From: Ensifer adhaerens
GTDB lineage: Bacteria > Pseudomonadota > Alphaproteobacteria > Rhizobiales > Rhizobiaceae
DNA length: 64,000 nucleotides
NCBI RefSeq assembly: GCF_001270265.1
Contig: NZ_LGAP01000002.1
Location: 62,001 to 126,000, forward strand
Reading direction: 5' to 3'
The notes beneath the pieces were generated by a model, which searched no databases, had not been told where the DNA came from, and was given only the letters and a program-made list of their open reading frames with translations. Positions 1-64,000 of this stretch are shown here, piece after piece. Position 1 is the stretch's first letter. Each line of letters begins with the position of its first letter. The translations under genes were made by a program, and so were the position numbers.

Positions 1-2
1 AC

Positions 3-1229
3 ATGAGCACTTCCGAAGTGACGCTGGCGGCTGCGAACGCCGCCGGCAACGCGACCGCAGAGATCGGCAGCGACCAGACCCAGACGAAAGCAGAAGGCTT
101 TCTGCGCCCGGCAGCCGCGGAGCGACCGACGCCCTATATCGAAGTCAATGAGCCGCGCCTTGCCCGCAACTTAGAGGCCATGCAGCAGCGCGCCGATGCC
201 GCCGGCGTCTCGATGTTTCCGCACGTAAAAACGCACAAGAGCCTCTATGTCGCACGCCAGCAGCTGGCACTCGGCGCGCGCGGCATCACCGCGTCCAAGC
301 CCAGCGAGGCGCTGGTTTTCGCCGAAGCGGGAACCCCGTCGATCATCCTTGCCTATCCCATCGTCAAGGCGCAGTCGCTCGACCGTCTGCTGCCGGTGGT
401 GAAGGAGCGCGGCACGCAACTGCGTACGATTGCGGCGAGCACGCCGGGTGTCGACGCGCTATCTGAGGCCGCCACCCGTCACGGCGTCGAAATCGGTGTA
501 TTCCTCAAGGTCGATGTCGGCCTCGGTCGCGTCGGTCTCAAGCCGAACGATCCGGCGGCGCTCGAATTATGCGCTCTGATCGCGGCCGCCGAAGGCCTGC
601 ATTTTGCTGGCCTGTTATCGCATGCCGGCCATTCCTATGCGGCCGCGAGCCTGCAAAGCCTGGCCAAGGTCGCTTTTGATGAAGCGGCAGATCTCGCCGG
701 TCTCGCCGGCCGGCTTCAGGAGCGCGGCATTGCCGTCGACTGCCTTTCCATCGGTGCGACGCCGACCTGTTTGGGGGCGCCGCTGCCCTCTGAGGTCGAT
801 TGCATCCGGCCCGGCAACTACGTCTTTCTCGACGGCACCGCCCTTCGGCTGGGCATCTGCACCGCCGATGATCTGGCGCTCTCGGTGGTCGCCCGCGTCG
901 TTGCGTCCAATGACACGCATTTCATCATCGATGCCGGGTCCAAGTCGATGAGTTCCGATCGCGGCGCCCACGGCATGGGCGGCGCCGGCTTCGGCACCGT
1001 CGTCAGCGCCGAGGGCGATGGCGAAACGGGAATGTGGACGCTCGAGCGACTGTCCGAGGAGCATGGCTTCGTTCCCTTCTCGGGACGCCCCTTGCCGCTC
1101 GCCAGCCGGGTGCGGGTCTTCCCCAACCACTCCTGCGCCTCGATCGCCAACTTTGACCATTTCACGCTGCACCTCGCCAATGGCGAGGCGACGACGCTGC
1201 CCGTCGATGCCCGCTGCTGCCAGACCTGA
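3..1229 (+). CDS. DSD1-family PLP enzyme (D-serine dehydratase / D-threonine aldolase-like)
   Basis: The 408-residue protein has the alanine-racemase N-terminal barrel followed by the D-serine-dehydratase-like C-terminal domain. The PLP lysine is expected in PHVKTHK (Lys76). The pair His376/Cys378 in FPNHSCA matches the zinc ligands of eukaryotic-type D-serine dehydratase. The family cleaves or deaminates D-3-hydroxy amino acids in the cytoplasm; the exact substrate cannot be read here. The first about 40 residues are Ala/Thr-rich and unlike the family, so the true start may be an internal codon. Only two bases precede the first ATG, so its ribosome site is not visible. A SorC-type regulator gene follows on the same strand after 378 bases, so a functional link is possible but unproven. 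Confidence 0.8.
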   Translation: MSTSEVTLAAANAAGNATAEIGSDQTQTKAEGFLRPAAAERPTPYIEVNEPRLARNLEAMQQRADAAGVSMFPHVKTHKSLYVARQQLALGARGITASKPSEALVFAEAGTPSIILAYPIVKAQSLDRLLPVVKERGTQLRTIAASTPGVDALSEAATRHGVEIGVFLKVDVGLGRVGLKPNDPAALELCALIAAAEGLHFAGLLSHAGHSYAAASLQSLAKVAFDEAADLAGLAGRLQERGIAVDCLSIGATPTCLGAPLPSEVDCIRPGNYVFLDGTALRLGICTADDLALSVVARVVASNDTHFIIDAGSKSMSSDRGAHGMGGAGFGTVVSAEGDGETGMWTLERLSEEHGFVPFSGRPLPLASRVRVFPNHSCASIANFDHFTLHLANGEATTLPVDARCCQT

Positions 1230-1551
1230 TGGTGCAGGACGCGTGGTAGCGAACGCGCCGTATCCAACCGCCGACAGTTTCCCGCTGGTAGCGACGGCCA
1301 TCGCCTGGCTGGGAATTGCGCTTGTCGGCGATATTTAAGCACTGTAGAAAATTCAGACCGCCGACTGGCTGTCGCCCTTGATCGGCCGCGGCTGAGCGGG
1401 CTCGCTTATGCTGTCGCGACATCACCGACGGCGATCGAGCGCCGGTGATTGGCATCTCGTCGCGTGAATGGATGAAGCGGCCGAACGCGACAACTGCTTG
1501 CGGCGGCGCTTACCGCAAACACTCGCTCTCGTCACCCAATTGAGCAACGAT

Positions 1552-1581
1552 TTGACTTATGTCACGAGCGATGAATAATGT
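1552..1581 (+). promoter_or_regulatory. Candidate sigma-70 promoter of the SorC-type regulator gene
   Basis: TTGACT (1552-1557) and TAATGT (1576-1581) are separated by 18 bases and lie just upstream of the regulator start at 1608. The -35 element matches consensus at five of six positions. The -10 overlaps the operator-like site at 1577-1598, which would suit autoregulation. It was assigned by eye only. Confidence 0.35.
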
Positions 1582-1598
1582 CAGGCGTCGACAATTGA
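1577..1598. promoter_or_regulatory. Operator-like inverted repeat before the SorC-type regulator gene
   Basis: AATGTCA (1577-1583), GGCG, then TCGACAATTGA (1588-1598). The left arm equals the inner seven bases of the palindrome at 6399-6425 and the right arm matches its right arm at 9 of 11 positions, but the spacer is two bases shorter. This suggests one regulator binds both places, with the regulator controlling its own gene. Confidence 0.4.
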
Positions 1599-1607
1599 AG
1601 GATCCCC

Positions 1608-2588
1608 ATGCCTATCCGCAACACCGACCAGATCATGCACAAGGCCGCGTGGCTCTATTATAGCCATGGCCTGCGGCAGGACGAAGTCGCGCAGAAACTG
1701 GAGATATCCCGCGCCTCTGTTGCCACCTATCTCAGGCGGGCGCGCGAAACCGGGATCGTCAACATCACCACGTCCACGGAGCTTTTCACCGACGACGTGC
1801 TGGCGCGAGAACTCGAGGACGCGACCGGCGTCACTGCGGCCTGGATCGTACCGGAGGATCGCCAAGCCATGGACCCAACGGCTGAAATGCCGGTGCTGGC
1901 CGCATCCGCCTTCCTCGAGCTGATCAACAAGGGCGATCGCGTTGGTGTCGCCTGGGGACGCACGGTCTACCATATCGCCGATGTGATGCCCTTTGCCGAC
2001 CTGCGCGGCGTGACGGTGGTCCAGCTCTGCGGCAATCTCGGCGCACCCTATTCCTATCGGCCGGACCAGTGCACGACGGAGATCGCCCGCCGGCTCAATG
2101 CCGAAGGCATCAATTTCTACGCGCCGCTGGTGCTCTCGTCCGAGCGGCTGGCCGAGGAGCTTCGCGGCGAGCCGGTGATCCGGGAGCAGTTGTCGACGAT
2201 CGCCGACTGTCATCTGGCGCTCTATTCCGTCGGCGGCATCGAAGACGACAGCCACCTCGTCAAATGCGGCGCACTCAGCGCCAGCGAGATGCATCGCATG
2301 GGTGAAGAAGGCGCTGTCGGCGTCATCGCCGGGCAACTGATCGACGGCGACGGCCAGTGGATAAACTGCGCCCACAATCGGCGCTGCATCTCCGCCGACC
2401 TCGATTCGATCCGCGCCATCAGCAAGCGCATGCTGGTCGTCCAGGAAGACAGTAAGTTCGAGCCGCTGATGGCTGCGCTGAAGGGTGGCTTCGCTTCGCA
2501 TCTCGTCGTCACCACATCGATGGCGCGACGGGTGATGGATCGCTGGCGGCGCGACGGCCTCGGCAAGGTGCATGCCGCAACCGCCTAG
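1608..2588 (+). CDS. SorC/DeoR-type sugar-binding transcriptional regulator
   Basis: The 326-residue protein has an N-terminal helix-turn-helix (about residues 20-50, RQDEVAQKLEISRASVATYL) and a C-terminal sugar-binding domain of the SorC family (about 60-315), which typically binds a phosphorylated sugar effector. Length is normal for the family. The ATG at 1608 is preceded by GAAGGA. The gene converges with a ribose-type ABC importer operon across a bidirectional terminator. The operator-like sites at 1577-1598 and 6399-6425 suggest it controls itself, the importer and the mtnK-mtnA-transketolase-RLP operon. Effector candidates by pathway logic are phosphorylated 5-methylthioribose or 5-deoxyribose intermediates; this is inference. 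Confidence 0.85.
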   Translation: MPIRNTDQIMHKAAWLYYSHGLRQDEVAQKLEISRASVATYLRRARETGIVNITTSTELFTDDVLARELEDATGVTAAWIVPEDRQAMDPTAEMPVLAASAFLELINKGDRVGVAWGRTVYHIADVMPFADLRGVTVVQLCGNLGAPYSYRPDQCTTEIARRLNAEGINFYAPLVLSSERLAEELRGEPVIREQLSTIADCHLALYSVGGIEDDSHLVKCGALSASEMHRMGEEGAVGVIAGQLIDGDGQWINCAHNRRCISADLDSIRAISKRMLVVQEDSKFEPLMAALKGGFASHLVVTTSMARRVMDRWRRDGLGKVHAATA

Positions 2589-2632
2589 CCAGGTGTTGAA
2601 ACGCAGCACGGCACGCAAGGTCGGCCACATGC

Positions 2633-2662
2633 AAACGAGGCGGCCTTTCGACCGCCCCGTTT
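2633..2662. terminator. Bidirectional intrinsic terminator between convergent genes
   Basis: AAACGAGGCGG (2633-2643) pairs with CCGCCCCGTTT (2652-2662) at 10 of 11 positions around an 8-base loop. Runs of A and T flank the stem, so it can end transcripts from both sides: the regulator (plus) and the ABC operon (minus). Confidence 0.6.
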
Positions 2663-2682
2663 TCCTGCAAGTGGCTGTTTAA

Positions 2683-3726
2683 TCAGGGCTTCGGCATCCA
2701 TGCCGGCATGGCGACATCCGCATGGGCGAACTGCGGCAGCTTGGTGCCGAGTTCTTCCATGTTCTTGATATCTTGATCGTTCAGGTCCTTCTGCGTGATC
2801 AGCGTCGGGGGCACGATGACGCTCCGGCCCGGATCCTCGCCGGCAAGCAGCATGGCAAGCGTCCTGACCGAGACTTGCCCGACCACGGCCGGGTTGGTGG
2901 CAGCTGTTGCCGCCCATGCGGAATCGGGCTCGCGCATCGCCGCGATATCCGAGGTCGAGATGTCGGCGGAATAGATCTTCACGCTCGACGACAGACCGGC
3001 TTCGTCGACCGCAATCTTCACGCCCTTGGCGAACTCATCATAGGGCGCGAACATCACGGTGATATCCGGGTTGGCGGAGATGACGGAGCGCGCCTGGTTG
3101 GCGACGGAGTTGGCGATCGGGTTGTCCATCGTGCCGAACTGCGAGATCTCGTTGATACCCGAATACTTGGCCTTGAATTCCTTCCAGGTCTCGTCGCGAC
3201 GGTCGAGCGGCGCGATGCCGGCGACATAGACGTAACCGGCCTTGAAGCTCTCGCCGTTATCCTTGCTCGCCTGTTCCAAAGCGAGGCGGGCGAGGTCGCG
3301 GTCGGATTGCTCGACCTGCGGGATCTTCTCGTTTTCGACATTCACGTCGAAAGCCACGACCTTGATGCCCGCATCGACGGCGCGCTGGGCCGCTTCCTTC
3401 ATCGATTCCGTCAGGCCGTGCTGGATGATGATCCCCTGCACGCCGAGCGCGATCGCCTGGTCGACCATGTCGGCCTGAAGCGCTGCATCCTGCCGGCTGT
3501 CGAGAACCTGAAGCTGGACGCCGAGAGCCCTTGCCTGCGCCTCCACGCCGGCAAGGTAGGACTGGAAGAAGTCGCCGGTCGAGAGATAGCGCACGAGCGC
3601 GATCTTGACGTCGCCCGGCTTGTCGAACGGTTTCGGCATGTCGGCGGCGAAGGAAGCGGTGGCGAAAGCCACGGTTCCGGCAAGGCCAAGCGCCAGCTTG
3701 CCCATTGCTCTGCGTGTAAAGTTCAT
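2683..3726 (-). CDS. Ribose-type ABC transporter substrate-binding protein
   Basis: The 347-residue periplasmic-binding protein is of the RbsB/type-1 fold. The start at 3726 is chosen because GGAGGAGACTGAA directly precedes it; an upstream in-frame start would add 27 residues overlapping the permease gene. The N-terminus (MNFTRRAMGKLALGLAG..., cleavage after ASFA) is a signal peptide with twin arginines and a lipophilic core. It is the last gene of a minus-strand operon ATPase-permease-binding protein. The neighbouring mtnK/mtnA genes suggest a 5-substituted ribose as ligand, but the sequence alone does not identify it. Confidence 0.88.
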   Translation of the reverse strand: MNFTRRAMGKLALGLAGTVAFATASFAADMPKPFDKPGDVKIALVRYLSTGDFFQSYLAGVEAQARALGVQLQVLDSRQDAALQADMVDQAIALGVQGIIIQHGLTESMKEAAQRAVDAGIKVVAFDVNVENEKIPQVEQSDRDLARLALEQASKDNGESFKAGYVYVAGIAPLDRRDETWKEFKAKYSGINEISQFGTMDNPIANSVANQARSVISANPDITVMFAPYDEFAKGVKIAVDEAGLSSSVKIYSADISTSDIAAMREPDSAWAATAATNPAVVGQVSVRTLAMLLAGEDPGRSVIVPPTLITQKDLNDQDIKNMEELGTKLPQFAHADVAMPAWMPKP

Positions 3727-3778
3727 TTCAGTCTCCTCCACTGGTGAACGTTTGTTTTCCGCGGGCGGGGTATTCCCG

Positions 3779-4846
3779 TCAGCGTTTGCCTCTTTTAGAG
3801 AGCGCAAAGGTGAAGATCAGGGCGATGACGAGAACCGCGCCCTTGATGAAATCCTGGGTGTAATAGGGCGCGTTCATCATCGTCAGGCCCTGAAGCAGAA
3901 TGCCGACGAAGAGCGCGCCGATCGCCGTGCCGAACGCATTCGGTTTGGCGGCACCGAGCACTGCAAAGCCGATCAGCGCCGCAGCAACGGCATCGAGCAG
4001 CAGATTGTTGCCCGAGGCGATGTCGCCACGGCCGAGGCGGGCGGCGAGCAGGATGCCGCCGATAGATGCGAAGACGCCCGAGATGACATAGGCCGAGATC
4101 TTGTAGGCATTGACCGGGGCGCCCGCGAGGCCCGCGGCGCGCTCGTTGGAACCGACCGCATACATCATGCGCCCGAAACGGGTGTATTCGAGGAAGAACC
4201 AGATCACGACCGCCAGCACGATCAGCACCACGACGGAAACCGGCACGAGGTTCGGCAGGACGAGATCGAAGCGATGGCGGCCCAGCGCCAGGAAGGCCGG
4301 GCTGAAAGTGCCTGTAGCCACTGAGCCGTCGGGAAGTGTCATGCCGGCGGCGATGGAGCGGCCTTCGGTCGGTATGCGTTGCAGGCCGAGCAGCAGGAAC
4401 ATCATGCCGAGCGTTGCCAGGAGGTCCGGCACGCGCATATAGACGATGATGACGCCGTTGATCAGTCCGACAAGAACGCCGATCGCCAGGCAGACGAGCG
4501 TTGCCGTCAGCGCGTCGCCGCCCATCACCACCATCACATAGGATGACGCCATCATCGCCGTGGTCGCGACCGAGCCGATCGACAGGTCGAAGCCGCCGAC
4601 GACGAGCGTGGCCGTGACGCCGAGCGCCAGGATACCGGTGATCGATACGGATTGCAGGATGAAGACGGCGCTCTGCGGCGAGGAAAACCCGTTCGTCACC
4701 AGCGAGAAATAGACAACCAATCCGACCAGGAGAACAAGGAAGCCGTATTTGATCGCGACGTCGCGCAGGCTAACTCCGGCACTTGGCGGCGGCGCCGGCA
4801 GCACCGAAGCGGCGGGGGACGCGGTTTTCATCTGTTCACTGCTCAT
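3779..4846 (-). CDS. Ribose-type ABC transporter permease
   Basis: The 355-residue inner-membrane protein has about nine to ten hydrophobic segments and is of the RbsC (BPD_transp_2) family. The conserved stretch GGFDLSIGSVATTAMM lies in the centre-left part, as in ribose/xylose permeases. Its start overlaps the end of the ATPase gene by 11 bases and its stop is 52 bases before the binding-protein start, so the three genes form one operon. The first about 30 residues are a Pro/Ala-rich cytoplasmic tail. It should form the membrane channel of the importer with the 507-residue ATPase. Confidence 0.9.
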   Translation of the reverse strand: MSSEQMKTASPAASVLPAPPPSAGVSLRDVAIKYGFLVLLVGLVVYFSLVTNGFSSPQSAVFILQSVSITGILALGVTATLVVGGFDLSIGSVATTAMMASSYVMVVMGGDALTATLVCLAIGVLVGLINGVIIVYMRVPDLLATLGMMFLLLGLQRIPTEGRSIAAGMTLPDGSVATGTFSPAFLALGRHRFDLVLPNLVPVSVVVLIVLAVVIWFFLEYTRFGRMMYAVGSNERAAGLAGAPVNAYKISAYVISGVFASIGGILLAARLGRGDIASGNNLLLDAVAAALIGFAVLGAAKPNAFGTAIGALFVGILLQGLTMMNAPYYTQDFIKGAVLVIALIFTFALSKRGKR

Positions 4847-6359
4847 GGGGCTGTCCCTGCTGATGATGTTGACCGGCGATCTCCTGGAGGAGACGCTCGA
4901 CGTCGACCGAGGCGTTTCGATGCTCGCCGACGATCGTGTGCTCCGACATCACGAGAATGCGGTCGGCGATCTCGAAGGCTTCGTCGAGTTCGGTCAGGAA
5001 AACGATGGTTGCGCGGCCGGAGGCCGAGGCGCGCAGCTTGGCGCCGATATCGCGGCGCGCGGCGATGTCCACACCCTGGAAGGGCTCGTCGAGGATCAGG
5101 AGGCGCGAAGGCTCGGAAAGCCAGCGCCCGACCATGATCTTCTGCTGATTGCCGCCGGAAAGCGTCTGCATCTCGTCGCGCTCGCTGCGGCAGACGACGC
5201 CAAGTGCGGCGATCTGCGCCCGCGATTTCGCCCGTTCGGCCCGGCGGCTCGATATGCCGAAGCGCGACAGCCGCTTGAGGAACGGCAGGCTGATATTCTC
5301 GTAGATGTTGAAATCCGGAACGATGCCGCTGTCAGCCCGATCCTTGGCGACCAGAAACACGCCCTTGGCGATCGCCTGTCCGGTCGATTGTGGATGGTAG
5401 GATGCGCCGTCGAGCGTCATCTGGCCGGCTGCTGCCGACCGCGCCCCGAACAGCGTCTCGGCCAGCGCCGTCTTGCCGACACCGACGAGCCCGGTGACGG
5501 CGACGATTTCGCCATCGCCAAGCGCCAGGTCGAACGGACGGGACGTCTCCGTAAGCCGCAGGCTCTTCACCGAAAAAACTGCGCCACGCGCTTCGCGCAC
5601 CGTCACGGCCCCTGCCGACACCTTTTGCCCGAGCATCGCGTTGACGGCAGCCTCGTAGTCGAGATCCGCCCCTTCGAAGCGGCCGGTTATGCGCCCGTCG
5701 CGCAGCGTGACGATGCTGTCGGCGAGCCTGCGGATGTCCGACATCCGGTGCGAGATATAAAGGATCGCCACGCCGCGGGCTTTCAGCCGATCGAGAAGCT
5801 CGAACAGCCGATCGGCCTCAGCACTCGACAGCGACGAGGTCGGCTCGTCGAGGATCAGCACCTGCGGCTCGTGTGCCATGGCGCGGGCGATGGCGACCAT
5901 CTGCCGGTCTGCGAGCGTCAGATCGTTGATATCGGCGGAAAGATCGATGGCCAGACCCATGCGGGCAGCAACGACAGCCGCCTCGCGCCTTACACGGCGC
6001 GGATTGAAGAACAGGCGCGCGCCGCGGCCGTTCAGGCGATCGAGCGTGAGATTGGTCGCGACGTCGAGATCGGAGACGACGCCGTCATTGATGTTCTGGT
6101 GAACCGTCACCACGCCGGCCCGGATCGCCTCTGCCGGCGTCGCCGGCGCGAATGAGAGGTCGCTGAGCCGCATATCCCCGGCATCTCTGACGTAGACGCC
6201 ACTGAGGATGCGCACCAGTGTCGACTTTCCAGCGCCGTTGGCCCCCATCAGCACCGTGACGGCACCCTTGCGCAATTCGAGATCGACGCCCTTCAGGACC
6301 GGTATCAGCCCGAAGGATTTGCGCACGCCCTCGATGCGAAACACTGCTTGTTCGCTCAT
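4836..6359 (-). CDS. Ribose-type ABC transporter ATP-binding protein (two ATPase domains)
   Basis: The 507-residue RbsA-type protein has two nucleotide-binding domains. Domain 1 has Walker A GANGAGKST and Walker B VLILDEPTSSL with a degenerate signature (LTLADRQM). Domain 2 has the altered Walker A GLVGVGKT, signature LSGGNQQK and Walker B LLILDEPFQGVD. Such asymmetry is normal for carbohydrate-uptake family 2 importers. It is the first gene of the minus-strand operon. Its promoter region is shared with the divergent mtnK operon and holds the palindrome at 6399-6425. The gene start is preceded by a GGGAGGAG-type ribosome site. Confidence 0.92.
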   Translation of the reverse strand: MSEQAVFRIEGVRKSFGLIPVLKGVDLELRKGAVTVLMGANGAGKSTLVRILSGVYVRDAGDMRLSDLSFAPATPAEAIRAGVVTVHQNINDGVVSDLDVATNLTLDRLNGRGARLFFNPRRVRREAAVVAARMGLAIDLSADINDLTLADRQMVAIARAMAHEPQVLILDEPTSSLSSAEADRLFELLDRLKARGVAILYISHRMSDIRRLADSIVTLRDGRITGRFEGADLDYEAAVNAMLGQKVSAGAVTVREARGAVFSVKSLRLTETSRPFDLALGDGEIVAVTGLVGVGKTALAETLFGARSAAAGQMTLDGASYHPQSTGQAIAKGVFLVAKDRADSGIVPDFNIYENISLPFLKRLSRFGISSRRAERAKSRAQIAALGVVCRSERDEMQTLSGGNQQKIMVGRWLSEPSRLLILDEPFQGVDIAARRDIGAKLRASASGRATIVFLTELDEAFEIADRILVMSEHTIVGEHRNASVDVERLLQEIAGQHHQQGQPHEQ

Positions 6360-6398
6360 GCTCTCCTCCCAATGAAGGCAGGTTAGGATGGCTATCCA

Positions 6399-6425
6399 TC
6401 AAATGTCAAGGCTGTTGACATTTGA
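6399..6425. promoter_or_regulatory. Perfect palindromic operator between the ABC importer and the mtnK operon
   Basis: TCAAATGTCAA (6399-6409) and TTGACATTTGA (6415-6425) form a perfect 11-base inverted repeat around GGCTG. Each arm contains a TTGACA hexamer: 6415-6420 reads toward mtnK, and the complement of 6404-6409 reads toward the importer. Weak -10-like hexamers (TACCTA and TAACCT) lie 18 bases further on each side. A protein bound here would cover both divergent -35 boxes, as expected for a repressor. The best candidate is the SorC-type regulator at 1608-2588. Confidence 0.65.
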
Positions 6426-6504
6426 CAGAATGGCGACTTACCTATGAGCCACGACAGCATGACGAGGAGCGGCCGAGGCCGGTCATGCCGATAAGGAGGA
6501 CCGT

Positions 6505-7776
6505 ATGGACACACACGTTTTCGAGGCGTTGAGCGCCGAAACGCTGCCATCAAGACTGAGCGGCAATTCAGCACTTTGCGACAGGATCGGCGGCGATCAT
6601 GGCCGCTGGCAGGTCAAGGAGGTCGGCGACGGCAACCTCAATCTCGTCTTCATCGTCACGGGCGAGAAGGGTGCGGCGATCGTCAAGCAGGCGCTTCCCT
6701 ATGTCAGGCTCGTCGGCGAGCGCTGGCCTTTGCCGCTGAAGCGCTCCTTCTTCGAATACCACGCCCTCATCCGCCAGGCGGCGCGAGACCCGGGCATGGT
6801 GCCGGAAATCCTGTTCTTCGACGCCGAGCAGGCGATGATCATCATGGAATACCTGACGCCGCACGTGATCCTGCGGCGCGCGCTGATCGAGGGGCGCACG
6901 CTGCCGAAGATCGGTCGCGATCTCGGGCTTTTCGCAGCGCGCACGCTTTTCCGCGGCTCGGATCTTTCAATGCCGACGCGCGACAAGAAAGCCGATCTCG
7001 CCCTGTTCGCCGACAATGTCGAACTGTGCGACATCACCGAAAACCTTGTTTTCTCCGATCCCTACTTCGAGGCGGAGATGAACCGGCACACGACACCGCA
7101 TCTCGACGGCCTTGTCGAGGAACTCCGCCGCGACCGTGACCTGAAGGTCGAAGCCCAGCGACTGAAGCACATTTTCTCCGCCAAGGCAGAAACCCTCTGC
7201 CACGGCGACCTGCATACCGGTTCGGTCATGGTCACCGACGACGAGACGCGCGTCATCGACCCGGAATTCGCCTTTTACGGCCCGATCAGTTTCGATGTCG
7301 GCATGCTCTTGGCGAACTTCTGGATGAGTTACTTCTCGCAGGATGGCCACGAGAACGCCGCCGGCGAACGCGACCAGATGCGCGCCTACCTGCTGGATAC
7401 GACAGAGACGATCTGGGAAACCTTCTGCGACGAGTTTTCCGCACTCTGGCGCAGCGAGCGCAAGGGCATCCTCTACCAGGCAAGCCTTTTCGAAGACCGC
7501 GACGACCCGTTCGGCTCGGAACAGGCGCTGACCATCGTCCTTGATGAGATCTACCGCGAGATGCTCGGCTTTGCCGGGGTCGAGATCCTCAGGCGCATCC
7601 TCGGCCTTGCCCACAATGCCGATTTCGAAACCATCGGCGACCTCAGCCGCCGCGCCGCGTGCGAAAGCAAGGCGCTGAAGCTCGGACGTCATCTTGCCGT
7701 CAACCGGGATCGCATTGCGAGCCTCAGGGACATTCGCGCCACTGCGCAACGGCTTCAGCAGGAGACACTTTCGTGA
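6505..7776 (+). CDS. mtnK: S-methyl-5-thioribose kinase
   Basis: The 423-residue protein matches MtnK: a nucleotide-binding segment [14 protein letters not shown] near residues 40-55, the catalytic loop [12 protein letters not shown] near 231-242, and the metal-binding IDPEF nearby, all of the choline-kinase/APH fold. It phosphorylates 5-methylthioribose at C1 using ATP, in the cytoplasm; homologues also accept 5-deoxyribose. The ATG is preceded by an excellent AAGGAGG (6494-6500). Its last four bases overlap the mtnA start. It opens a five-gene operon and is divergent from the ribose-type importer, so the importer probably supplies its substrate. Confidence 0.93.
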
Positions 7777-8867
7777 AAGTCGGAGAAAAGCACTACCATA
7801 CGATCTGGCTCAACGCCGACGGCCGCTCGGTCGATATCATCGACCAGCGCTGGCTGCCGCACGAGTTCCGGATCGTCACGCTGAAGACGGTTGCCGATGT
7901 TGCGGTCGCCATCCGTGACATGTGGGTGCGCGGTGCACCGCTGATCGGCGTCACCGCCGCCTACGGCATTGCCATTGCCATGGCGGACGACCCGTCCGAC
8001 CGTCATCTCGACGCGGTCTGGGAAGAACTCAACGAGACCCGGCCGACGGCGATCAACCTGCGCTGGGCGCTCGAGGCCATGCGGCAGTTCCTGCGGCCGC
8101 TTTCGGTTGAAAACCGTGCCGAGGCCGCCTATCGACGCGCCGGCGAAATTGCCGAGGAAGACGTGCAACTCAACCGGGCGATCGGTGCCAACGGCCTTAA
8201 GATCATCCGCGAGATCGCGGCAACCAAGAAGCCCGGCGAGCCCGTCAATATATTGACCCACTGCAATGCGGGCTGGCTGGCAACCGTCGACTACGGAACG
8301 GCGACCGCACCGATCTACATGGCGACGGAGGCGGGCATTCCCGTCCACGTCTATGTGGACGAAACCCGGCCGCGCAACCAGGGTGCGCAGTTGACGGCCT
8401 GGGAGCTGAACGGTCATGGCGTGCCGCACACGCTGATCGTCGACAATGCCGGCGGCCACCTGATGCAGCACGGCGCCGTCGACATGGTGATCGTCGGCAC
8501 GGACCGCACTACCGCCAACGGCGATGTCTGCAACAAGATCGGCACCTACCTGAAGGCGCTTGCAGCCAGCGACAACAACGTTCCCTTCTATGTCGCGCTC
8601 CCCTCGCCGACCATCGACTGGACGGTCAAGGACGGCATCAAGGAGATCCCGATCGAGGAGCGCACCGGCGACGAGGTGAGCTTTGTGCAAGGCCGCGGCC
8701 CCGATGGCTCGATCATCTCGGTTCGCGTCTCGCCCGAAGGCAGCCCGTCGGCAAACCCCGCCTTCGACGTGACGCCGGCGCGGCTGATCACCGGCCTCAT
8801 CACCGAGCGCGGCGTCGCCATGCCTTCGCCGCAGGGCCTCAAAGCGCTGTTTCCGGAAAGGAGCTGA
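7773..8867 (+). CDS. mtnA: S-methyl-5-thioribose-1-phosphate isomerase
   Basis: The 364-residue protein of the eIF2B-alpha-like isomerase family converts methylthioribose-1-phosphate to methylthioribulose-1-phosphate. The catalytic Cys lies in [18 protein letters not shown] and the catalytic Asp in [19 protein letters not shown]. The GTG at 7773 is chosen: it overlaps the mtnK stop (GTGA), follows GGAGA at 7761, and gives the normal N-terminus for the family. A longer reading frame upstream would run through the mtnK gene. No mtnB, mtnC, mtnD or mtnE follows; a split transketolase and a RuBisCO-like protein take their place. Confidence 0.93.
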
Positions 8868-8870
8868 CCG

Positions 8871-9806
8871 GTGAGCCTGACAAACCAGAAAACCACCGAA
8901 GAGATCGCGCTCGGCATTCGCCGCCGCGTCTTCTTCCACACGATGAAGAACAATGGCGGCTATCTGAGCCAGGCCTGCTCGGCCGCCGAAAGCCTCGCTC
9001 TGCTCTACAACGAGATCCTCAAGCTCGGAGAGCCGACCTTGCCGAAGGTGCCGCTGCCATTTCGCGGCGTACCTTCCGCTGATAATCCCGATGCCTTTAC
9101 CGGCGCCGGCTACCACGGTCCGGCGGCCCCGGACTACGATCGCTTCTTCATCTCCCCGGCGCATTACGCGCTGGTGATCTATTGCGCGTTGATCGAGGTC
9201 GGCCGCATGGACGACGGGGCGCTCGACCACTTCAACAAGGATGGAAGCTCGGTCGAGATGATCGGCGCCGAGCACAGCCCGGGCATGGAGGTAACGACAG
9301 GCTCGCTGGCGCAGGGGCTTTCCATGGCCGCGGGCGTCGCCTTCGCTCGCAAAAAGCAGAAAGAACCGGGCAAGGTCTGGGTCTACATGTCCGACGGGGA
9401 ATTCCAGGAAGGTCAGACCTGGGAGTGCCTTGCCGCCATGGCCCACCACGGCATCGACAACATTCGCGTCATCGTCGACGTCAACCGCCAGCAATGCGAC
9501 GGCGCCATGTCCTCGGTTCTCGATCTCGGTGACCTTCCCGGCCGGGTCGAAGCCTTCGGCGCCACCTGCCGCTCGATCGACGGCCACGATCTTCAAGCCA
9601 TGCGCGAGGCGGCCAATAGCACTGAGCCGGGCAAGCCGCTGATCATTCTCGCGAATACGTCGCCGTTCCAGGGAATGGACTTCCTGCAAAAGCGCTTCCC
9701 GCGTCTTCATTACGTGCGCTTCAAGAGCGCCGAGGAGAGGCTCGAAATGCAGGCAGCGCTTGCCGCCGAACTGGGCGTGAGCCCGAACGAAATGGAAGGG
9801 GCCTGA
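8871..9806 (+). CDS. Transketolase, N-terminal subunit (thiamine-diphosphate binding)
   Basis: The 311-residue protein corresponds to the pyrophosphate-binding half of transketolase. The ThDP motif starts at SDGEFQEGQTWE and ends about 30 residues later at DVNRQQCDG (normally GDG...N). The GTG start at 8871 follows GGAAAGGAG. The C-terminal half is encoded two bases downstream of its stop, so the enzyme should be a heteromer. Split transketolases of this form are known in carbohydrate catabolic clusters, for example the apulose-4-phosphate transketolase of D-apiose use. Here the linkage to mtnK, mtnA and an RLP suggests the substrate is the ketose phosphate made by those enzymes. Confidence 0.9.
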   Translation: MSLTNQKTTEEIALGIRRRVFFHTMKNNGGYLSQACSAAESLALLYNEILKLGEPTLPKVPLPFRGVPSADNPDAFTGAGYHGPAAPDYDRFFISPAHYALVIYCALIEVGRMDDGALDHFNKDGSSVEMIGAEHSPGMEVTTGSLAQGLSMAAGVAFARKKQKEPGKVWVYMSDGEFQEGQTWECLAAMAHHGIDNIRVIVDVNRQQCDGAMSSVLDLGDLPGRVEAFGATCRSIDGHDLQAMREAANSTEPGKPLIILANTSPFQGMDFLQKRFPRLHYVRFKSAEERLEMQAALAAELGVSPNEMEGA

Positions 9807-9808
9807 CC

Positions 9809-10810
9809 ATGGTCGAAATCGTCAACCGCCCTTATGCCGGAGCATTCGAGGCTTTCGCGACAGCGCGCCCGGAAGTGCTTTGCCTTTCCGCCGACCTCAC
9901 CTCATCCTGCGAGGTCGACGGCTTTCGCGACCGGCATCCGGACCAGTTCTTGTCGCTCGGCATGGCCGAGCAGAACATGCTCTCCTTCGCCGGCGGGCTT
10001 GCCATGCAGGGTTACCGGCCCTTCATCCACACCTTCTCGGTGTTTCTCTATCGTCGCCCCTACGATCAGCTGATCAATTCTATTGCCTATTCCAACCGCA
10101 AGGTCCGTCTGATGGGCTTCCTGCCGGGGATCACCACGCCCGGCGGCATCACCCACCAGGCGATCGAGGACATCGCCGTCATGCGCGCCGTGCCGAACAT
10201 GACCATCCTGGAAACCGGCGACGCGACCGAGGTCGAGACGGTCCTGGAGGTTGCCGATGCCATCGACGGGCCGGTCTATGTCCGCATCCTTCGCGGTGAG
10301 GTCCCCCGGCTTTTCTCGACGCCGTTCGCGTTCAACAAGCTACGTACCCTGTCGGAAGGCGACGACATCCTCGTCGTCAGTTCCGGGGTCTGCACCGAGG
10401 AGGCCCTGCGGGCCACCCGGCCGATCGAAGCGCGCGGCATCGGGCTTCACCATCTGCACGCCTCGACGCTGAAGCCGTTTGACCGAGACGGGTTGCTCAA
10501 GGCCGCGCGCGGCAAGAAGGGCATCGTCACGCTGGAAAACCACACCATCGTCGGTGGGCTTGGTTCGGTTGTTGCCGAGATCGTCGCTGAAGAGGGCCTT
10601 GGCGTCCGGCTGAAGCGTCTCGGCCTGAAGGACACCTTCGCCCATGGCGCTTCGAAGCCCTACCTGATGAAGAAATATGGTCTCGACGCCGGCGCGCTGG
10701 TGTCGGCGATCGAAGAGTTGACCGGCAAGACGCTCGGCATCGGCGAGGACGAACTGACCGAGGTCCGCCTCGACCATGTGCACTCGGCCCAGAAGGCGGA
10801 GGCGCTGTGA
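9809..10810 (+). CDS. Transketolase, C-terminal subunit
   Basis: The 333-residue protein has the pyrimidine-binding and C-terminal domains of transketolase. The catalytic Glu that activates ThDP lies in SLGMAEQNMLSFAGGLA (about residues 50-65), followed by the usual ITHQAIEDIAVMRAVPNM segment. It is complementary to the N-terminal subunit encoded just upstream. The stop TGA overlaps the ATG of the RuBisCO-like gene by one base, so translation is coupled. The subunit does not look like DXP synthase, which is a single long chain, although the two halves share its chemistry. Confidence 0.9.
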   Translation: MVEIVNRPYAGAFEAFATARPEVLCLSADLTSSCEVDGFRDRHPDQFLSLGMAEQNMLSFAGGLAMQGYRPFIHTFSVFLYRRPYDQLINSIAYSNRKVRLMGFLPGITTPGGITHQAIEDIAVMRAVPNMTILETGDATEVETVLEVADAIDGPVYVRILRGEVPRLFSTPFAFNKLRTLSEGDDILVVSSGVCTEEALRATRPIEARGIGLHHLHASTLKPFDRDGLLKAARGKKGIVTLENHTIVGGLGSVVAEIVAEEGLGVRLKRLGLKDTFAHGASKPYLMKKYGLDAGALVSAIEELTGKTLGIGEDELTEVRLDHVHSAQKAEAL

Positions 10811-11928
10811 TGGCACCACGGTTCACCGTCAGCTATTACGTCAGGGCCGCCGACGAATCCGAGGCGCGCACGCGCGCGCTGGATATCGCACTGGAACAGA
10901 CGGTCGAGATCCCGCGCGATGTCGTGCCCAAAGGTTATGTCGAGGATGAAATCCTCGGCAAACTCGAAGCCCTCGCGCCAGACCCGAACGGCCGGCCCGG
11001 TTATCTCGCGACCATCTCCTATAGCGAAGACGATGTCGGCGGTGACTTCCTGCAGTTCCTCAACATCGTCTTCGGCAACAGCTCGATCAAGCCGGGCTTG
11101 AAGGTCGAGGACATCGGCCTGTCCGCGGGTATCCTGGCGCTTTGCCCCGGCCCCCGCCATGGCATTGCCGGCCTGCGGCAAAGGGCCGGCATCGGGGCGC
11201 AGCCGCTGTTGATGTCCGCCATCAAGCCGGTCGGATTGTCTTCCGCCGAACTCGCGCGCCGCGCACACGACTTCGCGCTCGGCGGCATGCATTTCGTCAA
11301 GGACGACCATGGGCTGGTGGATCAAAGGACGTCACCGTTCGCCGAACGGCTGGCGGCCTGCGTCGACGCCATCGGCGAAGCCAATGCTAAGGGCGGCGGG
11401 CGGGCGAGTTTCGTGCCGAACATCACCGCGTCGGCAAAAGAACTGTTCGAGCGGGCGATGATGGCGCAGGGGGCCGGCGCCGGTGCCGTCATGATATCCC
11501 CGGCGCTTGCCGGCTACGATGTGATCCACACGCTGGCGGCCGATCCTGACTTCACCCTGCCGATCGTTTCGCACCCGGCATTTTCGGGTGCCAACGTCGT
11601 CTCGCCGGATACCGGATTTTCGCATCGCTGCTTCTACGGCGCCTTGCAGCGCCTGATGGGCGTCGATGCGGCAATCTATCCGAATTTCGGCGGCCGCTTC
11701 GGCTTCACCCGCGAGGAATGCCAGTCGATCGCCAAGGCCTGCGCCGTCGACATGGGCGGCCCGAAGGCGATCGTGCCAGCCCCCGGTGGCGGCATGAATC
11801 TCGGCCGTGTGCCGGAGATGCGCGAAGCGTACGGCCAAGACGTGATGTACCTGATCGGAGGCGCGCTGCTTCAGGACACGGACATTGTCTCAGCCAGCCG
11901 CCGGATCGTCGAAGCGGTCGCTAGCTAA
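10810..11928 (+). CDS. RuBisCO-like protein (form IV large-subunit homologue)
   Basis: The 372-residue RuBisCO large-subunit homologue has an alpha/beta N-terminal domain and a TIM barrel. The barrel keeps AIKPVG (lysine equivalent to RuBisCO K175) and KDD of the metal site (Lys164, carbamylated in RuBisCO). However, the motif reads KDDH instead of KDDE, and loop 6 reads PNFGGRFGF with no K334 equivalent, so it should not fix CO2. Form IV proteins act as enolases, isomerases or decarboxylases on phosphorylated ketoses; in Rhodospirillum rubrum one isomerises methylthioribulose-1-phosphate to methylthioxylulose-5-phosphate. Placement after mtnK-mtnA-transketolase supports a related role. The ATG at 10810 is preferred (GGAGG at 10797); a GTG at 10807 is possible. 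Confidence 0.9.
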   Translation: MAPRFTVSYYVRAADESEARTRALDIALEQTVEIPRDVVPKGYVEDEILGKLEALAPDPNGRPGYLATISYSEDDVGGDFLQFLNIVFGNSSIKPGLKVEDIGLSAGILALCPGPRHGIAGLRQRAGIGAQPLLMSAIKPVGLSSAELARRAHDFALGGMHFVKDDHGLVDQRTSPFAERLAACVDAIGEANAKGGGRASFVPNITASAKELFERAMMAQGAGAGAVMISPALAGYDVIHTLAADPDFTLPIVSHPAFSGANVVSPDTGFSHRCFYGALQRLMGVDAAIYPNFGGRFGFTREECQSIAKACAVDMGGPKAIVPAPGGGMNLGRVPEMREAYGQDVMYLIGGALLQDTDIVSASRRIVEAVAS

Positions 11929-11967
11929 GCGTCCAACGGTACAGCAACAAGATAACCTCCCCGGGTG

Positions 11968-11995
11968 CTGCCGAGCGCGATGGTGCGCTCGGCAG
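11968..11995 (+). terminator. Hairpin after the RLP operon (probable terminator)
   Basis: CTGCCGAGCGC (11968-11978) pairs perfectly with GCGCTCGGCAG (11985-11995) around six bases, 40 bases after the RLP stop. The T tract that follows (TCTTG) is poor, so termination efficiency is uncertain. It also lies downstream of the minus-strand MFS gene ending at 12061 and may serve both. Confidence 0.5.
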
Positions 11996-12060
11996 TCTTG
12001 ATCACCGTCGCGGCAAGGACACGGCCTGCCGTGCACCCACAAAGGCGCTTCCCGGGGTGC

Positions 12061-13344
12061 CTACTCCCTCGCACGAACGACTTCGTCGCCTGTGGAAGAA
12101 CTTGCAGCACTCCCGGTTCGTCTGATGTCGAGCTGCCGCAGTCCCGGAAGGAACAAAGCAAGCAGCGTCGTGGCGGCCAGAGCCGCGGCGCAGCCGAAAA
12201 GCAGCCACTGCGCGCCAAAGACTTCGACCGCCCCACCGGCCAGAATAATGGCCAGCGGGATCGCCGACAGTTCCAGCGCATCCGCCGCACCCAGCACCCG
12301 TCCACGCAACTTCACCGGCACGCGGCGAAGAGCGGCTGTCGCGACGATCGGCCCGATCGGCCCCGTTGCAAACCCGGCCATGGCGCCGGCCGCAATCAGC
12401 ACCGAAATCCGAGGTGCGAATGCGAGCACGAGGATGGCTTGCGCCTCGACGGCGCAACCGACGATGAGGATGCCACGTCCGGAAAGCCGGTGTCCCCAGG
12501 CGGCATAGACAAGCGTGCCAACGATAGCGCCGCCGCCGGTCGCCGACAGGAACAGGCCGAGGCTCATGGCGCTTTGCCCGGTCGCCTTGAAGAAGGCCGG
12601 CATGACCACCGCCTCTAAAGCACCGAAGATGATGCCGAACAACGTTCCGAGCATAATGAGACTGCGCAGCAGCGGATCGCGCAGCAGAAACCGGACGGCT
12701 TCCAATGCGCCCGCCAGACCGATGGCAACGTCCTCGGTTCCGACGGATTTGCGGCGCGTCGGCAGGGAGATGACGTCGAGTATGGCCGCCGCAAGGGAAC
12801 ATCCCGCGGTCAGCCACAGCGTGTCTTCGACACCGACCAGTGCGATCATCACGCCGGCAAGCGCCGGGCCGACCAGGACACCGGCGTTCTCGACCAATTC
12901 GTCGATGGCCTTGACCCGCTCCAGCCGGAACCCGGCAAGACGCGCCAGTTCCGGATGGCGGCTTTCAGCGGCAATGGACGCAGGACCGTCCATTGCCGCA
13001 CCGATCGCGATCAATACCACGAGCGTGCCAATCCCGAGCAAATCGAGATGATAGAGCAGCGGCACGGCCGCCACCGCCAGCGCGCTTGTAAAATCGCCGG
13101 TGAATGCGATCCAGCGCGGGCCGAAGCGATCGACAAGCCCGCCGCCGAACAGCGAGCCGGCAATCATCGGCAAAACGCCTGCGGCTGCGGCAACACCGGT
13201 CCACAACGGGCTTCCAGTCAACGTCAGCACAAACCAGGGCAACGCCACCATGGCGACCGCATTTCCGAGCGTCGAGAATGCGCCTGCCATGACGCTGCCC
13301 AAAACCGGCAGGCGGCGCCGGATGCGGATGGAATGCCCGCTCAT
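12061..13344 (-). CDS. MFS transporter (EntS/MFS_3-like exporter)
   Basis: About 427 residues with some 12 hydrophobic segments in two bundles. The loop between helices 2 and 3 reads GGLVDRFGPRW, as in major facilitator exporters of the enterobactin/macrolide type. The start at 13344 (MSGHSIRIRRRLPVLGS) gives a typical basic cytoplasmic N-terminus. In-frame starts up to 13380 exist, and none has a clear ribosome site. The gene stands alone, convergent with the RLP operon and divergent from a GNAT gene. The substrate cannot be predicted. Confidence 0.8.
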   Translation of the reverse strand: MSGHSIRIRRRLPVLGSVMAGAFSTLGNAVAMVALPWFVLTLTGSPLWTGVAAAAGVLPMIAGSLFGGGLVDRFGPRWIAFTGDFTSALAVAAVPLLYHLDLLGIGTLVVLIAIGAAMDGPASIAAESRHPELARLAGFRLERVKAIDELVENAGVLVGPALAGVMIALVGVEDTLWLTAGCSLAAAILDVISLPTRRKSVGTEDVAIGLAGALEAVRFLLRDPLLRSLIMLGTLFGIIFGALEAVVMPAFFKATGQSAMSLGLFLSATGGGAIVGTLVYAAWGHRLSGRGILIVGCAVEAQAILVLAFAPRISVLIAAGAMAGFATGPIGPIVATAALRRVPVKLRGRVLGAADALELSAIPLAIILAGGAVEVFGAQWLLFGCAAALAATTLLALFLPGLRQLDIRRTGSAASSSTGDEVVRARE

Positions 13345-13577
13345 TTGCGCGCCACAGAACTGAACTGCCATGGGGCACAAGCGCGGTTGAGACGGCGAAG
13401 CACAGGCGCGCGCACAGCGTTGAAGGATGGACTGAAATTGCGCATAAGCGGCATCACTTGCCCGTTGATTTTAATTAATCGATTACTTGATCTATTATTT
13501 GTACATGCTATTTTTGCCGTCAAGCAGACGCCGCGCTGGACTCGAACCGGCATTGACCAAATAAATTGAAGAGACTT

Positions 13578-14303
13578 ATGTCCATGTTTGCACAAGAAAT
13601 AACTGAGTTCTGGCGGAGAACCTTCCTGAGCGGAGGGGTGCTCCGTCGCGATGACAGCTTTACTGTCGCCGTGAACCCCGATTTGAGCGATGAAAACAGG
13701 GTGATGGTGCTGGAAGCCACCGACGGCCAGACGATGGTGGTGCTGACGCCTGCACTCGCCGATCGCCTGGACCTCGCACGGCGACCGGACCTCACCGCGC
13801 CAGCCTTTCGTCGGATACTGGATGAAGCATCGGTCACGCTGCACGGCGCCGACTATGTATTCTATTTCCCTGAAGCCAGGAGTTCGCTGTTGCGGGACGA
13901 GCCGACAGGCGATTTGCGCCAGTTGACAGCGCGAGATGGAGCGGTCTTCGCCGCCTTCGAGGATGCCGCGTCGGAGCAGGATCTGGAGGATGCCTATGTG
14001 GAACTGGACCACTGGGCGGTGTTTGGTGCTTTCGACCAGGACCGCCTGGTCTGTGCCGCCAGTATGTACCCCTGGGAGGATGCGCAGATCGTCGACACCG
14101 GCGTCCTCACGCTCCCACCCTCCAGGGGCAAGGGCCACGCGCGCAACGTCGTTCGCGCGATCAGCAGGCATGCCTATGAGCAGGGCTTCGAGCCGCAGTA
14201 TCGATGCCAGCTCGACAACCAGGCGTCCGTGGCGCTTGCGAAGGCATCGGGCCTCATGCTGTTTGGAAAGTGGCAGGTGGTTTCGCCCGATTCCGCGAAT
14301 TGA
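13578..14303 (+). CDS. GNAT-family N-acetyltransferase
   Basis: The 241-residue protein has an N-terminal region of unknown fold (1-120) and a C-terminal acetyltransferase domain. The acetyl-CoA loop is PPSRGKGHARNVVRAISRHA and the family's last strand region is QLDNQASVALAKASGLMLFGKW. ATG 13578 follows GAAGAG. The N-terminal extension resembles two-domain GNAT proteins in which only the C-terminal half is active. No operon partner is apparent and the substrate is unknown. Confidence 0.7.
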   Translation: MSMFAQEITEFWRRTFLSGGVLRRDDSFTVAVNPDLSDENRVMVLEATDGQTMVVLTPALADRLDLARRPDLTAPAFRRILDEASVTLHGADYVFYFPEARSSLLRDEPTGDLRQLTARDGAVFAAFEDAASEQDLEDAYVELDHWAVFGAFDQDRLVCAASMYPWEDAQIVDTGVLTLPPSRGKGHARNVVRAISRHAYEQGFEPQYRCQLDNQASVALAKASGLMLFGKWQVVSPDSAN

Positions 14304-14436
14304 GCGGCCAGCTTCACTGAACGGCGGCACCGGATCCACGCCGCCTCCGCTCAGATATCGTGGGACGTGGACCACCTATCGCTCTTGCACCTAAGTGCAA
14401 ATCAAGAAGCCTTCATGCGAAGCGGGCGACCGCTCG

Positions 14437-14622
14437 TCAGTCGGTGTCGCGATCGAACTGGTTGACGATGCGCATGGCGGTCTTCCGCTGCGCGTGGCGC
14501 ACTTCGGCTTCGCGCTTGCTTTTCAGCATCAGGTGGGCGGCACGCACCGCCGGCAGTGCTACCGGCTTGTAGCCGGGCTCGGTTACGGGATGGGCTGTCG
14601 AGTTAAGCTTGGGCTTACGCAT
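14437..14622 (-). CDS. Small basic protein of unknown function (61 aa)
   Basis: ATG at 14622 is preceded by GAGGAGTGAAC, a strong ribosome site with good spacing. The reading frame gives 61 residues rich in Lys, Arg and Ala (MRKPKLNSTAHPVTEPGYK...). I do not recognise the family. An imperfect inverted repeat (14651-14682) lies in its upstream region. The start signal is the main reason for the call; homologues in related genomes would be decisive. Confidence 0.5.
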   Translation of the reverse strand: MRKPKLNSTAHPVTEPGYKPVALPAVRAAHLMLKSKREAEVRHAQRKTAMRIVNQFDRDTD

Positions 14623-14650
14623 ATGTTCACTCCTCATTCGAACCTTGGCC

Positions 14651-14682
14651 CGATCGCACCTGCACATCGGCAGGTGTGATCG
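14651..14682. repeat. Inverted repeat upstream of the small ORF
   Basis: CGATCGCACCTG (14651-14662) pairs with CAGGTGTGATCG (14671-14682) at 11 of 12 positions around eight bases. A second perfect 8-base stem (CAGGCACG at 14687-14694, CGTGCCTG at 14702-14709) follows immediately. They may be operators or mRNA leader hairpins for the minus-strand ORF starting at 14622. The rest of 14623-14974 shows no gene. Confidence 0.4.
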
Positions 14683-14943
14683 AGACCAGGCACGGAGGGA
14701 GCGTGCCTGCCAATGCAGGCGAGCGTTTGATGAGGTTTTTCAAGATTTGTTGCGGTCTGAAATGACGTCTCGGTCCGATGAGATGAACCAGAGCTTCATA
14801 TATCCCGAACCACGCAAAGAAGCAGGAACGTGTCATCTGCCCACCGGCGCTCTCTAGCGCACGGCAAATGCCACTCGAAACGACAATAAGGACCGCACCT
14901 TGACAAGGGCGGTCACGCTCGGTAAGTTCACTATATAGCACGC

Positions 14944-14959
14944 GTTCAATATGTTGAAC
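14944..14959. promoter_or_regulatory. Palindromic operator candidate before the IclR gene
   Basis: GTTCAA (14944-14949), TATG, TTGAAC (14954-14959) is a perfect 6-base inverted repeat of the size and type bound by IclR-family dimers. It lies 15 bases before the chosen start of the regulator, so autoregulation of this gene and its downstream operon is plausible. An alternative ATG at 14951 lies inside the palindrome. Confidence 0.5.
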
Positions 14960-14974
14960 AAGGAAAAAATCGCG

Positions 14975-15739
14975 ATGAGCGGCCGAGGCGCGGAAAGAAT
15001 TCTGGACCTGATTGAGTGGCTGGCGTCGCGCAGCGAAGCCGTGACGCTGGCCGAGGTCGTGCAGGCCCTTGCTCTGCCGAAGAGCAGCACCCTGCTTCTG
15101 CTGCGCACCCTGGTCGATGCCCGGTATGTCGCCCGCCAGACGGACGGGCGCTATCTGCTCATCCGGCTGCCCGGCGAACCGTCGGAGGCAAACAGCGGTT
15201 GGGGCACGATCCTCAGGGTAGCGGAGCCGATCCTTCGCGAAACGGTCGCCGCGATCGAGGAGACCGGCTTCATCGCCGTGCTGACGGATGACCGGCAGGT
15301 TCGCTACCTCAACAAGATCCTGCCCATGCGCGAGATCCGCTACGACCGGGACATCGCCACGCAGCGCGTCGCCCACTATGTGGCAAGCGGCCTGATGCTG
15401 CTTTCCGGCCTTTCCGACCAGGATCTCGAAACCTATCTCGACGGTTCCGTCCCGGCTGAGGACGACCCCGAAGCCATTGGCGAGCGTGTGAGCGCCGGGC
15501 GCAAGGACGGCTATGTCGCCAATCTCTACGGCCGGGTCGAGGGGGCAGCCGGGGTCGCCGCGCCGATCCGCGATCCTGACGGCCGCATCGTCGCCGTCGT
15601 CAACATTTCCGGTCCGCGCGAGCGGATCGCCAACAATCTCGATTGCGTCACCGAGGCGACGGTCGAGGCCGCGCGTCGCGCAAGTGAGGAGCTTTCGCGG
15701 CGCATCTTCAAAAATGGGAAAACCCACGGGAGGAATTGA
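14975..15739 (+). CDS. IclR-family transcriptional regulator
   Basis: The 254-residue protein has a winged helix-turn-helix (about residues 5-65: RILDLIEWLASRSEAVTLAE... LPKSSTLLLLRTL) and the C-terminal IclR effector-binding domain. The start at 14975 is preferred because AAGGA precedes it with fair spacing, while ATG 14951 has no ribosome site and lies in a palindrome. The stop overlaps the start of a periplasmic-binding-protein gene by one base (TGATG), so the regulator is the first gene of the ABC/catabolic operon it probably controls. Confidence 0.88.
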   Translation: MSGRGAERILDLIEWLASRSEAVTLAEVVQALALPKSSTLLLLRTLVDARYVARQTDGRYLLIRLPGEPSEANSGWGTILRVAEPILRETVAAIEETGFIAVLTDDRQVRYLNKILPMREIRYDRDIATQRVAHYVASGLMLLSGLSDQDLETYLDGSVPAEDDPEAIGERVSAGRKDGYVANLYGRVEGAAGVAAPIRDPDGRIVAVVNISGPRERIANNLDCVTEATVEAARRASEELSRRIFKNGKTHGRN

Positions 15740-16851
15740 TGTCCTATTTGAAAAGGGAGCTTGCCGGTTGGCTGTTGGCCGCATCGGCCACGCTCTCGAC
15801 CAGCGCATTTGCCCAGGAGCCGACGCTCCCCGATTACTATCCGGCCGACTACGGCCAGATCGTCGAAGCGTCGCGCAAGGAGGCGGGCCTCGTCGTCTAC
15901 TCCAACATGGCCGACAACAACTGGCAGCCGGTGATCAAGGGCTTCAACGAACTCTATCCCTGGATCAAGATCGAAACGCTCGACCTCGGCTCCGGCACCG
16001 TGCACACCCGCTGGGAAGCGGAGGCCGGCAGCGGCGCGCGCACCGCCGATGTCCTGGTATCGGGCGCAAACGACCGCTGGGCACGTTATGGCAGCGAAGC
16101 GCGCATGCTCGACTATCCAAGCCCGGAAACCGAACGCCTGCCGGGCTTCGCCAATCCCTACCCCGGCATCTATGTGATGTCGGCCGATCCGCTCGTCATC
16201 ACCTATAATGCGGCCCTGCTGCCGGAGGGCCAGCGCCCGACCGGTTTCGCCTCGCTCGTCAAGGCGGCCGCGGCCGATAAGGCGACATTCGACGGCAAGA
16301 TCACCACCTATGACGCCGCCCGCAATTCCTTCGGGCTCGCCGCCTGGTGGAAGACGCTGCAGGTCAAGGGCGACGACGGCTGGACGGGACTGCGCGAAAT
16401 CGGCCCGATGATCCGCGGCGAAGTCTCCGGCGGCCCGATGAACGAGAAGATCGCCACCGGCGAATATCTCGTCGGCATCGCTGTCTCCGGCATCACCATC
16501 TTCCCCCGCCTGGAGCAGCCCGGCGGCGAGATCCTCGGCTTTGCCTTCCCCGATGACGGCACCCCGGTCATGCTTCGCGGCCTCGGTATTCCGAGCGAGG
16601 CGGCCAACCCGAACTCGGCCAAGCTGTTCGTCGACTATCTGCTGAGCCAGAAGGGCCAGACCCAGGTCGGCAAGGGCGGACTGACCCCTTACCGCGAAGA
16701 TGTCGACGAAGCCGAGGTGCGCTACACCTATCAAGCGATCGCCGCCAAGGTCGGCATGGAAAACCTGATCGCCGTCGGCTTCGACAAGGCGCTCATCGAT
16801 GACGCCGCGGGCTTTGCCACCAAGTGGACCGCTGCGATGGCCGGCAACTAA
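15739..16851 (+). CDS. ABC transporter substrate-binding protein (iron(III)/phosphonate-type)
   Basis: The 370-residue protein has a clear signal peptide (MSYLKRELAGWLLAASATLS..., cleavage after SAFA) and the type-2 periplasmic-binding fold of the FbpA/PhnS group. GGGAGGA precedes the ATG. Members bind ferric ion, 2-aminoethylphosphonate, thiamine, polyamines or organic anions. The downstream CoA-transferase/lyase genes favour an organic acid as ligand. The tyrosine pair that binds iron in FbpA is not obvious, arguing mildly against an iron role. A hairpin after the stop may separate its mRNA level from the permease gene. Confidence 0.85.
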   Translation: MSYLKRELAGWLLAASATLSTSAFAQEPTLPDYYPADYGQIVEASRKEAGLVVYSNMADNNWQPVIKGFNELYPWIKIETLDLGSGTVHTRWEAEAGSGARTADVLVSGANDRWARYGSEARMLDYPSPETERLPGFANPYPGIYVMSADPLVITYNAALLPEGQRPTGFASLVKAAAADKATFDGKITTYDAARNSFGLAAWWKTLQVKGDDGWTGLREIGPMIRGEVSGGPMNEKIATGEYLVGIAVSGITIFPRLEQPGGEILGFAFPDDGTPVMLRGLGIPSEAANPNSAKLFVDYLLSQKGQTQVGKGGLTPYREDVDEAEVRYTYQAIAAKVGMENLIAVGFDKALIDDAAGFATKWTAAMAGN

Positions 16852-16865
16852 TCGGCCACGGCTCG

Positions 16866-16902
16866 GGAACCGCCGACGACAACACGGTCGGCCGGCGGTT
16901 CC
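16866..16902 (+). terminator. Intercistronic hairpin between binding-protein and permease genes
   Basis: GGAACCGCCG (16866-16875) pairs perfectly with CGGCGGTTCC (16893-16902) around 17 bases, 15 bases after the binding-protein stop. Hairpins here often stabilise the binding-protein message or attenuate transcription. A T-rich stretch comes about 11 bases later, so partial termination is possible. Confidence 0.45.
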
Positions 16903-16980
16903 TCTGCCCTCATTTTTCAACTCTACGAAGCCTGACGACCGTCTCTTCGCGTTTGCGGACGGCTTTCGAGGACTATTGCC

Positions 16981-18699
16981 ATGACCGAGCTCTCAGCAGG
17001 GTCGGTACCGAGCGCCACGCGTGACCGGTCGACCATCACCTTCTGGGCCGTAAGCATCCTGACGACGATCCTGGTGATCGGGCCGATTGCGCCCATCATT
17101 CTCCAGGCCTTTCTCGACCGGCCGCTCTACAAGCCCGACGCCGTCGTCACCGCAGGCAATTTCGTTCGCCTGTTTACCGAGGCGGGCATGGGCAAGATCG
17201 TGCTCAACACGCTCTTCTTCGCCGTCGTCACCATGGTCGTTGCCCAGCTTTTCGGTTCGGTCATGGCCGTCATCGTCGGTCGCACCAATCTGCCCGGGCG
17301 CAAATGGATCGGCGAGATCCTGATCTGGCCGCTGTTCGTCAGCAACCTCGTAATGGCCTTCGGTTGGTTCACCATGTACGGCCCGTCGGGCTATATCACA
17401 CTCGCCTTCAAGGCCGGCACCGGGCTTAGCCCGTGGAACCTCTACAGCCTGACGGGCATGAGCATCGTCGCTGGTCTCAGCCAGGCGCCACTCGCCTACC
17501 TCATGTGCATCGGCGCGGTCACCAAGGCCGACGCCCAGCTCGAGGACGCCGCCCGCTCGGCAGGCGCCAGCCCCATGCGCGCACTAATCAGCATCACCGT
17601 TCCGATGATGCGGCCGGCAATGGTCTATTCCGCAGTGCTGAACTTCGTCATCGGTATCGAGATGCTGGCGATCCCCCTGGTCTTCGGCGGCCCGAGCGGC
17701 ATCCACACGGTGACGACCTTCCTCTATGACCAGGGCATTAATGCCGCGGTGCAATCCGACTACGGCATCGTCGGCGCCGGCGCCGTCATGCTGCTTTTGA
17801 TCGTCGGCCTGCTCGTCTGGCTGCAGGGCCAGCTGATGAAGGACAGCGGCCGCTTCGTGACGGTGCGCGGCAAGGCCTCCCGCCCCTCGCTCGTCGATCT
17901 CGGACACTGGCGCTGGGTCGCATTCGCCGCCGTCGCAGCCTATGTGCTCTTCACCATCGTCGCCGTCTTCGCCGGCATCTTCATGCGCGCCAGCGTCAGC
18001 TTCCTGACACCACTAGTGCCGTTCTGGAAGCTCCTGACCTTTGCCAATTTCGAGCTGATCTTCAATCAGCCGGGCTATGTCAGGGCCATCCTCAATTCCG
18101 TGGTCATCTCCTTCCTCGGCGGCATCATCGGAACTGCCTGCGTCGTGCTCATCGCGCTCGTCGCCAAGCGTTCCGAATTCCGCTTCCGTCGCGCGCTGGA
18201 ATACGTCGCCCTGTTCCCGCGCTCGCTGCCCGGCATCATCGCCGGCCTCGGCTTCTTCTATGCGGTCGTCTGGGTGCCGGGCCTCGACATGATCCGCGGC
18301 ACGATCTGGATCCTGATCGCCGCCTTCGTCGTGCGCTACATTCCGATCGGTTTCGGTGCGATCGCGCCGGCGCTGTCGCAGATCGGCGAAGAGCTTGACC
18401 GCGCCTCGCGCATTTCCGGCGCCGACTGGTGGACGACGATGACCCGCATCGTCCTGCCGCTGTTGAAGCCGGCGCTGTTTTCAAGCTTCGCGCTGCTCTT
18501 CATCCACTTCTTCAAGGAGTATGTGACGGCGGTTTTCCTCTACCAGCCGGGATCCGAAATCATCGGCTCGACCATGCTGCAGCTCTATGCCCAGGGCGAC
18601 AACGGTCCCGTCTCTGCCCTTGCAACCATCCAAGTCATCATCACGGCCTTGTTCGTCTTCATGGCGCGCCGTCTGCTGGGAGCCAAGATCTATGGCTGA
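16981..18699 (+). CDS. ABC transporter permease, fused two-domain type
   Basis: The 572-residue protein has about 12 hydrophobic segments and two BPD_transp_1 modules, as in FbpB/SfuB. The ATPase-contact (EAA) loops are DAARSAGASPMRALISITVP (about residue 187) and RASRISGADWWTTMTRIVLP (about residue 474). One chain therefore forms the whole channel. Its last eight bases overlap the ATPase gene. The ATG at 16981 follows a weak GAGGAC site. Confidence 0.9.
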   Translation: MTELSAGSVPSATRDRSTITFWAVSILTTILVIGPIAPIILQAFLDRPLYKPDAVVTAGNFVRLFTEAGMGKIVLNTLFFAVVTMVVAQLFGSVMAVIVGRTNLPGRKWIGEILIWPLFVSNLVMAFGWFTMYGPSGYITLAFKAGTGLSPWNLYSLTGMSIVAGLSQAPLAYLMCIGAVTKADAQLEDAARSAGASPMRALISITVPMMRPAMVYSAVLNFVIGIEMLAIPLVFGGPSGIHTVTTFLYDQGINAAVQSDYGIVGAGAVMLLLIVGLLVWLQGQLMKDSGRFVTVRGKASRPSLVDLGHWRWVAFAAVAAYVLFTIVAVFAGIFMRASVSFLTPLVPFWKLLTFANFELIFNQPGYVRAILNSVVISFLGGIIGTACVVLIALVAKRSEFRFRRALEYVALFPRSLPGIIAGLGFFYAVVWVPGLDMIRGTIWILIAAFVVRYIPIGFGAIAPALSQIGEELDRASRISGADWWTTMTRIVLPLLKPALFSSFALLFIHFFKEYVTAVFLYQPGSEIIGSTMLQLYAQGDNGPVSALATIQVIITALFVFMARRLLGAKIYG

Positions 18700-19771
18700 T
18701 CTCATCCTCGACAATCTTTCCATCAATTACGGCTCCTACAAGGCCGTCAGTGAGGTCTCGCTCACCATTCCGAAGGGGGAATTCCTGACGCTGCTCGGCC
18801 CCTCCGGCTGCGGCAAGTCGACGACGCTTTTTGCAATCTCCGGGCTCAACCACGCGACGTCGGGTGCAATCCGCATGGGCGACCGCGTGCTCTTCGACGG
18901 CAAGACCGGAACGGTGGTGCCGCCGGAACAGCGCAACATCGGGCTGGTCTTTCAAAGCTACGCGCTCTGGCCGCATATGTCGGTGGCGGAAAACCTCGCC
19001 TTCCCGCTGAAACTGCGCAAGATCGGCCGCGCCGAGCAGGACAAGCGCATCAAGGAAGCGCTTGAACTTGTCGAAATGGCCAAGTTCGCGGAGCGTTATC
19101 CCTTCGAACTTTCCGGCGGCCAGCAACAGCGCGTGGCGCTTGCCCGGGCACTCGTCTACCGACCGGGCCTGCTTTTGCTCGACGAGCCGCTGTCCAACCT
19201 CGATGCAAAGCTGCGCGAGCGCGCACGCGTCTGGTTGCGCGAACTTCAGGAGCGGCTCGGCGTCACCACCGTGTACGTGACCCACGATCAGGCGGAAGCG
19301 CTTGCGGTTTCCGACCGCATTGCGGTGATGGACACCGGCCGCATCCGCCAGCTCGGCACGCCAAAGGAGATCTATGAAACGCCGGCCGATGCCTTCGTCG
19401 CCGACTTCATCGGCTCCTCGAACTTCCTGACGGGCACCGTGGTCAATCGCGCCGCCGGCATTGCCAATGTTCGCCTCGATGACGGAACGGTGATCAAGGC
19501 GAATACGGGCAGGAACGGTGCGGACGAGAAAGTCGTGATTGCCGTGCGTCCTGAGCGGCTGCAGATCGTTGGCGGTGCCGGCGAGAACATCGTGCAGGCA
19601 ACCATCCAGGGCGGCTCCTATCTCGGCTCCGTCTACCAGTACGAGCTGACAGGTGCGGGCAGCACCTTCCGCGTTCAAACCGCGCGTGAGGTCGCCGACA
19701 AACATGTCTTCGTCTATGTGCCGCCGGAAGCCTCGACGCTGTTTGCCGCGCAATCCCGGCCGCTGGCCTAA
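18692..19771 (+). CDS. ABC transporter ATP-binding protein (spermidine/iron-type)
   Basis: The 359-residue protein has Walker A GPSGCGKST (residues about 36-44), the Q-loop in NIGLVFQSYALWPHMS, signature LSGGQQQRVALARAL, Walker B LLLLDEPLSNLD and a C-terminal TOBE domain (about 280-355). The ATG at 18692 overlaps the permease stop. A reading frame extending 35 codons upstream would run into the permease gene and is rejected. It energises the importer formed with the two preceding genes. Confidence 0.92.
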   Translation: MADLILDNLSINYGSYKAVSEVSLTIPKGEFLTLLGPSGCGKSTTLFAISGLNHATSGAIRMGDRVLFDGKTGTVVPPEQRNIGLVFQSYALWPHMSVAENLAFPLKLRKIGRAEQDKRIKEALELVEMAKFAERYPFELSGGQQQRVALARALVYRPGLLLLDEPLSNLDAKLRERARVWLRELQERLGVTTVYVTHDQAEALAVSDRIAVMDTGRIRQLGTPKEIYETPADAFVADFIGSSNFLTGTVVNRAAGIANVRLDDGTVIKANTGRNGADEKVVIAVRPERLQIVGGAGENIVQATIQGGSYLGSVYQYELTGAGSTFRVQTAREVADKHVFVYVPPEASTLFAAQSRPLA

Positions 19772-19792
19772 GCCGTGAACGCGGAGCACCCC

Positions 19793-21007
19793 ATGAGCAA
19801 GCAACCCAAAAGCTTCGACACTGACGCGAAGGGGCCGCTTGACGGCATTCGCGTCGTTGATCTGTCGCGCCTGGTCGCCGGCAACATGTTGTCGCTGCAG
19901 CTCGGCGATTTCGGCGCCGACGTCATCAAGGTCGAGCCGCCGGTCGGCGACCCCTTACGCGACTGGCGCGACGGCGGCAGCTCGCTCTACTGGAAGACCT
20001 ACGGCCGCAACAAGCGCTCGGTCATGCTCAATCTTCGCGAACCGGCGGCGATGGATGCCATGCTCAAGCTGCTCGATACGGCTGATGTCTTCATCGAGAA
20101 CTTCCGCCCTGGGACACTCGAAGAGATGGGCATGGCGCCGGAGACGCTGCTTGCCCGCAATCCCGACCTGGTCATCGTGCGCATTTCCGGCTTCGGCCAG
20201 ACCGGCCCTTACGCAACCCTGCCCGGGTTCGGCACGCTGGTGGAGGCGATGAGCGGATTTGCTGCCCGCACCGGATTTGCCGATCGCGAGCCGGTGCTGC
20301 CGCCGCTGGCCCTCGCCGACATGATCGCCGGGATCTACGGCTCTTCCGCCGTCAGCATGGCACTTTTGGCGCGGCAGCGCGGCACGGCGCGCGGGCAGGT
20401 CATCGACCTGTCGCTGCTGGAGCCGATGTTCTCCGTGCTCGGGCCGGAGGCAGCGATCTACAAGACGACCGGCAAGATCAAGGAACGGGTCGGCAGCGGC
20501 TCCAACACGACATCGCCGCGCAACGTCTACCGATGCGCCGACGGCAGATATGTGGCCCTTTCCGGCTCCACCCAGGCCGTCGCCAAGCGCATCTTCGAGA
20601 TCATCGGTCGTCCCGAAATGATCGCTGATCCGCGGTTTGCCACCAATACAGACCGGGTGCGCAACCGGCCGCTGGTCGACGAGGCCGTCGGCGCCTGGTT
20701 TGCCACCCGCGAACGCGACGACGCGCTCGACGTCATGCGTCGGGCCGGCGCGACTGTCGGACCGGTCTACAACATCGCCGATGCCTTCAACGACGCGCAT
20801 TTCATCGAGCGTGAGGTCTTCACCGAAGTCGAGGATCGTGAGCACGGCTCGCTGCCGATGCACAACATCCTGCCGCGAATGTCGGCGACGCCGGGCGTCT
20901 GGCGCAATCCGGCACCGGCGCTCGGCGAAAACACCCGCGACGTGCTCAACGAAGTAGGCCTGTCGACCGATGAAATCGACCTGATCATGGGAGGCCGAAC
21001 CGAATGA
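19793..21007 (+). CDS. CoA-transferase family III (CaiB/BaiF)
   Basis: The 404-residue protein begins the family fold with LDGIRVVDLSRLVAGNMLSLQLGDFGADVIKVE. The catalytic Asp is expected in LALADMIAGIYG (about residue 175). Family members move CoA between carboxylic acids. ATG 19793 with GGAG at 19782 is preferred over GTG 19775. It is followed with a 4-base overlap by a citrate-lyase-beta-like CoA-ester lyase, an arrangement seen in malate/citramalate/itaconate-type pathways where the acid is activated and then cleaved. The actual substrate is unknown. Confidence 0.9.
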   Translation: MSKQPKSFDTDAKGPLDGIRVVDLSRLVAGNMLSLQLGDFGADVIKVEPPVGDPLRDWRDGGSSLYWKTYGRNKRSVMLNLREPAAMDAMLKLLDTADVFIENFRPGTLEEMGMAPETLLARNPDLVIVRISGFGQTGPYATLPGFGTLVEAMSGFAARTGFADREPVLPPLALADMIAGIYGSSAVSMALLARQRGTARGQVIDLSLLEPMFSVLGPEAAIYKTTGKIKERVGSGSNTTSPRNVYRCADGRYVALSGSTQAVAKRIFEIIGRPEMIADPRFATNTDRVRNRPLVDEAVGAWFATRERDDALDVMRRAGATVGPVYNIADAFNDAHFIEREVFTEVEDREHGSLPMHNILPRMSATPGVWRNPAPALGENTRDVLNEVGLSTDEIDLIMGGRTE

Positions 21008-21852
21008 TGTTGCGCTCGCTCCTCTATGTTCCCGGCAGTTCGCCGCGCTTTCTGGAAAGGGCCCACGAACGCGTGGCCGACGCCATCATCATCGACCTTG
21101 AGGACGCTGTCGCGGCGAACGAAAAGGACGCGGCAAGGGCAGCACTCGCTCGAACCGTGCCGATGGTTGGCCGAGGCGGCGCCCTCGTGGTTGTCCGGAT
21201 CAACACCCATGACGAAACGGCGATGCTGGCCGACGCCAGCGCTGCCTGCGAGGCGGGTGCAGGTGCGCTTTATATCCCCAAGGTGTCTTCGCCCGAAATT
21301 CTCCACAAGCTCGACGGGCATCTGCAGCCGTTGGAAACGGCCGCGAACCGTCCACCGATGCGGTTTGCGCCGCTGATCGAAGATCCGGCGGGGCTGCTGA
21401 ACGCGGCCTCGGTCGCCGCAGGCCCGCGGGTCTTTGCCCTGTCGGCCGGTGGGGAGGACCTTGCAACATCCATGGGGGCCCAGCCGACGCCTGAGGTACT
21501 GCGCATGCCGAAGCTGATGATCCACTACGCCGCGAAGGCCGCCGGCGTCTTATCTTTCGGGCTGCTGCGCAGCACCGCCGACTATGCCGACAAGACCACC
21601 TTGTCCGCGGCCATAAGCGAAGCCAAGGATTTTGGCTTCGACGGCGCGACCTGCATTCACCCGAGTGTCGTTCCCCTGTTGAACGAAGGCTTTTCACCGT
21701 CCGAAGAAGAACTCGACCGTGCGCGCCGCCTGATTGCAGCTGCCGACGCCGCCGCACAAGCCGGGATCGGCGCCTTTACCTTCGAAGGCAAGTTCGTCGA
21801 CCTGCCGATCGTCACGCGCGCCCGCGCTTTGCTTGCGCGGTCCCCGGGCTGA
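21004..21852 (+). CDS. HpcH/HpaI (citrate lyase beta / citramalyl-CoA lyase-like) CoA-ester lyase
   Basis: The 282-residue TIM-barrel enzyme starts MLRSLLYVPGSSPRFLERA, as in CitE/malyl-CoA lyase-like proteins. Asp/Glu metal ligands are expected in IIDLEDAV and the central LIEDPAGLL region; FALSAGGEDLATSMG is a family hallmark. It should cleave a beta-hydroxyacyl-CoA into acetyl-CoA and a 2-oxo acid (or do the reverse). The start overlaps the CoA-transferase stop (ATGA), so the two enzymes are probably used in sequence. Confidence 0.88.
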   Translation: MMLRSLLYVPGSSPRFLERAHERVADAIIIDLEDAVAANEKDAARAALARTVPMVGRGGALVVVRINTHDETAMLADASAACEAGAGALYIPKVSSPEILHKLDGHLQPLETAANRPPMRFAPLIEDPAGLLNAASVAAGPRVFALSAGGEDLATSMGAQPTPEVLRMPKLMIHYAAKAAGVLSFGLLRSTADYADKTTLSAAISEAKDFGFDGATCIHPSVVPLLNEGFSPSEEELDRARRLIAAADAAAQAGIGAFTFEGKFVDLPIVTRARALLARSPG

Positions 21853-21893
21853 TCCGATTGCCCTGCGTCCCCGCATCTATCCTGGAGAACAGA

Positions 21894-22922
21894 GTGTCAG
21901 ACTTTCCCACCACCGAGAGACATATGGGCCGCAAATGGCGTGTCCTCGTAACCCACAACAGGATCGCGGAGAGCGCCGTCGAGCTGCTCAACGCCCATGA
22001 CTGCGACGTGTTTTTCTCTCCGCCCTACGACGCCTCGGATGTCGTTGCCGCACGCGCGGCCGATCTCGGCATCGACGCGATCATGGTGCGGCAGGGCCAG
22101 ATCAATGAGGCCGTCATTGCCGCATCGCCGAAGCTGAAGGTCATCGTCAAGCATGGCGTCGGCGTCGACAATGTCGACATCCAGGCGGCAGCCGATCGCG
22201 GCATACCGGTGTTGCGCTCGATGGGCTCGAACGCCCGCGCGGTCGCCGAGCACACGATCGCGCTTTCGCTGGCGCTGATCAAGGAGATCGGGCCGCTGAC
22301 CGCGGCGGTGAAAGGCGCCCAGTGGCCGAAACCAACCTTTATGGGACGCGACATCGCCGGCACGCTCATGGGGCTCATCGGCTATGGCGCGATCGGTCGC
22401 GAAACCGCGGCCATGGCGCGCGCACTCGGCATGACCGTGATCGTCTACGATCCGCATGCCTCTGCCACACTCGCACAAGAAAACATTGCCGCCATCGACG
22501 ACGTTGACGAGCTTGTCGCCCGCGCCGACATCGTCAGCCTGCATTGCCCCTTGACGGCAGAGACGCGCCACCTCATCGACGCCCGCCGTCTCGCGCTGAT
22601 GAAGCCGACGTCCTTCATCGTCAACACTGCCCGCGGCGGCATCATCGATGAGGCGGCGCTTGCCGACGCCCTGCGCAACAGGCGTATCGCGGGTGCGGCG
22701 CTCGACAGTTTCGCAGCCGAACCGCCGGCCGCCGACAACCCGCTCTGGGCCTCGCCGCTGGTGCTGGCCACGCCACACATCGGCGGCGTCACGCACGGTT
22801 CGTCGAAAGCGATGGCCGAGATCGCGGCGCGCCACATCATCAGCGTCCTCAACGGCCAAGCGCCGGATGCCTTCAGCCTTGCGACACCGCAGAGCCTCGG
22901 CCTGCGCAAGGCGACCGCCTGA
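21894..22922 (+). CDS. D-2-hydroxyacid dehydrogenase (PGDH-like)
   Basis: The 342-residue protein has the NAD-binding motif GLIGYGAIGRETA, the catalytic Arg in NTARGGIIDEAAL and catalytic His in ATPHIGGVTHG, all typical of phosphoglycerate/hydroxypyruvate dehydrogenase relatives. GTG 21894 preceded by TGGAGAAC is chosen; ATG 21924 (MGRKWRVLV) is an alternative. There is no ACT domain, so it is not a serine-regulated biosynthetic PGDH. It may interconvert a 2-oxo acid and a D-2-hydroxy acid of the same pathway. Confidence 0.88.
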   Translation: MSDFPTTERHMGRKWRVLVTHNRIAESAVELLNAHDCDVFFSPPYDASDVVAARAADLGIDAIMVRQGQINEAVIAASPKLKVIVKHGVGVDNVDIQAAADRGIPVLRSMGSNARAVAEHTIALSLALIKEIGPLTAAVKGAQWPKPTFMGRDIAGTLMGLIGYGAIGRETAAMARALGMTVIVYDPHASATLAQENIAAIDDVDELVARADIVSLHCPLTAETRHLIDARRLALMKPTSFIVNTARGGIIDEAALADALRNRRIAGAALDSFAAEPPAADNPLWASPLVLATPHIGGVTHGSSKAMAEIAARHIISVLNGQAPDAFSLATPQSLGLRKATA

Positions 22923-22926
22923 AGCT

Positions 22927-23022
22927 TCTCCAGGGAAAGTGCGAAGCGGTTTTTGCCACGAAATACGTAAAAACAACGAGATAGAGCGTTTCCGCGACCC
23001 CGTTCAAGCCGGAAACGCTCTA
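22927..23022. repeat. Rhizobial intergenic palindromic repeat, copy 1
   Basis: The segment contains GTGCGAAGCGGTTTT, a GCGTAAAAACA-like core and GATAGAGCG, ending in an inverted repeat (AGAGCGTTTCC ... GGAAACGCTCT). The same blocks in the same order occur at 35991-36096. Similar elements (RIME-like) are scattered in Rhizobium, Sinorhizobium and Agrobacterium genomes. Here it sits inside the catabolic operon, between the dehydrogenase and RraA-like genes. Confidence 0.8.
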
Positions 23023-23044
23023 AAGCTCCACAAGGAAAGAACAC

Positions 23045-23722
23045 ATGCCCATCGGTTTCAGAGTGAAGAACAGCATGGAACGCGTCGACGCCTCCTACGT
23101 CGAGGCATTCCGCGTCCTGCCGGTCGCCAACGTGTCCGACAGCATGTCGCGGCTTGTCGCCGGCGGCGACCGGTTGCGCCCGATGCATGGTGGCGGCGTG
23201 CTGGCCGGGCCGGCGCTGACGGTCAAGACCTGCCCGGGCGACAACCTGATGCTGCACAAGGCGATCGACATGGCGGCACCGGGCGACGTGATCGTCGTCG
23301 ATGCCGGCGGTGACACCACCAATGCGCTGATGGGCGAACTCATGTTGGCGCATGCGGTCAAGCGTGGCGTCGCCGGCTTCGTCCTCAACGGCGCGATCCG
23401 GGACGCCGAGGCCATCCGCGCCCAAGACCTGCCGCTCTACGCGCTTGGCGTCACCCATCGCGGCCCTTACCGGACCGGCCCAGGCGAAATTGGCTTCCAG
23501 ATTTCCATCGCCGGCATGGTCATCAATCCTGGCGACCTGATGCTCGGCGACGTCGACGGCATCGTCTGTGTGCCCAAGGCGGATGCCGAGGCGGTTCTGA
23601 AGGCAACCCAGACCAAACACGACGCCGAGGCGAAGCAGATGGCGGCGACACTGTCGGGAACGACCGACAGGTCCTGGGTTGATCGCGAGTTGCAGCGGCT
23701 GGGCTGCAGCCTGGTCGACTAG
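23045..23722 (+). CDS. RraA-like aldolase/decarboxylase family protein
   Basis: The 225-residue protein belongs to the family of 4-hydroxy-4-methyl-2-oxoglutarate aldolase and the RNase E regulator RraA. The metal/substrate motif is GFVLNGAIRDAEAIR (Arg and Asp expected to bind substrate and metal), preceded by GDVIVVDAGGDTTNALMGEL. The ATG follows AAGGAAAG. Context favours an enzyme that cleaves a 4-hydroxy-2-oxo acid or decarboxylates oxaloacetate. It is probably the last gene of the IclR operon, although the intergenic repeat may end or attenuate the message. Confidence 0.85.
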   Translation: MPIGFRVKNSMERVDASYVEAFRVLPVANVSDSMSRLVAGGDRLRPMHGGGVLAGPALTVKTCPGDNLMLHKAIDMAAPGDVIVVDAGGDTTNALMGELMLAHAVKRGVAGFVLNGAIRDAEAIRAQDLPLYALGVTHRGPYRTGPGEIGFQISIAGMVINPGDLMLGDVDGIVCVPKADAEAVLKATQTKHDAEAKQMAATLSGTTDRSWVDRELQRLGCSLVD

Positions 23723-23858
23723 GCCGCCACAAGCCTGCGCGTGAGCTCAGAAAGACAAACGATCGGGTGCCGTGGTCGCTTGCCGACGATAAGCACGGGA
23801 CTGCCGCAAGCGCACGGCGATCGATTTGACCGCCAAGCGGTCGTCGACCAGGTGCATG

Positions 23859-24290
23859 TTATCCGGCGTCGGCCACGAAGCCGACGGCCTCGATGCCGGC
23901 GATGGCACAGGCCTCATCATTGTCAGACGTATCCCCCGTGATGCCGACCGCGCCGAGCAGATCGCCATCGGCCGTGCGGACCAGGACACCCCCGGGCACC
24001 GGCACGATGCGGCCGCCGGAGACAGCCGAGAGGCTTTGTATGAAATGCGGCCGCTCGATCGCAGTGTTGTTCAGCCAGCGTGATCCCATGCCGACGGCCA
24101 GTGCGCCATAGGCTTTTCCCGACGCGATCTCGAAGCGCAGCATCGATGATCCATCCTGTTTCTGGAAGGCGACGAGATGGCCGCCGGCATCGAGGACGGC
24201 TACCGAAAGTGGCTTCAGCCGGGCTTTTGCCGCCGCGCCGAAAGCACCGTCGATGATGCCGTTGGCGAGATCAAGGGTCAGTTGAGGCAT
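23859..24290 (-). CDS. GlcG/HbpS-like heme-binding domain protein (DUF336)
   Basis: The 143-residue single-domain protein has the family pattern LSVAVLDAGGHLVAF ... ASGKAYGALAVGMGS ... GGRIVPVPGGVLVR ... GAVGITGDTSDNDEACA. Members bind heme or cobalamin, or sit with glycolate and 2-hydroxyacid enzymes. ATG 24290 follows GGAACTGTT. It is convergent with the IclR operon. A second member of the same family lies at 30928-31341. Confidence 0.8.
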   Translation of the reverse strand: MPQLTLDLANGIIDGAFGAAAKARLKPLSVAVLDAGGHLVAFQKQDGSSMLRFEIASGKAYGALAVGMGSRWLNNTAIERPHFIQSLSAVSGGRIVPVPGGVLVRTADGDLLGAVGITGDTSDNDEACAIAGIEAVGFVADAG

Positions 24291-24745
24291 AACAGTTCCA
24301 ATCATATTTTTTGCCGGCACCAGCCGGCCTGAAGATTTCGGTTCATGGCTCAGAGGGGCTATCGGAATCCATCCATTTCGTAAGCTATGACAAACGCAAC
24401 TTGCCCGTCGCCCCGGACACGGTCAACCTGGGCGGCATGGCAAGATCGACTCACCAGTTAGCGACGCCCATGACCGGACCACAGTGGCCTCTTGCACCGC
24501 CATCGTTTCGGGCGAGGCACGTCACGTTGCAAGTGCAGCGCCGCGGCACGAATGCCCCCGTTTCTGTCCAATTTCTCTCTCGAGGAAGAGGCTCGGCGCC
24601 CCTAATGTCCTGCCCATGCCGACATTAGAGCTCGCGAGGGAGACGAAGATGGAAAGCACTCTAGATACCTACGTCACCAGCCGACCAGCGCCTGCTCGTG
24701 GCAGCAGCCTCGGCCGCAACTGATCCAACATCGAGGAACAAGGCT
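24291..24745. other. Intergenic region without a recognised gene
   Basis: About 455 bases between divergent genes. Open frames here have no ribosome site or recognisable protein character. It must hold promoters for both neighbours, but no convincing pair of hexamers is seen. Confidence 0.4.
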
Positions 24746-25597
24746 ATGGCCGAAGAAACATTGAAGAAGATCGTAAGCGCCAATGGCGCCACAATCGCCA
24801 CGGAAGCCTTTGGCGATCCCTCGGCGCCGCCGATGCTGTTGATCATGGGCGCGATGGCCTCGATGCTGTGGTGGCCCGACGCGTTCTGCCGCAAGCTGGC
24901 GGCGAGCGGCCGTTATGTCATCCGCTATGACAACCGCGACACCGGGCTTTCGACCAAATATGCCCCGGGCAATCCCCCCTATTCGATGGACGACATGGCC
25001 GGCGACGCGGCCGCCGTGCTCGACGCCTATGGCTTTGCCTCGGCCCACATCGTCGGCATGTCGCTCGGCGGCATGATCGCCCAGATCCTGGCCCTGTCCG
25101 CCCCCGGGCGCGTGTCTTCGCTGACCCTCATCAGCACCACGCCGATCGGCCTCGGGCTTGAGCTGCCGCCGATAAGCCCCGCCTATCTGGAACACGCTGC
25201 TGCGGGCGAAAGCCTTGACTGGTCGGACCGTGCCCAGGTGATCGATTTCATGGTCAGGGATACCCGCATGATCGCGAGCACCGCGCATCCCCACGACGCG
25301 GACCGAATCCGCGCCTTCATCGAGGAGGACTATGATCGTTCGGGCGGCCTGCTCTCCGCCACGAACCACTTCATGCTGCAGGGCGGCGAGACCGCCAACG
25401 GCAAGCTCAAATCGCTCGAAGCGCCACTTCTGGTGATCCATGGCACCAGCGACCCGATCTTTTCGGTCGAGCACGGGATGGCGATTGCCGATGCTGTGCC
25501 CGGTTCCGAATTTCTTCCGATTGAGGGCGGCGGCCATGAGTTGCACCGGCAGGACTGGGGCACGATGGTCCCAGCCATTGTCAGGCACACGGAATAG
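24746..25597 (+). CDS. Alpha/beta-fold hydrolase
   Basis: The 283-residue protein has the nucleophile elbow GMSLGG (Ser near residue 106), an acid in GTSDPIF and the catalytic His in EGGGHELH, which is a complete hydrolase triad. The oxyanion-hole region is MLLIMGAMASMLWW. Its pattern resembles the RdmC/aclacinomycin methylesterase-like group, with the RYDNRDTGLST motif common in these proteins. ATG 24746 follows GAGGAAC. It is a stand-alone gene; substrate unknown. Confidence 0.85.
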   Translation: MAEETLKKIVSANGATIATEAFGDPSAPPMLLIMGAMASMLWWPDAFCRKLAASGRYVIRYDNRDTGLSTKYAPGNPPYSMDDMAGDAAAVLDAYGFASAHIVGMSLGGMIAQILALSAPGRVSSLTLISTTPIGLGLELPPISPAYLEHAAAGESLDWSDRAQVIDFMVRDTRMIASTAHPHDADRIRAFIEEDYDRSGGLLSATNHFMLQGGETANGKLKSLEAPLLVIHGTSDPIFSVEHGMAIADAVPGSEFLPIEGGGHELHRQDWGTMVPAIVRHTE

Positions 25598-25733
25598 GTA
25601 GCGTCCGCATCCAGACGCCGCGGTATCCGCATTGAAGCAGGCGGACTTGATAACAGGCGCTGCGTGCCGCCATTGGTTGGTGGCGAAGAAATAGCCAGGC
25701 GCGTGCCAACAATGCCGTTGACGCCGACAGGCT

Positions 25734-25913
25734 TCAGCGAGAACGGGCCCTGTTGCGGGCGATGTCTCGTCTGATCTCCTTGAGCGTGTGTCGCAGCTCG
25801 GTGAGAGTGCCATCATCGCTCAGAGCGGTGCTGGTGCACTCGAGAAAATCGAGCTTGAGCTCCAGTTCGTCGTGCCGTTCGATCAGTCCGGCCAGTATTC
25901 GAGACGTGCGCAT
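25734..25913 (-). CDS. Small hypothetical protein (59 aa), charged helix
   Basis: The frame from ATG 25913 gives MRTSRILAGLIERHDELELK..., which is mostly helical and charged with leucine spacing suggestive of a short coiled coil, ending in an Arg-rich tail. The amino-acid composition looks protein-like rather than antisense noise. The ribosome site is weak, and a GTG start at 25943 would add ten residues. Function unknown. Confidence 0.4.
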   Translation of the reverse strand: MRTSRILAGLIERHDELELKLDFLECTSTALSDDGTLTELRHTLKEIRRDIARNRARSR

Positions 25914-26177
25914 GTCATACCCATCAAACGTCGGCGCGACCACAAGTGGGCGCGGACGTCAAGATTGCTTCGCCGTCTTCGATACGCTCCCTGTGCGACA
26001 GTTTGTTGAAACCGTGAGCGCCTTCCACGGGAAGACTGCCTTTGTGCTGGGCTCACAATCCGGGACGCCCATAGTCTCAGCGCCGATCCGGCCATATAGT
26101 CGCGCCGAGGCTCATCCGGCATGCTTTCAACGCTTGCTTGGCTGGGCGAAACCAAAGACGCGCAAGGGAGATGTTTG

Positions 26178-26558
26178 ATGTATTACGCCATCCTCGCCTA
26201 TCACGAAGAGGGAGTGGTCGAATCCTGGACGGAGGAGGAGGACGCCGCGTTGATGACCGACCTGCTCAAGGTCAACGATCGCCTCGTGCGAGAAAAATCC
26301 TTAGGGCCCGCCGCACGGCTTGGCCCAACCCAAGGCGCGGTGACGCTGCGAGGCAAAGGCGAGGGCACGGTTATCGATGGCCCCTTTGCCGAAACCAAGG
26401 AACAACTGCTCGGCTTCTACGTCGTGGACTTTCCGACGCAGGAGGCTGCCGTAGCGGCAGCCCTTGAGCTGCGTCGCGCCAACCCGACAGCGACCTATGA
26501 AATCCGGCCGATTTCGCTTTACCTTCCCGGCACGTCATTGGATTTCAAGGAAGAATAG
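26178..26558 (+). CDS. YCII-domain (DGPF) protein
   Basis: The 126-residue protein has the DGPF signature in VIDGPFAETKEQLLGFYVVD, with the N-terminal YYAILAYHEE strand and the conserved ERP-like IRPIS end. The family often lies next to ECF sigma factor genes, but none is seen here. ATG 26178 follows AAGGGAG; an in-frame start 19 codons earlier has no such site. Biochemical role unproven in the family. A perfect terminator follows. Confidence 0.85.
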   Translation: MYYAILAYHEEGVVESWTEEEDAALMTDLLKVNDRLVREKSLGPAARLGPTQGAVTLRGKGEGTVIDGPFAETKEQLLGFYVVDFPTQEAAVAAALELRRANPTATYEIRPISLYLPGTSLDFKEE

Positions 26559-26580
26559 CCGTAAGCTATGCCTTACAATG

Positions 26581-26615
26581 AAGACAGGGCTCTCCGTTCT
26601 GGTGAGCCCTGTCTT
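26581..26615. terminator. Strong intrinsic terminator
   Basis: AAGACAGGGCTC (26581-26592) pairs perfectly over 12 bases with GAGCCCTGTCTT (26604-26615), followed by TT. It lies between convergent genes: the YCII gene (plus) and the GNAT gene (minus). Confidence 0.85.
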
Positions 26616-26666
26616 TTGCGTCTGTCGGTGTGCCCTATTTGGCGGCCGGTTCCCCCAGCCAGGTGA

Positions 26667-27230
26667 TCAAGTCGCGCCAGCCTTGCTCTCGACGACACAG
26701 TTCCAATCCTCCTGTCGCAGGCGGAAGCACATCCATGGTGACGGCATGCCCGAGAGGTCCAGCGTCGCATCGTAGACATGGGTCGCGCCGAGCTTTGCAG
26801 TCGCCTTTTGCGAGCGAATGTTCGTCGGCGCGATATGAAACCAGACATCGGGATAGGCGTGAAAGGCATGGCCGAGCATCAGCCGTTTCAGCTCAAAATT
26901 GGTGCCGCCGCCCCAATAGGCGTTGTTGAGGAAAGTGAAGCCGATCGAGATGCTGTCCGGCATATCAGGGGCGACGTAGTAGCGGGAGCATCCGATGATC
27001 TCGTCGGTCTGCCGATCGACAGCTACAAGCGTCGCCCCGCTTTCGAGCAGCAATGAGAAGTAAGGCTCGAACTTTTCCCGCTTGTAGCGGTCCGTTGCCG
27101 GATGACCCGCCCAGACATCAGGATGGCTTGCGGCTGAATACAGTCCCTCGAGGTCGTACGGCCGCAGGGGCCTGAGGAGAATGGCCTCACCACTCAGTGC
27201 CGGCTGCGGATCGAAATCATTCCTGAACAT
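26667..27230 (-). CDS. GNAT-family acetyltransferase (RimJ/RimL-like)
   Basis: The 187-residue protein starts with the family pattern ILLRPLRPYDLEGLY. It has a mid-domain IIGCSRYYV strand, IGFTFLNNAYWGGGTN (the usual WG-x-G-x-N acetyl-CoA region) and the late block HIAPTNIRSQKATAKLG. RimJ/RimL relatives acetylate N-termini or small molecules. It lies ten bases downstream of the PaiB-like gene on the same strand, so the two may be co-transcribed, as paiA/paiB-type pairs are. Substrate unknown. Confidence 0.85.
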   Translation of the reverse strand: MFRNDFDPQPALSGEAILLRPLRPYDLEGLYSAASHPDVWAGHPATDRYKREKFEPYFSLLLESGATLVAVDRQTDEIIGCSRYYVAPDMPDSISIGFTFLNNAYWGGGTNFELKRLMLGHAFHAYPDVWFHIAPTNIRSQKATAKLGATHVYDATLDLSGMPSPWMCFRLRQEDWNCVVESKAGAT

Positions 27231-27239
27231 GCTGCTGTC

Positions 27240-27878
27240 TCACGATGAAGATGATGGAACGGGGATCATGTCCGCGATGGCACGGTCAAAGTCGCGAGAA
27301 CTTTCGGAAAGGCCGTTCTTGACGGCCACTCTGTCCGCTTCAGGGCGGTTCTGGCTGAGCTTGCGTTTGCCGGTCAAAAGCGTGATCGGCATCCGAATTC
27401 CGACGATGCCACGCAATTGCGCTGCGACATACGCCGCGGGCGCATCGCTGACGGCCCACGGTTTCGCGGCTGTCCCCTCATGGAGGTCGGTCAGCCGCTT
27501 GACGATATCGAGCAACCGGCCCGGATCGTCGAAGAATTCGACCGGGCCCCTCGCCTGGACGGCGGTGTAATTCCATGTCGGAACCACCTTCCCATGCTCG
27601 GATTTCGCGGCATACCAGGCCGGAGTGATGTAGGCGTCGGGACCCATGAAGACCGCCAGGCCCTCACCGATCACCGGCATTTTCCACTGCGGATTGGGGC
27701 GGGCGAGATGGGCATAAAGCGTACCCCTTTCCCCTTCCTCTGCGTCCAGAAACATGGGGAGCGGTGTCGCGACTGGTCCCTCCGCCGTCGCCGTGATGAA
27801 GTTGGCGATACGGCACGCCCGCATCATCGCGTGTATTTCGCTGGTGTCGTCGACCACAAAAGCTGGCGGCGTGTACAT
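27240..27878 (-). CDS. PaiB-family FMN-binding negative regulator
   Basis: The 212-residue protein has the PaiB start MYTPPAFVVDD and the split-barrel flavin-binding core: FITATAEGPVATPLPMFLD, the GTLYAHLARPNPQW segment and VPTWNYTAVQARG. In Bacillus PaiB represses sporulation and degradative genes; in many bacteria PaiB homologues lie divergent from MocR/PdxR-type regulators, as here (27938). It is followed by a GNAT gene. Whether it binds DNA or is an enzyme is open. Confidence 0.9.
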   Translation of the reverse strand: MYTPPAFVVDDTSEIHAMMRACRIANFITATAEGPVATPLPMFLDAEEGERGTLYAHLARPNPQWKMPVIGEGLAVFMGPDAYITPAWYAAKSEHGKVVPTWNYTAVQARGPVEFFDDPGRLLDIVKRLTDLHEGTAAKPWAVSDAPAAYVAAQLRGIVGIRMPITLLTGKRKLSQNRPEADRVAVKNGLSESSRDFDRAIADMIPVPSSSS

Positions 27879-27913
27879 CGAACTCTCCTTGAACTCGGCA
27901 CAGCATCGGCGTT

Positions 27914-27963
27914 AACTGGCACAAAATAAATATCCAGTTGTGGGGATTTTCATTGGGCCAGTT
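27914..27963. promoter_or_regulatory. Operator candidates between PaiB-like and MocR genes
   Basis: AACTGGC (27914-27920) is repeated in inverted form as CCAGTT (27934-27939) and GCCAGTT (27957-27963). The two CCAGTTG copies are 24 bases apart in direct orientation. Direct plus inverted repeats of this kind are typical targets of MocR/PdxR/GabR regulators, so the MocR protein probably controls both itself and the PaiB-GNAT unit. Confidence 0.5.
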
Positions 27964-29410
27964 GGATGGCGCGAAATCAAGACGTACGGGCGCTGCCCGC
28001 CGCATCTACCTCGATCTGCGCGAGCAGATCGGCGCCGGTGTCTATGCGCCCGGTGACAGGCTGCCATCGAGCCGGGCGCTCGCCGAAGAGCTGGGCGTGT
28101 CGCGCACGACAGTCACGGCCGCTTTCGACCAGCTCGTCTCCGAGGGCTTCGTGACCAGCCACCAGGGCTCAGCCTCGATCGTTTCGGAACTGGCCGGAGA
28201 AAAGACGCAACACGGCCGACCAGCTGAGGATCGCTTGGAATGGCCGATGTCCGATTATGCCGCCCGACTGATGCAGCTTCCGATCCACTATGCAGAGAGG
28301 CGGCCGGCGCTGGACTTCGATTTTCGCTACGGCGATATTGCCGCTGCCGACTTTCCGACGCTGCTGTGGCGGCGGGCGATGAATGCAGCGCTGCTGCGCC
28401 ACCGCGACAGCCTTTCCTATGAACACCCGGCAGGGTCCGCCGCCCTGAGGCAGCAACTCCAGGGCTATCTCTGGCGCGTACGCGGCATCCGCTGCGATGC
28501 CGACCAGATCGTCGTCGTTTCCGGTTCGCAGCAAGCGCTGGATCTTTGCGCCCGCGCCCTCGTCGATATCGGCGATCGCGTCATCGTGGAGGAGCCGTGT
28601 TATGCCATGGCACGCAACGTCATGGCGGCCGCGGGCGCTGAAATCGTTCCAGTTTCCTGCGACAATGCCGGCCTTCTCGTACAGGACCTGCCGCACCAGG
28701 GAAAATCGGTTCTCGGATACGTAACGCCGAGCCACCAGTTCCCGCTGGGCGGCGTCTTGCCACAGAGCAGACGGGATTCGCTGCTGCAATGGGCCTATGC
28801 CGTCGGAGCCTATATTATCGAGGACGACTACGACGGTGAGTACCGCTATGACGTGAAGCCGATACCGCCGTTGTTCCAATCGGATCAGGATCGCGTCATT
28901 TATGTCGGCACGGTTTCGAAGACGCTCTCACCTGCCCTCAGATTGGGCTATCTCGTCGTTCCCACGCCGTTGATCGACCTCTTCACTCGATGCAAGCAGC
29001 TCGCCGATCGTCATAGCCCCAGCCTCGAGCAGGAGGCGCTCGCGACCCTGCTGGAAGCCGGCTCATACGAGCGACATGTGCGAAAGATGCGCCGGTCCAA
29101 TGGCGAGCGTCGCGCCGCCCTGATTGCGGCACTGAAATCGTCCTTTGGCGAACGGATAGAAATCGTCGGCACATCGGCCGGGCTGCATGTCGTCGTCTGG
29201 TTTCGTGGGATCGGCGCGCAGCATGAGGCGCGGCTCATCGAGACCGCCAGGGCTGCGGGGATTGGCATCTACCCCGTGTCGCCGCTCTATCTCGAACGCA
29301 AGCCAGACCTGGCCGGCATGGTCCTTGGCTATGCCTCGCTTAGCCCAGCCGAACTGCGCAGGGGAACAGAAAGGCTGGCATCGGCCATTCGCAGCTCTAC
29401 CGAGTTCTGA
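27938..29410 (+). CDS. MocR/PdxR-type regulator (GntR helix-turn-helix fused to aminotransferase domain)
   Basis: The 490-residue fusion has an N-terminal GntR winged helix (about residues 20-90: YLDLREQIGAGVYAPGDRLP ... LGVSRTTVTAAFDQLV) and a class I aminotransferase-like domain (about 115-480). The domain includes EDDYDGEYRYD and the PLP Lys in GTVSKTLSPALRLGY (about residue 328). Such proteins use PLP as effector. The gene has no ATG near its start; candidates are TTG codons at 27938, 27953 and 27962, so the precise N-terminus is uncertain. The operator repeats overlap these codons, so the later TTG is possible. Confidence 0.9.
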   Translation: MWGFSLGQLDGAKSRRTGAARRIYLDLREQIGAGVYAPGDRLPSSRALAEELGVSRTTVTAAFDQLVSEGFVTSHQGSASIVSELAGEKTQHGRPAEDRLEWPMSDYAARLMQLPIHYAERRPALDFDFRYGDIAAADFPTLLWRRAMNAALLRHRDSLSYEHPAGSAALRQQLQGYLWRVRGIRCDADQIVVVSGSQQALDLCARALVDIGDRVIVEEPCYAMARNVMAAAGAEIVPVSCDNAGLLVQDLPHQGKSVLGYVTPSHQFPLGGVLPQSRRDSLLQWAYAVGAYIIEDDYDGEYRYDVKPIPPLFQSDQDRVIYVGTVSKTLSPALRLGYLVVPTPLIDLFTRCKQLADRHSPSLEQEALATLLEAGSYERHVRKMRRSNGERRAALIAALKSSFGERIEIVGTSAGLHVVVWFRGIGAQHEARLIETARAAGIGIYPVSPLYLERKPDLAGMVLGYASLSPAELRRGTERLASAIRSSTEF

Positions 29411-29470
29411 GGCGAAGCGGAAGTGACACCGGGGCCGACATCCCCCGCGCTTCAGCCGCGGCTGTCGCGT

Positions 29471-29968
29471 TTACGGATTGACCTGCACCCTGGTCCAAAG
29501 GTCGTTGAAGGCGATACTATCGAAAAAAGCGGAAGCCTTGGTAACCTTGCCGCCCTTCAGGTCGAGGAACCAGGCATAGGTGTTGACGTAGGGCTTGCCA
29601 TCGCGCGCAGTGCCGCTCGCGTCGAAGAAAACCACCACTGTGTCGCCTTCCGCATAGAGGCTCCTGATGGTCGGCTTCAATCCGACGCTCATACGGGCGT
29701 TGAAGGGGCGAATGACCTCGCTCATGAATGCCTCGCGGCTGGGATAGGTCTTGGAAGCGAGCGAATTGCCGGTGATCGTCCAGGTCGCGTCGTCAGCCAG
29801 CAGATCGTATGGTCCACCCGTTCCCGCCGCCCAGGCGTCGAAAGCGCGTTGAATGATGGCTTTGTTGCTCGCTTCGTCAGCGACAGTTTCCGCCTGCGCC
29901 GACGGGATGAGCGCTGCCATGGCAAAGCCCACCGTTGCAATTGCCGTCAATATGCCGATGCTTGTCAT
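29471..29968 (-). CDS. Exported SnoaL/NTF2-like protein
   Basis: The 165-residue protein has a signal peptide (MTSIGILTAIATVGFAMAAL..., cleavage after SAQA) and a SnoaL-like fold: KAIIQRAFDAWAAG, a TWTITG strand and SFFDSIAF-type ending (ASAFFDSIAF). ATG 29968 is chosen because GGAG lies six bases upstream; ATG 29974 would abut that site. It is probably periplasmic. It is downstream of, and co-directional with, an SDR gene. Function unknown. Confidence 0.8.
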   Translation of the reverse strand: MTSIGILTAIATVGFAMAALIPSAQAETVADEASNKAIIQRAFDAWAAGTGGPYDLLADDATWTITGNSLASKTYPSREAFMSEVIRPFNARMSVGLKPTIRSLYAEGDTVVVFFDASGTARDGKPYVNTYAWFLDLKGGKVTKASAFFDSIAFNDLWTRVQVNP

Positions 29969-30073
29969 TGCCATCTCCGTCCATAGGAACATTTCTGTCG
30001 GCTGGCTGTCGTGCCGGACGACAGAAGGGAACGAGCGGCGGATGCGCCACCACTCGACATCAAGCGGCCGCGC

Positions 30074-30877
30074 TTAGATCTTGTTCTCCCAGGCGGCGAG
30101 CTGATACTCCTTCAGCATGTCTTCGATCTTCTTCGGAACAACGTTGCGGAACTTGCCGGTATCGGCGGGCACGATCTCGATCATGCGATCGATCATCTCC
30201 TGCGGATCCATCTTCCCTTCGGGCGTGGCGAAAAAGTCGTCGAATCCCTTGCGAAGGTCGGCTCGCCTGGTGAAGTTCTTGCTATCGTCCAGCCAGCGGA
30301 AGGGGTTGTCCGCCATGGTCTCGTTGTATCCGGTGTAGTAGGCACCCGGGTTTATCGTCTGAATCTTGATGCCGTAGGCGGCAAGCTCCTGCTGCAGTGC
30401 CTCCGCAATCGATTCCAGCGCGTGCTTGGTCGAGACATAAGTTCCCCAATTGGCTGGCGTGAACAGGCCGCCCATGGAGGAGGTGAAGACGACCTTGCCT
30501 TTCTTCTTCTCGGCAACCCACTTCTTCACGACACCCTGCGTGAGCACCAGAGGCAGGAAGACATTGGTCTCGTAGTTGCGGCGGACAAGGTCGATCGGGA
30601 TTTCCCAGACCGGCCCGGCTTCGCCCTGGCCGGCATTGTTCCAAAGCACGTCGAAGTCCCAGGATTGCGCCTGCGCGATATCGTACGGGTCGGTCAGATC
30701 GAGGCGTTCGACCCGCAGATTCTCGAGCCCGAGCTTCTGGGCTTCCTCGCGCAACGGCATCACCTGCGGCGAGACCTGCACCGTGGCAATGATCTTGTGG
30801 CCGTTTCTGGCCATTCCGATGGCGGCGGCCTTGCCGAAGCCGGAGCCCGCGCCGGTGATAAGGATGGTCTTGGACAT
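30074..30877 (-). CDS. SDR-family oxidoreductase
   Basis: The 267-residue Rossmann protein has TGAGSGFG for NAD(P) binding, NNAGQG, and the catalytic YVSTK preceded by SSMGG, a classical short-chain dehydrogenase set. The start at 30877 follows AAGGAACC; a longer frame upstream runs through the preceding GlcG-like gene and is rejected. It follows that GlcG-like gene by 50 bases on the same strand. Substrate unknown. Confidence 0.88.
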   Translation of the reverse strand: MSKTILITGAGSGFGKAAAIGMARNGHKIIATVQVSPQVMPLREEAQKLGLENLRVERLDLTDPYDIAQAQSWDFDVLWNNAGQGEAGPVWEIPIDLVRRNYETNVFLPLVLTQGVVKKWVAEKKKGKVVFTSSMGGLFTPANWGTYVSTKHALESIAEALQQELAAYGIKIQTINPGAYYTGYNETMADNPFRWLDDSKNFTRRADLRKGFDDFFATPEGKMDPQEMIDRMIEIVPADTGKFRNVVPKKIEDMLKEYQLAAWENKI

Positions 30878-30927
30878 GAGGGTTCCTTCTCTGGTTGATG
30901 GCCCGAAGTCGTTGGCGACGGTCGAGA

Positions 30928-31341
30928 TCAGCGGGTTAGTTTTTCGAATGCGGCGAGCGCTGCCTGGGCGACCTCGACGTCCTGCGGCACCGCGCCACCG
31001 GAGACTCCAAGCGCGCCGATGACGACGCCGTCCGGCCCTTTCAGCGGAATGCCGCCGCCGAAGGTGGCAAGGCCGCCGTTCGTCAGCTGCAGCCCCTGCG
31101 CCGGGGCACCCGGCTTGCAGTATTCCCAAACCGCTTCGCTGTTTGCCTGAAACAGGACCGCCGTCCTGGCCTTGTTCATGGCGATGTCGATCGATCCGAG
31201 AACGGCACCATCCATGCGCCGGAAAGCTTTGAGGTAGGCCCCGGCATCAAGAACCGCGATGATCACGGCGAGGTCCAGTTGGCGGGCCTTGGCCTCCGCG
31301 CCATCAATGACGGCCTGCGCCTGGCGAGAGGTGAGTTGCAT
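30928..31341 (-). CDS. GlcG/HbpS-like heme-binding domain protein (second copy)
   Basis: The 137-residue protein has VIIAVLDAGAYLKAFRRMDGA, the AMNKARTA helix, GGLATFGGGIPLKGPDG and GALGVSGG, the same family as 23859-24290. ATG 31341 with GGGAG upstream is chosen. It heads a unit with the SDR gene and lies downstream of an AraC regulator on the same strand. The 296 bases between this gene and the AraC gene hold its promoter, but no clear hexamers are seen. Confidence 0.82.
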   Translation of the reverse strand: MQLTSRQAQAVIDGAEAKARQLDLAVIIAVLDAGAYLKAFRRMDGAVLGSIDIAMNKARTAVLFQANSEAVWEYCKPGAPAQGLQLTNGGLATFGGGIPLKGPDGVVIGALGVSGGAVPQDVEVAQAALAAFEKLTR

Positions 31342-31637
31342 GGCGTCGGTCTCCCCTTCATGTCCTGTTTGGCCAGCCCGCATTTTTTTCGAAGCGATCG
31401 TAACCGTTGCCGTCCGAGCGACCTCGAACGCACGCACTGCCGTCTGGTGTGATCCGATATGCGAATGACAAAGAAACGCCTGGCCAATTCAGGTGGCCGG
31501 TTGAAACATAGGGCCTATGCAGAGGCGTGACTGTCGCGAGATTTCGGGTTTGTTCGGAAATTGCGATCATCGGCAGGGCGTTCCGGCCAAATCCGCAGTC
31601 CCGGCTTCCTGCGACCGGATGTCGACGCTGGCGATCG

Positions 31638-32528
31638 TCAGAGCCTGCGTCGAAACTCACGCGGCGTGAGGCCCACGACCTTGCGAAAACTCACGGCGAA
31701 GGACGATTGCGTCTCGTATCCGACCGCGAACGCGATGTCGCCTATGCGGAGCGTCCTGTCCTTGAGCAGCGTCTTGGCATAGGCGATGCGTTGACGTGTC
31801 AACCATGCGTGAGGGGTGTATCCGGTGGCTATCCGGAAAGCGGTGCAGAAATGGAAGCGGCTGAGATTGACCAGATCGGCCAGCTCCTGGAGACGGATAT
31901 CCGCCGCCAGGTTCTCCCGCATGTAATGTGTGACACGCCTTAGCTGCCAGCCGGACAGACCGCTTCGCGGGCCCGGCGCAATCGCCACCGTTGCGGCCGA
32001 ATGGGCTCTGATCAGCTGCAGGCACACGAGATCGAGCAGTTGCTCAACAAACAGGTGGGACATCGCATCGCGCAAACCGATCTCGTCATTGATCATGGAC
32101 ATGATCGCAAACAGCTTGGGGTCGCCAAAGTTCACGCGGTCGAGCAGCTCGGGTTCCCGACCATTGCCCAGTTGGTCCGCACAGGCCAGCAGGCGATTAT
32201 GCCCCAGGAAGATGTTCGAGACCTCGACAGGAGCATCGGCGCGCCAAAACCCAGCATGTCCCCTTGGCGCGAGCGTTATGGTTCCCGCGAGCGCCGGACC
32301 ATGAACCAGCTGTCGGCCGATCTTGACGGAAGCCATGCCGCTTCCTGCAAATTTTGCGGCGAGGACATGGTGCTTCAACGGCGGCAAGTCATATTCGAAA
32401 GGCTCGTTCCGCCACCGGCTTACCAGCCGCGTGTCCCCGAAAAAGACTTCCGGAGCCACGGGCGGAGCCAAGCCTCCCTGCAACCGGCGAATGTGAATGG
32501 TCGTATCCGCAAGTGTATTTACAGACAT
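31638..32528 (-). CDS. AraC-family transcriptional regulator
   Basis: The 296-residue protein has a variable N-terminal domain (1-185) and a C-terminal pair of helix-turn-helices (about 195-296). The latter include LQELADLVNLSRFHFCTAFR and the family end IGDIAFAVGYETQSSFAVSF RKVVGLTPREFR. It reads toward the GlcG-like/SDR genes, which it may activate. The effector is unknown. Confidence 0.88.
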   Translation of the reverse strand: MSVNTLADTTIHIRRLQGGLAPPVAPEVFFGDTRLVSRWRNEPFEYDLPPLKHHVLAAKFAGSGMASVKIGRQLVHGPALAGTITLAPRGHAGFWRADAPVEVSNIFLGHNRLLACADQLGNGREPELLDRVNFGDPKLFAIMSMINDEIGLRDAMSHLFVEQLLDLVCLQLIRAHSAATVAIAPGPRSGLSGWQLRRVTHYMRENLAADIRLQELADLVNLSRFHFCTAFRIATGYTPHAWLTRQRIAYAKTLLKDRTLRIGDIAFAVGYETQSSFAVSFRKVVGLTPREFRRRL

Positions 32529-32750
32529 GGAAACGCTCTCTCAACGGGCAATACCTATAGTTTTATGTATCCCTAAAGATTACGATCCTATCAGCGGAAT
32601 ACAGATCTGCAATATTTGGCAGGACCGAGACAAGATGACTGCCTCAATGAGAATTGCCGTTTCGAATTTCTGCGGCATGAACCACCTTTGCGTCTCGCAA
32701 CTGTTGAGCAAATTCATTGCAGGCTGCCGCGACCTGTCATCGTCTTGGAA

Positions 32751-32786
32751 GCGGACGCTCCCCGTGCTGAGTAAGGGAGCGTCCGC
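32751..32786. terminator. Hairpin downstream of the SDR gene (likely terminator)
   Basis: GCGGACGCTCCC (32751-32762) pairs perfectly with GGGAGCGTCCGC (32775-32786) around 12 bases. It lies just after the stop of the minus-strand SDR gene at 32799. Only a short T stretch follows on the minus strand, so its strength is uncertain. The remaining bases of 32529-32798 show no gene. Confidence 0.6.
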
Positions 32787-32798
32787 CGATCTGAATGA

Positions 32799-33635
32799 TC
32801 ACCGAGCCTGTTGAAAATCGGTCGAAACCGAAACCTGGCGCCATTGGGCGAGAAGTTCACGATCCGACGCGTGCTTCGCTTCGATTGCGGCAACTGTATC
32901 GCTGCCGAGCGGCAGGCGGACCGGCGGATCTTTCGCGTCGATGAAGGAGATCACCACCTCGGCCAGCTTGTCGGGATTGCCCGGCTGGTTGTGGCTGATC
33001 TCCCTGGCCTTGCTGCGCACGGCGCCGGCCGTTTCCGCATAGTCGCTGATCTCGATCGGGCTGACGCTGAGCGACGTGGAATCCAGGAAGTCGGTGCGGA
33101 AATAGCCCGGCTCGATCGCCGTGGGATAGATGCCAAGGGGCCTCAGTTCATCGGCCAGAGCCTCCGTCAAACCTTCCACGGCGAACTTCGTCGAGCAATA
33201 GACGCCGAAACCAGATCCGCCGCGATAACCACCGATCGACGAGAAATTGAGGATGCGCCCCGAGCGCTGGCGGCGCATGTGCGGCAGAACGGCCCGGGTC
33301 ACCGAAAGTAGCCCAAAGACGTTGGTTCGGTAGAGAGCCTCGACATCGGCTCCACTTGCCTCTTCAACCGCGCCGAGGAGCCCGTATCCCGCATTGTTGA
33401 CGAGTACGTCGATGCGGCCAAAGCGGGCGATGGCTTCCTTGACGGCCTGGTGCGCCCGCGCCTCATCGGTCACGTCAAGGGCGACGGCAAGAAGATTGGC
33501 GTGCGCACCGAAGCGGTCGACGATCGCCTTGGGATTGCGCGCCGTTGCGACGACCTGATCGCCTTTTGCCAGGGCCTTTTCGACGATGAGAGCACCAAAA
33601 CCACGGGATGCGCCGGTGATGAACCACGTATGCAT
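32799..33635 (-). CDS. SDR-family oxidoreductase
   Basis: The 278-residue protein has TGASRGFG, NNAGYG and the catalytic YCSTK with FSSIGG upstream. ATG 33635 follows AGGAGG at ideal spacing; frames extending upstream have no support. It is divergent from a LysR gene at 33754, the standard arrangement for LysR control. Similar SDRs are annotated as quinone or aldehyde oxidoreductases, but the substrate is not predictable. Confidence 0.9.
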   Translation of the reverse strand: MHTWFITGASRGFGALIVEKALAKGDQVVATARNPKAIVDRFGAHANLLAVALDVTDEARAHQAVKEAIARFGRIDVLVNNAGYGLLGAVEEASGADVEALYRTNVFGLLSVTRAVLPHMRRQRSGRILNFSSIGGYRGGSGFGVYCSTKFAVEGLTEALADELRPLGIYPTAIEPGYFRTDFLDSTSLSVSPIEISDYAETAGAVRSKAREISHNQPGNPDKLAEVVISFIDAKDPPVRLPLGSDTVAAIEAKHASDRELLAQWRQVSVSTDFQQAR

Positions 33636-33753
33636 GTGAACCTCCTGATTTGCGTGACCGCTCCATTGCTTGGCGGTTGAAGCGTTTTTACCGCGGGAAG
33701 GCTGCTGAGATAATCGACTGGATTCTCTTTGAGTTGATGAATATAGCTCAGCA

Positions 33754-34653
33754 ATGCGAACAATATCTCCCTCCGACCTCTCGCCGTTCCTGGCCCTTGC
33801 CCGGCACCGCAGCTTTCGCCGCGCCGCCGATGAGATCGGCTGTACGCCCTCGGCGCTCAGCCACGCATTGAAGGCGCTGGAGGAACGGTTGGATCTGCGT
33901 CTTTTCAACAGAACGACGCGCAGCGTCGCGCTGACGGAAGCGGGCGAGCGCCTGCTTGTCCGCGTCGCACCCGCCTTCCGTGACATCGAGGATGCACTCG
34001 ATGATCTCAACGAGTTGCGCGGCACGCCGATTGGCCGGCTGAGGCTCAATGCGGCGCGCGCATCCGCGAAGATGGTGCTCCTGCCCGTCGTCGCCCGTTT
34101 CCTGGAAACGCACCCGAAGATCAGCATCGAGATCGTCGTCGACAACGATCTCGTGGACATGGTGTCCGAAGGGTTCGATGCCGGGATCCGCTTCGGCGAA
34201 GTGATCGCACAGGACATGATCGCGATCCCGATCGGACCACGTCAACGCACCGCCATCGTCGCGTCGGCCGCGTTTTTCGAACGGTACGCCCAGCCGACGA
34301 CGCCCGATCACCTGCACGACCTTCCCTGCATCGGCTTGCGCTTCGGCAGCGGCCGGCTCTACGCTTGGGAATTCGAGCGCGGTGGCGTCGAACTGAGCGT
34401 CGAGGTCGACGGTGCCTTGGTGGTCGATGATCAGGATATGATGGTCGATGCAGCGCTTCTCGGCGCCGGCGTCGCCTATACGTTCGAGGACCAGGTCCGG
34501 ACGCATCTCGAACAGCAGCGTCTTGTGCGCGTGCTTGAGGACTGGTGTCCGTATTACAGTGGTTTCTATATCTATTATCCGAGCCGCCGACAAATGCCGG
34601 CGACGCTTCGCGCCTTTGTCGATTTCGTCAAAGCTTCGGGGTCCGGATCTTAA
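33754..34653 (+). CDS. LysR-family transcriptional regulator
   Basis: The 299-residue protein has an N-terminal winged helix (FLALARHRSFRRAADEIGCT PSALSHALKALEERLDLRLF) and a LysR substrate-binding domain (about 92-295). It is divergent from the SDR gene at 32799-33635 and probably regulates it. The ribosome site before ATG 33754 is weak, but the N-terminus fits the family. Confidence 0.9.
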   Translation: MRTISPSDLSPFLALARHRSFRRAADEIGCTPSALSHALKALEERLDLRLFNRTTRSVALTEAGERLLVRVAPAFRDIEDALDDLNELRGTPIGRLRLNAARASAKMVLLPVVARFLETHPKISIEIVVDNDLVDMVSEGFDAGIRFGEVIAQDMIAIPIGPRQRTAIVASAAFFERYAQPTTPDHLHDLPCIGLRFGSGRLYAWEFERGGVELSVEVDGALVVDDQDMMVDAALLGAGVAYTFEDQVRTHLEQQRLVRVLEDWCPYYSGFYIYYPSRRQMPATLRAFVDFVKASGSGS

Positions 34654-34691
34654 GCCCTGGCAAGGAAAGCCTCGAACAGAAGGAACGCGCC

Positions 34692-35900
34692 ATGGAGTAC
34701 GGTCACATTGCCAAGATCAATGATTGGCTCCTGGACCAGGGTCTTCGCGGACTGGGAGAAGCGGACCTGCTGGCCGGCTTTTGCGAGCGCCTGCGCGATG
34801 CGGGCATCGGCATTGCACAGGGCGCAGTGTTCATCGACACGCTCCATCCCGTCCTGGAATCGCAGGGCTTCTATTGGCATGCGAACAAGACAGACGAAGT
34901 CGAACAACAGGTGTTTTCGCGACGAGAATCGGAGGACAACGCCAAGCGCTGGCGCAGCAGTCCGTTTCATTTCATGTCGGACAACGGGCTTTCGGAGCTT
35001 CGTATTGCGCTCGACTGTCAAGGCGAGGCGCGCTTTTCGATTCTCGACGATCTCAAACAGGAAGGCCATAGCGACTATCTGGCATTGATACACCAGCTGA
35101 GTGACAAGGACGCGATCGGCGAGATGGACAGCATCTACTCCCGGTGGTCGACCCGGCGGCCCGGCGGCTTTGCCGCCAGCGACCTCGAGGCCCTGCGCAA
35201 ACTGGTCCCGGTCCTTGCGCTCGGCGTCAAATCAGCCACGCTCAGAAAGATAGCGAACTCGTTGGTCGAGGTTTATCTTGGAAGCGATCCGGGCCGCCGC
35301 GTGCTGGAGGGGCGTATTGCACGCGGAACCGTGGAGAGCATCCATACGGTGCTTTGGTACTCCGACATGGAGAACTACACTTCGCTTTCCGAGGCGGTGG
35401 ATAGCAGCAAACTGATTGCCATGCTGAACGATTATTCGGAGGCGGTCATCTCGGCGGTCTACGGTGCAGGCGGGGATGTCCTCAAGCTGATCGGCGACGG
35501 GACGCTCGCCATTTTCAACCATGTGGACCAAAACTTGGCTGCAGCGGCCGCCCTGCGCGCAAGAGACGACCTGCAAAGACGCCTGTCAGAGCTCAATGAA
35601 CGTCGGCGCGAAGACGGGCAGGCGATCACTTCGGCGTATGTGGCACTCCATGTCGGCGAGGTTTTCTATGGCAACGTCGGCAGTGATCAACGGCTCGATT
35701 TCACCGTCATCGGCCCCGCAGTAAACGAAGTTTGCCGGATATCATCGACGTGCCGGGCGGTCGGGCATTCCTTCGTCGTTTCGCAGGAATTCGCCGCCCT
35801 GCTTTCCGAGCCCGACAGGGCGCATTTTGCGGACCTTGGTCCGTTTCAGTTGAAGGGCGTTACGAACGCAAAGCGGCTCTACGCTCGAAAACCCAGCTAG
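34692..35900 (+). CDS. Class III adenylate/guanylate cyclase
   Basis: The 402-residue protein has an uncharacterised N-terminal domain (1-190), a linker helix region (LVPVLALGVKSATLRKIANS) and a C-terminal class III cyclase domain (about 218-400). Metal-binding Asp residues lie in WYSDMENYT (about 226) and LKLIGDGTLAIF (about 268); Lys in this second motif and Asp in RLDFTVIGPAVNE suggest ATP rather than GTP. ATG 34692 follows AAGGAACG. No membrane segment is seen, so it is soluble. Rhizobia carry many such cyclases; the N-terminal domain presumably senses the signal. Confidence 0.88.
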   Translation: MEYGHIAKINDWLLDQGLRGLGEADLLAGFCERLRDAGIGIAQGAVFIDTLHPVLESQGFYWHANKTDEVEQQVFSRRESEDNAKRWRSSPFHFMSDNGLSELRIALDCQGEARFSILDDLKQEGHSDYLALIHQLSDKDAIGEMDSIYSRWSTRRPGGFAASDLEALRKLVPVLALGVKSATLRKIANSLVEVYLGSDPGRRVLEGRIARGTVESIHTVLWYSDMENYTSLSEAVDSSKLIAMLNDYSEAVISAVYGAGGDVLKLIGDGTLAIFNHVDQNLAAAAALRARDDLQRRLSELNERRREDGQAITSAYVALHVGEVFYGNVGSDQRLDFTVIGPAVNEVCRISSTCRAVGHSFVVSQEFAALLSEPDRAHFADLGPFQLKGVTNAKRLYARKPS

Positions 35901-35990
35901 GAACTGGTTCGCACAATCGGACGCCAACCGATGGCACAGCAGGGCAGGCGACCACGGCAATCCGCCTGGCACCAACAATGGCACGGCTCT

Positions 35991-36096
35991 TCTAGAGCAT
36001 TTCCAGGAAAAGTGCGAAGCGGTTTTCCGTTAGGAAATGCGTAAAAACAAAGAGATAGAGCGTTTCTGCGACTCCGTCTAAACCGGAAGCGCTCTG
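35991..36096. repeat. Rhizobial intergenic palindromic repeat, copy 2
   Basis: Contains TAGAGCATTTCCAGG, AAGTGCGAAGCGGTTTTCC, GAAATGCGTAAAAACA and GATAGAGCGTTTC, ending with an inverted partner of AGAGCG (GCGCTCT). It shares these blocks in order with the copy at 22927-23022. It lies between convergent genes. Confidence 0.85.
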
Positions 36097-36108
36097 GCCA
36101 TGTATGCG

Positions 36109-37209
36109 CTAGATTTCTGCGACAAGCTTCGCCAGCGCCAGAGATGCGGTCAGGCCGGGCGACTCGATGCCGAACAGATTTATCAGTCCGGGTACACCGT
36201 GCACGCTTGGCCCTTGCACGACGAAGTCCTGGCTCGCCACTTCGGGCGGCACGATCTTCGGGCGAATACCGGAATAGGCTGGCACAAGCGCGCCGTCCTT
36301 CAGGTCAGGAAAATAGCGGCGGACACCGGCGTAGAACGATGCAGCCTTCGCCGGATCGACGTCATAATTCAATGCATCGACCCATTCGATATCGGGCCCG
36401 AAGCGCGCCTGGCCGGCCATGTCGACCGTCAGATGGATCCCGAGGCCGCCTTTGACCGGCACGGGGTAGATCAATCGGGAGAACGGCGCCTTGCCGACAT
36501 GCGAGAAATAATCGCCCTTGGCATAGTATTCCTTCGGCACGAGCGCGAGAGGCATTCCCTCAAGCCGGCGCGCCAGCTTCGGTGCGGCGAGGCCGGCGGC
36601 GTTGACGAACAGGCGGCAAGCAAGGCTCACCGGCTCGGCGCCGCCGACATCGACGACGACACCGTCATCGGTCACTTGGCCCCGCTCGACGGGACTGTTG
36701 AGCGCAAGAACCGCACCGGCGTTCTCGGCATCGCCGAGCAGCGACATCATGTAGGCATGGCTGTCGATGATGCCGGTCGCCGGCGATAGGAGGGCGCCGG
36801 TCGTGGCAAGCGCCGGTTCGCGGATACGGGCATCCGCGGTCGAGATTTGCCGGAGATCCGTCACGCCATTCCCTGCCGCCCGGGCCGCGATATCAGGCAG
36901 TTGTTCAAGTTCGGACGCCGAGGTCGCCACGATCAGCTTTCCGCACTGCCGATGGGGGATGCCGCGTTCCCGGCAATAGGCGTAAAGCAATGTCCGGCCT
37001 TCGACGCACAAACGTGCCATCAGGCTGCCCGCCGGATAATAGATCCCGGCATGGATGACTTCGCTGTTGCGGGACGACGTTTCACTGCCGATGCGATCAG
37101 CCGCCTCGACGATGATCACCTCGCGGCCCGCCTGCGCAAGCGCACGAGCGACGGCCAGCCCGATGACCCCGGCGCCCGCGACAATGCATTCCACTTGCTC
37201 AATAGACAT
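36109..37209 (-). CDS. FAD-dependent oxidoreductase (L-2-hydroxyglutarate oxidase-like, DAO family)
   Basis: The 366-residue protein has an N-terminal FAD-binding motif [19 protein letters not shown] and the DAO-family [18 protein letters not shown] segment typical of LhgO-like enzymes, with a C-terminal [15 protein letters not shown]. Family members oxidise 2-hydroxy acids or amines with FAD. It follows minE on the same strand at 165 bases; in S. meliloti a similar oxidoreductase also borders minCDE (from memory), which supports the replicon assignment but not a division role. Confidence 0.85.
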
Positions 37210-37374
37210 TGGCCGACCTCTACAGCGCCGCGCGTCAAACAGGACGCGTCAAGGACACTATAAGGCGATGCAGTAGCACAGGATGGCGGGATGCGTCAGG
37301 CAGCACGGGAACGGATGATCCGAACCATCGACATCCCGCGCTGCCTGATATCACACACTGCCGTCCAGCTTTTT

Positions 37375-37638
37375 TCAGGCCGCCCGAGCGCCTGCGGCGA
37401 GCGGGATCTCGATGTCGACTTCAAGGGTCGTCACGTGTTCGCCGCGGTCCATCTTGACGGTGACCTTGTCGTCATCGATCTGCACGTGCTTGGAGATGAC
37501 GGCAAGGATCTCTTCGCGCAGCAGCGCTACGAGATCCGATTGACCGACGGAGGCCCGCTCATGTGCCAAAAGGACCTGCAGCCGCTCGCGCGCCGTCGGG
37601 GCCGAACTCTGCTTTTTGAAGAAACTGAAAATGCTCAT
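37375..37638 (-). CDS. minE: Cell division topological specificity factor MinE
   Basis: The 87-residue protein is of normal length. It has the membrane-targeting N-terminus MSIFSFFKK, the MinD-binding anti-MinCD helix with [14 protein letters not shown], and a C-terminal dimerisation region. It stimulates the MinD ATPase and drives MinCD oscillation so that division occurs at mid-cell. Its start overlaps the minD stop by four bases. Confidence 0.95.
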
Positions 37639-38450
37639 GCTGCCCTCCGTCCGAAGATCTTGCCGAACAGACCGCGCTTTTCGCCCGGAATGGTCATCGG
37701 CACCGTTTCGCCCGCAAGCCGGCGGGCTGCGTCGAGATAGGCAAGCGCCGGCGCAGACTTGCTGTCGGCGAGCGGCACCGGTGCGCCGATGTTGGATGCC
37801 CTCAGCACGTCCATGCTCTCGGGGACGATGCCGAGCAGCGGGATCGACAGGATCTCCAGGACATCGTCGACCTTCAGCATGTCGCCACGTTCGGCGCGCA
37901 GGGCGTCGTAGCGGGTCAGAAGCAGGTGCTTCTCGACCCGTTCTCCCCGTTCCGCCTTCTCGGTCTTGGCGTCGAGCAGGCCGATGATCCGGTCGGAGTC
38001 GCGAACCGACGACACTTCCGGATTGGTCACGATGACGGCCATGTCGGCATGGCGCATGGCAAGCGTGGCGCCGCGCTCGATCCCGGCGGGGCTGTCGCAG
38101 ATGATCCAGTCGAAGTGCTTCTTCAGGTCGTTCATGACGCGCTCCACGCCTTCCGGCGTCAGGCTGTCCTTGTCACGGGTCTGCGATGCCGGCAGCAGGA
38201 AGAGCGTGTCCAGGCGCTTGTCGCGGATCAGCGCCTGCGGCAGCTTGGCGTCGCCCTGAATGACGTTGACCAGGTCATAGACGACCCGGCGCTCGGCACC
38301 CATGACGAGGTCGAGATTGCGCAGGCCGACATCGAAATCCACGACGACGGTCTTCTCGTTGCGCTGCGCCAGGGCAGCACCGAGAGCAGCGGTCGACGTC
38401 GTCTTGCCGACGCCGCCTTTGCCCGATGTAACAACAACTACTTTCGCCAT
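37635..38450 (-). CDS. minD: Septum site-determining protein MinD
   Basis: The 271-residue protein has the deviant Walker [10 protein letters not shown] near the N-terminus, [17 protein letters not shown] (switch I), the DSPAGIE switch II and a C-terminal amphipathic membrane-targeting helix ending [14 protein letters not shown]. It is an ATP-dependent membrane protein that recruits MinC and MinE. It lies between minC and minE in the standard order with a short 32-base gap to minC. Confidence 0.97.
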
Positions 38451-38482
38451 CTTCCGCTCCTGTTTCCTGGCCGGCAGCCGGC

Positions 38483-39226
38483 TCAGTTAAGTCTCTCTGC
38501 CATGATCGAGTCGTCTTCGAGCCAGAGCTGCACCGACTGTCCGCGAAGTTCGTGCGCCATATCGTCGGCGGTCTTGTAGACACCATCGATGGCCAGCAGT
38601 TCCGCCTCGAGCCGGCGGCAGAAGATGCGCGCCGAAGTGTTTCCCACCGACCCCGCCAGCGCCCGCCCCCTGAGCGCTCCGTAGATATGGATCGAACCGC
38701 CGGCGATAATTTCCGCACCCGAAGCGACCGACCCGATCACGGTGACATCGCCTTCCGGAAAGATCACCGATTGTCCGGAGCGAACGGGCTCCCTGACGAT
38801 GATCGAAGCTGTCGCTCTGGCCGCCGGTGTTTCCTGGCCGATGACGGAGACAGCCTCAGGCGCCTTCGGCTCTCCGGCGATCAATTCGCCCGCCGCCGCC
38901 TCGAATTCCGGCGCCGGTCGGCCGCCTCTCATCGATGGCGGCATGCCGGGCTCGAACAGCGAGGGGCGCCCGCCCTCGATACCGAGAACCCGGACGTTTC
39001 TCTTGGCAAGCTCGTCGAGCAGGCCCTTCAGCTGCGGCCGGTCGATTTCGAGATCGACGATGTCGAGCACCACCGGCCGGCCGAGAAAGAACCCCGCCGA
39101 GCGAGCGGCCAGATCGTCGAGCCGCGTCAGCCACGAATCGAGTGGCAGTTCCGGCGAAAGCGCGAGGCTCAGAAACGAGCGGCCCTTGATACGGATCGAA
39201 CGAGCGTCTGTTAGCACTTTGATCAT
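38483..39226 (-). CDS. minC: Septum formation inhibitor MinC
   Basis: The 247-residue protein has an N-terminal FtsZ-inhibiting domain (about 1-105), a Pro/Ala/Gly-rich linker, and the C-terminal beta-helix (about 140-245) with GDVTVIGSVASGAEIIAGGS IHIYGALRGRA. ATG 39226 begins MIKVLTDARSIRIKG, the expected N-terminus; longer in-frame readings are rejected. The ribosome site is weak. It is the first gene of minCDE and has a CtrA-type box 42 bases upstream. Confidence 0.93.
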   Translation of the reverse strand: MIKVLTDARSIRIKGRSFLSLALSPELPLDSWLTRLDDLAARSAGFFLGRPVVLDIVDLEIDRPQLKGLLDELAKRNVRVLGIEGGRPSLFEPGMPPSMRGGRPAPEFEAAAGELIAGEPKAPEAVSVIGQETPAARATASIIVREPVRSGQSVIFPEGDVTVIGSVASGAEIIAGGSIHIYGALRGRALAGSVGNTSARIFCRRLEAELLAIDGVYKTADDMAHELRGQSVQLWLEDDSIMAERLN

Positions 39227-39267
39227 CTTCGTTAATTTTTCGTTGCCAAGATCTAGGCGACGGATGG

Positions 39268-39282
39268 TTAACAAATGGTTAA
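39268..39282. promoter_or_regulatory. CtrA-type binding box upstream of minC
   Basis: TTAA (39268-39271), seven bases, TTAA (39279-39282): exactly the TTAA-N7-TTAA consensus of the alphaproteobacterial cell-cycle regulator CtrA. Each TTAA is part of GTTAAC. It lies about 42 bases before the minC start. Control of min genes by CtrA has been reported in S. meliloti. Confidence 0.65.
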
Positions 39283-39879
39283 CAGCCACCTGCCGCTTCT
39301 CGCAGGCAGGCTTTTTCAAAGCGGCTCGATGCCTTCGGCGGCAGTGTCTGATGTGCTCGTTCGCCACCGAAAATTCCATTCCGATCACGATGAAAACGGG
39401 ACCGGGAAATGGGCCGATAAATGGAGCCCACGTCATGCAGCCGGAACAGAATGCAAGCCAATGACGTTGCGGGCTGCGGCGGCAAGCGCCGCGGCTCTCA
39501 ATCGGAAGGTGAGTCCCTAGATGTGACCGTCAAAACGGTGATCCTGGGAGAAGCTTATATCGAGCGCAACGGGACTGCGGGAAAGGCGGATCGATTCGTG
39601 TGCCTGCTTGGCGACAAGGGGTGCTGTTGACGAACTTCACGGCGAAATGACATCCCGCCTCGGCCAGGCAGTCATAGCAACCGGATGATGACGATCAGCA
39701 GATCCAGGCTCGCCTGCGCATCAGTTGCGGCATGCGTTGCTCGTGAAGAGGATCGGCTCGGAGCCTGGGCAACGGCGTCATCCAGAACCGATGACCGCAG
39801 GGCCAAGATCGGGTCCGGTCAGGCAGGGCTCCGCTATTGCCGCTGTTTCACGACAATGCGGCACGAATGGAGCGTTACG
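39283..39879. other. Intergenic region between minC and a small ORF
   Basis: About 600 bases with no reading frame that has both a ribosome site and protein-like composition. A short plus-strand frame at 39421-39630 was considered but lacks support. No RNA gene is recognisable by eye. Confidence 0.4.
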
Positions 39880-40044
39880 TCAGTTCACTGAACTGGCAGG
39901 GTTGACCGGGGCCTGCTCGGCCGCCCGCTTTGCCGCTAGTCGCAGGGTTGCAGCAAAGGTCCTGGGCGCGATTCCGTCGGCGCGCAAAACCTGTCTGATC
40001 AGCGGATCCTTCAGCACCTCTGTCATGGTCATATCTGACGGCAT
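39880..40044 (-). CDS. Small conserved-type rhizobial protein (54 aa)
   Basis: The frame from ATG 40044 gives MPSDMTMTEVLKDPLIRQVL RADGIAPRTFAATL... to Asn54. GAGGGAGAG sits at ideal distance upstream. The pattern, a helical segment with DPLIRQVLRADGI followed by an Ala/Arg-rich helix, resembles short uncharacterised proteins I recall from Rhizobiaceae. A perfect inverted repeat (40112-40129) lies upstream. Function unknown. Confidence 0.65.
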   Translation of the reverse strand: MPSDMTMTEVLKDPLIRQVLRADGIAPRTFAATLRLAAKRAAEQAPVNPASSVN

Positions 40045-40380
40045 CGTGGCTCTCCCTCACGATTTATCACCACTTCAATCTTGAGAGAATAGTGGGTCGG
40101 TCCCGATTGGGCTGTTCCGCGGGGAACAGGGAGAAACTCGACTACGGTGGCTCGCCGCAACACCTCGCCGACAATGGGCAGCTTGCAACCGCGAGCCTAG
40201 CCAAGCCAACCGATGACAGGATACCGATTTACCCTCAGGATCCCGGATCGATTTGCCACACGATCGATGCACGCTCGGCCGGACCATCACAAAACGTTCA
40301 TGAAATCTTCATCGCAGATTGGATCTTGATTAACCGACGGCATCTAAACGGCAAGGATCGCATGAAGCCGGAGTGGGGCC
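40045..40380. other. Intergenic region with inverted repeat 40112-40129
   Basis: CTGTTCC (40112-40118) and GGAACAG (40123-40129) form a perfect 7-base inverted repeat around GCGG, about 70 bases upstream of the small minus-strand ORF. It may be an operator. The rest, upstream of the chemoreceptor gene, shows no gene. Confidence 0.4.
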
Positions 40381-42492
40381 TTGTCATTCGTTTCCAACCT
40401 TAAGATCGCTCATCGTGTGTTGCTGCTCGCATGCGTGGCATTTGCCGGTATTGTGACGATATCGGGCATATTTCTCGCCCAGCGAACGATCGAGGCGGAT
40501 TACCGCGCCACGGCAGAAGGATTGTCTGAGCGGGAGGCCGAGGTCGCTCGGATGATGGGCCACTTCCGCGAAACGCTTTTGTGGGAGCAGGACTTCCTGT
40601 TGTACCGGCAAGCCACGTCGGTCGAAAAATTCAACGCCGCGCTTTCAAGCGCAAGCGCTGTTGTCGATGCCCTCAGCGCCATGTCCGCCCCGCAGCATGG
40701 CGCCGATCTTGAAGCGCTTCAGCTCGGCCTCCGCAAATACGCAGCCGCATTTTCGGACCTCGTCGGCCGGAATAAGGACCTTGGGCTTGACGCATCGAGC
40801 GGGCTGGAAGGCGCCATGCGCGAGGCCGTTCACTCCATCGAGCAACGGCTCGAGGCGACTGCAGATCTGGAGCTGAAAGCCAGCATGCTGACGCTGCGCC
40901 GTCACGAGAAGGATTTTATCCTTCGCCGCCAGACCCATTACCTCGAAAAACACGCGGCCGAGATCGAAAACTTCTCAACGCTTGCCAAGAAAGCGTTTCG
41001 CCCGGGTGCGCAACGCATGCGCATCCTGGAGGCTCTCAAGGTCTATGCCGATGCCTTCAGGCTCTATGCCGATGCTACGCTCGAGGAGGCTGCCGCTCGC
41101 ACGTCCGTGACGGCCACCTACCGCCAAGTCGAGCCGATCGTCACACGCATTCTCGAACACTACGCGCTCGAAAAGGCAGCCACCCTGTCGGAGAATGCCG
41201 ATGTGGCTGAGCGCAACATTACGCTTGCAATCCGTCTCATTGCCCTTGCGCTCGTTGTCATCCTGTCGGGTGTGTGGTTGATCGGCCGGTCGATTAGCAG
41301 GCCGATCCTGGTGCTTGCCGCTTCGATGCGCAACCTTGCCAGGGGCGATACCATGACGACCGTTCCGGGCATTGGGCGTCGGGACGAGCTGGGCGAGATG
41401 GCAACGGCCCTCGAAGTCTTCCGCCAGGCCGCCATCGAACGAAGCGAGCTCGAAGAAGACGCAGCCCGGGTCCGGGCGCAGGCCGAGACGGACCGGTTGC
41501 GGATGCAGGAAGCTGCAGACGTTCGCGCGCAAGAGCGGTTGATGCGGGCTACGGCCGATCTGGCCGCAGCACTCAGACGACTGGCCGCCGGCGATCTTTC
41601 GTTCCAGCTTACGACCCAGTTCGCACCCGATTTCGAGCCCCTGCGCCACGATCTGAACGCAACGCTCTCACAGTTGCGGGACGTCATGGCACAGATTGCC
41701 AAAGCGAGCCGGTCGATCGACGAGCGAAGCTGTGAGATCAGCGGCAGCGCGAGCGAGCTCGCCCGCCGCACAGAACGTCAGGCCGCTTCACTCGCGGAAA
41801 CCGCGGCAGCGCTCGATCAGATCACGGCGAATGCCACCATTGCTTCGACACGGCTTCAAGAGGCCCATTCGGCCTCACAGCGAACGAACCACCGCGCCAG
41901 CGAGAGTTCCGACCTTGTCGAGGACGCCATCGAAGCGATGCAGCGCATCGAACAGTCCTCTGCTCGCATATCCAACATCATCGGCGTGATCGACGAGATC
42001 GCATTCCAGACCAATCTTCTAGCCTTGAACGCGGGCGTCGAGGCCGCGCGCGCTGGGACCGCAGGCAAGGGTTTTGCCGTCGTTGCCCACGAGGTGCGGG
42101 AGTTGGCGCAAAGATCGGCGCTGGCCGCCAAGGAGATTAAGGGACTGATCCAGAGCTGCGCACACGAGATCGAGAAGGGCGCGGCGACAGTGCGCAAGAC
42201 GGGTGAAGCGCTGAGTGACATCAGCATTCAGGTCGACGCAGTCAGTCGGCATGTGGAGGCCGTCGCCTTCTCCTCGAACGAGCAGTCGGCCGGCTTGTCC
42301 CAGATAAACGCTGCGGTCAATCAGATGGACCAGACCACGCAGCAGAACACCGCCATGGTCGGGCAAAATACCGCTGCGAGCACCGTTCTAGCGAGCGAAG
42401 CCGCAAGCCTTCGCGAACTACTGTCGGTTTTCCAGCTTGGGCAGTTTGCGACAGGGGACGCAGGCGCGAGCAACATATCCGCCGCCGCCTGA
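40381..42492 (+). CDS. Methyl-accepting chemotaxis protein
   Basis: The 703-residue chemoreceptor has TM1 at about 11-31, a long helical periplasmic domain (32-278, possibly helical bimodular), TM2 at about 280-303, a HAMP domain (300-352), a second HAMP-like region (about 395-450) and the signalling domain. The hairpin EIAFQTNLLALNAGVEAARA GTAGKGFAVVAHEVRELAQR lies at about 539-580. No CheR-binding pentapeptide is seen at the C-terminus (SNISAAA). The start is TTG 40381, preceded by GGAGTGGGG; no in-frame ATG precedes TM1. It stands alone, without che genes. Confidence 0.93.
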   Translation: MSFVSNLKIAHRVLLLACVAFAGIVTISGIFLAQRTIEADYRATAEGLSEREAEVARMMGHFRETLLWEQDFLLYRQATSVEKFNAALSSASAVVDALSAMSAPQHGADLEALQLGLRKYAAAFSDLVGRNKDLGLDASSGLEGAMREAVHSIEQRLEATADLELKASMLTLRRHEKDFILRRQTHYLEKHAAEIENFSTLAKKAFRPGAQRMRILEALKVYADAFRLYADATLEEAAARTSVTATYRQVEPIVTRILEHYALEKAATLSENADVAERNITLAIRLIALALVVILSGVWLIGRSISRPILVLAASMRNLARGDTMTTVPGIGRRDELGEMATALEVFRQAAIERSELEEDAARVRAQAETDRLRMQEAADVRAQERLMRATADLAAALRRLAAGDLSFQLTTQFAPDFEPLRHDLNATLSQLRDVMAQIAKASRSIDERSCEISGSASELARRTERQAASLAETAAALDQITANATIASTRLQEAHSASQRTNHRASESSDLVEDAIEAMQRIEQSSARISNIIGVIDEIAFQTNLLALNAGVEAARAGTAGKGFAVVAHEVRELAQRSALAAKEIKGLIQSCAHEIEKGAATVRKTGEALSDISIQVDAVSRHVEAVAFSSNEQSAGLSQINAAVNQMDQTTQQNTAMVGQNTAASTVLASEAASLRELLSVFQLGQFATGDAGASNISAAA

Positions 42493-42639
42493 CGGCCGGC
42501 CTCCCCGGCGTGGCAGCGGTCGTGCCAACAAGCGGCCCCAGGCTTCGCGCTTCGCGGTCCCAACCGGGCATCCGGGTCCTTTTCCCGATCACGCGCGTCT
42601 TAAGTAATGGGGTTCTAACCGGCGTCGACCGGCGTGCAC

Positions 42640-43398
42640 CTAACCCTGCCGCGCGCGATGAACGACGAAGATGCCCGCCGCGCTCATCAGTGCCAGCACA
42701 TACCAGGTTGCCGCATAGACGAGGTGGCTGTTGCGAAAGCTGACCACCGTCAGACCGCCGACCGGCAGGCCGCCCGGATTGGGCGTGGCGTCGGCATCGA
42801 TGAAGTAGGGCGCGGCATTCGTCAGGCCCTGGGCCTTGGCGATCGCGACGACGTCACGGGAATACCATCGGTCGCCTGTCGGGTCGTTGGAGCGCAGGAA
42901 GCCGCCACCCGGCTCCGACATGCGCAAGAGGCCGGTGACATCGATGATACCGGACGTCTGGCCTTGAGCGCGCGCGGCAGGATCCCGCCGGTCCGACGGC
43001 ACAAAACCGCGATTGATCAGGATGGTCGAACGGTCCTCCTGCACGATCGGCGTCACCACCCAGAAGCCGGCGCCGCGTTCGGTGACCGCCTGAACCAGGA
43101 CTTCCCGATCATGGTCGAAGGCGCCCTGCGCGGTCACGCGACGATATTCGTCCTTTTCCGCGCTGATGCCGGGCCATTCCGGCAGGGGCGGCGCCGGCAC
43201 CGGTTCGGCATGAACGCGGGCGTCCACACGGGCGATCAGGTCGAGCTTCCAGAAGAGACGCTGCACTTGCCAGGAGCCGAGAGCGATGAAAACCACCGCC
43301 AGCACCGACAGGGCGGTGGTGAGAACGAGGCGGGAGCGGGAAGGCCGCGCGCCCGCCTTCATGTCTGCCGCACGCTCGCTCATGGCCGTACGCGTCAA
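42640..43398 (-). CDS. SURF1-family oxidase assembly protein
   Basis: The 252-residue protein has a TM helix near each end (about 20-40 and 220-240) and the SURF1 core with LGSWQVQRLFWKLDLIARVD, RVTAQGAFDHDREVLVQ, GFWVVTPI and ILINRGFVP. SURF1 helps insert heme into the catalytic subunit of heme-copper oxidases. Its place eight bases after cyoD suggests the quinol-oxidase variant (Surf1q) described in Paracoccus. It is the last gene of the operon. Confidence 0.9.
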   Translation of the reverse strand: MTRTAMSERAADMKAGARPSRSRLVLTTALSVLAVVFIALGSWQVQRLFWKLDLIARVDARVHAEPVPAPPLPEWPGISAEKDEYRRVTAQGAFDHDREVLVQAVTERGAGFWVVTPIVQEDRSTILINRGFVPSDRRDPAARAQGQTSGIIDVTGLLRMSEPGGGFLRSNDPTGDRWYSRDVVAIAKAQGLTNAAPYFIDADATPNPGGLPVGGLTVVSFRNSHLVYAATWYVLALMSAAGIFVVHRARQG

Positions 43399-43405
43399 CG
43401 GGCCG

Positions 43406-43813
43406 TCACGGCATGTTCTTCATCATTTCGTGGGTCATGGGCATCATGTTGACGTTGAGGTGATGCATGACCCAGAGCGAACCGGCGAGCGCGATGCCGA
43501 CGATGATGAGCGTGAAGATCAGCGCCATCATCGTCCAGCCGCCTTCCGAGCGCGGGTTCATATGCAGGAAAAAGACCATGTGCACGACGATCTGGATGGC
43601 GCCGAGGCCCATGACGAGGACGGCCGTCATCATCTTGCTGTCGAGCACGCCGCTCATGACCAGCCCGAAGGGAATGGCGGTCAGGATGACGGAAAGCGCA
43701 AAGCCGATCAGGTAGCTCTTAAGCGAGCCGTGGCCCGCTACGTGACCGTGGCTGTGGCCATGATGCGCCTGGCTGGCATCTTCATGGGTGAGGCTGTGTG
43801 GCTGTGGGCTCAT
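43406..43813 (-). CDS. cyoD: Cytochrome o ubiquinol oxidase subunit IV
   Basis: The 135-residue protein has three TM helices, with HMVFFLHMNPRSEGGW between the second and third, typical of CyoD. The cytoplasmic N-terminus is unusually His-rich (HHGHSHGHVAGHG), a possible metal-binding tail. ATG 43813 overlaps the cyoC stop by four bases; a longer frame inside cyoC is rejected. Confidence 0.93.
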   Translation of the reverse strand: MSPQPHSLTHEDASQAHHGHSHGHVAGHGSLKSYLIGFALSVILTAIPFGLVMSGVLDSKMMTAVLVMGLGAIQIVVHMVFFLHMNPRSEGGWTMMALIFTLIIVGIALAGSLWVMHHLNVNMMPMTHEMMKNMP

Positions 43814-44433
43814 CCGATGGCTCCGATCAGATAGACGAAGGAGAAGACGCCGATCCAGATGACGTCGAGGAAGTGCCAGAACATCGACAGGCACATCAGC
43901 CGGCGGCGGTTCTCGGGGATCAGGCCATGCATCTTGACCTGCACCATCATCGTCACGATCCAGATGATGCCGAAGGTGACGTGCAGGCCGTGCGTGCCGA
44001 CGAGCGTGAAGAATGACGACAGGAAGGCGCTGCGTGTCGGGCCTGCACCCTCAAGGATCAGGTGATAGAACTCGTAGAGTTCGATGCCGAGGAACGCCAG
44101 GCCGAACACGGCGGTCACGCCGAGCCAGAAGATCGTCTCCATCTTGGCGTTGCGCTCCATCTGGAGCATGGCAAAACCATAGGTGATCGAAGAGAACAAA
44201 AGCATCGCCGTGTTGATGGCAACAAGCGACAGATCGAACAGATCGGCCGGGGACGGACCGGCCGCATAGTTCCGCCCGAGCACGCCGTGGGTGGCAAAGA
44301 GGACGGCGAAGATGAGGCAGTCGCTCATCAGGTAGAGCCAGAAGCCGAGCATGGTGCTGCCTTCGGGATGGTGCTCCTCCTCCAGGTAGAACTGCGGCGC
44401 TTCGGTTGCTTCAGCTTGGGTTGTGTCGGTCAT
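43810..44433 (-). CDS. cyoC: Cytochrome o ubiquinol oxidase subunit III
   Basis: The 207-residue protein has five TM helices, including MLGFWLYLMSDCLIFAVLFA and GTHGLHVTFGIIWI, the hallmark subunit-III motifs. It belongs to the heme-copper quinol oxidase complex in the inner membrane. Its start lies one base after the cyoB stop. Confidence 0.96.
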   Translation of the reverse strand: MTDTTQAEATEAPQFYLEEEHHPEGSTMLGFWLYLMSDCLIFAVLFATHGVLGRNYAAGPSPADLFDLSLVAINTAMLLFSSITYGFAMLQMERNAKMETIFWLGVTAVFGLAFLGIELYEFYHLILEGAGPTRSAFLSSFFTLVGTHGLHVTFGIIWIVTMMVQVKMHGLIPENRRRLMCLSMFWHFLDVIWIGVFSFVYLIGAIG

Positions 44434-44434
44434 C

Positions 44435-46438
44435 TCAGCTCCGCTCCGCCAGAAGTTCGGAACGGGCGTCTTCCGTTGCCGTCACGGTCTCTGAGGGGAT
44501 GTAGAAATCCCGCTTGTAGTTGAACGTATGCCCGATCGACACGGCCAGTATGGCAACGAACGAGACGATCACCAGCCACCAGATGTACCAGATCAGTGCG
44601 AAGGCGAGCACGGCGCTGAACCCCGCCAGGATGACGCCGGTTCCGGTGTTCCTTGGCATATGGATCGGCTTGAAGCCGCCGAGCGGGCGCTCGTAGCCGC
44701 GGTTCTTCATGTCGTACCAGCTGTCGTGATCGTGGACGACGGGGGTGAAGGCGAAGTTGTATTCCGGCGGCGGCGAGGAGGTCGACCACTCCAGCGTCCG
44801 GCCATTCCACGGATCGCCAGTCGTGTCGCGCAACTGATCGCGCCTGAAGTAGCTGACGATAAGCTGGATGACGAAGGAAGCAATCCCGAGTGCGATTAGG
44901 ACGGCGCCGAAGGCGGCGATGACGAACCAGATCTGCAGCGAAGGATCCTCGAACTGCGACACGCGGCGGGTGACGCCCATCAGGCCGAGCACGTAGAGCG
45001 GCATGAACGCGAAGAAGAAGCCGATCTGCCAGAACCAGAAGCTCATCTTGCCCCAGAACGGATCCAGCTTGTAGCCGAAGGCCTTCGGCCACCAGTAGAC
45101 GAGGCCGGCCATCAGGCCGAAGACGACGCCGCCGATGATGACGTTGTGGAAGTGGGCGATCAGGAACAGCGAGTTGTGCAGCACGAAATCCGCCGGCGGG
45201 ATCGCCAGCATGACGCCGGTCATGCCGCCGATGACGAAGGTCACCATGAAGCCGACGGTCCACAGCATCGGCACTTCGTAGCGGATGCGGCCCCGATACA
45301 TTGTGAACAGCCAGTTGAACATCTTCGCCCCGGTCGGGATCGAGATGATCATCGTCGTGATGCCGAAGAAGGCGTTGACCGATGCGCCCGAACCCATGGT
45401 GAAGAAGTGGTGCAGCCAGACGAGATAGGACAGGATCATGATCACGCAGGTTGCATAGACCATGGAGGCGTAACCGAAGAGGCGCTTGCCGCAGAAGGTG
45501 GCAACAACTTCCGAGAAGATGCCGAAGGCCGGCAGGATGAGGATATAGACTTCCGGATGGCCCCAGATCCAGATGAGATTGACATACATCATCGGGTTGC
45601 CACCAAGGTCATTGGTGAAGAAATTGGTGCCGGCGTAACGGTCGAGCGACAGCAAGGCGAGGGTCGCCGTCAGGATCGGGAAGGTCGCGACGATCAGGAT
45701 GTTGGTGCAGAGCGACGTCCAGGTGAAGACCGGCATCTTCATCAGCGTCATGCCCGGCGCGCGTAATTTGACGATGGTCGCGATCAGGTTGATGCCTGAT
45801 AACGTCGTGCCGACACCCGCCACCTGCAGGCCCCAGATGTAATAGTCGACGCCGACGCCCGGACTGTAGTCGGCGCCCGAAAGCGGCGGATAGGCAAGCC
45901 ATCCGGTGCGGGCGAACTCGCCGACGAACAGCGACATCATGATGATGACGGCACCAGCCGTCGTCATCCAGAACGAGAAATTGTTGAGGAACGGGAAGGA
46001 GACGTCGCGCGCGCCGATCTGCAGCGGCACGACATAGTTCATCAGGCCGGTCACGAACGGCATGGCCATGAAGAAGATCATGATCACGCCATGGGCGGTG
46101 AAGATCTGGTCGTAATGATGCGGATTGAGATAGCCCTCGTTGCCATTGAAGGCGATCGCCTGCTGCAGCCGCATCATGATCGCGTCGGCAAAGCCGCGCA
46201 TCAGCATGACGAGCGCCAGGATCACGTACATGACACCGATCTTCTTGTGGTCGACGCTGGTGAACCACTCGTTCCAGAGATAGCCCCAGAGCCTGTATTT
46301 GGTGATCAGCGCCAGGATGGCGAGGCCGCCGATGGCCACGGCGATGAACGTCGCGACCAGGATCGGCTCGTGATAGGGGATCGCTTCCCAGGTGAGCCGC
46401 CCGAAGATGAATTGTGTGAGGTTGGTGTTACCGAACAT
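44435..46438 (-). CDS. cyoB: Cytochrome o ubiquinol oxidase subunit I
   Basis: The 667-residue, about 15-TM catalytic subunit matches the length of E. coli CyoB. It carries the low-spin heme His in [16 protein letters not shown], the CuB/Tyr motif [15 protein letters not shown], the two CuB His in WLHHFFTMG and the heme ligands in [11 protein letters not shown]. It reduces O2 to water using ubiquinol and pumps protons. ATG 46438 is chosen; a TTG four codons earlier is possible. No cyoE heme-farnesylation gene is in the operon, so the high-spin heme type (o or a) is undecided. Confidence 0.97.
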
Positions 46439-46470
46439 AGGGCTATCCAAATTCTCTTGAAATGCGGGCG

Positions 46471-47661
46471 TCAGGGCTTTGTGGTGCCGGCGTCGTTCAA
46501 CTGCGCAGGCGCCGGGCCGTCCTGGTTCTCGGCGGGCGCCGTCTCGTCCCCGTGCATGTTGTGCATGTCGTGGTTCATCGACTGTGGCTCGTTGTCGATG
46601 CCTTCGGCCGGCTCTTCGCTCTTTGATGGATTGCCTGTCGCCGGGAAGGTGGCGCCCGGTGCCGCTTCGCCGGCATGGCCCGTTTCCCCCGCATGGCGGT
46701 TGTCATGCTCGAGCTTGGCGCGGTTCTCGTGGCTTTCGACGCCGGCACCGCCCATCATGTCGATGTGCATCATGTCGTTCATGCACATCTGGCCGGTGCG
46801 CACGCACATGTTGAGCACCGCTTGGAAAAGTCCGCTCTCGACGCTGGCGAAGTAACGCACCGGTTCCTTGGTGCTCGGCTTTTCGAGCTTCAGGTAGCTG
46901 TCGCGGTTGAGCAGGGTGCCGTTCTGCTTGACCCTTGCGACCCAATCGTCGAAGCCCGCCTGCTCCAGCCCGTGAAACTTGAAGCGCATGTGCGAGAAGC
47001 CGTCGCCGCTGTAGTTGGACGACATGCCTTCATACTCGCCCGACTTGTTGATGACGGCGTGCAGCTTGGTCTGCATGCCGGGCATCGCATAGATCATACC
47101 GGCCAGTGCCGGCACGTAGAAGGAGTTCATGACCGAGGATGCGGTGATCTTGAAGTTGATCGGCACGTCCACGGGTGCCGCCATCTCGTTGACGGTCGCG
47201 ATGCCGTAATCCGGATAGAAGAACAGCCATTTCCAGTCGAGCGCCACGACCTCGACCGTCAGAGGCTTCGTATCGGCGCGAACAGGTCGATCGGCATCGA
47301 GCCGGTCGAGCGGCCGGTAGGGATCGAGCTTGTGGGTGCTGATCCAGGTGATGGCGCCGAGCGCAATGATGATCGCCAGCGGCGCAGACCAGATGACGAC
47401 TTCCAGACCGGTGGAGTGATGCCATTCCGGATCGTACTTGGCAGCCGTGTTGGACTGGCGGTAGCGCCAGGCGAAAAACAGCGTGAGGAAGAGCACCGGC
47501 ACGATGATGATCAGCATCAGGATCGTCGAAACGACGATCAGATCTCGCTGCTGCGCCGCGATATCGCCGGACGGCGACATCACGACCATGTCGCACCCGG
47601 CAAGGGCCAAGGTCGAGAAAAGAGCGGCCGATCGTCCGGCGAGCTTCAATGGAGTGGGCAT
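46471..47661 (-). CDS. cyoA: Cytochrome o ubiquinol oxidase subunit II, with His/Met-rich tail
   Basis: The 396-residue lipoprotein has a signal peptide with lipobox LAGC (Cys about 23), two TM helices (about 40-65 and 80-102) and a periplasmic cupredoxin domain without the CuA ligands, as in quinol oxidases. After residue about 285 there is an unusual Met/His-rich extension ([23 protein letters not shown]). Such tails in copper proteins bind Cu(I), so a role in CuB delivery is possible; it could also be disordered. ATG 47661 follows GGAGCCCGAA. Confidence 0.95.
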
Positions 47662-47730
47662 TTCGGGCTCCATTTGCGTTTTGTCTAGTCGGCACTAATC
47701 GCGTATTGGGCTCGGCGGAATGAGGTTGTT

Positions 47731-47762
47731 CGTCGCACTGCAGCATTCTGTCGCACCGCAGC
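47731..47762. promoter_or_regulatory. Tandem direct repeat upstream of cyoA
   Basis: GTCGCACTGCAGCA (47731-47744) and GTCGCACCGCAGCA (47749-47762) are near-identical 14-mers 18 bases apart, 70 bases before cyoA. On the minus strand GCGACAGAATGCTGC (47739-47753) resembles the RegR/ActR redox-response consensus with one mismatch. A redox regulator is therefore a candidate, with low certainty. Confidence 0.35.
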
Positions 47763-47925
47763 AGAGTGGACGGCGATGTCCGCAAATGCCCAATCTAGAG
47801 CATCCTCGCCGGCTGACCATTGGGGAGATGCCGATGAGTTCACGTTTTTTTTCGCCGCTTCCTTGATCTCAGGCGTTGATTGATCAACATTTCGACGAGG
47901 CGGCACAAATCGCCGGGAGGAATTC

Positions 47926-49263
47926 ATGAGCTCGGTCGTCAATCCTACGTCTTCAGGCCCAACGTCGTCTGGCCTCGAGCGGGATGCCCGTCGCATCCAT
48001 GACGACAAGCCGCTGTCGCCGGGCAGCATTGCCATTGGCGTGGTCATCGGCCGCATGTCGGAATTCTTCGACTTCTTCGTCTACGGCCTCGGCTCCATTC
48101 TGGTTTTTCCAAAACTCATCTTCCCGTTTGCACCCAGCCCGGTCGCCGCCACGCTGATGTCGTTTGCGATCTTTCCGCTGGCCTTCATCGCGCGTCCGGT
48201 CGGCTCGCTCGTCTTCATGTGGATCGACCGCCACTACGGGCGCGGTACCAAGCTGACGATCGCGCTCGTGATTCTCGGCGGCTCGACCGCCTCGATCGCC
48301 TTCCTGCCGGGCTTTGAGACGATCGGCTACTGGGCGGTGGCGCTGCTGGCGCTTTTCCGACTTGGGCAGGGCTTTGCACTCGGGGGCGCGTGGGACGGGC
48401 TTGCATCCCTGCTCAATCTCAACGCCCCGCCGAACCACCGGGGCTGGTATGCGATGATCCCGCAGCTTGGCGCTCCGATCGGCTTTGCGCTTGCCAGCAT
48501 CATCTTCTACTATTTCGTCGTCAATCTTTCAGAGGATGACTTCCTCTCCTGGGGCTGGCGCTACCCCTTCTTCGTGGCGTTTGCGATCAACGTCGTGGCG
48601 CTGTTTGCGCGCCTGCGCATCGTCGCCAGCAAGGAATTCGGCGCGGCGATGGAGGCACAGGAGCTGAAAGCCCGGCCGGTGTTCGAAATGCTGAGCAAGC
48701 ACGCGCTGGACGTCGTGCTCGGCGCCTTCGTGCCGCTGGCGAGCTTTGCGTTGTTCCATCTGGTGACGATCTTCCCGCTGAGCTGGGTCATCCTGAACGG
48801 CGGACAGTCGGCCGCCCGGTTCCTACTGGTCCAGGTAGCAGGTGCCGCCGTCGGTGTGATCGGCATTATCGTGTCGGGCGTGATCGCCGACCGCATCGGC
48901 CGCCGCACCGAGCTGATGATCGGCGCGATGCTGATCGCAATCTTCAGTTTCTCCGCACCCTTCCTTCTTGACGCCGGCGGAGCCGGACAGGACGCCTATA
49001 TCCTGATCGGCTTTGCCGTTCTTGGTCTGACCTTCGGCCAAGCCTCCGGTGCCGTTTCCTCGCGCTTCACCCAGTATTACCGCTACACCGGCGCGGCGCT
49101 CACCTCCGATCTGGCCTGGCTCGTCGGCGCCGCCTTCGCGCCGCTGGTGGCGCTTGGGCTTGCGACCAGCTTCGGCATCGTTTTCATCGGCGGCTATCTG
49201 ATCTCCGGCGCGATCTGCACGCTGGTGGCGCTCAGCCTCACGCGGGCGCCCGACCAGAATTAG
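47926..49263 (+). CDS. MFS transporter, metabolite:proton symporter type
   Basis: The 445-residue protein has about 12 TM helices. The MHS-type motifs are EFFDFFVYGLGS in TM1 and the loop MWIDRHYGRGTKLT between helices 2 and 3. The ATG follows GGGAGGAATTC. It is divergent from cyoA, and a transporter in this position is also known next to cyo in S. meliloti pSymB (from memory). Substrate likely an organic acid or osmolyte; not predictable. Confidence 0.85.
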   Translation: MSSVVNPTSSGPTSSGLERDARRIHDDKPLSPGSIAIGVVIGRMSEFFDFFVYGLGSILVFPKLIFPFAPSPVAATLMSFAIFPLAFIARPVGSLVFMWIDRHYGRGTKLTIALVILGGSTASIAFLPGFETIGYWAVALLALFRLGQGFALGGAWDGLASLLNLNAPPNHRGWYAMIPQLGAPIGFALASIIFYYFVVNLSEDDFLSWGWRYPFFVAFAINVVALFARLRIVASKEFGAAMEAQELKARPVFEMLSKHALDVVLGAFVPLASFALFHLVTIFPLSWVILNGGQSAARFLLVQVAGAAVGVIGIIVSGVIADRIGRRTELMIGAMLIAIFSFSAPFLLDAGGAGQDAYILIGFAVLGLTFGQASGAVSSRFTQYYRYTGAALTSDLAWLVGAAFAPLVALGLATSFGIVFIGGYLISGAICTLVALSLTRAPDQN

Positions 49264-49403
49264 CGTCGCCGTGTTTTAGCAGGCCTCTTCCAGCATCGGC
49301 AGCTGCGGCGGCAACGCGCATCGTCTCAGCTCACATATTTACTCCTGTCGATCGTCGGGTGAATAGTGGCCGTTTGGCAGCTATTACTCCGGAGATCGGC
49401 AGA

Positions 49404-50336
49404 ATGGACCGCATCGACGCAATGAGGGTATTCGTCACCGCGATCGACGAGGGCAGCCTCGCCGGCGCGGCGCGGCGGTTGAACCGGTCACCGACAGCGG
49501 TCAGCCGGGCGCTCGGCTTCCTGGAATCTCACGTTGGTGTCGAACTTCTGCATCGCACAACCCGCACCCTGAAGCTGAGCGAAGCAGGCGAGCGCTATGC
49601 AGCCGCCTGCCGACGCGTCCTCACAGATCTGGAGGAAGCTGACATGCTTGCCGGCGGCGAACGTTCAGCGCCTCGCGGCGTGTTGACCATCTCGGCGCCA
49701 CCGATCGTCAGCGAGGAAGTGTTGCGCCCAATCGTCGATCATTTCCTCGATCTCTACCCGGATGTCTCAGTCCGGCTCCTTCTGCTCGATCGGTTCGTCA
49801 ATCTCGTCGACGAAGGTATCGACATTGCGTTGCGCATTGGCCATTTGGCCGATTCATCAAACATCGCCACCCGCCTCGGCGGCGATGTGCGGCGCGTCGT
49901 GGTCGCGTCGCCTGACTATCTTGCAAATCACCCGCGCATCGAGGAACCCGCGGATCTGACAAAACACCGGATCGTGGCATTCAGCAACTTCGGTCTCGAG
50001 AGCTGGAACTTCACGCCGGCGAATGGTTCGACCATTCCCCGGACGGTTCACCTGACACCCCGTTGCATCGTCAACAGCGTGCGCGCTGCGGCTGACTCGG
50101 CTGCCGCCGGCAAAGGCTTGACCAGGCTCTATTCCTATCATGTCGCGGAGCATATGAGGAACGGGCGACTGAAGATCGTGCTGGCTGATGCCGAGCATCC
50201 TCCCCTGCCCGTCCATCTGCTCGCGCCGCATGGCCGCATGTCCGTGCCGAAAGTGCGCGCCTTTGTCGACTTTGCCGCTCCAACCCTACGAGCGGAGTTT
50301 GCACGTCTAGCCCTCGAGGCCGGTACGCTCAACTAA
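49404..50336 (+). CDS. LysR-family transcriptional regulator
   Basis: The 310-residue protein begins MDRIDAMRVFVTAIDEGSLA, the usual AaeR/PtxR-like LysR start. The helix-turn-helix is at about 18-38 (GAARRLNRSPTAVSRALGFL) and the LysR effector domain at about 90-290. ATG 49404 has GGAG at 49391. It lies upstream of, and reads the same way as, an SDR gene it may control. Confidence 0.88.
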   Translation: MDRIDAMRVFVTAIDEGSLAGAARRLNRSPTAVSRALGFLESHVGVELLHRTTRTLKLSEAGERYAAACRRVLTDLEEADMLAGGERSAPRGVLTISAPPIVSEEVLRPIVDHFLDLYPDVSVRLLLLDRFVNLVDEGIDIALRIGHLADSSNIATRLGGDVRRVVVASPDYLANHPRIEEPADLTKHRIVAFSNFGLESWNFTPANGSTIPRTVHLTPRCIVNSVRAAADSAAAGKGLTRLYSYHVAEHMRNGRLKIVLADAEHPPLPVHLLAPHGRMSVPKVRAFVDFAAPTLRAEFARLALEAGTLN

Positions 50337-50476
50337 TTATGCCGGTATTCGCACGAGTATTCGCCAAACAGCGATTATTCTGCCGAGAAACGAATGGATC
50401 TAAAACAGTCGCACCAACGCCGAGGGCGTAGGGCGGTCGCCGATAGCGATCGCTGCAACTGAAAAGGATCAAGATC

Positions 50477-51190
50477 ATGAGCAAGGACCAGAAAGTCGTC
50501 ATCATCACCGGCGCCTCGCAAGGGATTGGCGCTGCATTGGTGCAAGCATACCGCAGCCGCAACTATCGCGTGGTCGCCACGTCCCGGTCGATCAAGGAAA
50601 GCGTCGATCCTGATATCGCGACTGTTCAAGGCGACATTGCCAAGCCGGAGACCGCCGACCGGATCGTACAAGTGGCGCTGGAGCGTTTCGGCCGTATCGA
50701 TTCGCTGGTGAACAATGCCGGCGTTTTTCTCTCAAAGCCGTTTACCGAGTTCACCCTGGCCGACTATGACGACAACCTGGGTGTGAATGTCGCCGGCTTC
50801 TTCCACATCACGCAGCGCGCCGCTGCCGAAATGCTGAAACAAGGTGCAGGTCACGTCGTCAGCATCACCACGAGCCTCGTCAACCAGCCGATCGCCGGTC
50901 TGCCGGCCGCTCTTGCCTCCTTGACCAAGGGTGGTCTGAACGCGGTGACGCAGTCGCTCGCCATGGAGTTCGCAAAGACCGGCGTCCGCGTCAACGCCGT
51001 TTCACCGGGCATCATCAAGACCCCGATGCATGCGCCCGAGACACACACCTCGCTGGCAGCGCTGCATCCGGTCGGCCGGATGGGTGAGATCGGCGATATT
51101 GTCGATGCGGTGCTCTATCTCGAAGCGGCCAATTTCGTGACCGGCGAAATTCTCCACGTCGACGGCGGCCAGAACGCCGGCCGCTGGTGA
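50477..51190 (+). CDS. SDR-family oxidoreductase
   Basis: The 237-residue classical SDR has TGASQGIG, NNAGVF and the catalytic Ser in SITTSL. At the Tyr position of the YxxxK motif the sequence reads SLTKGGLNAVT, so Tyr is replaced by Ser/Leu while Lys is kept. The ATG follows AAAAGGATC. The next gene is a tautomerase 67 bases downstream. The missing Tyr may lower reductase activity or shift function; compare close homologues. Confidence 0.85.
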   Translation: MSKDQKVVIITGASQGIGAALVQAYRSRNYRVVATSRSIKESVDPDIATVQGDIAKPETADRIVQVALERFGRIDSLVNNAGVFLSKPFTEFTLADYDDNLGVNVAGFFHITQRAAAEMLKQGAGHVVSITTSLVNQPIAGLPAALASLTKGGLNAVTQSLAMEFAKTGVRVNAVSPGIIKTPMHAPETHTSLAALHPVGRMGEIGDIVDAVLYLEAANFVTGEILHVDGGQNAGRW

Positions 51191-51257
51191 CCACGTCGAG
51201 GCTGGCTCGGACCGAGGTCGAGCCAGCCAACGTAAACCTACCCACAAAGGAGGTGCC

Positions 51258-51497
51258 ATGCCCATCGTCACCGTACAGGTCACGCGCGAAGGAACGTCCG
51301 CCGATCGCAATTCGGTATCAGCCGAAGAGAAGGCGGCCATCATCAGCGGCGTAAGCGAAGTGCTGCTCAACGTCCTCAACAAGCCGCTTGAATCGACCTA
51401 TGTGATCATTGAGGAAGTCGAACTCGACAATTGGGGCTGGGGCGGCCTGCCAGCAGCGCAATACCGGGCTCAACGAGCAGCGGCGGCACGGTCCTGA
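51258..51497 (+). CDS. 4-oxalocrotonate tautomerase-family protein
   Basis: The 79-residue protein has Pro directly after the initiator Met (PIVTVQVTREG), the catalytic base of the family, and a central helix with IISGVSEVLLNVLNKPLEST YVIIEEV. The ATG follows AAAGGAGGTGCC, an almost perfect ribosome site. It may work with the SDR upstream. A hairpin (51554-51587) follows. Confidence 0.88.
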   Translation: MPIVTVQVTREGTSADRNSVSAEEKAAIISGVSEVLLNVLNKPLESTYVIIEEVELDNWGWGGLPAAQYRAQRAAAARS

Positions 51498-51822
51498 GAC
51501 AAGGACTTCATGGCCCCGCGGGTTCAGCCGCAGCGGACGGCCCTACCGTCATCGAACAGACCGCGTCAGGAGCGGCGCGGTCTGTTCAATCAAGTCAACG
51601 CAGCGGTTGGCCACCCAAAGCTCTTTAGAGAACAGCTCCGGCTGCTCCCAAGCGACAACACGGGCGTATCGGTCAGAAGGATGATCTTCCTTTGTGTTGC
51701 CGCGACCCGCAGGGCGGCGATGAAGCGGGCAGACCAGGCGACGCCGAAGAGCTGTTCGGCAGCCGGAAGGGCTGACTAAGGCTGATGCCGGGCCTTCCAT
51801 CGCTGATCATCGCCTGAGACGA
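51498..51822. other. Intergenic region with hairpin 51554-51587
   Basis: GAACAGACCGCG (51554-51565) pairs perfectly with CGCGGTCTGTTC (51576-51587) around ten bases; no long T tract follows, but it is the best terminator for the tautomerase unit. I see no gene in the remainder. Confidence 0.5.
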
Positions 51823-52224
51823 TCACTTCGCGGGCACGACGAGTGGGGTCGCTTTCTTGACGATGTATGTGGCGAGTTCCGACGCTTTGCCGCTGCCGAC
51901 ATTCCGGGCCACATGGTTCACTCCGGCTGGAATGAACAAGGTCTCGCCGGCCTTGAGTGTGACGGATTTCCTGCCGTCCAGCTGGTACTCCAATGAGCCC
52001 TCGAGGACGTAGGCAACCTCTTCGCCCGGATGAGAATGCTTTATGGAAACCGCGCCCGGCTCCAAGTCGACGCGCACCTGGACGACTTCACGTCCCGGCA
52101 CACTGATGTCGTTCTGCAGGAGGTCGGTGCGTTGAAGTCCATGTTGTTGTGCATGCGCAGCCTGCAGTGTCAGTCCGCCACCAACAATCAGCAGCGTAGC
52201 GGCGATGATGCTCGTCGTTTTCAT
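51823..52224 (-). CDS. Exported cupin-domain protein
   Basis: The 133-residue protein has a signal peptide (MKTTSIIAATLLIVGGGLTL QAAHAQ) and a single cupin domain with metal ligands in IKHSHPGEEVAYVLEGSLEY (His, His, Glu) and the second motif HVARN. It is probably periplasmic. ATG 52224 follows GGAAGGA. Members include enzymes and binding proteins; function unknown. Confidence 0.85.
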   Translation of the reverse strand: MKTTSIIAATLLIVGGGLTLQAAHAQQHGLQRTDLLQNDISVPGREVVQVRVDLEPGAVSIKHSHPGEEVAYVLEGSLEYQLDGRKSVTLKAGETLFIPAGVNHVARNVGSGKASELATYIVKKATPLVVPAK

Positions 52225-52453
52225 CCGGTCGTCCTTCCCTTTTTGAAGCTTTGCTTGAAGCCAATGTCGCAATCTGACCAGCGGCATGTATGAGCAGTGT
52301 GTCCGCCCCGCCCGACTTTTGTAACGTCATGTAGCCTGTGGAGCGCGCCACCGACGACGCGCGCATCCGTCGCCCGAGCCGCGCGTATTGCAACGCGCCG
52401 TGGAATAATCTCCGGCGCCGCCCGTTCTTCCGTCCACCGAACGGAGAACGAAC

Positions 52454-53167
52454 ATGTTGCACTTTCTGAAGAAGAAACCGTCACGCATCCAATTCCTTTG
52501 TCATCCGGAAGACCTGGGGGTCATCGCGCCGCCGGTGGCCGCCAAGACCATTCTCCCGGATTGGTACCGCAAGCTGCCCGCAGTCGATCCGCAGCATCTT
52601 TCCGCCAGAGACAATGGCCTGACCATCAAGCGCTGCATGCCATTTCTGGATGCGATGACCACCGGCTGGATCCTGCCATTGGCAGCCACGGTGCGTCTCG
52701 AAATCCGGGATGAGGGGCGAAACGTCGAAGCCGGCTGGGAATTCGACCGGGTGATGGTCAGTAATCACGGTGCTCACCAGGTTGCGGGCAACCCGAAGGA
52801 GCCGAGCCCGCCCTGCAAGTTTCACAATTACTGGTCCATCCGCACTCCTCCCGGCTGGAGCTGCCTGTTCGTGCCGCCTTTGAACCGACCGGCGCAGCCG
52901 TTCGAGTGCGTGGCCGGCGTTGTCGATACGGACACCTATTCCGCCAACATCCATTTCCCGTTCTTTGCCACCGCAGCTGACGGCGTCCATGTGATCGAGA
53001 AGGGCACGCCGCTTGTTCAGGTCGTCCCTTTTCGTCGGGATGGGGCCGCGATCAAAGCGGACATTCGCGCGGAAACAAACGAGGAAGCGGCGAGCCGCAA
53101 CGTCGTCCACCGGAACACGATCGCCGGTGCGGGATGGTATCGGCGGATGGCACGGTCCGCGCGCTAG
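52454..53167 (+). CDS. Hypothetical protein (237 aa, possibly DUF6065-like)
   Basis: The 237-residue soluble protein has no signal peptide or TM segment. It starts MLHFLKKKPSRIQF and has PDWYRKLP near residue 35, GWILPLAATVRLEI and a Trp/Pro-rich core (NYWSIRTPPGWSCLF). The pattern resembles uncharacterised proteins with DUF6065, but I am not certain. ATG 52454 follows GGAGAACGAAC. A very strong terminator follows. Function unknown. Confidence 0.7.
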   Translation: MLHFLKKKPSRIQFLCHPEDLGVIAPPVAAKTILPDWYRKLPAVDPQHLSARDNGLTIKRCMPFLDAMTTGWILPLAATVRLEIRDEGRNVEAGWEFDRVMVSNHGAHQVAGNPKEPSPPCKFHNYWSIRTPPGWSCLFVPPLNRPAQPFECVAGVVDTDTYSANIHFPFFATAADGVHVIEKGTPLVQVVPFRRDGAAIKADIRAETNEEAASRNVVHRNTIAGAGWYRRMARSAR

Positions 53168-53186
53168 CCTACCGCAGAAAGTAAGA

Positions 53187-53219
53187 AGCGGGGACCGGTC
53201 GCCCGGTCCCCGCTCTTTT
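53187..53219. terminator. Strong intrinsic terminator
   Basis: AGCGGGGACCGG (53187-53198) pairs perfectly with CCGGTCCCCGCT (53203-53214) around four bases, followed by CTTTT. It lies between convergent genes and has T-rich sequence on the minus strand too, so it probably works in both directions. Confidence 0.9.
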
Positions 53220-53231
53220 GCGATTTCGCTT

Positions 53232-53579
53232 TCACCGCGTATGCCACAGCTTGCCGGAACGATACGAACGGTCCGAGCCGTTCGAGCTGGAATTGGACGA
53301 GGTGTTCGATGACGAGTTCGAACTGGAGTTCGAAGAGCTGTTCGATGAGGAATTGGAACTCGAATTCGACGAACTGTTGGACGATGAATTCGAGCTGGAG
53401 TTGCTCGACGAGTTGGAGGAGCTGTTACCCGCAACGATGATGGTATCGTCGTGGTGGCCGCCTACCTGCCTGCCGACCGCGTGGGCTGGAGCGGTCGCCT
53501 GCTTTGCCTGCGCGTCGGCGCCGGCAAAGGCGGTAACGCCGGCGATGAGGGCGGCGCTCAGTTTCCAGTGGTTTTTCAT
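53232..53579 (-). CDS. Exported low-complexity protein with Asn-Ser-Ser-Ser repeats
   Basis: The 115-residue protein has a signal peptide (MKNHWKLSAALIAGVTAFAG, cleavage after ADAQA) and a short His/Asp segment. Residues 52-99 are 12 tandem tetrapeptides (NSSS, once NTSS), followed by a basic tail RSYRSGKLWHTR. AAGGAG precedes the ATG. Serine codons vary between TCN and AGY across units, so the repeat is kept at the protein level rather than by recent duplication. Possibly a cell-surface or secreted Ser/Asn-rich linker; function unknown. Confidence 0.75.
   Translation of the reverse strand: MKNHWKLSAALIAGVTAFAGADAQAKQATAPAHAVGRQVGGHHDDTIIVAGNSSSNSSSNSSSNSSSNSSSNSSSNSSSNSSSNSSSNSSSNTSSNSSSNGSDRSYRSGKLWHTR
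53283..53426 (-). repeat. Tandem 12-base coding repeat, 12 units
   Basis: Twelve units each encode Asn-Ser-Ser-Ser (unit 11 has Thr). Third positions and the TCN/AGY serine class differ from unit to unit, so DNA identity is low although the peptide repeat is nearly exact. The complementary strand reads as an acidic/leucine-rich frame. Confidence 0.9.
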
Positions 53580-53711
53580 GCCCGTAACTCCTTCTTGAAA
53601 AAACGGACCGGCATCTCCGGTCCGAAGGGATAACGGACGTAGCGACGCTCTATTCCATCCGGGAACACTTTCCTCACTCGAACTGTTGCGCGAGCCTATG
53701 TCTGAGATCGG

Positions 53712-54917
53712 TCATGAAACCGCCGGCACCCTCACCCGGCGCTCGCGGCTTGCCATCAGCCCGCCAACGGCGGTGGCGATGATGACGGCCGCGTAGATGT
53801 CGGTCGTCGCCTGATAGCCCAGTGTCTTTGCAAAAAACCCGGCGGCCATCGCCGGCAGGCTGAAGGCGAGATAGCTCTGGATGTAGAAGGCGGACAGCAG
53901 CCCGGCGCGCTCCTCCGCCTTGGCGAGCGGCATGATCGACCCCATGATGCCAAGAAAGCTGGTGCCGAAGCCGGCGCCGGTGAGCAGTGTGCCGAGGATC
54001 ATGACCGGCACGTTCGCCAGGTGGGTACCGGCAACTACGATCAGCATGCCGGTGGTCGTGGCCGAAACGCCGAAGGTTACGTTTGCCCGAGGACTGCAGG
54101 CGCGACGCAGGAAGACGCTGAAGGCACCGGCCGCCATCAGCGTGGCGACAACGGCTCCGCCCGTCAGCGGCGCCCTGCTGCCGGTGACGGACGCGACGAG
54201 CGAGGGCATCAGCGAGAGATAGAAGCCGCCAAGGGCCCAGTTCGCGATGTTGATCGGGGTCGCCAGTGCGAGCGGCCGCTTGATCTGAGGCGGAATGGCG
54301 ATCGTCGGCTTGAGCGATGAGAGCGCGCCGGTGCGTTTGCCGCCCGTCTCCGGCGTCAACCATATCGCCACTGCCTGCAAGACAAAGCCGATCAGGAGCA
54401 ACCCGTAGACGAGGTGAAGGGGAAATGGTCCGTATTGAATGAGTGCGCTGGTCCCCAAGGCGCCAACGGCCATGCCGATCAGCGGCGCGAGCGAATTGAC
54501 GAGCTGGCCCTTGGCGCGATCGACATCAACCAGCGACGCACCGATCGAGGCGCCGGCGATGCCGGTCGCCAGCCCCTGAACAACGCGCGCCGCGATCAGC
54601 CAGGACGGTCCGTCGGCAACGACGAAGAGCAGCATCGCCACGATTTCGAGAAGCAGCGCACTGAAAATCACCGGCTTCCGGCCGAGGTGGTCGGAGATCG
54701 AACCGGCGATCAAAAGCGCGGTGAGAAGCGCGAAAGCATAGACCGCGAAGATTCCTGTCATCATGACCGGAGAGGCTGCAAAGCTCTCCTGGTAAATGCG
54801 GTAGAGCGGCGTGGGCGCGGACGACGCGCCGAAGAAAGGGGCAAGCGTGACCGCGTGGGACGCCCTAGGGGTGGCGGCGGCAGCGCCACTCTCCCTGGAT
54901 TTGGCAGAGGAGAACAT
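53712..54917 (-). CDS. MFS transporter (drug-efflux type)
   Basis: The 401-residue protein has about 12 TM helices. The signature loop SISDHLGRKPVIFSALL lies between helices 2 and 3. The divergent TetR gene (55051) and a palindrome-like site between them indicate a repressor-controlled efflux pump. Substrate unknown. Confidence 0.87.
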   Translation of the reverse strand: MFSSAKSRESGAAAATPRASHAVTLAPFFGASSAPTPLYRIYQESFAASPVMMTGIFAVYAFALLTALLIAGSISDHLGRKPVIFSALLLEIVAMLLFVVADGPSWLIAARVVQGLATGIAGASIGASLVDVDRAKGQLVNSLAPLIGMAVGALGTSALIQYGPFPLHLVYGLLLIGFVLQAVAIWLTPETGGKRTGALSSLKPTIAIPPQIKRPLALATPINIANWALGGFYLSLMPSLVASVTGSRAPLTGGAVVATLMAAGAFSVFLRRACSPRANVTFGVSATTTGMLIVVAGTHLANVPVMILGTLLTGAGFGTSFLGIMGSIMPLAKAEERAGLLSAFYIQSYLAFSLPAMAAGFFAKTLGYQATTDIYAAVIIATAVGGLMASRERRVRVPAVS

Positions 54918-54928
54918 CTATATAATCC

Positions 54929-54951
54929 TTAACGCTAAATCGTTGCGTTTA
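54929..54951. promoter_or_regulatory. TetR operator candidate
   Basis: TTAACGC (54929-54935) and GCGTTTA (54945-54951) form an inverted repeat with one mismatch around nine bases, 12 bases before the MFS start and 100 before the TetR gene. TetR-family repressors usually bind such sites between divergent genes. Confidence 0.4.
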
Positions 54952-55050
54952 GGCGATGTAGGAGCGAGCCGCCGCAAAAGCAAATAATTTGCGTTTATGG
55001 TGCTGTGAAAGTTTCTGATCCATACGCTGCAGACGGAAGGAAGAGTTGGA

Positions 55051-55626
55051 ATGGCAGGCAGGGAAGGTCCGCGCCCGGGCGGGCGAAGCGCCAGGGTACA
55101 GGCATCGGTGCACGGGGCCGTGCAGGCGCTGATGACAAGAATGGAGCGCGCGGAGGTCACCATTCCGATGATCGCCGTGGAAGCGGGCGTGACGCCGTCG
55201 ACCATCTACCGCCGTTGGGGCGATATCCAGGAACTGTTGGCCGATGTCGCGGTCGAGCGGTTGAGACCCGACATGGAGCCGGTCGATACCGGGAATGGCG
55301 GCCAAGATCTGCTGGCCTGGGCCGAGCAATATGCGGAGGAGATGTCCTCGAAACCCGGGCGCGCGATGATACGCGATGTGCTGGCGGCACAGGACGGCAG
55401 CGGCGCCTATCAGTGCTGCAACTTCACCAAGCAGCAGATCGAGGTGATCGCGGCGCGCGCTGAAGGCCGCGGCGAAGCATTCCCGGATGTCGACGCCGTC
55501 ATGGACCGCGTCGTCTCGCCCATCATGTACCGCATCCTCTTTGGCGAGGCACCGGATACGGCTCGTGTCGCGCGTCTGGTGACCGGGGCAATGGAGCTGG
55601 TTTCGCCTGCGCCCGCCCCCGTCTAA
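55051..55626 (+). CDS. TetR-family transcriptional regulator
   Basis: The 191-residue protein has an N-terminal helix-turn-helix (about 35-60: TIPMIAVEAGVTPSTIYRRW) and a C-terminal ligand domain (about 80-185) of the TetR_C_11 type. The ATG follows GGAAGAGTTGGA. It is divergent from the MFS gene, which it probably represses. Its stop abuts the stop of the convergent DUF2809 gene. Confidence 0.88.
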   Translation: MAGREGPRPGGRSARVQASVHGAVQALMTRMERAEVTIPMIAVEAGVTPSTIYRRWGDIQELLADVAVERLRPDMEPVDTGNGGQDLLAWAEQYAEEMSSKPGRAMIRDVLAAQDGSGAYQCCNFTKQQIEVIAARAEGRGEAFPDVDAVMDRVVSPIMYRILFGEAPDTARVARLVTGAMELVSPAPAPV

Positions 55627-56031
55627 TCAAAGCGCGCGCAGTGCAACGGTGCGGCGCTGCCGGAAGCGACCGAGCATCGCCATGCCCAACACGAGGACGG
55701 CACCCAGCGCATAGGCCAGCACATCCCACCAGTCTGGTGTGGCTCCCAACACGACCCTCATAATGGGGTTGGAAACGCGGATACCGAAATTGGACGCCAG
55801 GTACTGTGCAAGTTCGACCGCCACGCCAAGCGAGAATGCGATACCGGCGACCAGCTGGGGCCGAGCCTTCACCACCGATGCTAGCATGCAGTAAACCCAC
55901 ATCACGGCAAGGACATCGCCGGAAAAGCTGCGGATCCACCCCCATCCGGCCCCGACCGTCGCCAACAGGACGAGGACGACGAACAGCAGGATGGAGAATA
56001 CAAAGGCGGGGCGGTTGAAGCGGAGTTCCAT
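55627..56031 (-). CDS. DUF2809-like small membrane protein
   Basis: The 134-residue protein has four hydrophobic helices and the pattern SGDVLAVMWVYCMLASVVKA, which resembles DUF2809 members (GD-x-L-V-V-IYC). The C-terminal half has TPDWWDVLAYALGAVLVL. Integral inner-membrane protein; function unknown. It ends exactly where the TetR gene ends. Confidence 0.7.
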   Translation of the reverse strand: MELRFNRPAFVFSILLFVVLVLLATVGAGWGWIRSFSGDVLAVMWVYCMLASVVKARPQLVAGIAFSLGVAVELAQYLASNFGIRVSNPIMRVVLGATPDWWDVLAYALGAVLVLGMAMLGRFRQRRTVALRAL

Positions 56032-56094
56032 GGCGAGCGATGTAAAGGGGTGCGACCCGCCTGTCGAGCGGTTCCAGAGCTGCCGGTAGGATGA

Positions 56095-56330
56095 CGAAGT
56101 CTGTCAACGAATCCTTGTTCATGGCGGCGATCTTATCCGCCTTCGCATCGACAGCGCGATAGATGATCGGCGCGGAGCGCGCGATGGTGACGATCCGTTC
56201 CCGGGGGCTTTGCAAACTTGACCGTCTTTCCGCGGCGATCGACAAACGTGTTTTCGGCACGCAACATTGTCGGCAGGAAAAGCCACAACGACGACACCAA
56301 TGGGGATAAGGCCTTGAGGCGGATGGACAT
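56095..56330 (-). pseudogene. Remnant of a siderophore/heme ABC periplasmic-binding protein gene
   Basis: From ATG 56330 the frame reads a signal peptide (MSIRLKALSPLVSSLWLFLP ...) then ENTFVDRRGKTVKFAKPP, typical of the start of TroA-like siderophore-binding proteins. A one-base insertion near 56205 (run GCCCCCGGGAA) shifts the frame. The expected continuation ERIVTIARSAPIIYRAVDAK ADKIAAMNKDS is readable in another frame to about 56095. The remaining about 250 codons are gone. So this is a frameshifted, truncated gene, and no transporter partners lie nearby. Confidence 0.7.
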
Positions 56331-56381
56331 GGATCATTCCCTTGACCGGCGAGCCGGCATCTGGTGACCCGAGCGTCGACG

Positions 56382-57092
56382 TCACCAGATGCCGGGAACC
56401 AGCCTCCATCGAACCCGACGGGAATAGGCTTCATATCCGGCAAGCTCGGCCCGCAGCAGCCGATCTTCCCACGACGTGCGCAGCACGAGCAGCGTCCCTG
56501 CCAGCGCTGCGGGAATGAGCGCCCAAAACGAGCCGAGCGCAAGCGCCATGCCGAAGAAGAGGAACAGGGCGGCGATGTAGCCGGGATGACGGACGAAACG
56601 GTAGGGGCCGGTATCGATCACGCGGTGATGCCGCTCTGATTGTATCCGCACACCCGGCTCGAAGAACGGATTGACCGCCTGCGCCCAGGCGGTCACCGCG
56701 ACGCCGGCCAGCATGGCGCCGTAGCCCGACAGCATCGCCCAGGCCGGAACGACCGACCAGTGGAACCGCCCGGCGTCAAGCGCTGCGACCGGGAACACCG
56801 CAACCATTGCCGGCAGGATGATGGCAAGCAGAGCCTTGTCCCAGCTTTTCGTGCCCGCCTGAAACCGACTGCGCGCGCGGAAGATCACAGGATTGACCCG
56901 CGCAAGCACCAGAGCGGAAGCGCCAAAACTCAAGATCAGGACCGCCAGGAACATCCAACCAGGGCGCCAGGCAATCGTGCCGGCCGGCACGAAGATCAAT
57001 GCCAGCAGCGAAAGCGGTAGGCCGATCGCATAGGCAATGGCCATGCGGCGCGACATCGCGCGCGGCTCCCGCGCCGCTTCGGTCTCTTCCAT
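56382..57092 (-). CDS. Isoprenylcysteine carboxyl methyltransferase-like membrane protein
   Basis: The 236-residue protein has about five TM helices and the family end motif GPYRFVRHPGYIAALFLFFG followed by RTSWEDRLLRAELAGYEAYS (SAM-binding RHPxY and E-E region). Bacterial members methylate unknown lipids or proteins. ATG 57092 follows AAAGGACCAAGG; a 58-codon longer frame has no support. Confidence 0.85.
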   Translation of the reverse strand: MEETEAAREPRAMSRRMAIAYAIGLPLSLLALIFVPAGTIAWRPGWMFLAVLILSFGASALVLARVNPVIFRARSRFQAGTKSWDKALLAIILPAMVAVFPVAALDAGRFHWSVVPAWAMLSGYGAMLAGVAVTAWAQAVNPFFEPGVRIQSERHHRVIDTGPYRFVRHPGYIAALFLFFGMALALGSFWALIPAALAGTLLVLRTSWEDRLLRAELAGYEAYSRRVRWRLVPGIW

Positions 57093-57333
57093 AGCCTTGG
57101 TCCTTTGGAGAAATATCTCCGGACTACCTTTTGCGCTTGTCCCCCCACGGGGATTGGCAATGGCGATCACGATGTCACCATCGCCACAACCACCAATTAG
57201 GGCGGCAGGCGCCGGAAGCAACACGATCGGGCTTTTTCGCGCAGATAGAGCAGGCCGCTGGCCCAAGACCGGAAAGCCAGATCAACCGCTGACAAGCGCG
57301 GCCTGCTGACGATCCGTGATTGGCCAATGCAAA

Positions 57334-59007
57334 TCACCCGGTGACGGCGCCCTCATTGGCCGGGCGCGCCAGCGCTGCAAATTTTGCCAGCACCCCGCGT
57401 TTGTAACGCGGCTCCGGCTGTCGCCACTTGGCGCGCCTTCTTGCTAGTTCTTCCGGGTCCACGTCGAGATGCAGCAACTGTCGATGGGCGTCGATAACGA
57501 TCCGGTCACCCTCTTGCACCAGCGCGATCGTGCCCCCTTCGAAAGCCTCCGGCGTGACGTGACCAACCACCATGCCCCAGGTTCCGCCCGAGAAGCGACC
57601 GTCGGTGATGAGACCGACGCTATCGCCCAAACCTCTGCCGATGATCGCCGAGGTCGGCGCCAGCATCTCAGGCATGCCGGGGCCGCCCTTCGGCCCGAGG
57701 TAGCGCAGCACGAGAATATCGCCGGGTCTGATCCTATCCGACAAAATGGCATCCATCGCCGACTGTTCGTCTTCGAAGACACGCGCGGGTCCGGTCATAA
57801 CGGGACTTTTCAATCCGCTGATCTTTGCGACCGCACCGCCTTCGGCCAGATTCCCCTTCAGCACCGCGAGATGGCCCTCGCGGTAGATCGGTCTTTCATA
57901 CGGCCGGATAACGTCCTGGTCCGAGTGGGGCTGGTCCGGAACGGCTGCGAGCTCTTCACCGATCGTCCTGCCCGTGATCGTCAGACAGTCGGCATGCAGA
58001 AGGCCCGCATTCAAAAGGATCTTCAACACCTGCGGCACGCCGCCTGCCCGGTGCAGGTCGACGGCCATGTATCTGCCCGATGGCTTGAGATCACAGAGGA
58101 CGGGGACGTTGCGGCGAACGCGCTCGAAGTCGTCCAGCGTCCACTCGACTTCCGCCGCATGCGCGATGGCGAGGTAGTGCAGTACCGCATTGGTCGATCC
58201 GCCGGTCGCCATGATCAAGGCGACCGCATTCTCGATCGACTTGCGCGTGACGATGTCCCTTGGCTTGATGCCCTTCTTGACGGCTTCGACGAGGACACGG
58301 GCCGATTGCGCGGCGCTCTCCAGCTTTTCCTGATCGGGATTGGCCATGTTGGACGAGTAAAGAAGCGACATGCCGAGCGCCTCGAAGGACGAACTCATGG
58401 TGTTGGCCGTATACATGCCGCCACAGGAGCCGGTCGACGGACATGCATTGCGTTCGATGCCTTCGAAATCCTCTTCGCTCATCTTGCCGGCCATGAAGGC
58501 GCCGACGGCTTCGAACGCGGACACGACGGAAAGGCTCTGCCCCTTCCAGTGGCCGGGTTTGATCGTGCCGCCATAGACATAGATCGCCGGAGCATTGGCG
58601 CGAAGGATGCCGATCATGCCGCCCGGCATGTTCTTGTCGCAGCCGCCGAGCACAAGCACGCCGTCCATCCACTGCCCTTGCACCGAGGTTTCGATGCAGT
58701 CGGCGATGACCTCGCGGGATACAAGCGAATACTTCATTCCTTCGGTGCCCATCGACATGCCGTCGGAAATCGTCGGCGTTCCGAAGATCTGCGGATTCGC
58801 GCCGGCAGCTTTGATTGCCGCCACAGCAGCATCGGCCAGCGGTTGCAGCCCGGCATTGCAGGGCGTGATCGTCGAATGACCGTTGGCAATGCCGATCATC
58901 GGCTTGGCGAAATCGGCCTTCTCGTAGCCGAGTGCATAATACATCGCCCGGTTGGGGGACCGCGCGACACCTTGCGTAATGTGTTTCGATCGTTCGTTGT
59001 AGGCCAT
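57334..59007 (-). CDS. ilvD: Dihydroxy-acid dehydratase (IlvD/Edd family)
   Basis: The 557-residue protein has the iron-sulfur Cys residues in [16 protein letters not shown] and [18 protein letters not shown] and the segment [40 protein letters not shown], all close to IlvD. It dehydrates 2,3-dihydroxy acids in branched-chain amino acid synthesis. It lies alone, divergent from a LysR gene, away from other ilv genes; it could therefore be a paralogue for another sugar-type acid. ATG 59007 follows GAGGGAGC. Confidence 0.9.
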
Positions 59008-59025
59008 GACTTGCTCCCTCAGTTG

Positions 59026-59082
59026 GTTCGAGATCGAGTTTACTGGCGTTCAAGATGACTGTGAAATATACTTTTCTCGAAC
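59026..59082. promoter_or_regulatory. Inverted repeat between ilvD and the LysR gene
   Basis: GTTCGAGA (59026-59033) and TCTCGAAC (59075-59082) are perfect inverted copies 41 bases apart in the divergent promoter region. Separate half-sites like this could be contacted by a LysR tetramer. Weak evidence. Confidence 0.3.
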
Positions 59083-59117
59083 AAATAAGTCGCAGAAGAT
59101 ATCAATAGAGATAGATC

Positions 59118-60026
59118 ATGGATTTGAGGCAACTTCGCCAGTTCGTCGCCGTCGCCGAAGAACTGCATTTCGGCCATGCGGCCTCCCGCCTCAACATGAC
59201 GCAGCCGCCGCTCAGTCAATCGATCTTGGCATTGGAGAAGGAGCTGAAGGTACAGCTCTTCAAACGGACGAAGCGGAACGTGGAGCTGACATCTGTCGGC
59301 AGGCAATGGCTCATCCATGTCCGCCAGGTGCTCGACGGGGCGAACGGCCTTGCTGACACCGCAAAAAGGCTATCACACGGCGAGATCGGGCACCTGCGTT
59401 TGTCCTTCGTCAGCACGGCCGACTATAGCGTACTGCCCGACATCGTCAGCCGCTATCGCGCGGCCTATCCGCATGTGGAACTGACGATGCGCGAAGCCAC
59501 CAGCGATATACAGATAGAGGCGCTGCTCGATGAAGAGATCGATGTCGGGCTGATCATTGCCCCCAACCAGGCGTCCCTTCATCCGACCCTTTCCTACCTG
59601 CCGCTGCTGCGGGAACCGCTGGTTGCCGCGGTGCCCACGGCCTGGGTCGAGGAACAGCGAGTGGGTTTTGCAGGAAGTGTTCTGGAGCCAGCCGACTTCT
59701 TCAAGGCGCCCCTCATCGTTTTTCCACGGCGGGCCGCACCGGCCTTTCACGATATCGTCTCGAGATATTTCGCCGAGCACGGAATGGCATTCTCGACCTA
59801 TCAGGAAGCCATCCAGATGCAGACGATCGTCGGTCTGGTCGCATCCGGCCTTGGGGTCGCTCTGGTCCCCCAATCGATGACCAACCTTCAGCGGCGCGGC
59901 GCGACCTATTTGCCGCTGGCCGGCCATGTACCGGAGGTGGAAACCGGCCTTGCGTGGCGTCGTTCGGACCAAAATCCGGCCCTCGACACCTTTCTTGCCG
60001 CGGCGATACCGGTCGACAACAAATGA
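59118..60026 (+). CDS. LysR-family transcriptional regulator
   Basis: The 302-residue protein starts MDLRQLRQFVAVAEELHFGH AASRLNMTQPPLSQSI, a standard LysR helix-turn-helix, followed by the CatR/BenM-like effector domain (LSFVSTADYSVLPDIVSRYR). It is divergent from ilvD and probably regulates it. Effector unknown. Confidence 0.92.
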   Translation: MDLRQLRQFVAVAEELHFGHAASRLNMTQPPLSQSILALEKELKVQLFKRTKRNVELTSVGRQWLIHVRQVLDGANGLADTAKRLSHGEIGHLRLSFVSTADYSVLPDIVSRYRAAYPHVELTMREATSDIQIEALLDEEIDVGLIIAPNQASLHPTLSYLPLLREPLVAAVPTAWVEEQRVGFAGSVLEPADFFKAPLIVFPRRAAPAFHDIVSRYFAEHGMAFSTYQEAIQMQTIVGLVASGLGVALVPQSMTNLQRRGATYLPLAGHVPEVETGLAWRRSDQNPALDTFLAAAIPVDNK

Positions 60027-60086
60027 TGTGCGCCCTTCGGCCCGTAGACTGCAGCGCAACGGCCCCGCTGGAGCACCACGTGCACG

Positions 60087-60560
60087 CTACCGCGTAAGAC
60101 CACGCAGGTCGGGCATGCGGTTGCTGATGATGGTTTCCATCGAGAAGAAGCCGGTGACCGTCATCAGGTCGAAATCGGTGATGAGCTTCTGATAGAAGGC
60201 ATCATAGCCGGCCATGCCGCGCGTCACCACCTTGATCAGATAATCCCAGTCGCCGCCGATCCGGTACAGATCCGTCACCTCCGGCAGACGCTCGACATGC
60301 TTGCGGAAGCTGTCGGCCCATTCCTTGGAATGATGGCGGGTGCGGATCATCACGAACACTGTGAGGTCGAAGCCGAGCGCTGCGACGTCGACCGCGGCAT
60401 GGGTACCAAGCACGAGCCCGCTGGCGTTCAGCCGCTGCAGGCGGCGCCAGCAGGCATTCTGCGACAGGCCGACACGGTCGGCCAAATCACGCTGCGAGAT
60501 CGCGCCGTCCTTTTGCAGGCAGGAGAGGATTCGCATATCAATTTCGTCTATTTTTTCCAT
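60087..60560 (-). CDS. Lrp/AsnC-family transcriptional regulator
   Basis: The 157-residue protein has an N-terminal winged helix (MRILSCLQKDGAISQRDLAD RVGLSQNACWRRL) and a C-terminal RAM effector domain (YRIGGDWDYLIKVV). ATG 60560 is chosen for the family N-terminus. It is divergent from the cysteine-desulfurase-like gene and likely responds to a sulfur amino acid, which is inference from context. Confidence 0.9.
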   Translation of the reverse strand: MEKIDEIDMRILSCLQKDGAISQRDLADRVGLSQNACWRRLQRLNASGLVLGTHAAVDVAALGFDLTVFVMIRTRHHSKEWADSFRKHVERLPEVTDLYRIGGDWDYLIKVVTRGMAGYDAFYQKLITDFDLMTVTGFFSMETIISNRMPDLRGLTR

Positions 60561-60668
60561 TTTAGCGATCACATGACCCAATTGCAGCGCATCCAAGCAT
60601 AAGAATGATGAGGTTTCTATGCAACTGCTCGATTAGACTTATCGTCTGTCCGACCCTGGGAGGAAACG

Positions 60669-62150
60669 ATGACGACGCCGTGCCCACGCCAGCCACACCT
60701 TACCGGTCCGCTCGATGCGTTTCGGGAGAGCCTTGCTGGCGATAACGCGATCGCGGCCCTGCGAGCCGGACTGGTCGGCAAGAACGCAAAGATCGAGGGG
60801 CCTTTCGGCGTCAAGAAGCTCGTCTATGCCGACTATGTCGCTTCGGGCCGGGCATTGATGCAGATCGAGGATTTCATTCTCGAACAGGTGCTACCCTACT
60901 ACGCCAACAGCCACACCGAGGCCTCCTACTGCGGTGGTTTCATGACCAGGCTGCGCCGCGATGCGCGCGCGGCGATCGCCGCCTGCTGCGGGGCGGGACC
61001 TGAGCACGCCGTCATTTTCGCGGGTTCGGGCGCCACCGCCGGCATCAATCGGCTGGTGAAGCTGCTGGGGGTCGCCGACGCGGTAGTGGCCGGCCGGCGC
61101 GTGCGCATCCTGATCGGGCCCTATGAGCATCATTCCAACATCCTGCCCTGGCGCGAAAGCGGCGCCGAGGTGGTCGAGATCGCCGAATGCTCGACGGGTG
61201 GTCCGGATCTCGCAGCGCTCGATGAAGCGTTGAAGCAACCGGCCGATCTCACCGTTTGCGCATTCTCCGCCGCCTCCAATGTCACGGGCATTGTCACCGA
61301 CGTCGCGGCCGTCACCAGCATCGCCAAGGCTGCAGGCGCAAAGATGGTCTGGGACTATGCCGGTGCTGGGCCGTACCTGCCGATCGACATGTCGCCCGAC
61401 AAGGACGCCGCGATCGACGCCGTCGTCGTCTCGCCGCACAAATTCATCGGCGGTCCCGGCACGTCAGGCGTGCTGATCCTGCGACGTGACGCGGCCGTTA
61501 CCGTGAAGCCCTCCTGGCCCGGCGGCGGCACCGTCAAGTTCGTTTCGCCCACCGGCCATGACTACAGCCAAAGCCTCGAGGCGCGCGAGGAGGCAGGCAC
61601 GCCGAATGTCGTCGGCGATATCCGCGCGGCACTCGCCTTCCTCGTCAAGGAAGCGATTGGTGCCGAGGCAATGCAGGCCAAAAGTGCCGAGCTGACCCGC
61701 AGCGCGATTGCCGCGTGGCAGCGCAACGAGCGGCTGGAACTGCTTGGTCCTCTAGAACCAAAGCGGCTGCCGATCTTTTCCTTCCGCGTTAAGGACGGCA
61801 AGGGCGGCCATGTCCACCAGCAACTCGTGACCCGTATGCTCAGCGATCGCTTCGGCATCCAGGCGCGCGGCGGCTGCGCCTGCGCCGGGCCCTATGTGCA
61901 CCGGCTGCTGGGCATTGATGACGAAGAATCGCAGCGACTGCGCGAGGCCATCCTTTCAGGACAGGAAATGCTGAAGCCGGGCTTTGTCCGACTGAACTTG
62001 AGCGTCCTGCTTGCAGACGAGGAAGTGGCGTTCATCCTCGACGCCGTCGCCAAGCTTGCCATCGACGCGACCAGCTACGAGCAACACTATGATTTCGACC
62101 CGGCACGCGCCATTTTCTTCCCGCGCGCCGCGCTTGCAATGGGGGCGTGA
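60669..62150 (+). CDS. Class V aminotransferase / cysteine desulfurase-like protein
   Basis: The 493-residue protein has the PLP Lys in VVSPHKFIGGPGTSGVLIL (about residue 258) and a Cys-containing loop RGGCACAGPYVHRLLGI (about 400) where SufS/NifS enzymes carry the catalytic Cys. AGSGATAGINRL is the cofactor-phosphate region. It is longer than SufS because of N- and C-terminal extensions. It likely takes sulfur from cysteine (or a related thiol) as persulfide. The ATG follows GGGAGGAAACG. The gene precedes a persulfide-dioxygenase-like gene by three bases. Confidence 0.88.
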   Translation: MTTPCPRQPHLTGPLDAFRESLAGDNAIAALRAGLVGKNAKIEGPFGVKKLVYADYVASGRALMQIEDFILEQVLPYYANSHTEASYCGGFMTRLRRDARAAIAACCGAGPEHAVIFAGSGATAGINRLVKLLGVADAVVAGRRVRILIGPYEHHSNILPWRESGAEVVEIAECSTGGPDLAALDEALKQPADLTVCAFSAASNVTGIVTDVAAVTSIAKAAGAKMVWDYAGAGPYLPIDMSPDKDAAIDAVVVSPHKFIGGPGTSGVLILRRDAAVTVKPSWPGGGTVKFVSPTGHDYSQSLEAREEAGTPNVVGDIRAALAFLVKEAIGAEAMQAKSAELTRSAIAAWQRNERLELLGPLEPKRLPIFSFRVKDGKGGHVHQQLVTRMLSDRFGIQARGGCACAGPYVHRLLGIDDEESQRLREAILSGQEMLKPGFVRLNLSVLLADEEVAFILDAVAKLAIDATSYEQHYDFDPARAIFFPRAALAMGA

Positions 62151-62153
62151 GAC

Positions 62154-63032
62154 ATGGCGAGGCCTGACATTGCGGCTTTCTTCGACCCGCGAACCTGGTC
62201 CGTGCAATATGTGGTCAACGATCCGAAAACCCGGGCCTGTGCGATCATAGATCCGGTACTCGACTTCGACGAGAAGTCCGGCGCGATCGCGACTGCCAAT
62301 GCCGACCGGCTGCTCGACTTCGTGCGGGATCAGAACCTTGACCTCCAGTGGATCCTGGATACCCATCCGCATGCCGACCATTTTTCCGCCGCCGCCTATC
62401 TGAAAGCCAAGACCGGCGCGCCCACGGCCATCGGCACGCACATCGTCAAGGTCCAGAAACTGTGGGCCGACATCTACAACTGGCAAGAGCTGAAAACGGA
62501 CGGATCGCAATGGGACCGGCTGTTTGATCGCGGTGACACATTCCGGATCGGCAATCTCGAGGCCGGGGTGATGTTCTCTCCGGGTCACACGCTGGCGTCG
62601 ATCACCTATCTCGTCGGTGACGCCGCCTTCGTGCACGACACGGTCTTCATGCCGGACAGCGGAACTGCGCGCGCAGACTTCCCCGGCGGCAGCGCCAACG
62701 CGCTATGGGCGAGCATCCGCGATATCATCGCCCTGCCTGATGACACCCGCGTTTTCGTCGGCCATGACTATCAGCCTGGTGGACGCGAACCGCGTTGGGA
62801 AAGCACCGTCGCCCGGCAGAAGGCGGACAACATCCATTTGACGCGCTATGGCTGCGAAAGCGAGTTTGTCGCGTTCCGCGAGGGACGGGATCGAACGTTG
62901 CCGATGCCCAAGCTCATCCTTCATGCCTTGCAGGTCAACATCAACGGCGGCCGGCTTCCGGAGCCGGAGGAAAACGGCCGGCGCTACCTGAAACTCCCCA
63001 TCGACGCCCTGCAAGGTGCGGCATGGTCCTGA
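62154..63032 (+). CDS. MBL-fold persulfide dioxygenase-like hydrolase (ETHE1/Blh)
   Basis: The 292-residue metallo-beta-lactamase-fold protein has the motif THPHADHFSAA (about 70-80), later GHTLASITY and FVGHDYQPGGR, with HDTVFMPDSGTARADFPGGS as in ETHE1 and Blh. ETHE1 enzymes oxidise glutathione persulfide to sulfite with iron. It is followed by a sulfite exporter-like gene, which fits that product. Substrate not proven. Confidence 0.9.
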   Translation: MARPDIAAFFDPRTWSVQYVVNDPKTRACAIIDPVLDFDEKSGAIATANADRLLDFVRDQNLDLQWILDTHPHADHFSAAAYLKAKTGAPTAIGTHIVKVQKLWADIYNWQELKTDGSQWDRLFDRGDTFRIGNLEAGVMFSPGHTLASITYLVGDAAFVHDTVFMPDSGTARADFPGGSANALWASIRDIIALPDDTRVFVGHDYQPGGREPRWESTVARQKADNIHLTRYGCESEFVAFREGRDRTLPMPKLILHALQVNINGGRLPEPEENGRRYLKLPIDALQGAAWS

Positions 63033-63129
63033 CGCCGCTCCATTCACGAGCACGCTCTGCGCCCAGGTCGTCTTCCGGCTTCGACGCATCGCATGCGCCA
63101 TCGTTTCCCCGGCGGCACGGCGCCGAACC

Positions 63130-63906
63130 ATGACACTGGATCTGGTCCAATACATCCTGGCAGCGTTGAGCGGCGGTCTCGTCGGCTTCAGCCTTGGGTT
63201 GTTCGGCGGTGGCGGCTCCATTCTGGCCGTCCCGCTGCTCGTCTATGTGGTCGGCGTGAGCAACGTGCACGTGGCGATCGGGACGAGCGCCGTCGCCGTC
63301 GCAGCGAATGCGCTCTCTGGACTGGCGATGCATGCGCGACACGGCACGGTGAAATGGCGCTGTGCGACAATGTACTGCATCACCGGTATCGGTGGCGCAT
63401 GGGTCGGCGCGACGCTCGGCAAGGCTCTGGATGGCCAGCGGCTCTTGCTGTTGTTCGCGGCCCTCATGGCCGTTGTCAGCCTCACTATGCTGAAGCGACG
63501 CCACCTGGCTGGCGATCCGGCGTCAACCTGCACGCCCAGAAACGCGCCGAAAGTGCTCTCCTTTGGCGCCGGAACCGGCATCGTTTCGGGTTTCTTCGGG
63601 ATCGGTGGCGGATTCCTGATCGTGCCGGGCCTGATGGTTTCGACCGGCATGCCGACGATCAACGCAATCGCCACATCGCTGGTTGCCATTTCCGCTTTCG
63701 GTCTTACCACAGGTGCAAGCTACACGTTTTCCGGCCTGGTCGACTGGCCGCTCGCCTTCTCCTTCGTTGGCGGCGGGGCTCTTGGCGCGCTGGCGGGATG
63801 CCGAGCCGCCCATAGTTTCAGCAAGTACCAATCCACGCTGAACCTGCTGTTCGCAGCACTGACCTTGTCCGTCGCCGTTGGCCTGGCGTTCTATGCCTGG
63901 CGATAG
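63130..63906 (+). CDS. TauE/SafE-family sulfite/sulfonate exporter
   Basis: The 258-residue protein has about eight TM helices in two related halves. The first half has LSGGLVGFSLGLFGGGGSIL and the second GTGIVSGFFGIGGGFLIVPG, the duplicated TauE signature. ATG 63130 is chosen; the ribosome site is weak and an upstream frame overlapping the previous gene is rejected. The gene is the third of the sulfur operon and would export sulfite made by the upstream enzymes. Confidence 0.9.
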   Translation: MTLDLVQYILAALSGGLVGFSLGLFGGGGSILAVPLLVYVVGVSNVHVAIGTSAVAVAANALSGLAMHARHGTVKWRCATMYCITGIGGAWVGATLGKALDGQRLLLLFAALMAVVSLTMLKRRHLAGDPASTCTPRNAPKVLSFGAGTGIVSGFFGIGGGFLIVPGLMVSTGMPTINAIATSLVAISAFGLTTGASYTFSGLVDWPLAFSFVGGGALGALAGCRAAHSFSKYQSTLNLLFAALTLSVAVGLAFYAWR

Positions 63907-64000
63907 GATCGCCGGCTCGCGCCAACTACCGGATGGACGACGAGTCACTGTAATAAATCCAGCGATTGAGCTGCATTGAGCACACACCTCTTCATGCGAT

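Follow-up and report, generated by a model that had tools for sequence, protein, structure and literature searches.

In the 64-kb stretch of Ensifer adhaerens DNA analysed here (the window), a RuBisCO-like protein (RLP) and a split transketolase are encoded together with MtnK and MtnA, and we put at about 65% the probability, judged from sequence, that the two act in series on the carbon chain of 5-methylthioribose (MTR) or deoxyribose. The operon would serve the regulated uptake and catabolism of MTR, the sugar remaining from methylthioadenosine, and possibly of 5-deoxyribose too. Known methylthioribose routes differ in what follows 5-methylthioribulose-1-phosphate (MTRu-1-P). The gene order is a SorC regulator, a divergent ribose-type importer and then mtnK-mtnA-TKN-TKC-RLP, in which TKN and TKC are the transketolase halves:

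1608..2588, + strand: SorC/DeoR-type sugar-binding transcriptional regulator (PF04198, 166.6 bits; NF053881, 159 bits, cut-off of 420 not reached)
2683-6359, - strand: ABC importer of three genes, with profile matches to each part
2683..3807, - strand: ribose-type periplasmic sugar-binding protein (PF13407, 113 bits)
3779..4846, - strand: ribose-type ABC permease (PF02653, 136 bits; PRK09512, 153 bits, cut-off of 398 not reached)
4836..6359, - strand: sugar ABC ATPase with two ATP-binding domains (PF00005 in two stretches)
6399..6425, no strand: palindrome TCAAATGTCAA-5 nt-TTGACATTTGA, putative operator (perfect 11-nt arms, overlapping a -35-like TTGACA on both strands)
6505..7776, + strand: mtnK, S-methyl-5-thioribose kinase (TIGR01767, 484 bits, cut-off 275)
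7773..8867, + strand: mtnA, S-methyl-5-thioribose-1-phosphate isomerase (TIGR00512, 442 bits, cut-off 279, scored on the ORF extended to an upstream GTG)
8871..9806, + strand: TKN, N-terminal half of a split thiamine diphosphate (ThDP) transketolase of a distinct subfamily (PF00456, 62.8 bits, cut-off 22)
9809..10810, + strand: TKC, C-terminal half of the split transketolase (PF02779, 99.5 bits; PF02780, 74.1 bits)
10810..11928, + strand: RLP, probably of the MTRu-1-P isomerase type (PF00016, 83.6 bits, cut-off 30.1, scored on the ORF from 10807)

The initial annotation had placed all these genes in one divergent, tightly spaced locus, and the junctions bear this out, since the enzyme genes overlap or are 2-3 bp apart: mtnK and mtnA share a GTGA in which the mtnA GTG start overlaps the mtnK stop, 3 bp separate mtnA from TKN and 2 bp TKN from TKC, and TKC and RLP overlap in TGATG. 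The annotated orthologue of the sugar-binding protein is shorter (1044 bp), so that its real start probably lies downstream of the listed TTG. For the ATPase, the top NCBIfam models were AraG, YtfR, LsrA and RbsA, each below its cut-off. Between 1200 and 12300 a promoter scan returned a single site (1552-1579; 1.9 in shuffled sequences) and ten terminator-like sites were counted (7.5 in shuffled sequences), to neither of which weight was given; an Rfam scan of the window at gathering scores gave 0 matches.

We infer the following reactions, and their regulation, from the observed gene content, linkage, partner exchange and family and fold assignments. The importer would take up MTR, MtnK would convert it to MTR-1-phosphate and MtnA to MTRu-1-P, in which the RLP would shift the carbonyl to give 1-methylthio-D-xylulose-5-phosphate. 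The split transketolase would cleave this product between C2 and C3 into glyceraldehyde-3-phosphate and a two-carbon methylthio fragment bound to ThDP, which would most likely expel methanethiol to leave an acetyl unit in the form of acetyl phosphate or of acetate. Such a ThDP "methylthioketolase", turning 1-methylthioxylulose-5-phosphate into glyceraldehyde-3-phosphate and acetyl phosphate or acetate, is a tentative proposal made by analogy with phosphoketolase, which loses hydroxide, and sulfoacetaldehyde acetyltransferase, which loses sulfite; the expulsion of methanethiol is the least certain step of the scheme, and our confidence in it is low. Methanethiol could then pass to methionine via MetY, and two MetY-type sulfhydrylases score over the cut-off in the genome. 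The scores of MtnK and MtnA over curated cut-offs count for an MTR or deoxyribose pathway. The nucleoside context in some relatives counts for it too: a purine-nucleoside phosphorylase and a deaminase occur with MtnA, and with no MtnK, in Ponticoccus and Frigidibacter, and a phosphorylase and a deaminase adjoin the locus in four Devosia/Pelagibacterium loci and in one further genome (L187).

Conservation was evaluated on the best 80 of at least 562 confirmed relatives, ranked by likeness to the window, to which 7 non-identical loci were added to obtain 87 non-redundant transketolase-anchored loci (8 duplicates removed). A larger set of 110 loci (from 123, minus 11 duplicates and two, L089 and L146, with an incomplete TKN) mixes transketolase- and RLP-anchored loci, and co-occurrence was therefore counted on the 87, drawn mainly from those best 80. 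The initial annotation had proposed a neighbourhood search as a check, and its expectation held: the RLP is present in 81 of the 87 loci, lying at most 100 bp from the transketolase in 80, and MtnK and MtnA are both found in 72 of the best 80 relatives. The gene order is identical in Rhizobiaceae, Devosiaceae, Brucellaceae and Aurantimonadaceae, with a rearranged version in Rhodobacterales; the grouping thus exceeds chance, its order recurring across families. The six RLP-less loci carry a xylulokinase-like kinase and a BisC-type S/N-oxide reductase, and the kinase may be an alternative way to a xylulose-5-phosphate, which supports a transketolase acting on such a product. The rule that a locus holds either the RLP or this kinase, never both, was given up: at least two genomes carry, in wider stretches, the RLP alongside a xylulokinase-like kinase, an AraD-like protein and an S/N-oxide reductase, so that the two modules are not strict alternatives. 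An FGGY kinase also lies near two MtnK/MtnA loci.

Partners of the RLP were counted across 397 genomes from the order: apart from the window itself, the 36 places with the highest scores (about 129 bits or more) were retained, and two of them were dropped as other RLP types. In the remaining 34 loci the RLP is accompanied 20 times by the transketolase, 11 times by a methylsulfurylase-type cupin, 3 times by neither and never by both; in one of the three partner-less loci (L137) the RLP stands at a contig end. On an RLP tree for which the 104 transketolase-linked RLPs were thinned to 47 at 82% identity, and whose long branches leave its depth unsure, one change explains the transketolase and cupin labels, while three labels including "neither" require six. 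From this exchange and the gene context we infer that the transketolase may function after the RLP. It could instead serve pentose-phosphate flux and only share the operon, the RLP product being processed elsewhere, as general enzymes do occur in operons and the reactions here are predicted ones. Against this, the transketolase adjoins the RLP across very different gene orders; its subfamily is sharply separated, TKN members scoring 416-622 bits against no more than 179 bits for other transketolases of the sampled genomes; and a genome search with one cupin query at E 0.01 gave a single, unconvincing match (23 bits, 34% over 76 aa), with no cupin methylsulfurylase among the cluster ORFs. We consider this explanation very improbable.

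By sequence, the best PDB match of the RLP is 3qfw (245 bits), one of the R. palustris RLPs; its structure model also matches 3qfw best (TM 0.87, 37% identity in the fold alignment), with MtnW structures ranking next. The Ensifer RLP does not qualify as MtnW (154 bits against TIGR03332, cut-off 513.6) and scores 67.9 bits against the OiaX model (cut-off 700), a separate true OiaX being encoded elsewhere in the genome. Fifty-three positions show at least 95% conservation in the 103 transketolase-linked RLPs and in the 12 cupin-linked ones alike, including K140, K165, D167 and H256, which presumably correspond to RuBisCO active-site residues. A six-residue loop kept in the transketolase-linked RLPs is missing from the cupin-linked RLPs shown, so that the reaction may differ; a Vibrio copy has altered RLP motifs. 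This loop, together with the MtnW fold matches and the occurrence of RLP and transketolase with an FGGY kinase, a dehydrogenase and an AraD-like protein in place of MtnK and MtnA, would suit a cluster degrading a sugar other than MTR, with an RLP acting as enolase or epimer-specific isomerase. However MtnK and MtnA pass strict cut-offs and accompany most of the best 80 relatives, as counted above, and we hold such a reaction to be quite improbable. RLPs of the clade to which 3qfw belongs convert MTRu-1-P into 1-methylthioxylulose-5-phosphate. RLP1 of R. palustris, encoded next to a cupin, was assayed as an MTRu-1-P 1,3-isomerase (PMC5893883), and the Ensifer RLP is probably of this type.

As in split-chain transketolases, two adjacent genes encode a ThDP-binding half and a pyrimidine/C-terminal half with the Glu kept: E54 of TKC, which we take to be the catalytic Glu of transketolases, is present in 110 of 110 aligned rows. 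TKN lacks the His equivalent to human transketolase H110, a residue with a presumed role at the donor C1 hydroxyl. This had been considered a mark of a C1-substituted donor and was downgraded: among 18 control ORFs from the nearest other split transketolases (two share locus L119, and one may be spurious) the H110 equivalent was found in only 4 and the H30 equivalent in 5, so that the missing His is not diagnostic, though it suits a C1 without hydroxyl. In the AlphaFold model of TKN alone most of 124-145, the region of the subfamily motif, has pLDDT below 50, which makes the active-site geometry unreadable. An apparent in-frame TGA in two relatives (L112 and L113) was given no weight; in L113 it proved to sit at the TKN end, before the next start, the match having overrun it. 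We know of no assay of the present subfamily, and the records examined give the gene pair no annotation beyond "transketolase" and "RuBisCO large subunit C-terminal-like". The best PDB match of the TKN model is the split transketolase 6yak, and TKC is closest in sequence to 6yaj (213 bits); according to the title of 6yak, a split transketolase of the same architecture is an active alpha2beta2 heterotetramer. Family and fold would also suit an ordinary group transferase, moving a methylthio- or deoxy-two-carbon unit to an aldose phosphate with no loss of methanethiol, and transketolases take odd sugars, for instance 5-deoxyribose as in vitro acceptor (PMC8102628). The 1-methylthio- or 1-deoxy-ketose phosphate would, however, need more enzymes, and no further widespread family was found among the ORF families clustered around the best 80 of at least 562 relatives; group transfer seems to us distinctly unlikely.

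The initial annotation had also excluded a class II aldolase. This stands for the Ensifer cluster itself, where none lies between 1608 and 11928, but a fusion of class II aldolase and short-chain dehydrogenase is present in 49 of the best 80 of at least 562 relatives, usually directly after SorC, and in 55 of the 110 loci, and a 51% identical homologue is encoded on Ensifer contig C46. A branch similar to the DHAP shunt may therefore run in parallel. The fusion also recalls DHAP-shunt logic in favour of 5-deoxyribose, formed from radical-SAM 5'-deoxyadenosine, as the true substrate; the RLP would then yield 1-deoxyxylulose-5-phosphate, and a DXS-like cleavage glyceraldehyde-3-phosphate and acetaldehyde or acyloin. 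TKC matches the DXS model as well (165 bits, below the cut-off of 466), and the names given to E. coli MtnK and MtnA in PMC10986504 cover both sugars. The same source gives mtnK, mtnA and an aldolase as enough for growth of E. coli K-12 on 5-deoxyribose, so that the RLP would be superfluous, and BisC-type reductases hint at a thioether, an argument resting on a minority of loci (12 of 110; 6 of the 87). We consider 5-deoxyribose unlikely as the true substrate.

The locus shares MtnA and a related RLP with the MTA-isoprenoid shunt of Rhodospirillum rubrum and Rhodopseudomonas palustris (RLP1 and cupin methylsulfurylase; PMC5893883), but the cupin making 1-deoxyxylulose-5-phosphate is replaced by the split transketolase, and a dedicated importer and MtnK are added. 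MtnK and MtnA are also shared with the DHAP shunt (mtnK-mtnA-ald2), to which the Ensifer cluster, with no Ald2 of its own, adds the RLP and transketolase. Sugar operons with an RLP or a split transketolase likewise occur in D-apiose/apionate catabolism, which includes the RLP OiaX and the apulose-4-phosphate split transketolase AptAB, whereas the Ensifer RLP stays far from the OiaX cut-off. With universal or Bacillus methionine salvage (MtnB, MtnW-MtnX or MtnC, MtnD, MtnE) the locus has MtnK, MtnA and a RuBisCO-family protein in common, the latter far below the MtnW cut-off. That later salvage enzymes are absent, as initially proposed, held genome-wide for the two that were searched at this scale, MtnB (best 60.3 bits, cut-off 137) and MtnD (ARD; best 14.5 bits, cut-off 27), and, as to a convincing cupin, in the search above. 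Its claim that the combination is undescribed agrees with the open-licence PMC papers searched, in which no description was found; the use of RLP plus transketolase on MTR thus seems not to have been described before.

If the scheme is true, the RLP product is split into central metabolites and not made into an isoprenoid precursor, and MTR could support growth as carbon and sulfur source, with methanethiol released or recycled, giving this soil bacterium one more bacterial means of recycling a sulfur-containing by-product sugar. With a methylthioketolase, a thiolate would act as leaving group in a ThDP reaction, and methylthioribose metabolism would gain a branch that yields carbon and needs no oxygen; other relatives, some of them marine, would reach it by a second entry, through S-oxide reductase and xylulokinase-like kinase. 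The scheme offers a testable function for a conserved transketolase/RLP gene pair, in which RuBisCO relatives would switch reaction partner.

Between the divergent operons, the palindrome at 6399-6425 is probably an operator, and SorC would probably control both promoters via this single site. Even with as many as 3 mismatches allowed, it is the sole match in the window, and 100 shuffles gave none. Of 82 homologous intergenic regions, 64 contain its core, which is absent from all 8200 shuffled sequences. In Ponticoccus the core is also found upstream of the purine-nucleoside phosphorylase gene.

The locus at 1608-11928, on contig C12 of a 7.46 Mb genome (99.99% complete), is a real and conserved variant of methylthioribose catabolism, apparently undescribed, in which the enzymes have putative roles. 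Its components are the following:

within 1608-11928, left end: SorC-type regulator
within 1608-11928, minus strand: ribose-type ABC importer, three genes
within 1608-11928, plus strand: mtnK, mtnA, the two transketolase halves (TKN and TKC) and the RuBisCO-like protein (RLP)

Both MtnK and MtnA pass the NCBI curated cut-offs, and the genes on the plus strand, five in all, follow one another with overlaps or with gaps of 2-3 bp. The neighbours outside the cluster, a D-serine-dehydratase-like gene upstream and an MFS transporter downstream, look unrelated; the upstream one, at 3-1229, carries an alanine-racemase/D-serine-dehydratase domain and has a distant likeness to the 3-hydroxy-D-aspartate aldolase BhcC (117 bits, cut-off 690). 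Among plasmid records the nearest RLP, 93% identical, is that of the Ensifer canadensis megaplasmid pT173e.

Scanning a TKN alignment against a collection of 84,980 species gave at least 562 confirmed relatives, and gene orders were taken for the best 80, where the RLP was present in 76, MtnK and MtnA together in 72 and an aldolase/dehydrogenase fusion in 49. Seven extra loci came from genome samples, after dropping eight identical to the 80, and five of them hold the RLP. The co-occurrence of mtnK, mtnA, RLP and both transketolase halves, proposed as a check in the initial annotation, was confirmed, with the RLP in 81 of the 87 transketolase-anchored loci and MtnK plus MtnA in 72/80. The RLP lies within 100 bp of TKC in 80 of these 81 loci, the exception being L109 (2.3 kb). 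In roughly half of the relatives SorC is followed by the class II aldolase/short-chain dehydrogenase fusion (for example L023, 1485-3539), which is absent from the window between 2588 and 2683; in Martelella (L061, L074) both SorC and the fusion are placed after the RLP. A Vibrio nigripulchritudo plasmid locus (L027) has an FGGY kinase replacing MtnK/MtnA, and its RLP (11953-13098) reads KEDDS instead of KDDHG.

The TKN subfamily is sharply bounded: its members score 416-622 bits, and no other transketolase of the sampled genomes exceeds 179. Identities among plasmid records (60 of 215 matches listed) are either 47.2% and above or 35.3% and below. Counting matches of at least 416 bits, own genome included, it occurs in 13/151 sampled genomes of the family, 3/385 of the class and 5/349 of the phylum. 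Across 110 rows the motifs GGYLSQ and VEMIGAEHSPG of TKN and FLPG, TTPGG and HQ of TKC are invariant or nearly so, and both halves together retain the transketolase glutamate and the motifs for thiamine binding. The best match is the split transketolase 6yak/6yaj, for both halves by sequence and for TKN also by model. The lack of a histidine equivalent to human H110 in TKN was considered as a diagnostic and discarded, this residue being absent from most neighbouring split transketolases as well.

The RLP was also searched in 397 genomes of the order, and the 36 best-scoring places besides the window were fetched with flanks; two were other RLP types and 34 were counted. The partner is the transketolase in 20, a cupin (homologous to the one adjoining the Terrarubrum RLP) in 11, neither in three and both in none. 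A maximum-likelihood tree built from 64 RLPs unites the cupin-linked proteins in one group (support 79/78). A single change accounts for the labels transketolase and cupin when only these are mapped; with the "neither" rows as a third label six changes are needed, and several long branches leave the depth unsure. According to PMC5893883, R. palustris RLP1 and its adjacent cupin convert 5-methylthioribulose-1-P to 1-methylthioxylulose-5-P and then to methanethiol, while an aldolase route runs in parallel; in the window, in contrast, the split transketolase stands beside the RLP. Because partners exchange across RLP loci, the simplest reading is that cupin and transketolase alike use the RLP product. 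By analogy with R. palustris, the aldolase fusion of half of the relatives may represent a parallel aldolase route. Near window RLP residues 264-272 about six residues are kept in transketolase-linked RLPs and missing from the cupin-linked RLPs printed.

If the split transketolase cleaves 1-methylthioxylulose-5-P by thiamine diphosphate (ThDP) chemistry, the products would be glyceraldehyde-3-P and an enamine whose neighbouring carbon bears the methylthio group, in position for elimination as in phosphoketolase. Simple protonation of this enamine would give methylthioacetaldehyde, the aldehyde also made by the aldolase route. Since that outcome would make the RLP pointless, we favour elimination at the ThDP intermediate; the main alternative is that the enamine fragment is transferred to an acceptor instead. 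In the open-licence PMC literature we found no paper joining RLP and transketolase with either methylthioribose or Sinorhizobium, and for related topics the combination was in no title or abstract start among the matches listed; the word "transketolase" is absent from the review PMC6302742. Within that literature the earlier statement, of a combination not known to be described, holds.

In the own genome MtnB and MtnD had no match at curated cut-offs, the best MTA phosphorylase candidate reached 92 bits (cut-off 275) and no cupin methylsulfurylase match was convincing; two O-acetylhomoserine sulfhydrylases exceeded the cut-off, and contig C46 holds a homologue sharing 51% identity with the aldolase/dehydrogenase fusion. 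The genome's other gene of the RuBisCO family is OiaX (780 bits, cut-off 700; G000:C24:78000-94978, L199 6805-9444), flanked by an OiaK-like kinase (451.5 bits, below the 700 cut-off) and a sugar importer; this neighbourhood is a separate apionate-type pathway.

Concerning the substrate, the Ponticoccus order is purine-nucleoside phosphorylase, deaminase, MtnA, BisC-type reductase, TKN, TKC, RLP, and in Frigidibacter phosphorylase, deaminase and MtnA adjoin transketolase and RLP. The MtnK version is found in four Devosia/Pelagibacterium loci, with phosphorylase, deaminase and a whole or partial nucleoside importer next door, and MtnK, MtnA, phosphorylase and deaminase stand together in locus L187. 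Judging by the phosphorylase and deaminase neighbours, a sugar from a 5'-modified nucleoside is probably the entry metabolite in all these loci. BisC-type reductases, found in 12/110 non-redundant loci (transketolase- and RLP-anchored) and 6/87 transketolase-anchored ones, suggest a thioether substrate, which may arrive as sulfoxide. Homocysteine S-methyltransferase-like ORFs lie near three RLP-transketolase-BisC loci (L147 3434-4411, L148 15300-16256, L146 4235-5152); the first two score 103 and 105 bits (cut-off 215) and the third was judged by eye.

The RLP is missing from six of the 87 loci (L104, L106, L107, L110, L173, L183). Each of these six carries an FGGY kinase most similar to xylulokinase (in L106 289 bits, below the 380 cut-off), a zinc dehydrogenase homologue (26% identity in L173) and a homologue of BisC-type S/N-oxide reductases. 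The reductases share 46-51% identity with the Ponticoccus one, which itself scores 901 bits against bisC_fam (below the cut-off of 1018); five of the six loci also have an AraD-like protein. These loci would serve another pathway, perhaps of sulfoxide-sugar type.

A candidate operator, the perfect palindrome TCAAATGTCAA-N5-TTGACATTTGA, occurs once in the window, at 6399-6425 between the divergent operons. Its core TGTCAA-N5-TTGACA is found in 64/82 homologous intergenic regions vs 0/8,200 composition shuffles; the core or a looser-spaced form is present in 70, and neither in 12. Because the core carries TTGACA on both strands, its conservation may be due in part to promoter -35 boxes. The same core also lies upstream of the Ponticoccus phosphorylase gene.
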